From assembly GCA_003154375.1 (NCBI GenBank), contig PMDG01000024.1, positions 154 through 36,350 of the forward strand: a stretch of DNA of 36,197 nt, written 5' to 3'. The notes beneath the pieces were generated by a model. That model searched no databases, was not told the origin of the DNA, and was given only the letters and a program-made list of their open reading frames with translations. Position 1 is the first letter of the stretch. Every line of letters begins with the position of its first letter. Position numbers and translations under genes: made by a program. Positions 1 to 36,197 of the stretch are shown here, piece after piece. Source of the stretch: Candidatus Peregrinibacteria bacterium. GTDB taxonomy: Bacteria > Patescibacteriota > Gracilibacteria > UM-FILTER-43-11.

Positions 1-278
1 CCAAGGGTAAGGGTTTCCAGGGTGTCATCAAGCGCCATCATTTCGCTGGAGGTCCCGAAACCCACGGTTCCCATTTCCACCGCGAACCCGGATCCATTGG
101 TATGCGTGCCAAGCCTGGTCGCGTGAACAAAGGGCATCGCATGGCCGGACACATGGGTGTCGACCAAATCACCATTGCCAACCGCCCCATCGTGAAACTG
201 ATCCCCGAAAAGGAACTGCTCGCCGTGAAAGGCTCGGTTCCGGGAGCGAACAATTCGTATATATTCATCAAATTTTAA
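1..278 (+). CDS. rplC: Ribosomal protein uL3, C-terminal part (5' end outside window)
   Basis: The first 278 bases hold an open frame (codons from base 3) without a start, ending at TAA 276-278; 91 residues are visible. The segment [18 protein letters not shown] and the following [14 protein letters not shown] are the signature loop of uL3, which reaches toward the peptidyl transferase centre of the 50S subunit, and the ending [17 protein letters not shown] matches the usual uL3 C-terminus. It lies directly upstream of rplD, the normal S10-operon order. The N-terminal half and the start are off the window. Identification is secure from motif and position. Confidence 0.96.
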
Positions 279-282
279 TTCC

Positions 283-344
283 AAGTGCTTAAGGTCTAAG
301 TGCTTAAGTGCTTAAGTGCGGAACTCAAAGCTCAATTCTCAATT
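283..344. repeat. rplC-rplD spacer: 8-bp then 7-bp tandem arrays
   Basis: Five tandem units built on AAGTGCTT (one is 7 bp, the last ends in GG) run from 283 to 321. They are followed by three 7-bp units CTCAAAG, CTCAATT, CTCAATT at 324-344. The array fills most of the spacer after the rplC stop. The unit sequence is not shared with other spacers in the window. Function unknown. Confidence 0.85.
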
Positions 345-355
345 CAACTAAAACC

Positions 356-982
356 ATGAAGATCGATCTCTATCAACAATCCGGCGAGAAGAAAGGCACG
401 GTCGATGTTAGCGACAAGCTTTTCAAAGCCCCTGTCAAAGAGGAGCTGATGCGCTTGGTACTGCTTCGGCAACTGGCCAACGCTCGCCAAGCCACTGCCA
501 GCACCAAGACCCGCGGAGAAGTCCGTGGAGGCGGAAGGAAACCCGTGAAACAGAAGCACACGGGTCGCGCCCGCCAGGGTTCCACCCGTAGCCCTGTGTG
601 GCCAGGTGGAGGTATCGCCTTTGGTCCTCGCGGCAACCGCAATTTCAAACTCAATATCCCGAGAGGGGCTGCACGCAGCGCCTTGTTTTCCGCACTTTCC
701 CAAAAGGCCGCCACCAATGCCGTCATTGTCTTGGACAAGTTCGAGGTTAAGACCCCCACAACCAAGGCGTTCGCTTCCCTTCTTAAGAAACTTCCCGTGG
801 AACGCTCTTTGTTGGTGGTGATGGGCGAGAAAGATGCTGGACTCGAGAAGTCCGCCCGGAACATCGATAACGTCAAAACTGTGTTGGTCGATTATCTCAA
901 CCTCCACGATCTCATGAGGTTCACTAATGTGATGTTCTTGGAGTCCGCCCTGAAGAAGGCCGAGACCTTATATGTGAAATAA
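356..982 (+). CDS. rplD: Ribosomal protein uL4
   Basis: 208 residues from ATG 356, close to the usual length of about 200. uL4 is an early-binding 50S protein whose extended loop lines the nascent-peptide exit tunnel. That loop is visible as GRARQGSTRSPVWPGGG, preceded by a Gly/Lys-rich stretch. The frame is open 48 bases further upstream to another ATG (308), but that start would lie in the tandem-repeat spacer and add a 16-residue leader unlike uL4. The start MKIDLYQQ is therefore preferred. No Shine-Dalgarno sequence precedes it (ACTAAAACC-ATG). It sits between rplC and rplW as in the S10 operon. Confidence 0.96.
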   Translation: MKIDLYQQSGEKKGTVDVSDKLFKAPVKEELMRLVLLRQLANARQATASTKTRGEVRGGGRKPVKQKHTGRARQGSTRSPVWPGGGIAFGPRGNRNFKLNIPRGAARSALFSALSQKAATNAVIVLDKFEVKTPTTKAFASLLKKLPVERSLLVVMGEKDAGLEKSARNIDNVKTVLVDYLNLHDLMRFTNVMFLESALKKAETLYVK

Positions 983-1041
983 TTTGAAAGAAACAAACTG
1001 CAAGTCTAAGCAATTCATATATTTCCCCAATCATTGTTCCC

Positions 1042-1338
1042 ATGGAATTGAATCAAGTCCTCAAAATGCCGGTGGTCACCGAAAAGAGCACCAAGGCCCA
1101 GGCGGCTCGCAAATACACATTTCTTGTGCATTTGGATGCCAACAAGAAAGAGATCCAATCCGCCATTGAGAAAGCCTATGGAGTGAAGGTTGAAAGCGTG
1201 AATATTGTCCAAGTCAAAAAGAAGGCTCGTTTGGCCGGTCGAGGTCATATGATCACCAAGCGCCATACGGGTCGCAAGGCGATCATCACGCTTGCCCCCA
1301 AGCAATCCATCGATTTTAATACCATAAAAGTCTCCTAA
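1042..1338 (+). CDS. rplW: Ribosomal protein uL23
   Basis: 98 residues, the normal length. uL23 binds domain III of 23S rRNA at the exit tunnel and is the docking site for trigger factor and SRP. The beginning [14 protein letters not shown] is the typical uL23 N-terminus, and the region [20 protein letters not shown] is the basic rRNA-binding loop that reaches into the tunnel wall. The leader before ATG 1042 is TTGTTCCC with no Shine-Dalgarno motif. A 59-base spacer separates it from rplD and only 5 bases separate it from rplB, which suggests tight coupling to rplB. Confidence 0.96.
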
Positions 1339-1343
1339 ATCCC

Positions 1344-2180
1344 ATGGGAATCATCAAGTATAAGCCCACCAACGCGGGACGTCGGAATATGAGTGTCAAC
1401 TCCTATGAGGAGCTGACCACCGACAAACCCCACAAGCCCCTGCTTCGCACTTGGCATGAAAGGGGTGGCCGAAACAACCTTGGCCGTCTCACCGTGCGTC
1501 ATCGTGGCGGTGGAGAAAAACGCATGTATCGCATTATCGATAGCAAGCGTTTCGACAAGCTGAACATTCCTGCCAAGGTCGAAACCATTGAATACGATCC
1601 CAACCGAACGTCTTTTATCGCCCTGCTTTGCTACGCCGATGGCGAAAGGCGCTATATTATTGCCCCCAACTTCCTTACGGTCGGGTCCAGCATCATTTGT
1701 AGCGAGAAAGCCAAGGTCAAAGTTGGAAATCGCATGCAGGTCAAGAACATCCCCGTCGGTTTCGATGTCCACGATTTGGAATTGGTCCCCGGCAAGGGCG
1801 CGCAATGTATTCGTTCCGCTGGTTCCTATGGCAAGGTCACATCCTTGGATGGCGATCTCGCCCAGGTCACATTGCCTTCTGGTGAAATTCGTTTTGTCCG
1901 CAAGGAGTGCTATGCCACGATCGGGATTGTAAGCAATCTGGATCACTCCAATGTCCGCATCGGCAAGGCTGGCGTCACCCGCCATTTGGGTCATCGTCCG
2001 GAGGTGCTTGGCAAATCCATGAATCCAGTCGACCATCCGCATGGAGGAGGCGAGGGCCATAATCCGATCGGTCTCAAATACCCGAAGACCCCTTGGGGCA
2101 AGCATGCCCTTGGCGTCAAGTCCCGCCGACCCAAGAAGTATTCCAACAAGATGATCATCTCGCGCAGGAAGAAAAACTAA
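1344..2180 (+). CDS. rplB: Ribosomal protein uL2
   Basis: 278 residues (usual about 275). uL2 is a primary 23S rRNA binder needed for subunit association and peptidyl-transferase activity. The C-terminal motif [17 protein letters not shown] carries the histidine that approaches the catalytic centre. The N-terminal part has the OB-fold and the mid part the SH3-like domain, as shown by the order [15 protein letters not shown], then [13 protein letters not shown]. The start ATG 1344 lies five bases after the rplW stop and is preceded by TAAATCCC. No truncation or unusual residue was noticed. Confidence 0.97.
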
Positions 2181-2183
2181 TTT

Positions 2184-2223
2184 CAGTGCAACAGTGCTAC
2201 AGACCACCAGTGCAACAGTACCA
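2184..2223. repeat. rplB-rpsS spacer: five contiguous 8-bp units
   Basis: Five 8-mers follow one another without a gap: CAGTGCAA, CAGTGCTA, CAGACCAC, CAGTGCAA, CAGTACCA. CAG is invariant at the start of each unit. The array begins three bases after the rplB stop codon and ends 15 bases before the rpsS start. It has no internal dyad and no T-tract, so it is not a terminator. Confidence 0.92.
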
Positions 2224-2238
2224 ATATAATCACAACTT

Positions 2239-2538
2239 ATGAGCCGAAGTCTTAAAAAAGGAATCTACGTCTACCCCAAGCTTCTCAAGAAAGTGAAAGA
2301 GATGGAGGCTTCCGGTCAGAAGAAGGTCATCCGGACCTGGGCGCGAAATTGCGCCATCCCCCCGGAATTTGTGGGAAGCACCTTCGGCGTCCACAATGGG
2401 AAGACTCATATTTCCGTCTTCGTCACCGAGAACATGGTCGGCCACAAGCTCGGGGAGTTTGTTCCCACCCGCAAGTTCAAGGCCCATGGCGGTCGCATGG
2501 CAAAGGACGAGACACCAGCACCTGCACCAGCCAAATAA
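2239..2538 (+). CDS. rpsS: Ribosomal protein uS19
   Basis: 99 residues, slightly longer than the usual 92. uS19 sits on the head of the 30S subunit next to uS13 and contacts the A-site finger. [19 protein letters not shown] is the standard N-terminus, and [17 protein letters not shown] is the conserved C-terminal core. A short Ala/Pro tail (APAPAPAK-like) follows the core. The start ATG 2239 is preceded by AATCACAACTT with no Shine-Dalgarno sequence. It lies between rplB and rplV, as in the canonical operon. Confidence 0.97.
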
Positions 2539-2539
2539 T

Positions 2540-2573
2540 CGATTAGCGACTAGGGATTAGCCCCTAGTCCTAG
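2540..2573. repeat. rpsS-rplV spacer: 7-bp array built on NNNTAG
   Basis: Units CGATTAG, CGACTAG, GGATTAG, CCCCTAG and a shorter TCCTAG follow in register, each ending in TAG. The array starts two bases after the rpsS stop. The CCCCTAG and CGACTAG units are separate from the 7-mers of the rplX-rplE spacer, although both use the word ATTAG. Confidence 0.9.
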
Positions 2574-2605
2574 AATACCCCGAGAAAATTTTAATCTCCA
2601 ACCTC

Positions 2606-3106
2606 ATGAAAGCAGTTTTACGCGGAATCCGCATCACTCCCAAGAAGGCCAACCTGGTTGCAGGTATGGTTCGTGGCATGCCAGTGAAGGAGGCCATCAA
2701 TTTGCTCAAGTTCACGCCCAAGAAAGGCGCGCACATCATTTCCAAAGTGATCGCTTCCGCCGCCGCCAACGCCAAGAACAACTTCCATCAATCCGTGGAC
2801 GACCTTATCATCACCCAGATCTGGGCTGTGAAGGGCGCCACCCTGAAGCGTGCAACTCCCGCCAACCGCGGACGCGCCTGGCCCATCCATGAGGTCATGT
2901 CTCACATCACAGTCGAGGTGGGATTGCCCGAGGGTATGACCCCCAAGAAACCTGTCGCGAAGGCCGAAGCCAAGACTGAAACCAAGGAGGTGAAAGCCGA
3001 AGACAAGGCTGCCAAGGCTTCGACCCATTCGACAAGCTCAGGGCAGGCAAGCTCAGCCTCTGCGAGAAAGCCTGTTGCTAAAAAGGAACCGAAAGCGAAG
3101 AAATAA
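2606..3106 (+). CDS. rplV: Ribosomal protein uL22 with long basic tail
   Basis: 166 residues against the usual 110. The first 110 residues are a normal uL22: MKAVLRGIRITPKKANLVA, then the tunnel-loop region RATPANRGRAWPI, ending in HITVEV. uL22 binds all domains of 23S rRNA and its beta-hairpin lines the exit tunnel. Residues from about 115 to 166 form a Lys/Ala/Glu-rich tail of low complexity. Within it, bases 3018-3056 encode an STHSTSSGQASS-type insert derived from a dispersed DNA repeat. The tail is probably disordered and exposed at the subunit surface; this is inference. Confidence 0.96.
   Translation: MKAVLRGIRITPKKANLVAGMVRGMPVKEAINLLKFTPKKGAHIISKVIASAAANAKNNFHQSVDDLIITQIWAVKGATLKRATPANRGRAWPIHEVMSHITVEVGLPEGMTPKKPVAKAEAKTETKEVKAEDKAAKASTHSTSSGQASSASARKPVAKKEPKAKK
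3018..3056. repeat. Dispersed TTCGACAAGCTCAGG-type element inside rplV
   Basis: The segment contains TTCGAC twice (3019, 3028) and AAGCTCAG twice (3034, 3049) around CAGGGCAGGC. It is read in frame and breaks the Lys/Ala composition of the uL22 tail with a Ser/Thr/Gly/Gln patch. From general knowledge, near-identical words recur in many environmental bacterial genomes as dispersed repeats; the copy number in this genome cannot be seen here. Confidence 0.65.
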
Positions 3107-3139
3107 TTTTTTAATCCTTAAGTCCACCGATCTCCATAT

Positions 3140-3808
3140 ATGGGACAAAAAGTAAATCCAAACAGCTTGAGGCTCGGCATCATCACCACCTGGGATTCCA
3201 AGTGGTATGCCAATAAACGCGACTTCTCAAAGCTTTTCCTGGCTGACATTGAACTCCGCAAGGCCATCAATGAGCGCCTGGCAACTGCCGACGTGACCAA
3301 GGTCGAGATCGAGCGTTCCGCCAAGAAAGTCACGGTCAATATTCATGCGGCCAAGCCTGGAATGATCATTGGCAAGGGTGGCATGATGATCGAGGATCTC
3401 AAGGACTTCCTGAAGAAAAAGTTCAACCAGAATTTCGACGTTAACATCCACGAGGTCACCTCCCCTGACCAGAACGCTTTGCTGATCGGCCGCATGATCG
3501 CCTCTGCCATTGAACGCCGTATCGCCTATCGCCGCGCCGTGAAGCAAGCCATGCAAAAGGCTATCGAAGCAGGTGCCAAAGGAGTCAAGATCCGCACTGC
3601 AGGCCGTCTGAATGGAGTCGAAATCTCCCGCGAGGAACTGTTCAAGGAAGGCTCAATCCCGCTACACACCCTCCGTGCCAATATCGATTATGCCAAGGCC
3701 GAGGCCCACACCACCTACGGAACGATCGGCATCCAGGTTTGGATCTTCAAGGGATTGGTTTTCAAGAAAAAGAATGCCGTCCCGGAGACTGTTATCGCCA
3801 AGAAATAA
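3140..3808 (+). CDS. rpsC: Ribosomal protein uS3
   Basis: 222 residues (usual 210-235). uS3 lies at the mRNA entry channel of the 30S subunit and contributes to mRNA unwinding. MGQKVNPNSLRLGI is the standard start. The KH domain is marked by GMIIGKGG near residue 75. The C-terminal domain has GVKIRTAGRLNGVEISREE and the following HTLRANIDYAKAEAHTTYG. ATG 3140 is preceded by CCGATCTCCATAT, which lacks a Shine-Dalgarno sequence. It lies between rplV and rplP as expected. Confidence 0.97.
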   Translation: MGQKVNPNSLRLGIITTWDSKWYANKRDFSKLFLADIELRKAINERLATADVTKVEIERSAKKVTVNIHAAKPGMIIGKGGMMIEDLKDFLKKKFNQNFDVNIHEVTSPDQNALLIGRMIASAIERRIAYRRAVKQAMQKAIEAGAKGVKIRTAGRLNGVEISREELFKEGSIPLHTLRANIDYAKAEAHTTYGTIGIQVWIFKGLVFKKKNAVPETVIAKK

Positions 3809-3836
3809 TTTTTACTAATTCGCTGAATCTACCCCT

Positions 3837-4253
3837 ATGTTACAACCCGCTCGAACCAAATTCAGGAAATCCCACCGCTCTCGCAGTGGCTTGGTCGGCA
3901 CCTCTTACTCCGGTGCTTCGGTCAGTTTTGGGATGTTCGGCCTCAAGGCGTTGACCCCAGGCGAAGTTTCCTCCCGGCAAATCGAGGCCGCCCGCCGTGC
4001 CATGAGCCATTGCATCAAGCGCGGTGGAAAGATCTGGATTCGCATCTTCCCCCATATGCCAATCACCAAAAAACCTTTAGAGGTGCCCATGGGCTCTGGA
4101 AAGGGAAGTGTGGAATTCTATACTGCCTTGGTTCGACCTGGTCGCGTGATTTTCGAGATGGATGGCGTCACCGAGGCTATTGCCCGCGAAGCCTTCCGGC
4201 TCGCAGGATCCAAACTCCCGGTTCGAACCAAGTTTGTCGCGAAACATGTCTAA
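3837..4253 (+). CDS. rplP: Ribosomal protein uL16
   Basis: 138 residues, the normal length. uL16 is a late-assembling 50S protein that helps position the A-site tRNA. The start [14 protein letters not shown], the [18 protein letters not shown] segment containing the conserved GSGKG loop, and the ending KLPVRTKFV are all family hallmarks. The leader is CTGAATCTACCCCT-ATG. The gene lies 28 bases after rpsC and 27 before rpmC. Confidence 0.97.
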
Positions 4254-4280
4254 CGCTATTTCCTAATTTTTCTTTGACCC

Positions 4281-4625
4281 ATGCTTTCGATCCAAGAACT
4301 ACGATCTTCATCCAAGAAAGAACTCCTGCTGGAACTCCAGAAGGCCCGCAAAGAGATGCTCAAGATCCGTATCAACCTCAAGACCAAGCACGAAAAAGAC
4401 ACGAGCAAGGCTCGCAAGGAAAAGCGCATGATTGCCCAGATCCTGACGTTGCTCAAGGAGTTTGACAAGGAACCCTCTTCCGCCAAAGCTTCGGAGGCCC
4501 CAACCAAGAAAGAATCCCCTGTTGCCAAGCCAGAGAAATCCGAAGTTCTCGCCCCTAAGCCAGAGGCCAAGAAGCCAGCGGTCAAGAAGGCTGTCGCCAA
4601 GAAGACATCTAAGAAAAATTCCTAA
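4281..4625 (+). CDS. rpmC: Ribosomal protein uL29 with C-terminal extension
   Basis: 114 residues although uL29 is normally 60-70. Residues 1-65 show the two-helix uL29 fold (LRSSSKKELLLELQKARKE, then SKARKEKRMIAQILTLLKE). uL29 sits at the tunnel exit beside uL23 and contributes to factor docking. Residues from about 66 to 114 form a Pro/Lys/Ala tail (KPEAKKPAVKKAVAKK). Its first part, SSAKASEAP, is encoded by a repeat-like DNA word shared with rpsE. The position before rpsQ supports the call. The tail could be disordered and solvent-exposed near the exit port. Confidence 0.93.
   Translation: MLSIQELRSSSKKELLLELQKARKEMLKIRINLKTKHEKDTSKARKEKRMIAQILTLLKEFDKEPSSAKASEAPTKKESPVAKPEKSEVLAPKPEAKKPAVKKAVAKKTSKKNS
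4477..4499. repeat. In-gene repeat word, rpmC copy
   Basis: CTTCCGCCAAAGCTTCGGAGG in rpmC closely matches CTTCGCCAAGGCTACGGAGG at 8697-8716 in rpsE. Both are read in the same frame (SAKASE and FAKATE), and both lie in the Lys/Ala tail of a ribosomal protein. The word has partial dyad symmetry around AAGCTT. Confidence 0.6.
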
Positions 4626-4637
4626 TCCCTTATAGCT

Positions 4638-4880
4638 ATGCGTACCAAGACAGGAACCGTCACCAGCAACAAGATGACCAAAACCATCGTGGTGAAAGTC
4701 GTCACGGACAAGTTGCATCCCAAATACAAGAAGCGCTTCCAGGTTTCCAAGAAGTTCTATGCGCATTGCGAGGATAGCTCCAAAGTCCCGATGGGGTCCA
4801 TCGTGACCATCGAAGAGACTAGACCTCTCAGCAAACTCAAGCGCTGGAAACTCGTCGAAACCGTGTCTGTTGCCAAGTAG
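4638..4880 (+). CDS. rpsQ: Ribosomal protein uS17
   Basis: 80 residues, normal length. uS17 is a primary 16S rRNA binder with an OB fold in the 30S body. The pattern GTVTSNKMTKTIVVKVV followed by HPKYKKRFQVSKKFYAHCE and the late ETRPLSKLKRWKLVE is diagnostic. It starts 12 bases after the rpmC stop with leader CCCTTATAGCT-ATG. No anomalies. Confidence 0.97.
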   Translation: MRTKTGTVTSNKMTKTIVVKVVTDKLHPKYKKRFQVSKKFYAHCEDSSKVPMGSIVTIEETRPLSKLKRWKLVETVSVAK

Positions 4881-4910
4881 GCATAACCTCACAATAATTT
4901 CCCTTATCCC

Positions 4911-5279
4911 ATGATCCAAACCAGAACAATCCTCAATGTTGCCGACAACACGGGCGCCAAGCGCGCCATGTGCATCAAGGTGCTCGGTGGCTCCAAGGCC
5001 CGCTATGCCGGAGTCGGAGATGTTATTGTTGTCGCCGTCAAAGATGCCGCCCCTAAGGGGCTGGTGAAGAACCATACCGTGGAGCGCGCCGTGGTGGTCC
5101 GCACCAGGAAATCCATCCATCGCAACGACGGTTCCTACCTCCGTTTTGACGACAACGCCTGCGTGATTGTGGCCAAGGACAATTTGCCCAAGGGCACCCG
5201 CGTTTTCGGTCCTGTGGCCCGCGAACTTCGCCCCAAGGGATTCCAGAAAATCATTTCCCTGGCGCCGGAAGTACTCTAA
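4911..5279 (+). CDS. rplN: Ribosomal protein uL14
   Basis: 122 residues, normal length. uL14 lies at the subunit interface, forms bridges to 16S rRNA and is the binding site of the silencing factor Rsf[19 protein letters not shown] is the invariant N-terminus; the mid region [20 protein letters not shown] and the ending [10 protein letters not shown] match the family. The leader is AATTTCCCTTATCCC directly against ATG, an example of the CCC-ATG arrangement recurring in this operon. Confidence 0.97.
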
Positions 5280-5282
5280 TTA

Positions 5283-5330
5283 CCAATTGTGGAACCATTC
5301 GTGGAACCAATTGTGGACCCCATGGTGGAA
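5283..5330. repeat. rplN-rplX spacer: four contiguous 12-bp units
   Basis: Units CCAATTGTGGAA, CCATTCGTGGAA, CCAATTGTGGAC and CCCATGGTGGAA follow exactly head to tail. CC at the start and GTGG at positions 7-10 are constant. The array begins three bases after the rplN stop. A related 12-bp array lies at 33920-33979, after nrdR. Confidence 0.92.
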
Positions 5331-5362
5331 CTCGATAAAATATCTAATTTAATTCCAGAACA

Positions 5363-5704
5363 ATGAAGATCAAGGTTAACGATAAAGTATTGGTCACTGC
5401 CGGAAAGAACAAGGGAAAGACAGGCAATGTGATGAGAGTGCTCGACAAGACTGGCAAAGTGACTGTCGAGAAGGTCAACATCCGGACCAAACACATCAAG
5501 AAAACCGCCACGGCGGCTGGCCAACGGATCAAGTTCGAGGCTCCGCTTGATGTCTCCAAGGTCATGCTCATTTGCCCCAGCTGCAACAAGGCGTCTCGGG
5601 TTGGCTATAAAGTCCCGAAGACCGGGAAGAAGTTCCGCGTCTGCGTGAAGTGTGGCGAATCCGTGGAGCAGGCCGTTTCCAAAGTCTCGAAGAAGAAAGC
5701 CTAA
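5363..5704 (+). CDS. rplX: Ribosomal protein uL24 with zinc-ribbon end
   Basis: 113 residues. uL24 initiates 50S assembly and later sits at the tunnel exit. The N-terminal KOW motif is seen in KVNDKVLVTAGKNKGKTGNV. The C-terminal part contains two Cys pairs (ICPSCNK and VCVKCGE) spaced as a zinc ribbon, so this is the metal-binding form found in many bacteria rather than the Cys-free E. coli form. Its upstream spacer consists mainly of the 12-bp array. The leader is AATTCCAGAACA-ATG. Confidence 0.96.
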   Translation: MKIKVNDKVLVTAGKNKGKTGNVMRVLDKTGKVTVEKVNIRTKHIKKTATAAGQRIKFEAPLDVSKVMLICPSCNKASRVGYKVPKTGKKFRVCVKCGESVEQAVSKVSKKKA

Positions 5705-5738
5705 TTAGCTATTAACCATTAGCTATTAGCGATTAGCC
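5704..5738. repeat. rplX-rplE spacer: five contiguous 7-bp ATTAGCN units
   Basis: ATTAGCT, ATTAACC, ATTAGCT, ATTAGCG and ATTAGCC run in perfect register. The first unit shares its initial A with the rplX stop codon. The following GTTGTAGCTAG carries the same core in a weaker form. Nothing else is recognised before the rplE start at 5769. Confidence 0.92.
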
Positions 5739-5768
5739 GTTGTAGCTAGAAATTAATTCGAATCACCT

Positions 5769-6311
5769 ATGTCACTCTACGAACGAATGAAAACCGAGAT
5801 CGCTCCTGCCCTGAAAAAGGAGCTTGGTCTCACCAATACCATGGCGGTGCCGCGCATCAAGAAGGTCACCGTGAACGTTGGAATCGGAACCCTTACCCGA
5901 AACACCAAGGATTTCAGCAATGTTTTGGAGAATGTCGCCTTGATCTCTGGACAAAAGCCCGTGGTCACCATGGCCAAGAAAGCCATTTCCAACTTTAAAC
6001 TTCGCATTGGAATCCCCAATGGAGTCATTTGCACCCTTCGCGGCCGACGCGCCTACGACATGGTCGACCGGATGGTCAATGTGGTCATCCCCCGCATCCG
6101 CGACTTCCGCGGACTTAGCGTCAAATCGTTCGATGGCAAAGGCAATTTTAGCGTCGGATTCCGCGACGCCTTGGTGTTCCCTGAGATCAACCCCGACAAA
6201 TTGGTCAATCCGCATGGTTTCTCGGTCACCATTGTGACCACTGCCAAGACCAATGAGGAGGGAATCGCCCTTTTGAGACACATGGGTTTTCCCTTTAAGA
6301 AGGAACTCTAG
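5769..6311 (+). CDS. rplE: Ribosomal protein uL5
   Basis: 180 residues (usual 179). uL5 binds 5S rRNA and forms the central protuberance, contacting the P-site tRNA. The N-terminal region MSLYERMKTEIAPALKKE, then VPRIKKVTVNVGIG, SGQKPVVTMAKKAISNFKLR and the ending GIALLRHMGFPFKKEL are characteristic. ATG 5769 is preceded by AATTCGAATCACCT. Gene order rplX-rplE-rpsN is canonical. Confidence 0.97.
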   Translation: MSLYERMKTEIAPALKKELGLTNTMAVPRIKKVTVNVGIGTLTRNTKDFSNVLENVALISGQKPVVTMAKKAISNFKLRIGIPNGVICTLRGRRAYDMVDRMVNVVIPRIRDFRGLSVKSFDGKGNFSVGFRDALVFPEINPDKLVNPHGFSVTIVTTAKTNEEGIALLRHMGFPFKKEL

Positions 6312-6313
6312 AC

Positions 6314-6341
6314 AATTTTAAATTTTCAATTTTAAATTTTC
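6314..6341. repeat. rplE-rpsN spacer: four 7-bp AATTTTN units
   Basis: AATTTTA and AATTTTC alternate twice in contiguous 7-bp register, starting two bases after the rplE stop. The composition is A/T only apart from the C at the end of alternate units, so it also provides the unstructured leader of rpsN. Confidence 0.88.
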
Positions 6342-6350
6342 AATCAATTT

Positions 6351-6566
6351 ATGGCAAGACTGACACTTCGCATCAAAGCTCAACGGCTCGAAAAGGAATT
6401 TCAAGCCAAGGGCAAGAAAATGGACAAGTGGGTCCGTGTATACCATCGTTGCAAGCTTTGCGGCCGTTCCCGCGGTTACCTTCGATTTTTTCAGGCTTGC
6501 CGCATTTGTGTCCGAGAGCTCGCCTCAAAGGGTGAGATCATGGGTATCAAGAAGTCCAGCTGGTAA
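6351..6566 (+). CDS. rpsN: Ribosomal protein uS14, zinc-binding type
   Basis: 71 residues, about ten longer at the N-terminus than the usual 61-residue type Z protein. Cys34, Cys37, Cys50 and Cys53 form the CxxC-CxxC zinc site. The motif [15 protein letters not shown] and the ending GIKKSSW match type Z uS14, which lies in the 30S head by the decoding region. The extra residues are basic. ATG 6351 is the only sensible start; using Met24 would remove conserved basic residues. The gene lies between rplE and rpsH, as usual. Confidence 0.97.
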
Positions 6567-6618
6567 GAACCAAATAGACGAAGCACGTAATCGCATATTT
6601 CATTTTTATCCCAATCGT

Positions 6619-7002
6619 ATGAACACTGACCCGATAGCTGACTTGCTCACACGGATGCGCAACGCCGTCAAAGCACGACAAACAAAGACTGTGGTTCCCC
6701 ACTCCACCATGAAGATGGCGATCCTCGAGGTGATCAAGAAACGGAAGTTCATCCAGGATTTCAAAGTCGTCAAGAATGGCGAATTCAACGAAATTGAGAT
6801 CACTTTCAATCCCGAGATCAAAGAACTCAGCCTCAAGCGCGTGAGCAAACCCGGCCAACGCATATACGTCGGCAAAGGGGATATCAAATCCGTTCATTAC
6901 GGCTATGGTATTGCCCTGATCTCCACTCCGAAAGGAGTCATGGAGGGCCGTGAGGCCATGAAGGCTGGCATGGGAGGAGAGTTCCTTTGCGAGGTCTGGT
7001 AG
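6619..7002 (+). CDS. rpsH: Ribosomal protein uS8
   Basis: 127 residues from ATG 6619. The frame is open upstream to 6436, but that extension overlaps rpsN and shows no uS8 similarity; MNTDPIADLLTRMRNAV is the conserved start. uS8 is a primary binder of the central domain of 16S rRNA and the translational regulator of the spc operon in enterobacteria. The C-terminal motif GIALISTPKGVMEGREA contains the conserved STP(K/R)G loop. The leader is ATTTTTATCCCAATCGT with no Shine-Dalgarno sequence. Confidence 0.96.
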   Translation: MNTDPIADLLTRMRNAVKARQTKTVVPHSTMKMAILEVIKKRKFIQDFKVVKNGEFNEIEITFNPEIKELSLKRVSKPGQRIYVGKGDIKSVHYGYGIALISTPKGVMEGREAMKAGMGGEFLCEVW

Positions 7003-7005
7003 CCC

Positions 7006-7059
7006 CAAGTCTCAAGCGCGAGTCTCAAGAAAACCTGAATATCCTAAATCCATTATCCA
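7006..7059. repeat. rpsH-rplF spacer: two successive 7-bp arrays
   Basis: CAAGTCT, CAAGCGC, GAGTCTC occupy 7006-7026, and a different set ATATCCT, AAATCCA, TTATCCA occupies 7039-7059. Units are in 7-bp register within each set, with a 12-base interruption. The second set ends seven bases before the rplF start. Degeneracy is higher than in the neighbouring spacers. Confidence 0.7.
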
Positions 7060-7065
7060 ACTATT

Positions 7066-7620
7066 ATGTCACGAATCGGAAAAGTTCCCATCACCATTCC
7101 CGCCGGAGTCCAAGTTACACTGGCCAACCGGACCATCAAGGTCAAGGGCGCAAAAGGCGAGCTTAGCTATGCCTATTCCCCTTTGGTCGAAGTCACTCAG
7201 GAGGGTGACAAAATCGTGATTAAGCGAAATGGCGATGAGAAGGAGCCCCGCGCCTTCCACGGACTCACACGCGCCCTCATCAATAACATGGTGAATGGTG
7301 TTTCAAAAGGTTTCGAAAAACGCCTTCAATTGGTTGGAGTCGGTTTCAGAGCTCAGGTGACTGGCAAGAAATTGACCTTGAACGTCGGCTTTTCACACCC
7401 TATCGAATATATGATCCCCGATGGAGTTAAAGTCGAAATGGACAAAGAAGACAAGAACATCCTCATTGTTTCCGGTATCGATCGCCAAATGGTCGGAGAG
7501 TCCGCTGCACAAATTCGCAAATTCCGAACCCCGGAACCCTACAAGGGCAAGGGAATTCGCTATGTCGACGAGTATGTCAGGCGCAAGGCAGGCAAGGCCG
7601 CAGCCAAGGCCGCCGCATAA
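7066..7620 (+). CDS. rplF: Ribosomal protein uL6
   Basis: 184 residues (usual about 177). uL6 is placed near the factor-binding site at the base of the bL12 stalk. MSRIGKVPITIPAGVQV and the C-terminal LVSGIDRQMVGESAAQIRKF-like region with PEPYKGKGIRYVDE are standard; the latter is the second alpha/beta domain that touches the sarcin-ricin loop. A short Ala/Lys end follows. The start ATG 7066 is preceded by ATCCAACTATT. Confidence 0.97.
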   Translation: MSRIGKVPITIPAGVQVTLANRTIKVKGAKGELSYAYSPLVEVTQEGDKIVIKRNGDEKEPRAFHGLTRALINNMVNGVSKGFEKRLQLVGVGFRAQVTGKKLTLNVGFSHPIEYMIPDGVKVEMDKEDKNILIVSGIDRQMVGESAAQIRKFRTPEPYKGKGIRYVDEYVRRKAGKAAAKAAA

Positions 7621-7624
7621 GCTC

Positions 7625-7659
7625 AGCTGGGAGCTTTGAGCTGAGAGCTGGGAGCCGCT
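7625..7659. repeat. rplF-rplR spacer: five contiguous 7-bp AGCTNNG units
   Basis: AGCTGGG, AGCTTTG, AGCTGAG, AGCTGGG and AGCCGCT follow in exact 7-bp register five bases after the rplF stop. A weaker related word, CAGCTCTCG, occurs at 7667. The remaining 55 bases before rplR (starting 7723) show no clear structure beyond TATAATAATTTCG. Confidence 0.92.
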
Positions 7660-7722
7660 CAACCCGCAGCTCTCGAAAATCCCACACATCGCACAAATCC
7701 TTATAATAATTTCGAACCCACC

Positions 7723-8067
7723 ATGACCGCATCCAAAACACTCCAACGACAACGCCGACATTCCAGGATCCGCTCCCAAGTTGCAGGGACTGAGACAAAA
7801 CCCCGCCTTTCGGTTTTCCGAAGCAACAAGGCCATTTATGCCCAATTGGTGGACGATGCCAAAGGACAAACTTTGGCTGCCGCGTCTTCTTTGGGAGTCA
7901 AAGGCAAAAAAGGAGTTGAAGCCGCCAAGATCGTTGGCCAGGAGTTGGCCAAATTGGCGAAGGAAAAGAAGATCGCCCTTTGCGTTTTCGATCGTGGCGG
8001 ATATGAGTACCATGGCCAAGTCAAAGCGTTGGCAGAAGGTGCCCGCGAGGGAGGACTACAATTCTAA
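7723..8067 (+). CDS. rplR: Ribosomal protein uL18
   Basis: 114 residues, normal length. uL18 binds 5S rRNA with uL5 and links it to the 50S body. [20 protein letters not shown] is the basic N-terminus; [20 protein letters not shown] and the end VCVFDRGG-like segment followed by [19 protein letters not shown] are diagnostic. It starts at ATG 7723 after a spacer of about 100 bases, the longest between rpsH and rpsE. Confidence 0.97.
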
Positions 8068-8088
8068 ATTTACAATTTACAAATTTTC
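8067..8088. repeat. rplR-rpsE spacer: AATTTAC 7-bp units
   Basis: AATTTAC occurs twice in tandem, starting with the last A of the rplR stop codon, followed by an 8-base variant AAATTTTC. The remaining spacer to 8112 is A/T-rich with no further unit. Confidence 0.75.
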
Positions 8089-8112
8089 AAAAAATCTTAA
8101 TTTTTCAGATCT

Positions 8113-8736
8113 ATGGCTAAACGCAATTTTGATAAAAGGGGAGGGGGGCGTGAGAAAGAACAGAAAGAGTTCGAGGAGGAGGTTCTCCAGATTGACCGCG
8201 TCACCCGTGTGGTGAAAGGCGGACGCCGTATGCGCTTTCGGATCTTGGTCGCCATTGGCGACAAGAAGGGTCGTGTCGCCATCGGTATTGGAAAGGCGGC
8301 CGAGGTCGTCAACGGAATCAAAAAGGCGATCACACAGGCCAAGAAGGACCTTATCCGAATCCCGATCAACGACAACGGCTCCATCCCCCATGATGTGAGG
8401 ATGAAATACAAGGCTTCCAAAATCATGATCATGCCGGCCATGGCGGGAACCGGAATCATTGCCGGAGGTTCGCTCCGCAAGATCCTGATGCTCGCAGGTG
8501 TGAAGAACGCTTTTGGAAAGCGCTTCGGCACCAACAATCGCATGGTCACTGCTCAGGCTGCCATGTTGGCCCTGAAACAACTGAGGCCAGTCCGACAATC
8601 CAAGAAGCCCGTCGTTGCCGTGACCAAGGCTCCGGAAGCAAAGGCACCCGTTGCCGCAAAGGCCGAAGTGAAGCATGAGAAGACCGCCAAACCACCCTTC
8701 GCCAAGGCTACGGAGGTCGCCAAAGAGACCAAATAA
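8113..8736 (+). CDS. rpsE: Ribosomal protein uS5 with C-terminal extension
   Basis: 207 residues against the usual 160-170. uS5 lies by the mRNA entry site and affects decoding fidelity. The double-stranded-RNA-binding domain (RVVKGGRRMRFRILVAIGDK) and the second domain (GTGIIAGGSLRKILMLAGV, then KRFGTNNRMV) are intact within about 160 residues. The last 45 residues are Lys/Ala/Pro-rich and include a FAKATEV segment encoded by a repeat word shared with rpmC. rpmD normally follows rpsE, but here only 34 bases separate it from rplO. Confidence 0.96.
   Translation: MAKRNFDKRGGGREKEQKEFEEEVLQIDRVTRVVKGGRRMRFRILVAIGDKKGRVAIGIGKAAEVVNGIKKAITQAKKDLIRIPINDNGSIPHDVRMKYKASKIMIMPAMAGTGIIAGGSLRKILMLAGVKNAFGKRFGTNNRMVTAQAAMLALKQLRPVRQSKKPVVAVTKAPEAKAPVAAKAEVKHEKTAKPPFAKATEVAKETK
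8695..8716. repeat. In-gene repeat word, rpsE copy
   Basis: CCCTTCGCCAAGGCTACGGAGG lies in the tail of rpsE and matches the rpmC word at 4477-4499 at most positions. The DNA similarity and the shared reading frame point to a dispersed element rather than chance; only two copies are evident in the window. Confidence 0.6.
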
Positions 8737-8770
8737 TTTCGCTTTTAAATCACCCTAATTTTCCACTGAT

Positions 8771-9211
8771 ATGTTGTTGAATTCTATTAAGCCCAAGTCT
8801 GGCGCAACCCATTCCAGCCGACGCCTGGGACGAGGAAACGGTTCCGGACGAGGAACCTTCTGTTCCCGTGGTTGCAAGGGGCAAGGCCAACGCCAGGGTG
8901 GCAATGTCCGCCCAGGTTTCGAAGGAGGCCAGACCCCCCTGATCCGCCGTTTGCCCAAACTTCGCGGGTTCGCGAATGTGAACAGGCAGTCCTATCAAGT
9001 GGTCAATGTGGGCGACTTGAACTGTTTTGAGGCGGGCGAGGAAGTCACCCCCCTTTCCCTTTTCATCAAGAAGCTGATTCGAAGCAAGACCATGCCGGTC
9101 AAATTGCTGGGCGATGGAATCCTCGAGAAGAAATTGACCGTGAAAGTCCAAAAAGTTTCCGCAACCGCCAAGGAAAAGGTCCAAAAGGCCGGCGGCAAAC
9201 TCATTCAATAA
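8771..9211 (+). CDS. rplO: Ribosomal protein uL15
   Basis: 146 residues, normal length. uL15 is a late 50S assembly protein near the tunnel and the central protuberance. The N-terminal basic loop region RLGRGNGSGRGTFCSRGCKG, followed by RPGFEGGQTPLIRRLPKLRG, and the final VKVQKVSATAKEKVQKAGG match the family. Two Cys lie in the glycine-rich loop, but there is no clear metal site. It directly follows rpsE because rpmD is absent. Confidence 0.97.
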   Translation: MLLNSIKPKSGATHSSRRLGRGNGSGRGTFCSRGCKGQGQRQGGNVRPGFEGGQTPLIRRLPKLRGFANVNRQSYQVVNVGDLNCFEAGEEVTPLSLFIKKLIRSKTMPVKLLGDGILEKKLTVKVQKVSATAKEKVQKAGGKLIQ

Positions 9212-9238
9212 ACCCCTTTAGCCTCTAAGCCAAGAACC

Positions 9239-10537
9239 GTGCTTAAGTACTTGCACCAAATCTGGAGATCACCGACACTTCGAAGCAAAATCCTTTTCAC
9301 CCTGTTCATCCTTTTTGTATTCCGTGTCGCGGGTCATATCACGGTCCCGGGCGTCAATGTCGAGGTGTTGAGCCGGATTTTCGAACAAAATAGCTTACTA
9401 GGCGTCTTTTCCGCACTCACAGGCGGTTCCATGGAGCGGTTCTCAATCGTCCTAATGGGCCTTTCCCCCTATATCAACGCTTCCATCATCATCCAGTTGA
9501 TGACGGTGGTCATTCCCAAGCTCGAAACTCTTTCCAAGGAGGGGATGGAAGGACGACGTGCCCTCAATCACTACACTCGGATTTTAACGGTTCCCTTGGC
9601 CTTCTTGCAATCCTACGGCATGATCATCTTGCTCAACAACAGCTCTGGAGGGCAATTGGTGCCGAATTTGAACCAATTTTCGACCCTCGGGCTTATAATG
9701 CTCACAGTCACCGCGGGTACGATTTTCATGATGTGGCTGGGTGAATTGATCACTGAAAAGGGAATCGGCAATGGCATCTCCATGATCATCTTCACAGGAA
9801 TCGTTGCTGGTATTCCGACCCATTTTGGTCGCATGCTAGGCACGTTCGAGGCTGGCGACAACACCAAGATGTTCCATTTTATTTTGTTCGTGGCCATGGC
9901 CATTCTGATGTTGATCTTTGTGGTGCTTGTCACCGAGGGCCAGCGGAATATCCCGATCACTTACGCTACTCGCGCAACCGGTGGAAAGGGGCAGAAATCC
10001 TCCTTGCCCATCCGCGTGAACCAGGCCGGCATGATCCCGATCATCTTCGCCATCTCCATGGTCACATTCCCCGCGGTTTTGGCTCAGTTTTTCAGCGCTT
10101 CCAGTTCCGAGACTCTGAAGGGCATCGCCAGCTGGATCGGAAAATACCTGAATTCCGGAAATCCAAGCTATTTGTATTTGGTTTTGTACTTCCTGCTTAT
10201 CATCCTGTTTTCCTATTTCTATGTGGGAGTCACCTTTAACCCCACCACCATTGCCGATTCCATCCAGAAGCGTGGAGGTTTTATTCCGGGAATCCGACCT
10301 GGGACGCAGACCGCTGAATTTTTGGCCAAAACTTCCAACCATCTCAACCTATTCGGAGGTTTCTTCATCGCCTTGGTGGCAATTGTCCCCATTCTTTTCA
10401 CCAAATACACCACCCTGTCTTCAGCTGATCTCATTGTGAGCGGTTCCGGATTGATCATCATGGTCGGTGTCGTGTTGGAGCTCATCCGCCAAATCGACGC
10501 CCAGCTGATCATGCATGACTACGAAAAACTCTACTGA
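9239..10537 (+). CDS. secY: Preprotein translocase subunit SecY
   Basis: 432 residues with about ten hydrophobic segments. SecY is the channel of the SecYEG translocon in the cytoplasmic membrane. The plug/TM2 region GGSMERFSIVLMGLSPYINA, the loop KLETLSKEGMEGRRALNHYT and the C5-region NPTTIADSIQKRGGFIPGIR are typical. The start is GTG at 9239 (MLKYLHQIWRSPTLRSKI), the only non-ATG start I assign in the window. The TGA stop at 10535-10537 lies inside an inverted repeat that probably acts as a terminator. The gene serves the many exported proteins encoded downstream. Confidence 0.97.
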   Translation: MLKYLHQIWRSPTLRSKILFTLFILFVFRVAGHITVPGVNVEVLSRIFEQNSLLGVFSALTGGSMERFSIVLMGLSPYINASIIIQLMTVVIPKLETLSKEGMEGRRALNHYTRILTVPLAFLQSYGMIILLNNSSGGQLVPNLNQFSTLGLIMLTVTAGTIFMMWLGELITEKGIGNGISMIIFTGIVAGIPTHFGRMLGTFEAGDNTKMFHFILFVAMAILMLIFVVLVTEGQRNIPITYATRATGGKGQKSSLPIRVNQAGMIPIIFAISMVTFPAVLAQFFSASSSETLKGIASWIGKYLNSGNPSYLYLVLYFLLIILFSYFYVGVTFNPTTIADSIQKRGGFIPGIRPGTQTAEFLAKTSNHLNLFGGFFIALVAIVPILFTKYTTLSSADLIVSGSGLIIMVGVVLELIRQIDAQLIMHDYEKLY

Positions 10538-10558
10538 AAAACCGCTTCGGTTTTTCAG
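10534..10558 (+). terminator. Hairpin overlapping the secY stop codon
   Basis: CTGAAAAACCG (10534-10544) and CGGTTTTTCAG (10548-10558) are exact inverted repeats with a loop of three bases. The TGA stop of secY is within the left arm. A short CCTTTT follows. It looks like a rho-independent terminator or attenuator between secY and adk, although the T-run after the stem is weak; the stem itself provides TTTTT. Confidence 0.65.
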
Positions 10559-10789
10559 CCTTTTCCCGCTCAATGTCTCGTGTCTCTAATCCTCGTTTAG
10601 CTTCGCGACTTCCCTTCGCGGGCACCCGCTAGACCCGCTCGGGCTTCGCTACGCCCACTCGGATCATTTCCACTCGGAAAGCCCAATGCCCCGAACACCT
10701 AGCCTAATCCTCGCTACGCCTGTTCGCATCCTCAAGGCTCGGGCAACAGTTGGGAACCAAACCTATTCACCCTAAAAACAGCCCCCCTC
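10559..10789. other. secY-adk spacer, C-rich with internal repeats
   Basis: This 231-base stretch has no convincing gene. It is unusually rich in C and in CTTCG/CTACG words: TAATCCTCG occurs twice (10587, 10707), CACTCGG twice, and GGGCTTCGCTACGCCC forms a dyad with four-base GC arms. The base composition differs from the A/T-rich spacers of the ribosomal genes. No good promoter was found before adk, although TTGGGA-17-TAAAAA near its end is a weak candidate. Confidence 0.55.
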
Positions 10790-11428
10790 ATGGATCTAAT
10801 ATTGTTCGGGATGCAAGGTTCAGGTAAAGGCACACAAGGCAAAGCCTTGGCCGCAAAGTATAACCTGAAGGTTTTTGACATCGGAACCGAGTTCCGCAAA
10901 GAGATCCAAATGGGAACCCCTTTGGGGCTGAAGATCAAAGATCCTGTCGAATCCGGACATTTGGTGGACGATGAGATCGTAATGAATGTCGTGGAAGACG
11001 TCCTTGCTCATGTCGACCCAAACCAACCCCTTCTTTTCGATGGCGTTCCCCGCACCCTGAGCCAGGTGGAAAAGCTTCTCGAGCTATTGACCAAATTCGG
11101 GCGCGACGCATTCGCCGTCAATATCAAAATATCAGAGGAAGAGGGAACCCTCCGCCTTACCAAACGGCGCATTTGCCCCGATTGCCATGGGATATACCCT
11201 CCTTCCTACACGGCCGACACCTGCGAACACTGCGGAGGAACTTTGATTACTCGGACCGATGATAATCCCGAAAGCATCCATCGCCGCATTGAGAATTACA
11301 AAAAACAAACGGTTCCCGTGATCAAGACCTTTTACGATCGGGATCGGCTGATCGAGGTCGATGGCGAACAGCCCATCGATGTGGTGACCAAGGAAGCGCT
11401 TGAAAAAGTTGGGTATTTGTTTAATTAA
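10790..11428 (+). CDS. adk: Adenylate kinase, zinc-lid form
   Basis: 212 residues. Adenylate kinase converts ATP plus AMP to two ADP in the cytosol. The P-loop is GMQGSGKGT near residue 10 and the AMP-binding part includes DGVPRTLSQ. The LID domain carries CPDC and, 16 residues further, CEHC, the four-Cys zinc site found in many Gram-positive-type long adenylate kinases. The following TRTDDNPESIHRRIENY contains the conserved catalytic Asp/Arg pattern. Its location between secY and map is the classical arrangement. The upstream spacer is the odd C-rich region. Confidence 0.96.
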   Translation: MDLILFGMQGSGKGTQGKALAAKYNLKVFDIGTEFRKEIQMGTPLGLKIKDPVESGHLVDDEIVMNVVEDVLAHVDPNQPLLFDGVPRTLSQVEKLLELLTKFGRDAFAVNIKISEEEGTLRLTKRRICPDCHGIYPPSYTADTCEHCGGTLITRTDDNPESIHRRIENYKKQTVPVIKTFYDRDRLIEVDGEQPIDVVTKEALEKVGYLFN

Positions 11429-11442
11429 AGTGTCCGAACTGT

Positions 11443-11478
11443 GATTAAAGTGATTACGATGATTTGCTTGATTGCGAA
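11443..11478. repeat. adk-map spacer: four contiguous 9-bp GATT units
   Basis: GATTAAAGT, GATTACGAT, GATTTGCTT and GATTGCGAA follow with GATT recurring every nine bases. Only GATT is constant. The array begins 15 bases after the adk stop. The rest of the spacer to 11557 is A/C-rich (AAAACAAAAACAAAACG) with no visible promoter. Confidence 0.75.
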
Positions 11479-11557
11479 ATTCTAAAGCCTCAGAACTCCA
11501 AAACCTGAAAACAAAAACAAAACGAAACCCCCATACCGTTTAGTTTTTTGTCTTAAT

Positions 11558-12307
11558 ATGGCAATTCCGATCAAAACACAGGCGCAGATCGAGGCGATGA
11601 GATTCGGGGGGAAGGTTTTGAAAGAGGTTTTGCAAACCGTCGCCTCCAGTGTCCGCCCTGGCATTTCCACTATGGAGCTGGACCAGATCGCCGAACAAGA
11701 GATCCTCAAACATCCAGGCTGTACTCCCGCCTTCAAGGGGTATCAAGGCTTTCCAGGAACCCTTTGCATTTCGATCAACGATGAAGTTGTTCATGGTATC
11801 CCCAGCTCGAAACGGATCCTCAAGAATGGGGACATTGTCGGCTTAGATGGGGGGGTTCTTTACAAAGGCCTATACACCGATGCCTGCGTCACCGTCATTG
11901 TCGGTGAAGTCCAGCCAGAAATCCGACATTTTGTGAAAACCACCAAAGAGGCCCTGACCCGAGTGGTCAAATTGGTACGGCCCGGCGCGCGGATCGGCGA
12001 TCTTTCGGCCTTGATCCAGAAAACGCTTGAGGATCAGGGGTATTCCCCGGTTGTCACTTGCACGGGGCATGGCGTAGGAGTGGAACTTCACGAACCCCCC
12101 GAAATCCTGAATGCCGGCCGCAAGGGGACAGGCCCCGAGATGAAACCTGGCATGGTTTTGGCCATCGAGCCCATCTCCGCGTTGGGAAGCGGCACTGTTT
12201 TCACCTCTGAGGATGGATGGACCATCCTTACCGAAGACCATAGCTTTTCCGCCCATTTTGAGCATACGGTTTTGGTCACCGAAACGGGTTACGAAATCCT
12301 TGCTTGA
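11558..12307 (+). CDS. map: Methionine aminopeptidase, type I
   Basis: 249 residues. This enzyme removes the initiator methionine from nascent proteins in the cytosol. All five metal ligands of the type I family are present at the same numbers as in the E. coli enzyme: Asp97, Asp108, His171, Glu204 and Glu235, plus the catalytic His79. Neither an N-terminal SH3-binding or zinc extension nor a type II insert is present. The start MAIPIKTQAQIEAMR fits; leader GTTTTTTGTCTTAAT-ATG has no Shine-Dalgarno sequence. It lies between adk and infA, as in many bacteria. Confidence 0.97.
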   Translation: MAIPIKTQAQIEAMRFGGKVLKEVLQTVASSVRPGISTMELDQIAEQEILKHPGCTPAFKGYQGFPGTLCISINDEVVHGIPSSKRILKNGDIVGLDGGVLYKGLYTDACVTVIVGEVQPEIRHFVKTTKEALTRVVKLVRPGARIGDLSALIQKTLEDQGYSPVVTCTGHGVGVELHEPPEILNAGRKGTGPEMKPGMVLAIEPISALGSGTVFTSEDGWTILTEDHSFSAHFEHTVLVTETGYEILA

Positions 12308-12325
12308 TTTTTCCAAAAAAATCAC

Positions 12326-12354
12326 TTGCACCCCACCTTTGCTTCGTGTACACT
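12326..12354 (+). promoter_or_regulatory. Sigma70-type promoter for infA
   Basis: TTGCAC (12326-12331) and TACACT (12349-12354) are separated by exactly 17 bases. The -35 box lies 19 bases after the map stop. The expected transcription start near 12361 would leave a leader of about 22 bases before the infA ATG. This would let infA and the alpha-operon genes be expressed apart from the spc genes. Confidence 0.6.
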
Positions 12355-12382
12355 CTTACCGCTTTTGTTCAATTGCTCTCTT

Positions 12383-12610
12383 ATGGCCAAACAAGTTATC
12401 GAGGTAGAAGGGAAAGTCATTGAATGCCTTTCAAACGCCACCTTCAAAGTCGAGCTGATAGGAGAGGAGTACAAGGGCCACACCGTCCTAGCGCACATCT
12501 CCGGCAAGGTCCGCATGAACTATATCCGCATCCTTCCTGGCGACCTGGTCACCGTCGAGTTGACCCCTTACGATCTCTCGAAAGGGCGTATCATTTATCG
12601 CCATAAGTAA
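12383..12610 (+). CDS. infA: Translation initiation factor IF-1
   Basis: 75 residues, slightly above the usual 72. IF-1 binds the A site of the 30S subunit during initiation. [21 protein letters not shown], then [19 protein letters not shown] and the end [10 protein letters not shown] are the complete OB-fold protein. The frame is open upstream to 12326, but that extension overlaps the promoter; MAKQ is the conserved start. The leader CAATTGCTCTCTT has no Shine-Dalgarno sequence. rpmJ follows after 11 bases. Confidence 0.97.
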
Positions 12611-12621
12611 TTCATATTCCC

Positions 12622-12738
12622 ATGAAAGTCCGAGCCTCCGTCAAGAAGATCTGCGAAAAGTGCTGTGTGATCAAACGCAAGGGCGTTGTCCGAGTCATTT
12701 GCCCTGCAGTCAAGAAGCACAAGCAGCGCCAAGGTTAG
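12622..12738 (+). CDS. rpmJ: Ribosomal protein bL36
   Basis: 38 residues, the standard length of the zinc-binding form. The sequence begins [15 protein letters not shown] and ends KKHKQRQG. Cys11, Cys14, Cys27 and His33 are the expected zinc ligands; an additional Cys15 is present. bL36 organises the 23S rRNA near the base of the bL12 stalk. The leader is TTCATATTCCC-ATG. Its place between infA and rpsM is canonical. Confidence 0.96.
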
Positions 12739-12756
12739 TTTTGCATTTCACTAATA

Positions 12757-12800
12757 AAAATTACAAATAATTAAAATAAGCCTTAATTTTTTGTAATTTT
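12757..12800 (+). other. Long A/T-only hairpin in the rpmJ-rpsM spacer
   Basis: AAAATTACAAA (12757-12767) pairs exactly with TTTGTAATTTT (12790-12800). After one T-T mismatch, AATTAA (12769-12774) pairs with TTAATT (12783-12788), leaving an eight-base loop containing GCC. The 17 base pairs are almost all A-T. It ends 28 bases before rpsM. It may be an attenuator, a processing site or an RNA feature for uS4 or uS13 regulation; the function is not shown by sequence. Confidence 0.55.
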
Positions 12801-12828
12801 CTTTTCTATAAATTAATTTTTATCCCAA

Positions 12829-13209
12829 ATGGCACGCATTGCTGGTATTACTCTCCCCAAAGGAAAACGCATCGAGATCGCCCTTTCGTATCTTTACGGA
12901 GTCGGACGACCCCTTAGCCGCACGATTCTTGAGAATTGCAAGATCGACCTCGACACGAAAACGGATGAGCTGACCCCTGAACAGGAGCAGAAGATCCGCG
13001 ACGCGGTCGCCAAGTTCCAAGTGGAAGGCGATTTGAAACGCCAAATCGCAAGCAACATCAAACGGTTGCAGGATATTGGCACGTATCGCGGCTTCCGCCA
13101 TCGCCGACGCCTGCCTGTCCGTGGCCAACGCACCAAGACCAATGCCCGCACCAAACGCGGCAAGCGCGTAACGATGGGTAGCGGTCGTTTGAAGGAGAGC
13201 AAGACCTAA
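12829..13209 (+). CDS. rpsM: Ribosomal protein uS13
   Basis: 126 residues (usual 115-125). uS13 in the 30S head contacts the P-site tRNA and bridges to the 50[21 protein letters not shown] and the basic [20 protein letters not shown], followed by [10 protein letters not shown], are diagnostic. The start ATG 12829 is preceded by ATTTTTATCCCAA. It opens the alpha-operon cluster rpsM-rpsK-rpsD-rpoA-rplQ. Confidence 0.97.
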
Positions 13210-13220
13210 ACCTTGAAACC

Positions 13221-13256
13221 CGAAATCCGAATCTCCGAAATACGAAACCGAATTTC
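13221..13256. repeat. rpsM-rpsK spacer: CGAA-led units of 6-8 bp
   Basis: CGAA recurs at 13221, 13228, 13236, 13243 and 13249, giving units CGAAATC, CGAATCTC, CGAAATA, CGAAAC and CGAATTTC. The period averages seven bases but is less strict than in other spacers. It starts about a dozen bases after the rpsM stop. Confidence 0.75.
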
Positions 13257-13286
13257 CATTTATCCATTGAATCTAATCTAGACATT

Positions 13287-13814
13287 ATGCCAGAAGAGAA
13301 AGTCAAACCCGCGGCTCCGGCCAAGGCCGGCGCCTCCGCCGAAAAACCCGCTGCCGCAAAGTCGGCCACAAAGGGTGCTGAGGTTTCAGCCGATGCCAAG
13401 AAGGAAGGCGCTGCCGAAGCTGGAAAAGCTGCTGGCAAAGGAGCTTCCCGCAAGCGCATCCGAAAAACCTCTCCTTTGGCGCATGCCTATATCACAGCCA
13501 CGTACAACAACACCATCATCTCGATCGCCGAACCCAATGGAAACGTTTTGGGTTGGGCATCCGCTGGCGTTTGCGGTTTCAAGGGCACCCGGAAATCTAC
13601 CCCTTACGCAGCCACAGTGACTGCGGAAAAGGTGGTCGAGAAGGTCGCCCCCTACGGAGTCCAGAAGCTGAAGGTGTTCGTGAGCGGTGTCGGCACAGGC
13701 CGAGAGCAGGCCATCCGCGGACTCCATGCAGCAGGACTCGAAATCGAGGCCATCTATGACAAAACCCCAGTCCCCCACAACGGTTGCCGCAAGAAAAAGG
13801 CACGCCGCGTCTAA
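13287..13814 (+). CDS. rpsK: Ribosomal protein uS11 with N-terminal extension
   Basis: 175 residues against the usual 129. Residues 1 to about 55 form an Ala/Lys/Glu/Pro-rich leader (PAAPAKAGASAEKPAAAKS), then the normal uS11 begins with RKTSPLAHAYITATYNNTI. The core contains GFKGTRKSTPYAA and ends DKTPVPHNGCRKKKARRV, the standard C-terminus. uS11 is on the 30S platform beside the 3' end of 16S rRNA. The leader extension is unusual, and since the platform is where anti-Shine-Dalgarno RNA lies, it might touch that region; this is speculation. The start ATG 13287 follows CTAGACATT. Confidence 0.95.
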   Translation: MPEEKVKPAAPAKAGASAEKPAAAKSATKGAEVSADAKKEGAAEAGKAAGKGASRKRIRKTSPLAHAYITATYNNTIISIAEPNGNVLGWASAGVCGFKGTRKSTPYAATVTAEKVVEKVAPYGVQKLKVFVSGVGTGREQAIRGLHAAGLEIEAIYDKTPVPHNGCRKKKARRV

Positions 13815-13845
13815 ACTATTATTCGATATTAACTGAACTCATCCC

Positions 13846-14457
13846 ATGCGTTATACCGGACCCAAAGCCAGGCTCTGCCGAAAATACCATGCCAACCTTT
13901 TTGGCACGGCCAAGTACACCAAAATCCTTGAGAAACGTCCTGGAAAACCAGGCATGCACGGTTCCAAGAGCTCTTTTGGGAAATTAAGCGAATTTGGCGC
14001 CCAGCTTCTCGAGAAGAACAAGGCCCGCCTCATTTTCGGAATCTCCGAAAGGCAATTCAAGAATTATGTCGCCAAGGCTGCCAAGGCCAAAGGTGAAACT
14101 GGCGACACCCTTCTTCGAATGCTCGAAATGCGGTTGGACAATGTGATCTACGTTTCCCAATTTTCCGTTACCCGCATCCAGGCCCGCCAGATGGTCGCTC
14201 ATGGTCATTTTATGGTCAACGGCCGCCGCGTGGACGTCCCCTCTATCCAAGTCCGCCCTGGGGATAAGATCACGCTTCGCGACAAAATCAAGAATTCCCC
14301 GCTTTACGGCGGTTTGGATAAGCTCAAGGATTTTGCTCCCAAATGGCTGAAGGTCGACCTTAAGAAGGTCTCTGTCGAGGTTCTGGCCGTTCCTGAGAAG
14401 GACGAGCTGGAGAAGAGCATCGACAGCCAGGCCATTGTCGAATTCTATTCTCGCTAA
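13846..14457 (+). CDS. rpsD: Ribosomal protein uS4
   Basis: 203 residues. uS4 is a primary assembly protein of the 30S body and an autoregulator in many bacteria. MRYTGPKARLCRKYHANLFG is the N-terminus, with a single Cys, so the N-terminal zinc site of the C+ forms is absent. The S4 RNA-binding domain covers MRLDNVIYVSQFSVTRIQAR to HFMVNGRRVDVPS. The ending IVEFYSR is standard. The leader is ACTGAACTCATCCC-ATG. Confidence 0.97.
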   Translation: MRYTGPKARLCRKYHANLFGTAKYTKILEKRPGKPGMHGSKSSFGKLSEFGAQLLEKNKARLIFGISERQFKNYVAKAAKAKGETGDTLLRMLEMRLDNVIYVSQFSVTRIQARQMVAHGHFMVNGRRVDVPSIQVRPGDKITLRDKIKNSPLYGGLDKLKDFAPKWLKVDLKKVSVEVLAVPEKDELEKSIDSQAIVEFYSR

Positions 14458-14500
14458 TAACAAAAAGCCCTCCTTTAAAAATCTTTAACAAATTTGGACT

Positions 14501-15487
14501 ATGCACATCATACAAGAGGAGATCGGTCTACCCAAAATCAAGACCGAATCCCAGGGCCCCAACCGTATTGTGTTCACCGTCAGCCCCTTGCCTTCCGGCT
14601 ATGGCATGACTCTGGGCAACGCGTTCCGCCGTGTCCTTCTCTCCTCATTGCCTGGCGCCGCGATCACCGCTGTCAAAATTGATGGCGTGACCCATGAATA
14701 CACCACCCTTTCCGGAGTACAGGATAGCGTGATGGATATCATCCTGAATCTCAAAGAGTTATACCTCAAGAAGGAGTCCAAGGAGCCCGAGAAGATCAAA
14801 CTGACTGTCAACAAAGAGGGGGAAGTCACCGCCAAGGATATCGAGCATTCGGACGACATCAAGATCCTGAACCCCGAAATGCATATCACCTCCCTCACCA
14901 AGAAGGGGGCCAAGCTCAACATCGAGATGACCGTCGAGAAGGGGGTCGGCTATGTGCCCGTGACCCTGCGCAAGAAGAGCAACAAGGAATTGGGTGTCAT
15001 CCTGGTGGATGCCATCTACTCTCCGGTCCGCAAGGTCCGCTACGATGTCTCCAACACCCGCGTCGGCGAAATGACCGACCTGGACAAGCTCACAATCGAA
15101 ATCGAGACCAACGGCTCCATCAATCCCCAGGATGCCCTCACCTTCTCGGCTAGCGTCCTCAAATCCTATTTTGACCTTTTCCTGGCGAAGAACGAGGAGA
15201 TCGAACCCGATTTCCGCAGCAGCGTCCAGCAAGTGAAAGCCAAGGAGCTCCAAGAGGAAGAGGAGGAGTCCAAGAAAGAGACCTACACCCCAATCGAAAT
15301 CCTCAATTTCTCTCCCCGCACCCTCAATTCCCTCATCAATGGCGGTATCGGCTCCATTGAGCAATTGGTCAAGTGTTCCCCCAGCAAGCTTTCGAACTTC
15401 CGCGGCTTTGGCAAGAAGGCCATGAGCGAAGTGTCCGATGCCTTGGCCACCCGCGGCCTCAAGCTGATGGACGAAAAAGAATTTTAA
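14501..15487 (+). CDS. rpoA: RNA polymerase subunit alpha
   Basis: 328 residues, the normal length. The N-terminal dimerisation domain includes PLPSGYGMTLGNAFRRVLLS and the later SPVRKVRYDVSNTRVGEMTD, which bind beta and beta'. A Glu/Lys-rich linker (KELQEEEEESKKE) leads to the C-terminal DNA- and activator-binding domain from about residue 260, with FSPRTLNSL and FRGFGKKAMSEV carrying the conserved Arg, Asn, Gly and Lys of the UP-element-binding face. Promoter UP elements or activators may thus be used. It lies between rpsD and rplQ. Confidence 0.97.
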   Translation: MHIIQEEIGLPKIKTESQGPNRIVFTVSPLPSGYGMTLGNAFRRVLLSSLPGAAITAVKIDGVTHEYTTLSGVQDSVMDIILNLKELYLKKESKEPEKIKLTVNKEGEVTAKDIEHSDDIKILNPEMHITSLTKKGAKLNIEMTVEKGVGYVPVTLRKKSNKELGVILVDAIYSPVRKVRYDVSNTRVGEMTDLDKLTIEIETNGSINPQDALTFSASVLKSYFDLFLAKNEEIEPDFRSSVQQVKAKELQEEEEESKKETYTPIEILNFSPRTLNSLINGGIGSIEQLVKCSPSKLSNFRGFGKKAMSEVSDALATRGLKLMDEKEF

Positions 15488-15513
15488 TCCATTTTCCCTA
15501 ATTCCCCCCATTT

Positions 15514-15867
15514 ATGCGTCACCGAGTTAAGAACAAACGTGTCGGCCACAATGCGCCGCTGTCCCAGTCCATCCTGAGGAACCTGGCCACCTCCGTCATT
15601 TTGTACGAGAAGGTGAAGACCACCAAGGCACGAGCTGTGAAAGTCCGCTCCGTCCTCGAGAAGTTGATCACCATGGCCAAGGGGAGCACTCCGACCAACG
15701 CCAATCGCGCCCTGAACGGCTTCCTGCTCGATGTGAATGCATCCGAGAAAATGATGCGCGAGCTGTTGCCTCGTTTCAAGGAGCGCAATTCCGGATTTAT
15801 CCGCCTGACTCGCCTCGGCACCCGTGCGGGAGACGCCGCCGAGATGGTTCAAGTCGAACTTGTCTAA
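15514..15867 (+). CDS. rplQ: Ribosomal protein bL17
   Basis: 117 residues, the usual size. bL17 sits at the bottom of the 50S near the tunnel exit. The family signature MRHRVKNKRVGHNAPLSQSI, then LRNLATSVILYEKVKTTKAR, and the ending NSGFIRLTRLGTRAGDAAEM are all present. The leader CTAATTCCCCCCATTT has no Shine-Dalgarno sequence. rplM follows after 34 bases. Confidence 0.97.
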   Translation: MRHRVKNKRVGHNAPLSQSILRNLATSVILYEKVKTTKARAVKVRSVLEKLITMAKGSTPTNANRALNGFLLDVNASEKMMRELLPRFKERNSGFIRLTRLGTRAGDAAEMVQVELV

Positions 15868-15901
15868 TTTACTATTTCCTATCCCTTTGACCTCCTGATT
15901 T

Positions 15902-16339
15902 ATGAGTAGCAAAACCTTTATCGCCAAAGCCCCCAAATCCGATGAACGCAAGTGGTTCATTGTGGATGCGGCAGGAAAGACCCTTGGGCATATCGCCGAC
16001 AACATCGCCGATACCCTCCGTGGCAAGAACAAGCCTGTTTACACCCCCCATCTGGATATGGGCGATTATGTCGTGGTCATCAATGCCGAAAAGGTGGTCT
16101 TGACCGGCAATAAAGAGGAGCAGAAGGAGCATATTCACCACACCCACTACTGGGGCCATCTGCGACGCGCCCCCATCAGCAAGGTCCGCGCCGAGCATCC
16201 GACCCGAATTATTGAGCAAGCCGTGGGCGGAATGATCCATTCAAACCGTTTGAAGAAATTCATTATGAAACGTCTCAAGGTGTATGCGGGTGCCGAGCAT
16301 CCCCATGCCGGAAAGACTTTGATCCCTTTGGCCATTTAA
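15902..16339 (+). CDS. rplM: Ribosomal protein uL13
   Basis: 145 residues (usual 142). uL13 is an early 50S assembly protein. KWFIVDAAGKTLGHIADNIA is the conserved start of the core, followed by GDYVVVINAEKVVLTGNK and the HPTRIIEQAVGGMIHSNRLK segment of the family. The leader contains GACCTCCTGATTT, in which CCTCC has anti-Shine-Dalgarno rather than Shine-Dalgarno polarity. rplM-rpsI is the normal pair. Confidence 0.97.
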   Translation: MSSKTFIAKAPKSDERKWFIVDAAGKTLGHIADNIADTLRGKNKPVYTPHLDMGDYVVVINAEKVVLTGNKEEQKEHIHHTHYWGHLRRAPISKVRAEHPTRIIEQAVGGMIHSNRLKKFIMKRLKVYAGAEHPHAGKTLIPLAI

Positions 16340-16356
16340 TCTATCCCTAAACCCTT

Positions 16357-16785
16357 ATGACTCCTAAGACCCAAGACAAACCCAAGGTTGAGAAGAAAGA
16401 GCATTTCTTTTTTGCAATCGGGAAACGGAAGACTTCCATTGCCCAAGTGAAACTCTATGACAATGGCAAAGGCGTGATGACCATTAACGGAAAGCCTTTC
16501 GAAGATTATTTTTTCGGCGAGATGATCGGTAGTGTGAAATCCGCCTTGAAATTGGTGGATTTGACCAAACGATTCGATGTCGAGGCCGAAGCGGCCGGCG
16601 GTGGCATCTCTTCCCAGGCCGATGCGGTCCGCCATGGCATTGCCAAGGCATTGGTCGTGTTTGATCCTTCCCTTCGCCTAATCCTGAAGCGTGGAGGTTT
16701 TATGACCCGCGATTCGCGCATCAAAGAGCGCAAGAAACCAGGTTTGCTTCGCGCACGCCGAGCACCGCAGTGGAGCAAGCGTTAA
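16357..16785 (+). CDS. rpsI: Ribosomal protein uS9
   Basis: 142 residues with a basic N-terminal extension of about 15 before FFAIGKRKTSIAQVKLYDNG. uS9 sits on the 30S head and its C-terminal tail reaches the P-site tRNA anticodon; the tail RRAPQWSKR is intact, with the invariant final Lys-Arg. GISSQADAVRHGIAKAL is the other conserved region. It starts 18 bases after rplM. It is the last gene of the ribosomal run and is followed by a clear terminator. Confidence 0.97.
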   Translation: MTPKTQDKPKVEKKEHFFFAIGKRKTSIAQVKLYDNGKGVMTINGKPFEDYFFGEMIGSVKSALKLVDLTKRFDVEAEAAGGGISSQADAVRHGIAKALVVFDPSLRLILKRGGFMTRDSRIKERKKPGLLRARRAPQWSKR

Positions 16786-16802
16786 AGGTCCAGTTGAACT
16801 TC

Positions 16803-16848
16803 AAAACCCGTCCTTCGAAGCCTTGTGCGAAGAAGAGACGGGTTTTTT
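16803..16848 (+). terminator. Rho-independent terminator after rpsI
   Basis: AAAACCCGTC (16803-16812) pairs with GACGGGTTTT (16837-16846), with a nested CTTCG/CGAAG stem, and ends in a T-run to 16848. It closes the ribosomal operon 17 bases after the rpsI stop. Confidence 0.88.
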
Positions 16849-16849
16849 G

Positions 16850-16864
16850 TTGGCAGTCTGCCAA
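16850..16864. promoter_or_regulatory. Perfect 7-bp dyad upstream of a strong promoter
   Basis: TTGGCAG and CTGCCAA flank one central T. The dyad lies between the terminator T-run and the -35 box at 16871. It could be an operator, or, followed by AAAAAA on this strand, part of a terminator read from the opposite strand. No protein can be assigned. Confidence 0.35.
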
Positions 16865-16870
16865 AAAAGA

Positions 16871-16900
16871 TTGCAATCCTCAAATAAATATATGTATAAT
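16871..16900 (+). promoter_or_regulatory. Near-consensus promoter for the surface-protein locus
   Basis: TTGCAA (16871-16876) and TATAAT (16895-16900) are 18 bases apart. A start near 16907 gives a leader of about 34 bases before ATG 16941 and excludes the earlier in-frame ATG at 16899, which lies within the -10 box. Confidence 0.75.
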
Positions 16901-16940
16901 GTCGAATGTTAGTGAAAATTTAACAAATAACAAAAAATAT

Positions 16941-18818
16941 ATGAAGAGGTTTATGGAAAAGATAATTAAGAATCCCGCGATTGCCGGATTCCTATTTATT
17001 TTAGTGCTTGCTTTGAGCGGGCCCAATGCCGCGTTCGCGGCCACGTCGCCGTCCCTTGGGGTGGCGGCAACTTATGGTGTCCTTACCGGCACTTTCAACT
17101 ATAATATAGGGTTAACAACCATTACAGGTACTGCTGGACATCCAGTTCTTGGAGTCACGGGAGCATTTCCTGGTGGAGGCGCCTCACTAGCATTGACTGG
17201 CACGACTCAGACAGCCACACCTGCCTATACCGCGGCAGGGTTGGCTCAAGGGAATGCCCTGAACAATGTCGTAGATGGGCTCAATACCCAAGTCTGTACT
17301 CCTATAGGTGCTGCAGTGGCTCTAGACGCGGTAACCATCGGCGCCAATCCTCCTGGAACCTTTCCTCCTGGCTGCTATTCCACTACTGGCGCCATGACCA
17401 TTACCACAGGCACGACCGTGACCCTTAAGGGTCCTGGAACGTTTATCTTCAGGTCGGCGGGCGGAGGCTCAACGCTGTTGCCTGCAGCCAATTCAACCGT
17501 CTTCCTGACCCCTGGCACATCCGCATGCGATGTGTTTTGGGCTCCGGGCGCGGCCACGACGATTGGCGCCAATTCCACGTTCGTTGGTACCATCATCGAT
17601 GACGCGGGGATTACCGTAGGCAATAATGTGACATGGACTGGCAGGGCCTTGGCTTACGCCGCAGCATTGGGAAATGTCAAACTGGATTCGGACAACATTA
17701 CAGTGCCGCCTTGTGGAGCCCCGCCCGCAGTTGGAGGCGGATCCAGCAATGCGAATATCACCGTCGTCAAGACGGTCATCAACGACAACGGCGGAACCAA
17801 GACCGTTGCCGATTTCCCGTTGTTCATCAACGGAAACCCGGTCGTCTCCGGTGTGGGCGAAAACTTCCATGTGCCTGGCGACGCCTTCTGGGTGACTGAA
17901 ACTGGCGATTCCAACTACACCCGGACGTTCTCGGGCGATTGCGACGCCAACGGCAGCTTGAGCCTCAGTGATGGTGGCAGCTTCGTCTGCATCGTTACGA
18001 ACAATGATATCGGCGCCCCTGTGGTTGTCCCGCCAGTCCCGCCGCTCATCGACGTGGTGAAGGTGCCCAGCCCATTGGCCCTGCCGAACGGCCCAGGCAA
18101 GGTGGATTACACCTACACGCTCACGAATATCGGAACGGTCCCGGTGACCGATATCACAATGGTCGGCGACACCTGCAGCCCCATCGTCTTGGCTTCCGGC
18201 GACACCAATTCCGATGGCAAGCTCGATGTGAACGAGACATGGGTCTACAAATGCTCTTGGAATCTCACAGAAACCCATACGAACACCGTCACCGCGACTG
18301 GATGGGCCAATGGCATCAGTGCTGTTGATATCGCCAGTTCTACCGTTATAGTCGGCAAGCCGATCGTTCCACCCTTGATCCACGTGACAAAGGTTCCGAG
18401 GCCTTTGACCCTGCCTGCCGGTGGCGGAGTGGTCACTTATACGAAAAAAGTCACAAATCCGGGGTCAGTCCCCTTGGGCAATGTCCGCCTCACCGACGAC
18501 AAGTGTCCCAATGTGAAATATATCTCTGGCGACACGAATCGCGATTCAATGCTCGATCCTAGTGAGACGTGGATCTACGATTGCAGGACAAGTCTAAAAA
18601 ACACCACTACAAATACCGTTATGGCGACAGGTGATGCCAATGGCCTAAGGGCGAGGGATTACGCAGTTGCCACGGTTGTCGTAGCCACCGCTGTTCCGAA
18701 ATTGCCCAACACGGGTGTTGCCCCTATGGGAAATGTCCTTGTGTGGCCCGTCATCGCATTCGTTATCTTGGCGGGTTCGATTCTCTTTCTTATCGTTCGA
18801 AGAAATAAAGTAATTTAG
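16941..18818 (+). CDS. LPNTG-anchored modular surface protein with DUF3494 head
   Basis: 625 residues. The start MKRFMEKIIKNPAIAGF, followed by a hydrophobic stretch ending NAAFA, is a signal peptide; the same beginning occurs in the protein at 27414. Residues about 38-250 resemble the DUF3494 ice-binding-like beta-solenoid. From about 273 a prealbumin/SpaA-like module ends CIVTNNDI, then two DUF11-like modules start near 367 (IDVVKVPSPL) and 477 (IHVTKVPRPL). The C-terminus is a sortase signal: LPNTG at 588-592, a hydrophobic segment and the tail RRNKVI. The sortase gene follows directly. It is probably a cell-wall-linked adhesin or display protein; true ice binding is not shown. Confidence 0.88.
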   Translation: MKRFMEKIIKNPAIAGFLFILVLALSGPNAAFAATSPSLGVAATYGVLTGTFNYNIGLTTITGTAGHPVLGVTGAFPGGGASLALTGTTQTATPAYTAAGLAQGNALNNVVDGLNTQVCTPIGAAVALDAVTIGANPPGTFPPGCYSTTGAMTITTGTTVTLKGPGTFIFRSAGGGSTLLPAANSTVFLTPGTSACDVFWAPGAATTIGANSTFVGTIIDDAGITVGNNVTWTGRALAYAAALGNVKLDSDNITVPPCGAPPAVGGGSSNANITVVKTVINDNGGTKTVADFPLFINGNPVVSGVGENFHVPGDAFWVTETGDSNYTRTFSGDCDANGSLSLSDGGSFVCIVTNNDIGAPVVVPPVPPLIDVVKVPSPLALPNGPGKVDYTYTLTNIGTVPVTDITMVGDTCSPIVLASGDTNSDGKLDVNETWVYKCSWNLTETHTNTVTATGWANGISAVDIASSTVIVGKPIVPPLIHVTKVPRPLTLPAGGGVVTYTKKVTNPGSVPLGNVRLTDDKCPNVKYISGDTNRDSMLDPSETWIYDCRTSLKNTTTNTVMATGDANGLRARDYAVATVVVATAVPKLPNTGVAPMGNVLVWPVIAFVILAGSILFLIVRRNKVI

Positions 18819-18844
18819 TCTCGGCACCGCGAAGCATCTATGAC

Positions 18845-18876
18845 CAAGGGCCAGACAAACGGTTGTCTGGCCCTTG
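18845..18876 (+). terminator. 14-bp perfect hairpin between substrate and sortase genes
   Basis: CAAGGGCCAGACAA and TTGTCTGGCCCTTG are exact inverted repeats around the loop ACGG. No T-run follows, so it could be a partial terminator, an mRNA stabiliser of the upstream gene or a bidirectional block. It ends 21 bases before the sortase start. Confidence 0.6.
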
Positions 18877-18897
18877 TGATATGACCTTTGAAAATCT

Positions 18898-20001
18898 ATG
18901 CAATTGAATATCCTATCAAGACGAATACCGCTAATCCTAATAGGATCATTATTTTTTATCCAAAGCTCAATCCTGAGCGGCTCCGTTTCGGCCAATAGCG
19001 CAGGGTTCACTGATGTTCCGAGCACACACCCAAACGCCGAAGCGATCAATTATGTCCATGAGCAAGCGATTGTCGAAGGCTATCCCGATGGCACGTTTCA
19101 TCCCGATAGCCCGATCAACCGTGCCGAATTCACCAAAATCATCGTTGAAGCCTATTACCAGGGGCAGGCGAAGGGCAGCGATTGTTTCCCAGACGTTGGC
19201 ACGGATTGGTTCGCAAAATATGTCTGTCTCGGAAAAAGTCTCAACATCATTGCCGGATACCCCGACGGAAATTTTTATCCAGCCAATGACATCAATTTTG
19301 TCGAGGTCGCAAAAATTTTGGCCAATGCCAAAGGCTCCACGGTGATACCGGATCCCCTTATTTGGTATAAGCCCTATGTGGATATCCTGACTGAGGCCAA
19401 AGCCATCCCTACCTCAATCGGCAGCCTTAACCAGAAAGTGACCCGTGGGGAAATGGCGGAGATGATCTATCGGCTAAGGGCCGAACTTTCGAATCAGCCT
19501 TCCAAAACCTATCAGGAGCTGGTGATTGAAAACGCCACCCCCCAGCAACAGGCGGAGCTCGGGTTGCCGGTGCGACTCAAAATTCCTGTGATTAATGTCG
19601 ATGCCGCAATCGAATATGTGGGTCTTACGCCCCAGGGGGCGGTAGGTGTTCCTGTAGATCCCAACAATGCGGCCTGGTACGATATTGGGCCCTTTCCTGG
19701 TGAGGTTGGTAGCGCGATCATCACAGGGCATGTCGATTGGTACTATGGCGCCAAAGGGGTGTTTGAAAATCTGCACAAGGTTGTGCCTGGCGACAGGATT
19801 ATCGTGCAGGATCTCAAAGGAACAGGCATTTCCTTTGTGGTCCGCGAAATTCGGAACTTTGACCCTTCCGCGGTCGCGACCGACGTCTTCGTCTCAAATG
19901 ACGGGAAAGAGCACCTGAACCTTATCACCTGCGAAGGGAAGTGGATCAAAAGTGCCAAAATGTATTCCCAGCGGTTGGTGGTATTTGCCGATAGGGAATA
20001 G
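18898..20001 (+). CDS. Sortase fused to SLH modules
   Basis: 367 residues. A signal peptide (to about 32) is followed by three S-layer-homology modules at about 36-86, 96-146 and 155-197, with the typical FTDVPSTHPNAEAINYV and GYPDGTFHPDSPINRAEFTK. A linker leads to a sortase domain from about 225 to 365 with His278 (ITGHVDW), Cys345 (LITCEGKW) and Arg359 (YSQRLVV), the full catalytic triad. Sortases join LPxTG-type proteins to cell-wall acceptors outside the membrane; the upstream LPNTG protein is a plausible substrate. The short enzyme core resembles class E/F types, but the class is uncertain. SLH modules would hold the enzyme on the wall instead of by a membrane anchor. Confidence 0.9.
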   Translation: MQLNILSRRIPLILIGSLFFIQSSILSGSVSANSAGFTDVPSTHPNAEAINYVHEQAIVEGYPDGTFHPDSPINRAEFTKIIVEAYYQGQAKGSDCFPDVGTDWFAKYVCLGKSLNIIAGYPDGNFYPANDINFVEVAKILANAKGSTVIPDPLIWYKPYVDILTEAKAIPTSIGSLNQKVTRGEMAEMIYRLRAELSNQPSKTYQELVIENATPQQQAELGLPVRLKIPVINVDAAIEYVGLTPQGAVGVPVDPNNAAWYDIGPFPGEVGSAIITGHVDWYYGAKGVFENLHKVVPGDRIIVQDLKGTGISFVVREIRNFDPSAVATDVFVSNDGKEHLNLITCEGKWIKSAKMYSQRLVVFADRE

Positions 20002-20071
20002 GGGGATTTGTTTTCATCTTTCTAACCGTGCCCGACCAACCGCTTCGACACAGTCAGTAACCAATAAGTAT

Positions 20072-23000
20072 ATGAAAACTGTGGATAAAGTTTTAATGGT
20101 TGTTGTGCTGGCTATCGCGTGTACGTTAGGTTTCATTAGGACAGCTAATGCCGCCACGATAATAGATCTTGGCGTGGCCAATGGCTTTGCGGTCTTGGCT
20201 GGATCCGGCATTACCAACACCCTGGGCCCGACGGCGATCACTGGGGATGTCGGAAGCTATGCGACTGCGACCGAGACAGGTTTTGGTTCGGTCATATTGA
20301 CAGGGACAAATCATGCGGGCGATGGGGTCACACAAGGGGCCAAAACGGATTTGGCGACAGCCTACGGTGTCGCCGCTGGCGAGCCTTGCGATGTGGACTT
20401 GTCTGGCCAAGATCTGGGCGGGCTCACGCTCACGGCTGGGGTCTATTGTTTTAGCTCATCGGCTCAGTTGACCGGAACTCTGACGCTCAACGGAGGCGGC
20501 GATCCCGGCGCCGTATTCATTTTCAAAATCGGCTCCACGTTGACCACCGCATCAGCCAGTCATGTGAGTCTAATCAACAGCGCCCAGGCTTCCGGCGTGT
20601 TTTGGCAAGTCGGCAGTTCCGCGACCTTTGGAACGACCTCCGATTTCAAAGGATCGATCTTGGCCTTGGATTCAATCACGGATGACGGAGGCTCCACATT
20701 TATTGGCAGACTTTTGGCAAGCACTGCCTTGGTCACCCTAAACAACACCACCGTAACCGTGCCCCATCATCCGACAGTGCTCAGCGCGACCACTGGCGAC
20801 AGCAATTTAAACGGCAAGATCGATCACCTGACGGTCGTTTATTCCGAAGCAGTCAATGATCCGGACTACAACGCCTTTGCCGTGACAGGCTACACCATGC
20901 CAGGCACAGGCTCTGGCTCCGGGACCACCACGCTTGTCTACAATCTGAATGAGGGGGCCAGCGTTTTGGATGACGCCTCGTTTAATTATTCATCGGGCAC
21001 CTATTGCCAATCCGGAGCCAATCCGACCCCCTCCATCACGGGATTGCCAGGGGGCACTTTTTCATCTGTTCCTGCTGGATTGATAATCAATCCTTCCACT
21101 GGCACTATTATTTTATCTTCAAGCGCATTGGGCGCCTACACGGTTGCCTACACAACCAATGGAACTAACCCAAACACAAGCTCTTTCACCGCGACGATCG
21201 GCAATACATCGCCTTCCGCGACTTTCAGCTACTTGGGCTCCCCGTTTCCGCAAAATGGCACCAACCCACTTCCCATTTTTGGACCTGGGGCAAGCGCTGG
21301 CACCTTTTCGGTTTCGCCCGGAGGCTTGGTGTTCGCGAATCTGAACTCGGGCGAAATCAATCTGGCCGCGAGCGCTCCAGGCACCTATTTGGTGACCAAC
21401 TCAATTCCTTTGAGCGGCGCTTGCACAGGCGCCATCGCAACCACGACTGTCATCGTCACGGCCGCGGCAGGCCCCATCCTCTTCGGACCTTTTGACACGG
21501 GTGCGACCCCTGTCCTGACATGGACAGCTGCAAATGCGGCTGATCTTGCCGGCGACAGTCTGAATATCGCTGGCGCCCCGGCCCATGCGACGGATGGCGC
21601 AGCGCCAGTTGTGATCAGCGCAAAGACTGGCGACCTTGATGCGGACGGCCAGATCGATTCCTTGGCTGTCGTTTATTCCGAGGGGGTTATCGATAACGGA
21701 TCTGGCGGTTTTCATGGGGTCGCTGTGTCAGGCCATTCGATCAATGTCGGAAACAGCTATGGAAATAATTCAACTTCCCTGACTTATGTGATCAGCGAAA
21801 GCGGCACGCCAGACACTGGAGCGACCCCGACCCTCACTTGGACGCGGTCAAGCGTGATCGATTTTGTCGGAAACCATTTGGATACCACCAACGTCCCTGC
21901 CACCGCCACCGATGGCGCGAAGCCGATCCTCTTTAGCTTCACTTCAAGCACGAGCAATGGAACCTATGGACCCGGAACAATCATCAACCTCACGGCAAAT
22001 TATTCTGAAACCATTGCCAGCGGTTCGGTCACCATCAATTTGAATAACTCGGTGACAGGTCTCACCCTCTCGACCTTGATTGGAACCAGTACCATTTCAG
22101 GCAATTACACGGTGGGCATCTCCGGATCACCCCAAAGTATCGCCCATCTCGATGTCGGATCCATTTCCACGCAAAGTGTCTCGGACGGCGTCAATGTAAA
22201 TTCAACGACGACGATGCCAGCGACCACCCTTTATCCGACCAAAAGCATAACGATCGACACCGCCGCGCCAGTACCTTCCCCGGCCACCCTCCATGTCGTC
22301 AAGACGGTGATGAACAACAGTGGCGGCAGCGCGACGTCTTCATCTTTCAACCTGCATGTGACTCTTTCCGGTACCGATGTGGCGGGAAGCCCCGCCATAG
22401 GAATTGTGTCGCCTGGCAGATCGTACATCCTCGTCGCGGGCACCTACGTGGTCGGCGAGGACGCGGCCGTCGGATACACCTCTGCGATCACTGGGGATTG
22501 CGACGCCAGCGGCAACATCGCCCTCTCCCCGGGCGACAGCAAGACCTGCACGATCACCAACGACGACATCGCGCCCGCTCCGCCCGCTCCAGCCACCCTT
22601 CATGTCATCAAACTTGTTATTAATGGGAATGGCAGCGCAGGGGTTCCCTCCGATTTTATGGCACATGTGAAACTTGCCGGGACCGATGTCGCAGGCAGCC
22701 CCATGGTCGGACTATCGGCACCCGGAAGACTTTATACCCTCGTCGCGGGCACCTATATAGTCAGCGAAAATGCGAATCTCTCCTATTCGAAAAGTTTCAC
22801 TGGAGACTGTGATCCAAGCGGCAGCGTGACGCTCACCGCGGGAATCGATAAGCATTGCACAATCATCAACACCAATATTCCGGCACCGGCACCGATAGCA
22901 CCGATAGCATCAGAAGTTGTTAGCGGTGGTGGAGGTGGTGGCACAAGCTATTTGCCTAGAGTTGTGCCCTTGATCGGTATCCTGAAGGTCCCGACTCCTC

Positions 23001-23899
23001 TCGTTTTGCCCACAAAATCTGGCTTGGTGACTTATAACTACACGGTTTGGAATGTCGGAGGCAAACAGGCTCTGACCGATGTCACGGTCACCGATGACAA
23101 GTGCAGTCCGGTTAGGTTGATTTCCGGCGATCTGAATAGCAACGGCAAGCTGGATCGAAACGAAAGTTGGAAATACAGCTGTGCAACAACGCTATCGGTC
23201 ACCACCACGAACACTTCAACCGCGATCGGATACAGCAATGATATTTACCACCATGCCGCCATCGCGACTGCCATCGCCACCGTTGTCGTTGGGACTACTT
23301 TGCCACCCCCGCTTATTAACATAGTGAAAGTGCCGGACCGCCTTGCTCCATTTCCGATTGGAGGGGGTGATGTCATTTATAAGTACACTGTGACAAACCC
23401 AGGCGTGATTGCAATGGATCGCATCGTCGTCACTGACGATCAATGCGGCCCGGTTTTAGGCCCCGTTGGCGACACCAATAACAATAATCTTCTTGACCCC
23501 TCTGAAAAGTGGATCTACACATGCCGAACCCATGTTTCGGCTTCGGTCAGAGGCGTCGCTACGGTCAAAGGATTCGCGAACGGTTCTGTCGCCCTGGGTT
23601 ATGCCTTCGCGACCGTCCTTGTGGCTTCGTCCTCTTCTGCCAATGGTGAGCAAGTTCGAACGATTCCGATCAATCTTGGGTTAGGCAGCCGTGGCGCCAA
23701 TGTAAAAATCCTTCAGCAATTCCTGATTTCCCAAGACAAAGGGCCAGCCGCCAAATCGTTGGCCAAAATAGGCGCGACCGCCTACTTTGGCATTCGAACC
23801 CGCGCGGCGTTGGCCGAATTCCAGGCGAAAGCCGGAATCAAGCCAGCCATTGGCTATTTCAATGCCATAACCCGAGCTTATTTGAGCGCAAATTATTAA
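20072..23899 (+). CDS. Giant modular exoprotein: DUF3494, Ig-like repeats, DUF11, peptidoglycan-binding end
   Basis: 1275 residues from ATG 20072; the frame opens further upstream into the sortase gene, but MKTVDKVLMVVVLAIACTLG is a clear signal peptide ending TANA. Order of parts: DUF3494 (28-231); a beta-rich Ig-like domain (234-510) interrupted by a 177-residue insert; its uninterrupted paralogue (512-615); a further beta-rich region (616-732); two prealbumin-like modules (738-833, 840-936); two DUF11-like modules (965-1075, 1078-1186); and a peptidoglycan-binding domain (1196-1275) with GSRGANVKILQQFL and ITRAYL. It has no LPxTG motif, so it likely sticks to murein non-covalently. It is presumably an adhesin. 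The product is exported through SecY. Confidence 0.85.
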   Translation: MKTVDKVLMVVVLAIACTLGFIRTANAATIIDLGVANGFAVLAGSGITNTLGPTAITGDVGSYATATETGFGSVILTGTNHAGDGVTQGAKTDLATAYGVAAGEPCDVDLSGQDLGGLTLTAGVYCFSSSAQLTGTLTLNGGGDPGAVFIFKIGSTLTTASASHVSLINSAQASGVFWQVGSSATFGTTSDFKGSILALDSITDDGGSTFIGRLLASTALVTLNNTTVTVPHHPTVLSATTGDSNLNGKIDHLTVVYSEAVNDPDYNAFAVTGYTMPGTGSGSGTTTLVYNLNEGASVLDDASFNYSSGTYCQSGANPTPSITGLPGGTFSSVPAGLIINPSTGTIILSSSALGAYTVAYTTNGTNPNTSSFTATIGNTSPSATFSYLGSPFPQNGTNPLPIFGPGASAGTFSVSPGGLVFANLNSGEINLAASAPGTYLVTNSIPLSGACTGAIATTTVIVTAAAGPILFGPFDTGATPVLTWTAANAADLAGDSLNIAGAPAHATDGAAPVVISAKTGDLDADGQIDSLAVVYSEGVIDNGSGGFHGVAVSGHSINVGNSYGNNSTSLTYVISESGTPDTGATPTLTWTRSSVIDFVGNHLDTTNVPATATDGAKPILFSFTSSTSNGTYGPGTIINLTANYSETIASGSVTINLNNSVTGLTLSTLIGTSTISGNYTVGISGSPQSIAHLDVGSISTQSVSDGVNVNSTTTMPATTLYPTKSITIDTAAPVPSPATLHVVKTVMNNSGGSATSSSFNLHVTLSGTDVAGSPAIGIVSPGRSYILVAGTYVVGEDAAVGYTSAITGDCDASGNIALSPGDSKTCTITNDDIAPAPPAPATLHVIKLVINGNGSAGVPSDFMAHVKLAGTDVAGSPMVGLSAPGRLYTLVAGTYIVSENANLSYSKSFTGDCDPSGSVTLTAGIDKHCTIINTNIPAPAPIAPIASEVVSGGGGGGTSYLPRVVPLIGILKVPTPLVLPTKSGLVTYNYTVWNVGGKQALTDVTVTDDKCSPVRLISGDLNSNGKLDRNESWKYSCATTLSVTTTNTSTAIGYSNDIYHHAAIATAIATVVVGTTLPPPLINIVKVPDRLAPFPIGGGDVIYKYTVTNPGVIAMDRIVVTDDQCGPVLGPVGDTNNNNLLDPSEKWIYTCRTHVSASVRGVATVKGFANGSVALGYAFATVLVASSSSANGEQVRTIPINLGLGSRGANVKILQQFLISQDKGPAAKSLAKIGATAYFGIRTRAALAEFQAKAGIKPAIGYFNAITRAYLSANY
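20957..21493 (+). other. In-frame domain insertion within the exoprotein gene
   Basis: The segment encodes residues about 296-474. It interrupts a domain whose intact paralogue follows at 512-615: the paralogue reads straight from SESGTP to DTGATPTLTW, whereas here NEGAS and DTGATPVLTW are 177 residues apart. The insert holds two tandem repeats of about 80 residues, each with GTF-x-(S/V)-x-P-x-GL and an ILSSSALGAYTV-like strand. Confidence 0.65.
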
Positions 23900-23918
23900 C
23901 GGATCAATAATCATTATT

Positions 23919-26735
23919 ATGAAAAAAATATTTAAATTAGTTGTCCTATTTCTGTTGGGGATTGGATTAGCCTTGTCTAGAGGCGGATACGTTTTTGCAT
24001 CTTCCTCATGGCAAGTCCCCGGCGACCATAGCGGGGTTTGCACGATAGCCAATCCAAGCTGCGCAACGATCCAGGCGGCTATCAATGGGGCAAGCGGTGG
24101 CGACACGATCCATGTTGCGGCAGGAATTTACTCAGAGCAGATCAGCATTAATAAGTCTTTGACATTGGTTGGCGCTGGCGCATCCATGACAACGCTCCAG
24201 GCTCCAAGCCTGCTCGTCAATGATCCCGATGGCTCAAAGACCGTCGCCTTGTTTACCGGTGCCATCACCGCAGAGATCAGTGGCTTCACCATTCAGGGGC
24301 CTGTGAATGGCCTCAGTTTCGGCATTTATGTGCGTGGCGGCGCAACGGTTAATATCCACGACAATGTGGTCAAGGATATCCGTGATGAGCCATTGAGTGG
24401 CGGCCAAAACGACAATGCGGCTATCCAAGTGGGCAGATACCCATACGGAACCGCAAACCAAATTGGCGTCGCAACCATCACAAATAACAAGATTTCCGGC
24501 TACCAGAAGGTGGGCATCGCTGTTGAAAATACTGGCTCTGCCGCCACGATTACCGGAAACACGGTCACAGGCATAGGACCCACAACGATCACGTCCCAGA
24601 ACGGTATCCAGCTCCGTCGCGGTGCGACGGGGTCCATCAAGAACAATATTGTCACTGGCAACGCCTATGACGGTCCCACCTATTCCGCCTTTGGCATCGG
24701 CGTCACCTATCCAGGGTTCGGCGTTGTCGTTCAGGGGAATACCGTTAATCACAACAGCGCGAATATCTATGGCTGGGAAAGCGATGGTATCCAAATTCTC
24801 GATAACAAGGTTAGCGACACGGCAACGGTGGACCAAAACAAAGTGGCAGGGATCACCATTCAGGGGGGCACTTCAGCCACGGCCTCCGTTGGGCTCACCG
24901 GCATTGTCATTTCGGGCAATAGCGTGAAGAACAACCTGTCGGGACCCTCGACACAATCGGACGGTGTTGATCTTTACGGGATAAGGAGTGGCACTGTCAG
25001 CAACAATGTTATCAAGGGAAGTTCCTATGATGGGATCCTGATTGGCGGGTCTGGCAACATTGCCATTACCGGTAACCGGTTTTCCGGAAACGGCCTGCTC
25101 ACAGCGGATCCGGACGCCGCGGCCATTGATTTTCGCGGAATTCCATCAAGGGATTGGTCTCAGCCCTTGGGCAACGGCGGCCCAAATCCGTTGGAAGGTT
25201 TCACGGTTCATGAAAATTCATTTTTGGGTGACCGCAATGGAATCTTGAATTACGATAGCGGTGGCGTGGATGCCATCCACAACTGGTGGGGAGACGCGAG
25301 TGGCCCGAACGATTCAATTTCGGCAGATGGAAGCGTACCGGATACGAATTCAGGCACTGGTTTATCGGCCAAGGGCTCCTTGGATTATTCGGGTTGGTGC
25401 GTTGCTGATTGTGCTACTGCCGTTGATCCAAGTCCGGCGCCTACTCCGTCGAGCTCAAGCAGCCGCCAGGCCATCATCACCGTCGTCAAGACGGTCATCA
25501 ACGACAATGGCGGGACCAAGACCGTCGCCGACTTCCCGCTGTTCATCAACGGCACCCCGGTCGTCTCAGGTGTTGGTAATAGCTACCGCGTGCCAGGCGA
25601 TGCGTTTTGGGTGACTGAGACCCCTGATCCCAACTATGTCCAGACATTTTCTGGCGATTGCGACAGCAATGGCAGCATGAGCCTCAGCGAGGGTGGCGAC
25701 TATTTTTGTATCGTCACGAATGACGATATTGGCACCCATTCGGCTGCTTCTGACGCATTTCCCTATATTGACGTGGTGAAGGTACCCAGCCCACTGTCAC
25801 TGCCTGGCGGCTCAGGCGTGGTGAAATACACCTACACACTTCGCAATATCGGAACAGTCCCCGTGACCGACATCACGATGGTCGGCGACACCTGCAGCCC
25901 TATCGTTTTAGCTTCCGGCGACACCAATTTCGATTCCAAGCTTGATGTGGACGAGGCCTGGAAATACACTTGCACCCAGACCCTCACGGAAACCCATACG
26001 AACACCGTCACCGCGACTGGATGGGCCAATAATACTAGCGCGGTCGCCATCGCCAGCGCCACCGTCGTAGTCGGCGCCCCGACAGTGCCTCCCCTGATTC
26101 ACGTGACGCCCCTGATCCAGGTGTCAAATGTTCCAAGGCCGACCTCCCTGCTTTCTGGAGGGGGATTGGTCACTTATTTTGAAAAAGTCACTAACCCGGG
26201 AAATGTCCCATTGAGCAATGTTCAGGTTATCAATGACACTGATGATGCCGATCCTACCGATGAGATTAATGAGACTATCGACAAGTGTGCCAATGTGAGA
26301 TATCTCTACGGCGACACAAATCATGATTCGAAGCTTGACCCCTCCGAGACATGGACCTATATCTGTCGGGCCAACCTCATGCAGACCACGACCAATACCG
26401 TCATGGTGAGCGGGGAAGCCAACGGCATGAAAGCGAGAGATCTCGCAGTCGTCGAAGTCCCCGTGGCTGCGTCTAGATTAGGTCAGAAATTTCAGACGAT
26501 CGCGGCCGGTTTTGGAATTGGCAGTCGTGGCACCAACGTGAAAATTCTTCAGCAATTCCTGATTCTTCAAAATACGGGTCCTGCCACCCGTGCCCTGGCC
26601 AAAGCTGGCGCGACGGCTTATTTCGGAGTCCTGACCCGCGCATCCTTGGCCGAATTTCAGGTGAAAGTCGGAATTAGGCCAGCTTTGGGCTATTTCAATT
26701 CCATAACCCGAGCCTATTTGAACACCCATTATTGA
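23919..26735 (+). CDS. Secreted parallel beta-helix protein with DUF11 and peptidoglycan-binding end
   Basis: 938 residues. A signal peptide (MKKIFKLVVLFLLGIGLALS) is followed by a pectate-lyase-like parallel beta-helix to about 500, visible as recurring GITGN/GNTV/NNKIS rungs and a starting CATIQAAINGASGGDTIHV, the NosD/PbH1 pattern. From about 521 comes the prealbumin-like module (ITVVKTVINDNGG), then DUF11-like modules from about 613 and 730, and a peptidoglycan-binding domain from 857 (GSRGTNVKILQQFL). No catalytic residues of a polysaccharide lyase can be assigned, so glycan binding or cleavage is open. It begins 19 bases after the previous gene and probably shares its transcript. The middle modules are nearly the same as in the LPNTG protein. 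Confidence 0.85.
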   Translation: MKKIFKLVVLFLLGIGLALSRGGYVFASSSWQVPGDHSGVCTIANPSCATIQAAINGASGGDTIHVAAGIYSEQISINKSLTLVGAGASMTTLQAPSLLVNDPDGSKTVALFTGAITAEISGFTIQGPVNGLSFGIYVRGGATVNIHDNVVKDIRDEPLSGGQNDNAAIQVGRYPYGTANQIGVATITNNKISGYQKVGIAVENTGSAATITGNTVTGIGPTTITSQNGIQLRRGATGSIKNNIVTGNAYDGPTYSAFGIGVTYPGFGVVVQGNTVNHNSANIYGWESDGIQILDNKVSDTATVDQNKVAGITIQGGTSATASVGLTGIVISGNSVKNNLSGPSTQSDGVDLYGIRSGTVSNNVIKGSSYDGILIGGSGNIAITGNRFSGNGLLTADPDAAAIDFRGIPSRDWSQPLGNGGPNPLEGFTVHENSFLGDRNGILNYDSGGVDAIHNWWGDASGPNDSISADGSVPDTNSGTGLSAKGSLDYSGWCVADCATAVDPSPAPTPSSSSSRQAIITVVKTVINDNGGTKTVADFPLFINGTPVVSGVGNSYRVPGDAFWVTETPDPNYVQTFSGDCDSNGSMSLSEGGDYFCIVTNDDIGTHSAASDAFPYIDVVKVPSPLSLPGGSGVVKYTYTLRNIGTVPVTDITMVGDTCSPIVLASGDTNFDSKLDVDEAWKYTCTQTLTETHTNTVTATGWANNTSAVAIASATVVVGAPTVPPLIHVTPLIQVSNVPRPTSLLSGGGLVTYFEKVTNPGNVPLSNVQVINDTDDADPTDEINETIDKCANVRYLYGDTNHDSKLDPSETWTYICRANLMQTTTNTVMVSGEANGMKARDLAVVEVPVAASRLGQKFQTIAAGFGIGSRGTNVKILQQFLILQNTGPATRALAKAGATAYFGVLTRASLAEFQVKVGIRPALGYFNSITRAYLNTHY

Positions 26736-26816
26736 TACCTATCCAATATCGAGATTCACTGATAAAGAAACTATATAACAGACCCAGCATTTGAGCCATT
26801 AATCGGCAAATCAATT

Positions 26817-27314
26817 ATGAAAAAAATAATCAAAATCATTGTTTTAGGTTTGGCACTCGTTTGCACGGGATGCGCAGCCTCTCCAAAAACCTCTGTTCCG
26901 TCTGGTCTGAAAACGAGCTACCAAACCAATATCGTCAAAGATACGCAAGCGAACGAAAATTTTCGTCGTGTCCTATTTACCGGCACGAGGAGCCAGTTGG
27001 TTGTGATGAGCATTCCAGTCGGTGGCGAGGTCGGGGAAGAGACACACAAATACACCGAACAGACGCTTTTCTTCCTTTCAGGGACAGGCGAGGCTATTTT
27101 GAACGACGTGAAGTCCCCAATCGTCCCTGGTGATGTTGTCGTTGTGGTCCCAGGCACCAAGCACAATTTCCGGAACACCGGAACTGAACCCCTTAAAATT
27201 TATACGGTCTATGCACCCCCCAATCACATCGACGGCCGAGTGCATCCCACCAAGGCCGATGCCGACGCGGACACGGCCGATGAGGCGGTCGGCAACCGGA
27301 AGCCGGGTTGCTAG
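26817..27314 (+). CDS. Cupin-domain putative lipoprotein
   Basis: 165 residues. A short signal peptide ends in VCTGC with Cys19 as a likely lipidation site, although the residue at -3 (Cys) is not the usual Leu. The rest is a single cupin barrel: His77 and Glu81 in EETHKYTEQTLFFLSGTG, and His116 in PGDVVVVVPGTKHNFRNTG. The end YAPPNHIDGRVHPTKADAD is typical of small cytosolic cupins related to mannose-6-phosphate isomerase, which normally lack a signal sequence. Its ligand is unknown. It lies between surface-protein genes and was likely recruited to the cell envelope. No terminator is visible before it, and the 81-base upstream gap holds no clear promoter. Confidence 0.8.
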   Translation: MKKIIKIIVLGLALVCTGCAASPKTSVPSGLKTSYQTNIVKDTQANENFRRVLFTGTRSQLVVMSIPVGGEVGEETHKYTEQTLFFLSGTGEAILNDVKSPIVPGDVVVVVPGTKHNFRNTGTEPLKIYTVYAPPNHIDGRVHPTKADADADTADEAVGNRKPGC

Positions 27315-27350
27315 GGCAGTTTCTGAAATACATCCAATTGCATATTTAGG

Positions 27351-27379
27351 TTGAATATCCACCCCATAAAGCCTATGTT
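27351..27379 (+). promoter_or_regulatory. Possible promoter for the third DUF3494 gene
   Basis: TTGAAT (27351-27356) and TATGTT (27374-27379) are 17 bases apart. The leader to ATG 27414 would be about 28 bases. Match to consensus is moderate, so the call is tentative. Confidence 0.4.
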
Positions 27380-27413
27380 GTAAGGAGTCGTTTATTAGTT
27401 AATTTAAAAACAT

Positions 27414-28547
27414 ATGAAGAGGACAATGGAAAAGATAATTAGGAATTCAGTGGCAACTGGATTCGCAGTTTTATTAGTACTCGTTTTAGTCGGTCCGATC
27501 GCCGTGTTCGCGTCTGGTCCATCCGCAGTCGATCTTTCATCGGCGGGTAATTTCGCGATCCTCTCGAAAACGGGAATCACGGACACCGGAAGCCATACTT
27601 CCGATATCACTGGGAACATCGGATCCAGCCCGATCACCGCCGCGGCGATGAACAATGTCTTTTGCACGGAGATTACCGGGAAGATATACGGTGTCGATGC
27701 CGCCTATATCGGCAGCGGCAATCAATCCTGTTTTTTGGGCAATCCTCCAGCGGCCAACAAGACTTTGGTCGACAATGCGATCCTCGACATGTTAGCCGCC
27801 TACACCGATGTCGCCGGAAGGACAAACCCAACAGCGATCGAATTGGGCGCCGGGAACATTGGCGGCATGACTCTGGCCCCTGGAATCTACAAATGGGGGA
27901 CGGATGTCACTATATCCACCAATGTCACCCTCTCAGGCAGCGCAAGCGATGTTTGGATATTCCAAATCGCCGGAAATCTTAATATCGCCTCTGCCGGAAG
28001 CGTTTCCTCTGGCATCAAGGTTTTACTCGCTGGCGGGGCCAAGCCTTCGAATGTTTTCTGGCAGGTTGGCGGCGTCTCTGGCGCGACCCTTGGGACGTAT
28101 TCCACCTTCAATGGAAGCATCTTGAGCGCAAAACAGATCATGATGCAAACTGGCTCAGTGCTGAATGGCAGGGCATTGGCCCAAACCCAAGTCACGCTCG
28201 ATGCCAGCACCGTAACAGTTACTGCCGTTTCGGCAGGATCCGAATCGGGGAACCAGGCAAATCAATCCGAGATGTCAAACAATGTTGGCCAAACGAACAG
28301 CAATGACAATAACGGTTCTCAGTCTTACACCCCCACTCCGAAATTGCCGAAAATGACCTATCACGCAGCCCTCAAAACCTATTTGGCGGATATGAAAGTA
28401 GCCCGAACCGAATTTAATTTGTCTATGGAAAAGGCGATTGCCCACAAATCGAATAGTGAAAAATCAGCTGCCCGCAAAGCCTATGATCTGGCAAAAAAAG
28501 CGGCCCAGAAAACGTTCAAGGATGCGAGAGCCGCCTTGAAAAAATAG
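27414..28547 (+). CDS. DUF3494 (ice-binding-like) exoprotein with basic helical tail
   Basis: 377 residues. The signal peptide MKRTMEKIIRNSVATGF... ends AVFA and resembles that of the gene at 16941. Residues about 36-265 are a canonical DUF3494 domain: LSSAGNFAILSKTGITDTGS, ITGNIGSSPI, LAPGIYKWGTDVTIS, and ASDVWIFQIAGNLNIASAGS. After an Asn/Gln/Ser-rich linker, the last 80 residues are a Lys/Ala-rich helix (KSNSEKSAARKAYDLAKKAA) that could be a coiled coil or bind wall polymers. There is no LPxTG, SLH or peptidoglycan-binding domain. DUF3494 proteins include ice-binding proteins and adhesins; which applies here cannot be read from the sequence. Confidence 0.88.
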   Translation: MKRTMEKIIRNSVATGFAVLLVLVLVGPIAVFASGPSAVDLSSAGNFAILSKTGITDTGSHTSDITGNIGSSPITAAAMNNVFCTEITGKIYGVDAAYIGSGNQSCFLGNPPAANKTLVDNAILDMLAAYTDVAGRTNPTAIELGAGNIGGMTLAPGIYKWGTDVTISTNVTLSGSASDVWIFQIAGNLNIASAGSVSSGIKVLLAGGAKPSNVFWQVGGVSGATLGTYSTFNGSILSAKQIMMQTGSVLNGRALAQTQVTLDASTVTVTAVSAGSESGNQANQSEMSNNVGQTNSNDNNGSQSYTPTPKLPKMTYHAALKTYLADMKVARTEFNLSMEKAIAHKSNSEKSAARKAYDLAKKAAQKTFKDARAALKK

Positions 28548-28580
28548 AAAAAGCGTAAAATGATCTCATTTGAACAGCAA

Positions 28581-28613
28581 TAAAGCGCGGCCACCTGAGG
28601 CGACCGCGCTTTA
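28581..28613. terminator. Bidirectional terminator between convergent genes
   Basis: TAAAGCGCGG (28581-28590) pairs with CCGCGCTTTA (28604-28613) around a 13-base loop. It lies between the plus-strand gene ending at 28547 and the minus-strand gene ending at 28629. Both flanks lack a long T-run, but the GC-rich stem and its position support termination. Confidence 0.75.
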
Positions 28614-28628
28614 CGATTGGGTTTCCTT

Positions 28629-29084
28629 TTAGGCTTTTGAGTGTTTGATGACCAGGTCCTTGACCGACAGGAAGAAATCCCTGTCTTTTTGGTGGGTCAG
28701 GCGATCAGTCACTTTTTCGATCTCCATCCACAATGCAATTGGATTTTCAGAGTCGAGTGGCATCAAAACCACTTGGTCCGTCCTAAAAAGGAACATATCG
28801 ATGACCTTTATTTGAAAATGCTCCCTGCTTTCGTCTATGGGCGTCTTGTCCCGTTCTATCTTTCCCAGCTCGGAAATCAGCTCCAGTCGCACAACTCCCG
28901 ATTCTTCCCTTATTTCCCGGATCGCTGTTTCCAGTTCGCTTTCACCTCTGATAATTCCCCCTTTCGGAAACGACCAGGAGGCAACCTCTTGGCCATGTTT
29001 TTTTTGGTTCACCAGAACCACTTCCCCCTTCCCGTTGACCACTATTCCTCCTGCGCTATAGCTTTTGACGACGTTGATTGTCAT
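28629..29084 (-). CDS. Nudix hydrolase
   Basis: 151 residues. The Nudix box is complete: Gly, five residues, Glu, seven residues, then REIREESGV, within GGIIRGESELETAIREIREE. Such enzymes hydrolyse nucleoside diphosphates linked to another moiety. The N-terminal SYSAGGIVVNGKGEVVLVNQ and the SWSFPKGG approach to the box resemble MutT/diadenosine-type members, but the substrate cannot be named. It lies 10 bases downstream of the DUF4015 gene on the minus strand and ends a five-gene run. The leader AACTTTTACCAA-ATG has no Shine-Dalgarno sequence. Confidence 0.92.
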   Translation of the reverse strand: MTINVVKSYSAGGIVVNGKGEVVLVNQKKHGQEVASWSFPKGGIIRGESELETAIREIREESGVVRLELISELGKIERDKTPIDESREHFQIKVIDMFLFRTDQVVLMPLDSENPIALWMEIEKVTDRLTHQKDRDFFLSVKDLVIKHSKA

Positions 29085-29094
29085 TTGGTAAAAG

Positions 29095-30264
29095 TTAGGG
29101 CATCGGGATCAGATAGGCCGCATCTTTGGGCTGTGTTGCGAAGACCGGCCAGCTGTACGTGTATTTGTTCCCTGGGCTCCAAATCATGAAATCGTCGGCC
29201 CCGGCATCGAATGCAGCCTGCACTTGCTCTTGCATGAACCAGGATCCGAAATTTCTCACTTTAAGCGGAAATCCTTGGATCCAGGGCCGGATTTCGGCGC
29301 CTCCGTTCGATTTGGCGACAAACCGTTCGATTGAGTCGTAAACAATGCTGTAGGGGGCGTTATTCGTGTTTGGGTGGCCATTGAAACCGTTGGCGAAGTG
29401 CGAAGGGTAGGTCATCGGATAAATCGCATCCACAATCTGTGCGATTCGGGCAGGGTCCTGGCCCACGATTTGCCAATCCACATTGCCCCAGACGATCACA
29501 CCAAACACATCGGCCCCAAGGGCCATTCCATATTCGTTGGCCACATCTTTGGCTTTTTGAAGGAAATCCACGATGATGTCCGAGGGGGTGAACTGGGTCT
29601 CATCGTAGGCGTAGTCGTAATTTTTGTGGTTTGCCGCCGGGAAGCGGATGTAATCGAATTGCACCTCATCGAAGCCCATTTCCGCGACTTCCCGAAGGAC
29701 ATACAGATTGTAATTTTGCACTTCGATTGATGAAGGATCGAGCCATTTCTCAGGGTAATATCCTCCATGTTTTCCGTGGATCCTCCATTCAGGGTTCTTT
29801 GAGGCCATATAGGGTTGGTTGAATACCACTTGCCGGGCGATCACGTAAATCCCCTGGCTCTGCATATCCCGAACCCAAAATTGCAGGTCGTTGAGTTTTC
29901 CGCTCCCTGGGTTCATCTTTTTCAGGGTTTTGTTTTTGGGAGTGAACGCCAAAAGTCCCCCATCATGCTGGATGTCGATGACCACCGCATTCCCACCGCT
30001 ATTGATCAGCTTGGTGACCAACCCCTTGCCGTAGGTGCTGCCGGCGGTTTCGGCGGTCATGTAAATCCCCTTTAGCGATTTTAGGGGTTTTGGTTGGACA
30101 CCCTTTGGCGGGTCCACTGAGACGACCGCGGCTTTGCAGCTCTGAACAAACCCTTTTGGGCAGAGGGTTCCGTTTAGGAGGTATGATGTTCCGACGAGGA
30201 CGGCAATCCCCAAAAAAACAGAGACCCCCAATGAATGCCATTTCTTTGCGAACCGATTTTCCAT
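29095..30264 (-). CDS. DUF4015 glycoside-hydrolase-like exported protein
   Basis: 389 residues. An N-terminal hydrophobic segment (VSVFLGIAVLVGTSYLL) is an uncleaved anchor or signal. The rest matches the DUF4015 putative glycosyl hydrolase TIM-barrel: GIYMTAETAGSTYGKGLVTK, VVIDIQHDGG, the acidic strand EVQFDYIRFP, then ALGADVFGVIVWG and PMTYPSHFANG. Asp/Glu residues at barrel strand ends (for example in FDEVQFDYIRFP) are candidate catalytic acids. The substrate is unknown; wall or S-layer glycans are a reasonable guess. The nearby PEGA/propeller gene lies 53 bases upstream. Confidence 0.85.
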   Translation of the reverse strand: MENRFAKKWHSLGVSVFLGIAVLVGTSYLLNGTLCPKGFVQSCKAAVVSVDPPKGVQPKPLKSLKGIYMTAETAGSTYGKGLVTKLINSGGNAVVIDIQHDGGLLAFTPKNKTLKKMNPGSGKLNDLQFWVRDMQSQGIYVIARQVVFNQPYMASKNPEWRIHGKHGGYYPEKWLDPSSIEVQNYNLYVLREVAEMGFDEVQFDYIRFPAANHKNYDYAYDETQFTPSDIIVDFLQKAKDVANEYGMALGADVFGVIVWGNVDWQIVGQDPARIAQIVDAIYPMTYPSHFANGFNGHPNTNNAPYSIVYDSIERFVAKSNGGAEIRPWIQGFPLKVRNFGSWFMQEQVQAAFDAGADDFMIWSPGNKYTYSWPVFATQPKDAAYLIPMP

Positions 30265-30317
30265 CTCGAATTGATAAGTCGGATCGATTCTAGCTTGAAA
30301 ACCGAAGCCGTTCCAGC

Positions 30318-31289
30318 CTAATAATCCAATACGGACCAGTTCGCCAGCTTCGGATTGTAAAAATAGATCGCGCCATTCGCGTCCTTGGCGATTTTTGAGA
30401 TGGGGAAGTCATACTTGGTCACAATTTCTGTGCTTTCACCTGTGGTGAGGTTGTACGCAAGTATCTTGGTTTGATTATCAGTGTCGTTCACAGCAAAATA
30501 GATCAGTCTTCCGTCCTGGTCCCATACCGCATTGCCCAAATCCACTTGAAGCCCCATCGCGGAAACAGGTTCCCCCGTGATTCCCATTTTGTAGGTTTTG
30601 TTTTGCCCATCGTTCAAAATCAAAAAATCGCTGCTTGGAGACCATTTCGCATTTTTTGACACGAAACCCAGCTGAATTTTTTTGCGGGACGACATCTGAG
30701 TGTCGATGATATACAGGTCCTCATTAACCAAGCCAGCCAGCGTTGATCCATTGGGTGCCCAGATAAACTTGAATCCTTCCCCAAGGTTTTCAAGCGGAGT
30801 CACGATTTTCGAGGTTCCGTCTGCCCAGACTTTTACCTCATTGCTCCCAAGATCCACATAGGCCAGTTTTTCGCCCTTCTCATCCCAGACAGGAGCAAGT
30901 ATGGTCGCTTGGGACAGATCGGAAGGCAATGGTTTTTTTTCGATAGTGATAGGTTCTGTGGGGACCACAAGACTCTCCTTGAGGGTCGGAATTTTTTTTA
31001 ATTGGACCACAATCGATTCGGTTTTGAAGCGTTCCACATTGCTCTCGGCCGTGCCCGGGAAATAACCATCTTTGCGCAAGGTCAGTGTGCGGCTTCCCGT
31101 TTTTAGCGAAATGACGCAAGGGTCCAATGGACATCGAACTGATTGGTCCGCGGCCATCACCCAATAATCCGTCAGGCCGGTCGAGACCGACACGCTTCCA
31201 CGATCCAAGGGGTAATACCATGCATAAATGACTCCGGCCAAAACCAGAGTGAACGCGAGCACGAGAATGTTTTTTGTGCGGTTTTTCAT
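30318..31289 (-). CDS. Membrane-anchored PEGA-like and beta-propeller protein
   Basis: 323 residues. After a TM anchor (ILVLAFTLVLAGVIYAWYY), residues 30-97 resemble a PEGA domain (VSLKTGSRTLTLRKDGYFPG-like, ISLKTGSRTLTLRKDGYF in this protein). From about 125 a TolB-like beta-propeller follows, with repeats such as APVWDEKGEKLAYVDLGSN, IWAPNGSTLAGLVNEDLYI and AKWSPSSDFLILND. Such proteins sit on the outer face of the membrane and bind other proteins or polymers. It begins 3 bases after yraN ends, which suggests co-translation. The exact role is unknown. Confidence 0.78.
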   Translation of the reverse strand: MKNRTKNILVLAFTLVLAGVIYAWYYPLDRGSVSVSTGLTDYWVMAADQSVRCPLDPCVISLKTGSRTLTLRKDGYFPGTAESNVERFKTESIVVQLKKIPTLKESLVVPTEPITIEKKPLPSDLSQATILAPVWDEKGEKLAYVDLGSNEVKVWADGTSKIVTPLENLGEGFKFIWAPNGSTLAGLVNEDLYIIDTQMSSRKKIQLGFVSKNAKWSPSSDFLILNDGQNKTYKMGITGEPVSAMGLQVDLGNAVWDQDGRLIYFAVNDTDNQTKILAYNLTTGESTEIVTKYDFPISKIAKDANGAIYFYNPKLANWSVLDY

Positions 31290-31292
31290 AGT

Positions 31293-31652
31293 CTAGCTGA
31301 TGTTTTTAAGGTGCCGGCAATCGGGTTTTCCCTGCTGGTCGTATTCCAGCGCAATGAGGTCGAGACGCCATTCGGTCTTTTCTTTTTCGTGCTCGGCCAG
31401 CCAAAGTTGGGCAGTGTCCGCCATTTTGCCTATTTTTCGCTCATCGATGGCCTCTTCTGGGGCGCCAAAGGTACGATTTCGGCGGCTTTTCACTTCCACG
31501 AACACTGTTTCCTTGGTGGTCGGATCAAAGGCGACAATGTCGATCTCCCCACCCCGCTTCCGATAGTTCCTTTGGAGGATCTCATAACCCTTTTTCTTCA
31601 GCATTTCCACTGCCCAATCCTCGCCACGATTTCCAAATTCCTTGGTTTCCAT
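31293..31652 (-). CDS. yraN: YraN/UPF0102 family nuclease-like protein
   Basis: 119 residues, the usual size. The PD-(D/E)XK-type core is visible: GNRGEDWAVEMLKKKGYEIL, then GGEIDIVAFD with Glu36 and Asp38, and VFVEVKSRR with Glu53 and Lys55. Family members are small proteins of the Holliday-junction-resolvase-like fold with unproven function. Its ATG overlaps the TGA of the upstream membrane-protein gene (TGATG), so the two are translationally coupled. This overlap replaces ribosome-binding signals that are absent elsewhere. Confidence 0.92.
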   Translation of the reverse strand: METKEFGNRGEDWAVEMLKKKGYEILQRNYRKRGGEIDIVAFDPTTKETVFVEVKSRRNRTFGAPEEAIDERKIGKMADTAQLWLAEHEKEKTEWRLDLIALEYDQQGKPDCRHLKNIS

Positions 31653-32236
31653 CAGACAAAAAGGCTAAGGGTCAAGCTGGCAGCCAAAGGCACCAGCAGA
31701 TTGTCATCGATCTCGAATCCGAAAATCTGGACGTTCGGAAGCTCAAGAAACATGGCCAGACAGGCAGCGGCGACCGCCGCATAGAGGTTCGGGACAAAGC
31801 AGTAGGCGATGGGGATCGAAACCAAAATGCCGACAAGAGTTCCCTCCATGAATTTATTGGGGTTGATCCGGGTGCGGATACGGCCGAAGTGACGACCCAC
31901 AATGTTAGTCACCGCATCCCCCGCGCTCAGGATCAGGATACCGGCATAGGCGATCGGTTCCGGGAAGATCGCCAGCACCAAAAAAGCGCCAATAGTGAAA
32001 AACAGGATTCCACGACCCGGGAATTTTTCCATGTGATGTTCTCGTTCGAAATGGCTCAATAGCCAACGAACCGGATGCCACCGCTTCCGTTTGACCATCA
32101 GGGACATCATGGCACCACCCACGATGATGCCAAACAAGATGGGCAATGTGAGGATATGCCAATGATAAAGGACCACCAGCATGGGACCATAGAGGAGGTG
32201 GAGCGCTTGCCGTCGGATTTCAAGCATGTTCATCAT
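31652..32236 (-). CDS. Polyprenol/diacylglycerol kinase-like membrane protein
   Basis: 194 residues with about six hydrophobic segments. LEIRRQALHLLYGPMLVVLY, HFEREHHMEKFPGRGILFFT, then ILSAGDAVTNIVGRHFG and NPNKFMEGTLVGI match the CTP-dependent dolichol/diacylglycerol kinase family (Sec59/Dgk1/VTE5 type), where the GD-x-(A/V) and the later basic-E-G motif bind nucleotide. A role in recycling undecaprenol or polyprenol for wall or glycan synthesis is plausible. The start is uncertain: three ATGs lie within twelve bases (MMNM). It is first in the minus-strand run and diverges from the dGTPase gene. Confidence 0.75.
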   Translation of the reverse strand: MMNMLEIRRQALHLLYGPMLVVLYHWHILTLPILFGIIVGGAMMSLMVKRKRWHPVRWLLSHFEREHHMEKFPGRGILFFTIGAFLVLAIFPEPIAYAGILILSAGDAVTNIVGRHFGRIRTRINPNKFMEGTLVGILVSIPIAYCFVPNLYAAVAAACLAMFLELPNVQIFGFEIDDNLLVPLAASLTLSLFV

Positions 32237-32316
32237 GATACTCTCAGGCGCATTTAGTTTTATCGAGTATTATGATACCTTACTCGTGACGGTTTCTCCA
32301 CTTTTTTCAATCGAAA

Positions 32317-33459
32317 ATGATCCTGAAGCGGACCGACATCGAACGGCGCGAAAAGGAGACGTTAGCCCCCTATGCGGCCTTCAGCGCGAAAAGCCGGGGT
32401 CGTGAATTTCCCGAGGCCGAGGACCCTTTCCGCACCGCTTTTCAGCGCGACCGAGACCGCATCATCTACTCCAAGGCCTTTCGGCGTCTGCAAGGCAAGA
32501 CCCAGGTATTTGTGGCCCATCACGGAGACCATTACCGTTCCCGTTTGGCCCATACCATGGAGGTGGCGCAGTTGAGCAGGGATATGGCCCGAAATCTTGG
32601 TCTTAATGAGGATCTGGCCGAGGCCGTGGCCTTGGCCCATGACCTGGGCCATACGCCCTTTGGCCATGCCGGCCAGGAGACGTTGGATTCCCTGATGCGC
32701 GAACACGGCCTTTCCTTTGAGCACAATGAACAGAGCCGACGCATCGTCACACGGCTTGAGCAGAAAAAACCCGAATTTCCAGGTCTGAATCTCACGTTTG
32801 AGCTTCGAGACGGACTCATGAAGCATCGTGACCCCTTAGATCCTATTTCCGAGAGCGGAACCACAAGGCCCTCGCTCGAATCGCAGTTGGTGGACATTGC
32901 GGACAAGATCGCCTATCTGAATCACGACATCGACGATGGCATCCGCGCCCGGATTTTAAGCACCGACGAGATGAATTCCCTTCCAATTTGGCAACAGGCC
33001 CGCGAGACGGTTAAGGCTGATCTGACCTTTCCACTTTTCGTTTCGGCCATGATTTCGCGTTTGATCACCCTGATGGTCACCGACCTTTTGGAGAACACGG
33101 ATCGGTTGCTCAAAAAGCACAAGATCCGATCGCTGGCCCAAGTGAATGAAACCCCCCAAGTCCTAGTCGCCTTTTCGGATTCGTTTGCGGCCGAATGCAA
33201 GTCGCTCAAGGCTTTCTTGTTTCAGCGGTTTTACAGCTCTCCCGGGATCCTCGAATACAACAAACGCGGCCAAGAGGCCATCCGATTCCTCTTCCAGGAA
33301 TTGCAGAAGAAACCCTCTTTGATCCCTGAAAAGTTTTCCGTCACGGGAGAGGGGATCCTAATACAGGTCAAAGACCATATCGCCTCCATGACGGACGATT
33401 ACGCGATGGATTTGTATGATAAACTGCATTGGAAGGCATTTAGCCACCTCGAAATCTAA
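32317..33459 (+). CDS. dgt: dGTPase-like HD phosphohydrolase
   Basis: 380 residues. The HD-domain metal and catalytic residues are His79 (RLAHTMEVA), His108-Asp109 (ALAHDLGHTPFGHAG) and a later Asp in LNHDIDDGI. The pattern FRRLQGKTQVF-x-HH-GDHYRSRLAHT is the family start. Such enzymes remove triphosphate from dNTPs, typically dGTP, and the shorter bacterial members as here lack the long E. coli insert. nrdR follows 11 bases downstream, so dNTP breakdown and control of ribonucleotide reductase are linked. The start codon ATG 32317 is preceded by CAATCGAAA with no Shine-Dalgarno sequence. Confidence 0.93.
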   Translation: MILKRTDIERREKETLAPYAAFSAKSRGREFPEAEDPFRTAFQRDRDRIIYSKAFRRLQGKTQVFVAHHGDHYRSRLAHTMEVAQLSRDMARNLGLNEDLAEAVALAHDLGHTPFGHAGQETLDSLMREHGLSFEHNEQSRRIVTRLEQKKPEFPGLNLTFELRDGLMKHRDPLDPISESGTTRPSLESQLVDIADKIAYLNHDIDDGIRARILSTDEMNSLPIWQQARETVKADLTFPLFVSAMISRLITLMVTDLLENTDRLLKKHKIRSLAQVNETPQVLVAFSDSFAAECKSLKAFLFQRFYSSPGILEYNKRGQEAIRFLFQELQKKPSLIPEKFSVTGEGILIQVKDHIASMTDDYAMDLYDKLHWKAFSHLEI

Positions 33460-33470
33460 CCCATTTTTTC

Positions 33471-33917
33471 ATGCAGTGTCCCAAGTGCAAGAATCCGGAT
33501 ACCAAAGTGATCGATTCTCGTTTGGCCGAGCAGGGTAAGGTGATCCGCCGACGGCGCGAATGTGAGAAATGCGACCGACGTTTCACGACTTTTGAGCGAC
33601 TTGAGATGGAAAACATGCTGGTGAAGAAGAAGGACGGTAGCATGGAACCCTACAGCCGGACCAAAGTGGAAAAGGGGATCTGGATTGCCTGCGGAAAACG
33701 TCCTGTGACTCAGGAGCAGGTCGATGGAATGATCGACCGGATGGAAGAGAAGTGGAGCATGAACAAGAAAGGGGTTGCCAGCCAAACCATTGGCAACGAC
33801 ATTATGGATGCGCTGAAGAAGCTCGATCATATCGCCTACATTCGTTTCGCGAGCGTCTACAGAAGCTTCAAGGACGTGGAAGAGTTCAAGGAAGAGCTCG
33901 GGAAGCTTTTGAAATGA
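33471..33917 (+). CDS. nrdR: Transcriptional repressor NrdR
   Basis: 148 residues, normal length. The N-terminal zinc ribbon has Cys3, Cys6, Cys31 and Cys34, with the RRRRECEKCDRRFTTFE DNA-binding region. The ATP-cone follows (VKKKDGSMEPYSRTKVEKGI to about residue 140), which senses dATP/ATP. NrdR represses ribonucleotide reductase genes through paired NrdR boxes. None is evident near the dgt promoter region. Only 11 bases separate it from dgt, so they are likely one transcript. A 12-bp tandem array follows its stop. Confidence 0.96.
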   Translation: MQCPKCKNPDTKVIDSRLAEQGKVIRRRRECEKCDRRFTTFERLEMENMLVKKKDGSMEPYSRTKVEKGIWIACGKRPVTQEQVDGMIDRMEEKWSMNKKGVASQTIGNDIMDALKKLDHIAYIRFASVYRSFKDVEEFKEELGKLLK

Positions 33918-33919
33918 TT

Positions 33920-33979
33920 CCGAATGGTGGGCCGAATAGTGGGCCGTATGGTTGACTGGATAATGGATCGAATGGTGGC
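33920..33979. repeat. nrdR-DUF192 spacer: five contiguous 12-bp units
   Basis: CCGAATGGTGGG, CCGAATAGTGGG, CCGTATGGTTGA, CTGGATAATGGA and TCGAATGGTGGC follow exactly in 12-bp register, starting three bases after the nrdR stop. Shifted by one base, the unit shares the core AAT-x-GTGG with the 12-mers at 5283-5330 in the ribosomal operon. Confidence 0.9.
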
Positions 33980-34016
33980 AAATTGTGTGTTTTTACAAGG
34001 CTGATCCAAATTTTCT

Positions 34017-34544
34017 ATGAAGCCAAAAGTCAAAAATTATAAAAGTCGAATTTTGACATTCACTCCCGAGACACCGAGGAGCAAGCTCATCGTCCTTGCA
34101 TCCCTGCTTGTGCTTTTCGCAATCTTCTATTCCGTTTTTGCCAAGCTCCAAAATCCTTGGAAGGACATCCAAGTGGTGACGCCCAACTCGGCACTCAGTT
34201 TCAAGGTCGAAGTGGCCAAAACCGATTTCGAGAAACAGCGGGGGCTTATGTTCCGCAAGATCTTGGGCGAAGATAGAGGGATGCTTTTTGTGTATGACCA
34301 GCCCTCCCCTGTTTCTTTTTGGATGAAAAACACTTTAATCCCCCTCGATATCCTTTTTATTGGTTCAGACCTGAAGATCAAGAGGATTTCCGAGAATACC
34401 CCGCCATGTCCTCTCGCTACCACGTGTCCGATTTACGACTCAAAAGAACCGATCCAATACGTGCTTGAACTGAACGGCGGCATCTGCTCAAAACAAAAGA
34501 TAGGACTTGGAGATAGCGTGGAGCTATTGGGAGCCTTGGATTAG
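34017..34544 (+). CDS. DUF192 membrane-anchored protein
   Basis: 175 residues. A TM segment (LIVLASLLVLFAIFYSVFA) near residue 25 anchors an outside domain of the DUF192 family. The core motifs are ALSFKVEVAKTDFEKQRGLM, then DRGMLFVYDQPSPVSFWMKN and TLIPLDILFIGSDLKI; the beginning of the first and the WMKNT(L)IPLD stretch are family hallmarks. Function is unknown, although members are often exported. Two extra Cys (PCPLATTCP) lie beyond the core. The leader TCCAAATTTTCT-ATG has no Shine-Dalgarno sequence. Confidence 0.9.
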   Translation: MKPKVKNYKSRILTFTPETPRSKLIVLASLLVLFAIFYSVFAKLQNPWKDIQVVTPNSALSFKVEVAKTDFEKQRGLMFRKILGEDRGMLFVYDQPSPVSFWMKNTLIPLDILFIGSDLKIKRISENTPPCPLATTCPIYDSKEPIQYVLELNGGICSKQKIGLGDSVELLGALD

Positions 34545-34604
34545 ATCCCACAGCTGCATATGTTTGCGAAATCACTGCCTACCTTTTTATATTTATTCCA
34601 AAAT

Positions 34605-35384
34605 ATGTCGACAGACGCGAAAACCATTCATTGGTACAACGAAAATGCCAAAGATTATGCTGCTCATGTAAAAAATCCTGCAGACTCGATATACCATGCC
34701 TATTATGAAAAGCCAGCCATGGCCAAGCTCATACCCGACCTAAAAGGAAAGCAAGTCTTGAGCTTGGGGTGCGGAAGTGGCGAAGATAGTAGTGCCCTTA
34801 AAAAACTGGGGGCAAAACGATCCGTCGGTATCGACATTGCCAAAAAACTAATCAAAATAGCGCAAGCCAATCATGCCGATTGCGAATTCCATACCATGGA
34901 TATGGAACAATTGGATTTCTCCGATGAGGAATTTGATTTTGCCTACTCGAGCCTTGCACTTCACTATATCGAGAATTGGACCAAGGTTCTCCATGAGGTT
35001 TTTCGTGTACTCAGACCCAATTCGTATTTCCTTTTCTCTTGTCAGCATCCTTTGAGATCCGCCATGGTGGAAACTAGGAACACTAAGAACGAATATGAAA
35101 AGAAAATCTCGATTATCAAAGACAAGAGGTCTGGCCAATTCAAAATCATAGGGGACTACCTGCATGAGAGCAAATTTGAGGCAACGATTAACAAGGCAAT
35201 GGGGGTTGTTGGCTGGCACAAGCCAGTAAGCGGGATCGTCAATTCGGCCATCGATGCCGGTTTTTTGATCGATAGGCTCGTCGAACCGCAACCCCTTTCG
35301 ACAATGAAAAAGGTTTCATCACAAACTTATGAGAGATTGAACAAAATCCCTGAGTTTATGATCGTTAGACTGAGAAAGCCCTGA
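34605..35384 (+). CDS. Class I SAM-dependent methyltransferase
   Basis: 259 residues from ATG 34605; an upstream in-frame ATG at 34560 would add 15 hydrophobic residues unlike the family, so the shorter form is preferred. The SAM-binding motif I is VLSLGCGSGEDSSALKKLG, motif II area FHTMDMEQLDF, and the following FDFAYSSLALHYIENW is the typical post-motif. The N-terminal WYNENAKDYAAHV resembles small-molecule or quinone methyltransferases. The substrate cannot be identified. The stop lies 7 bases from that of the convergent protease gene. Confidence 0.9.
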   Translation: MSTDAKTIHWYNENAKDYAAHVKNPADSIYHAYYEKPAMAKLIPDLKGKQVLSLGCGSGEDSSALKKLGAKRSVGIDIAKKLIKIAQANHADCEFHTMDMEQLDFSDEEFDFAYSSLALHYIENWTKVLHEVFRVLRPNSYFLFSCQHPLRSAMVETRNTKNEYEKKISIIKDKRSGQFKIIGDYLHESKFEATINKAMGVVGWHKPVSGIVNSAIDAGFLIDRLVEPQPLSTMKKVSSQTYERLNKIPEFMIVRLRKP

Positions 35385-35391
35385 GAACAAT

Positions 35392-36197
35392 TTACTGTTT
35401 TTTCAGGTAGCTCAGGGCCGAATCCAATTGAGGATCCTTGTTAGCCTTCATATCCTCGATGGACCGTTTTACCTCAATATCGGGCGTGATACCGACCTTG
35501 CTGATGTTCACGTTGTTGGGGGTGTACCATTTGGCGATGGTGATGCGGAGGCTTGAGCCGTCGATCAGGTTTTCGACTTCCTGCACGGTTCCCTTGCCGA
35601 AACTGGTTTCCCCGATGATGGTGCCACGGCCATTGTCGCGGATGGCGCCCGCTACTATCTCGGAGGCCGATGCGCTTCCCTTGTTGATGAGAACCACCAT
35701 GGGAACCGTGGCCATTCGGGCCTTGCCGGTCACGTAGATCACCTCATCCTCCTCGGGATTCCGTTTTTTTACGGACACAACCTTTCCTTTTTCCACAAAT
35801 TCGGATGTGATGTCTACTGCGCCGTCCAGATAGCCTCCGCCATTGTAGCGGAGATCGAGGATGATCCCCTTGGGACTCTTGAGCTGAATATCGCTGATCG
35901 CCTTGGTGAACTCATCCTTTGTCTTTCCGCCGAATTGATTGAGCTCGATGTCCGCGATTCCATCGATCATCTTCCAGTCGACACTATTGATGTTGATGGT
36001 ATCCCGAAGAATTTCCACATCGAATGGTTCGCCTTGGCCCTTTCGCCCAATGGTCAATTTAACCTTGGTTCCTTTGGGTCCGCGGATTTTCATGACCACC
36101 TGCTCGAGGGAGAAATCCGTGATGTCTTCGCCGTTCACCTTCAAAATCACATCCTCGGGTTCCAATCCCGCATTTTTGGCCGGAGAGCCCTTGAGTG
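35392..36197 (-). CDS. S41 carboxyl-terminal processing protease with PDZ domain, N-terminus cut by window
   Basis: About 268 residues are visible and the gene continues past the window edge, so no start is assigned; a TTG at 36165 is inside the PDZ domain and not a start. The visible PDZ part reads GSPAKNAGLEPEDVILKVNG. The S41 core contains GIILDLRYNGGGYLDGAVDI, the nucleophile Ser in INKGSASASEIVAGAI and the general-base Lys in GETSFGKGTVQ. Such proteases cleave exported proteins near their C-termini, often after membrane anchoring. It follows the methyltransferase tail to tail with only 7 bases between them. Confidence 0.94.
   Translation of the reverse strand, partial: LKGSPAKNAGLEPEDVILKVNGEDITDFSLEQVVMKIRGPKGTKVKLTIGRKGQGEPFDVEILRDTININSVDWKMIDGIADIELNQFGGKTKDEFTKAISDIQLKSPKGIILDLRYNGGGYLDGAVDITSEFVEKGKVVSVKKRNPEEDEVIYVTGKARMATVPMVVLINKGSASASEIVAGAIRDNGRGTIIGETSFGKGTVQEVENLIDGSSLRITIAKWYTPNNVNISKVGITPDIEVKRSIEDMKANKDPQLDSALSYLKKQ

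Follow-up and report, generated by a model that had tools for sequence, protein, structure and literature searches.

The window analysed here, a 36,197-nucleotide stretch of contig PMDG01000024.1 from Candidatus Peregrinibacteria, carries a gene (18898 to 20001) in which S-layer-homology (SLH) modules are joined to a sortase domain, downstream of a gene for a presumed substrate and upstream of further surface-protein genes. All of the following features lie on the forward (+) strand.

16770 to 18818, +, presumed cognate substrate: DUF3494 (ice-binding-like) and DUF7507/DUF11 repeats, with a C-terminal LPNTG, transmembrane (TM) segment and RR
18843 to 18876, +, strong intergenic RNA hairpin separating the substrate gene from the sortase gene: -27 kcal/mol, z -6.1, 13-bp perfect stem
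18898 to 20001, +, SLH-sortase gene (product P0001): ATG start, 367 aa, no internal stop
18898 to 18993, +, N-terminal export segment, residues 1-32: LNILSRR, hydrophobic core and SVSA
19006 to 19131, +, SLH module 1, residues 37-78: G61; INRAE with R75
19183 to 19338, +, SLH module 2, about residues 96-147: W104, G120; INFVE, a TVEE-like variant
19345 to 19482, +, SLH module 3, degenerate, about residues 150-195: W156; VTRGE with R183
19483 to 19563, +, linker, residues 196-222: lower model confidence, least conserved among the mature regions
19564 to 19998, +, class F-like sortase domain, residues 223-367
19729-19731, 19930-19932 and 19972-19974, +, catalytic codons of His278, Cys345 and Arg359
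19952 to 23899, +, surface protein: DUF3494, DUF7507, SpaA_2 and a weak PG_binding_1, without LPxTG signal
23919 to 26735, +, surface protein: beta-helix/NosD-like and DUF7507-like, without LPxTG
27414 to 28547, +, third DUF3494 gene in the cluster

The sequence-only reading had taken 18898-20001 for a sortase fused to three SLH modules, and profile searches and modelling bear this out. P0001 scores 89.1 bits for SLH (cut-off 20.8) and 71.6 bits for Sortase PF04203 (cut-off 26.6) in Pfam, so that an SLH score under the family threshold, which had been named as a ground for dismissing the reading, does not apply. Two of the three SLH modules are significant individually; the third is degenerate and falls below the cut-off alone, but is visible as a helix pair in the AlphaFold2 model (mean pLDDT 86.3, alignment of 54 sequences). 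In this model, helix pairs at 47-55/75-87, 106-114/134-145 and 158-166/183-195 are followed by the beta-barrel of a sortase, and Foldseek matches it to solved sortases with E about 1e-11. His278, Cys345 and Arg359, which had been named as the triad, are present at these positions and invariant among 14 SLH-sortases aligned.

An orthologue (L014) of the same architecture and 66% identity comes from a second species in the genus, and dN/dS between the two species is about 0.16 for the SLH part and 0.14 for the sortase part, which indicates that both domains are under purifying selection. P0001 is thus neither a chance product nor an assembly artefact. An assembly chimera, a pseudogene or a chance fusion is a negligible prospect against this orthologue, the low dN/dS, the conserved locus with its ribosomal-protein-gene neighbours and the occurrence of SLH-sortases, whether of this origin or another, in 67 genomes.

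The listed start of the substrate gene is a GTG, with the Sec signal about 60 aa in, and translation of the exported form probably begins at a later ATG. Its product scores 11.3 bits against the Pfam LPxTG anchor profile (Gram_pos_anchor), below the cut-off; this profile is uninformative here, as nothing in the genome exceeds its cut-off (top score 12.8 bits). In the second species (Ca. Peregrinibacteria JACRIF010000118.1), the substrate and SLH-sortase genes come after the same set of ribosomal protein genes; a small cupin-like ORF separates the pair. The hairpin of the window lacks a clear T tract and is possibly a terminator or a processing site. Because of this hairpin, and of the cupin-like ORF in the sister species, the two genes may not be co-transcribed. 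The conserved pairing with an LPNTG partner that has its own C-terminal TM segment fits ordinary sortase chemistry, and the product of 16770-18818 is most likely the protein that P0001 would process. Downstream, the listed GTG start of 19952-23899 overlaps the sortase gene, and the ATG at 20071 is the likely start. The large surface proteins in 19952-26735 possibly use a different anchoring route within the cluster. By eye, the C-termini of the products of 19952-23899 and 23919-26735 are alike.

Sortase class and the DUF3494 cassette

The closest NCBIfam family to P0001 is the class F sortase NF033748 (E = 4.8e-34 over 145 residues), and P0001 is called class F-like because its score, 117.2 bits, is under the 166-bit cut-off of the family. 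The first example of this family is from Propionibacterium acnes. The order of the catalytic triad is the same, whereas P0001 differs by its N-terminal SLH trimer and by its non-fused relatives, CPR sortases with DUF3494 substrates as partners. The Pfam score, the triad, the barrel and an LPxTG-type substrate in the genome all place P0001 in the sortase superfamily (peptidase C60), as a putative transpeptidase with predicted activity on the LPNTG substrate. The physiology of class F sortases is little known; deletion of all four of them in Actinoplanes gave no phenotype (PMC13251363).

The sortase domain of P0001 falls in a clade of short sortases with members throughout CPR. Among 79 homologous loci of named genomes, obtained from the best 80 of 281 relatives, a DUF3494 gene adjoins or is fused with the sortase at 71. 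It lies directly upstream on the same strand in nearly all, with a median gap of 43.5 bases (n=70), and a sorting-signal-like C-terminus is found nearby at about 60 of the 79. No DUF3494 lies within 4.5 kb at any of 36 control loci of other sortase types from the window's class. In these cassettes (L137-L216), the DUF3494 protein is usually LPxTG-tailed. The sortase domain is 48-63% identical to that of P0001 and the substrate gene is likewise upstream, but 78 of the 79 sortases have a TM-type N-terminus without SLH, the single one with SLH being that of the sister species. Accordingly, the pairing is old and CPR-wide and SLH a recent addition in the genus, and among the cassette sortases of these loci only those of P0001's genus carry the SLH insert. 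A search of one literature library found no paper on DUF3494-sortase pairs. At one locus (L205 2934-5447, Ca. Uhrbacteria JAHFHK010000010.1), a DUF3494 region and a class F-like sortase are in one 837-aa protein. Another cassette (L203) is in a bin labelled Lentisphaerae (GWF2_44_16), a different phylum, by misbinning or transfer.

Distribution and origins of SLH-sortases

A full-length P0001 query is swamped by SLH matches, and the sortase domain and a profile of the fused protein were used instead. In the class of the window (Ca. Peregrinibacteria/Peribacteria), such fusions are common: of 288 genomes, 67 contain a total of 68 matches that span SLH and sortase in the fused-protein profile, and families f1 and f5 account for nearly all of them. 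No full-length fused SLH-sortase is among the higher-scoring matches listed for 343 sampled genomes of other Patescibacteria classes, and the listed matches there cover the sortase part only. The survey covers Patescibacteria, and other phyla are represented by one pattern-based contig scan. In a tree of 82 sortase domains, the SLH label changes at least three times independently, also on well supported branches, namely in the window genus, in a clade of a second type (L003, L097 and f5 proteins) and in L087. A single origin of SLH-sortases is ruled out by these changes. In some genomes of the class (G028, G098, G107 and others), the sortase and SLH matches contain many in-frame TGA codons, which is consistent with TGA recoding in these lineages. 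Sortases and S-layer proteins have been noted separately in CPR (PMC4736985, PMC6744442), and no title or abstract was found to describe an SLH-sortase fusion, including in Patescibacteria. Sortase and SLH are each known; what stands out is that they are combined, and that the fusion was gained repeatedly and is conserved across the clade.

Anchoring, proposed wall docking and the acceptor

In Paenibacillus alvei SpaA (PMC6081394), SLH1 contributes Arg, SLH2 Gly and SLH3 Trp to the primary groove, and the secondary one takes its Arg from SLH3, its Gly from SLH1 and its Trp from SLH2. In comparison with SpaA, R75/G120/W156 of P0001 correspond to groove 2 (primary) and R183/G61/W104 to groove 1 (secondary), so that the pyruvate-binding residues (SLH-Arg43, Gly29, Trp13) are arranged for both functional grooves. 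INRAE/INFVE/VTRGE of P0001 follow the TRAE/TVEE/TRAQ pattern of SpaA, and the pocket Trp and Gly of each functional groove in SpaA and Sap-type trimers are kept. P0001 differs from these SLH-anchored surface proteins in its cargo: a putative transpeptidase takes the place of the S-layer subunit, adhesin or hydrolase. At 1.58 Mb and 97% completeness, the genome encodes a CsaB-type ketal-pyruvyl transferase (PF04230, 123.6 bits), about 20 SLH proteins and a class A PBP, the last of which shows peptidoglycan synthesis. Judged by its residues, the SLH ligand site of P0001 is competent, and P0001 is predicted to bind a wall polymer.

Sortases are usually described as membrane-held, encountering both the secreted precursors and lipid II there. 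For P0001, the sequence-only reading had envisaged no TM anchor after signal cleavage. This stands as far as the mature protein is concerned: beyond residue 40, the maximum 19-residue hydrophobicity (Kyte-Doolittle) is only 1.02, and hence there is no later TM segment. The rest of the claim depends on predicted cleavage, because the N-terminus resembles the anchor of relatives. SPase I motifs are present in P0001 (VSA32/N33) and L014 (VQA), and their N-termini are called cleavable with P = 0.89 and 0.78, respectively, by a small home-made logistic model with a leave-one-out accuracy of only 88%/76%. An xxA SPase site is found in 25 of 27 fused sortases and in 52 of 139 non-fused ones. On the other hand, the segment begins with LNILSRR in P0001, and L014 has LKILSR; a KILSK-type start, defined by a regex chosen post hoc after inspection, marks the TM anchor in 12 of 77 relatives that lack the fusion, but is seen in none of 62 SLH-only and none of 103 DUF3494 proteins. 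For a profile of this anchor type, P0001 ranks first among 200 N-termini. Its N-terminal segment thus looks like a descendant of the membrane anchor of non-fused relatives. In the simplest history, the SLH modules would have entered the chain after the ancestral anchor, and this anchor would since have turned, or still be turning, into a cleavable signal; membrane anchoring has likely been lost in P0001.

Taken together, P0001 is probably a wall-docked dedicated sortase that processes the LPNTG signal of its upstream neighbour, a reading to which we give a probability of about 0.7 in its full four-step form. P0001 would be secreted through Sec and would probably lose residues 1-32 by cleavage after Ala32. 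Its three SLH modules would then bind the pyruvylated secondary wall polymer via R75/G120/W156 and R183/G61/W104. The tethered sortase would attack LPNTG of the DUF3494/DUF7507 protein, itself presumably held in the membrane by its C-terminal TM segment, to form a thioacyl intermediate on Cys345; the triad and the gene pairing are observed. Finally, by analogy, the protein would be transferred to an amine, most likely one belonging to lipid II or to a stem peptide of the peptidoglycan. Such an enzyme would descend from a CPR-wide class F-like sortase with DUF3494-LPxTG proteins as its substrates, the SLH modules having been added downstream of the N-terminal anchor and ahead of the catalytic part.

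The anchor-like N-terminus lends itself to another arrangement, in which the segment stays uncleaved and keeps P0001 in the membrane while SLH makes a second contact with the wall, placing the enzyme at the membrane-wall interface. The distribution of the KILSK-type motif, the first rank of P0001 in the profile comparison and the TM-like N-terminus retained by the independent SLH-sortase L087 are in its favor. It is nevertheless unlikely, if a serious candidate: SPase I motifs and high cleavable scores speak for release of P0001 and L014, whereas most KILSK relatives score below 0.2 in the same classifier, nearly all other SLH-sortases have cleavable-looking signals, and the motif itself is post hoc. 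At the opposite extreme, the sortase would be fully off the membrane on the pyruvylated polymer and would join its dedicated, adhesin-like DUF3494 substrate to a wall or S-layer acceptor instead of lipid II, a relocation evolved at least three times in the class; this whole combination is improbable.

As regards the acceptor, a wall- or S-layer-bound P0001 might join LPNTG proteins to S-layer subunits or the secondary wall polymer, not lipid II, as the sequence-only reading had proposed. SLH docking would put the active site beside such acceptors, and surface proteins are encoded downstream in the same cluster. However, non-SLH relatives have the same type of substrate, which indicates that the chemistry is older than SLH docking, and the substrate retains a membrane-held sorting signal; we regard this transfer as distinctly doubtful. 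Equally doubtful is the idea that SLH serves as display or protein-contact modules and that the sortase is mainly a soluble or wall-associated hydrolase releasing the DUF3494 protein. The little-known physiology of class F, with the silent four-gene deletion in Actinoplanes (PMC13251363), leaves room for it, but the ligand residues are kept in both SLH grooves, csaB is present, and sortase and sorting signal tightly co-occur. A wall-docked sortase gained repeatedly in Peregrinibacteria/Peribacteria would make the site of action and the acceptor of sortases a testable matter. The DUF3494-LPxTG protein and its sortase are also a predicted enzyme-substrate couple at the surface of bacteria of the episymbiotic type, about whose envelope little is known.

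The genome encodes three sortases, P0001, a 254-aa TM-type sortase (contig C43) and a second SLH-sortase (L119 6709-7836, contig C78) adjoining dnaN, and the TM-type housekeeping sortase or the second SLH-sortase could process the LPNTG protein instead. In Peregrinibacteria/Peribacteria, the second type of SLH-sortase (L003/L097/L101 clade) has the domain order, signal peptide and triad of P0001, but belongs to a separate sortase clade with class C/D-like scores. Its genes are solitary, with no LPxTG gene beside them at the loci examined, which distinguishes them from P0001 with its adjacent substrate. The L119-type SLH-sortase, which is of a different lineage, is conserved across most of the f1 and f5 genomes sampled.
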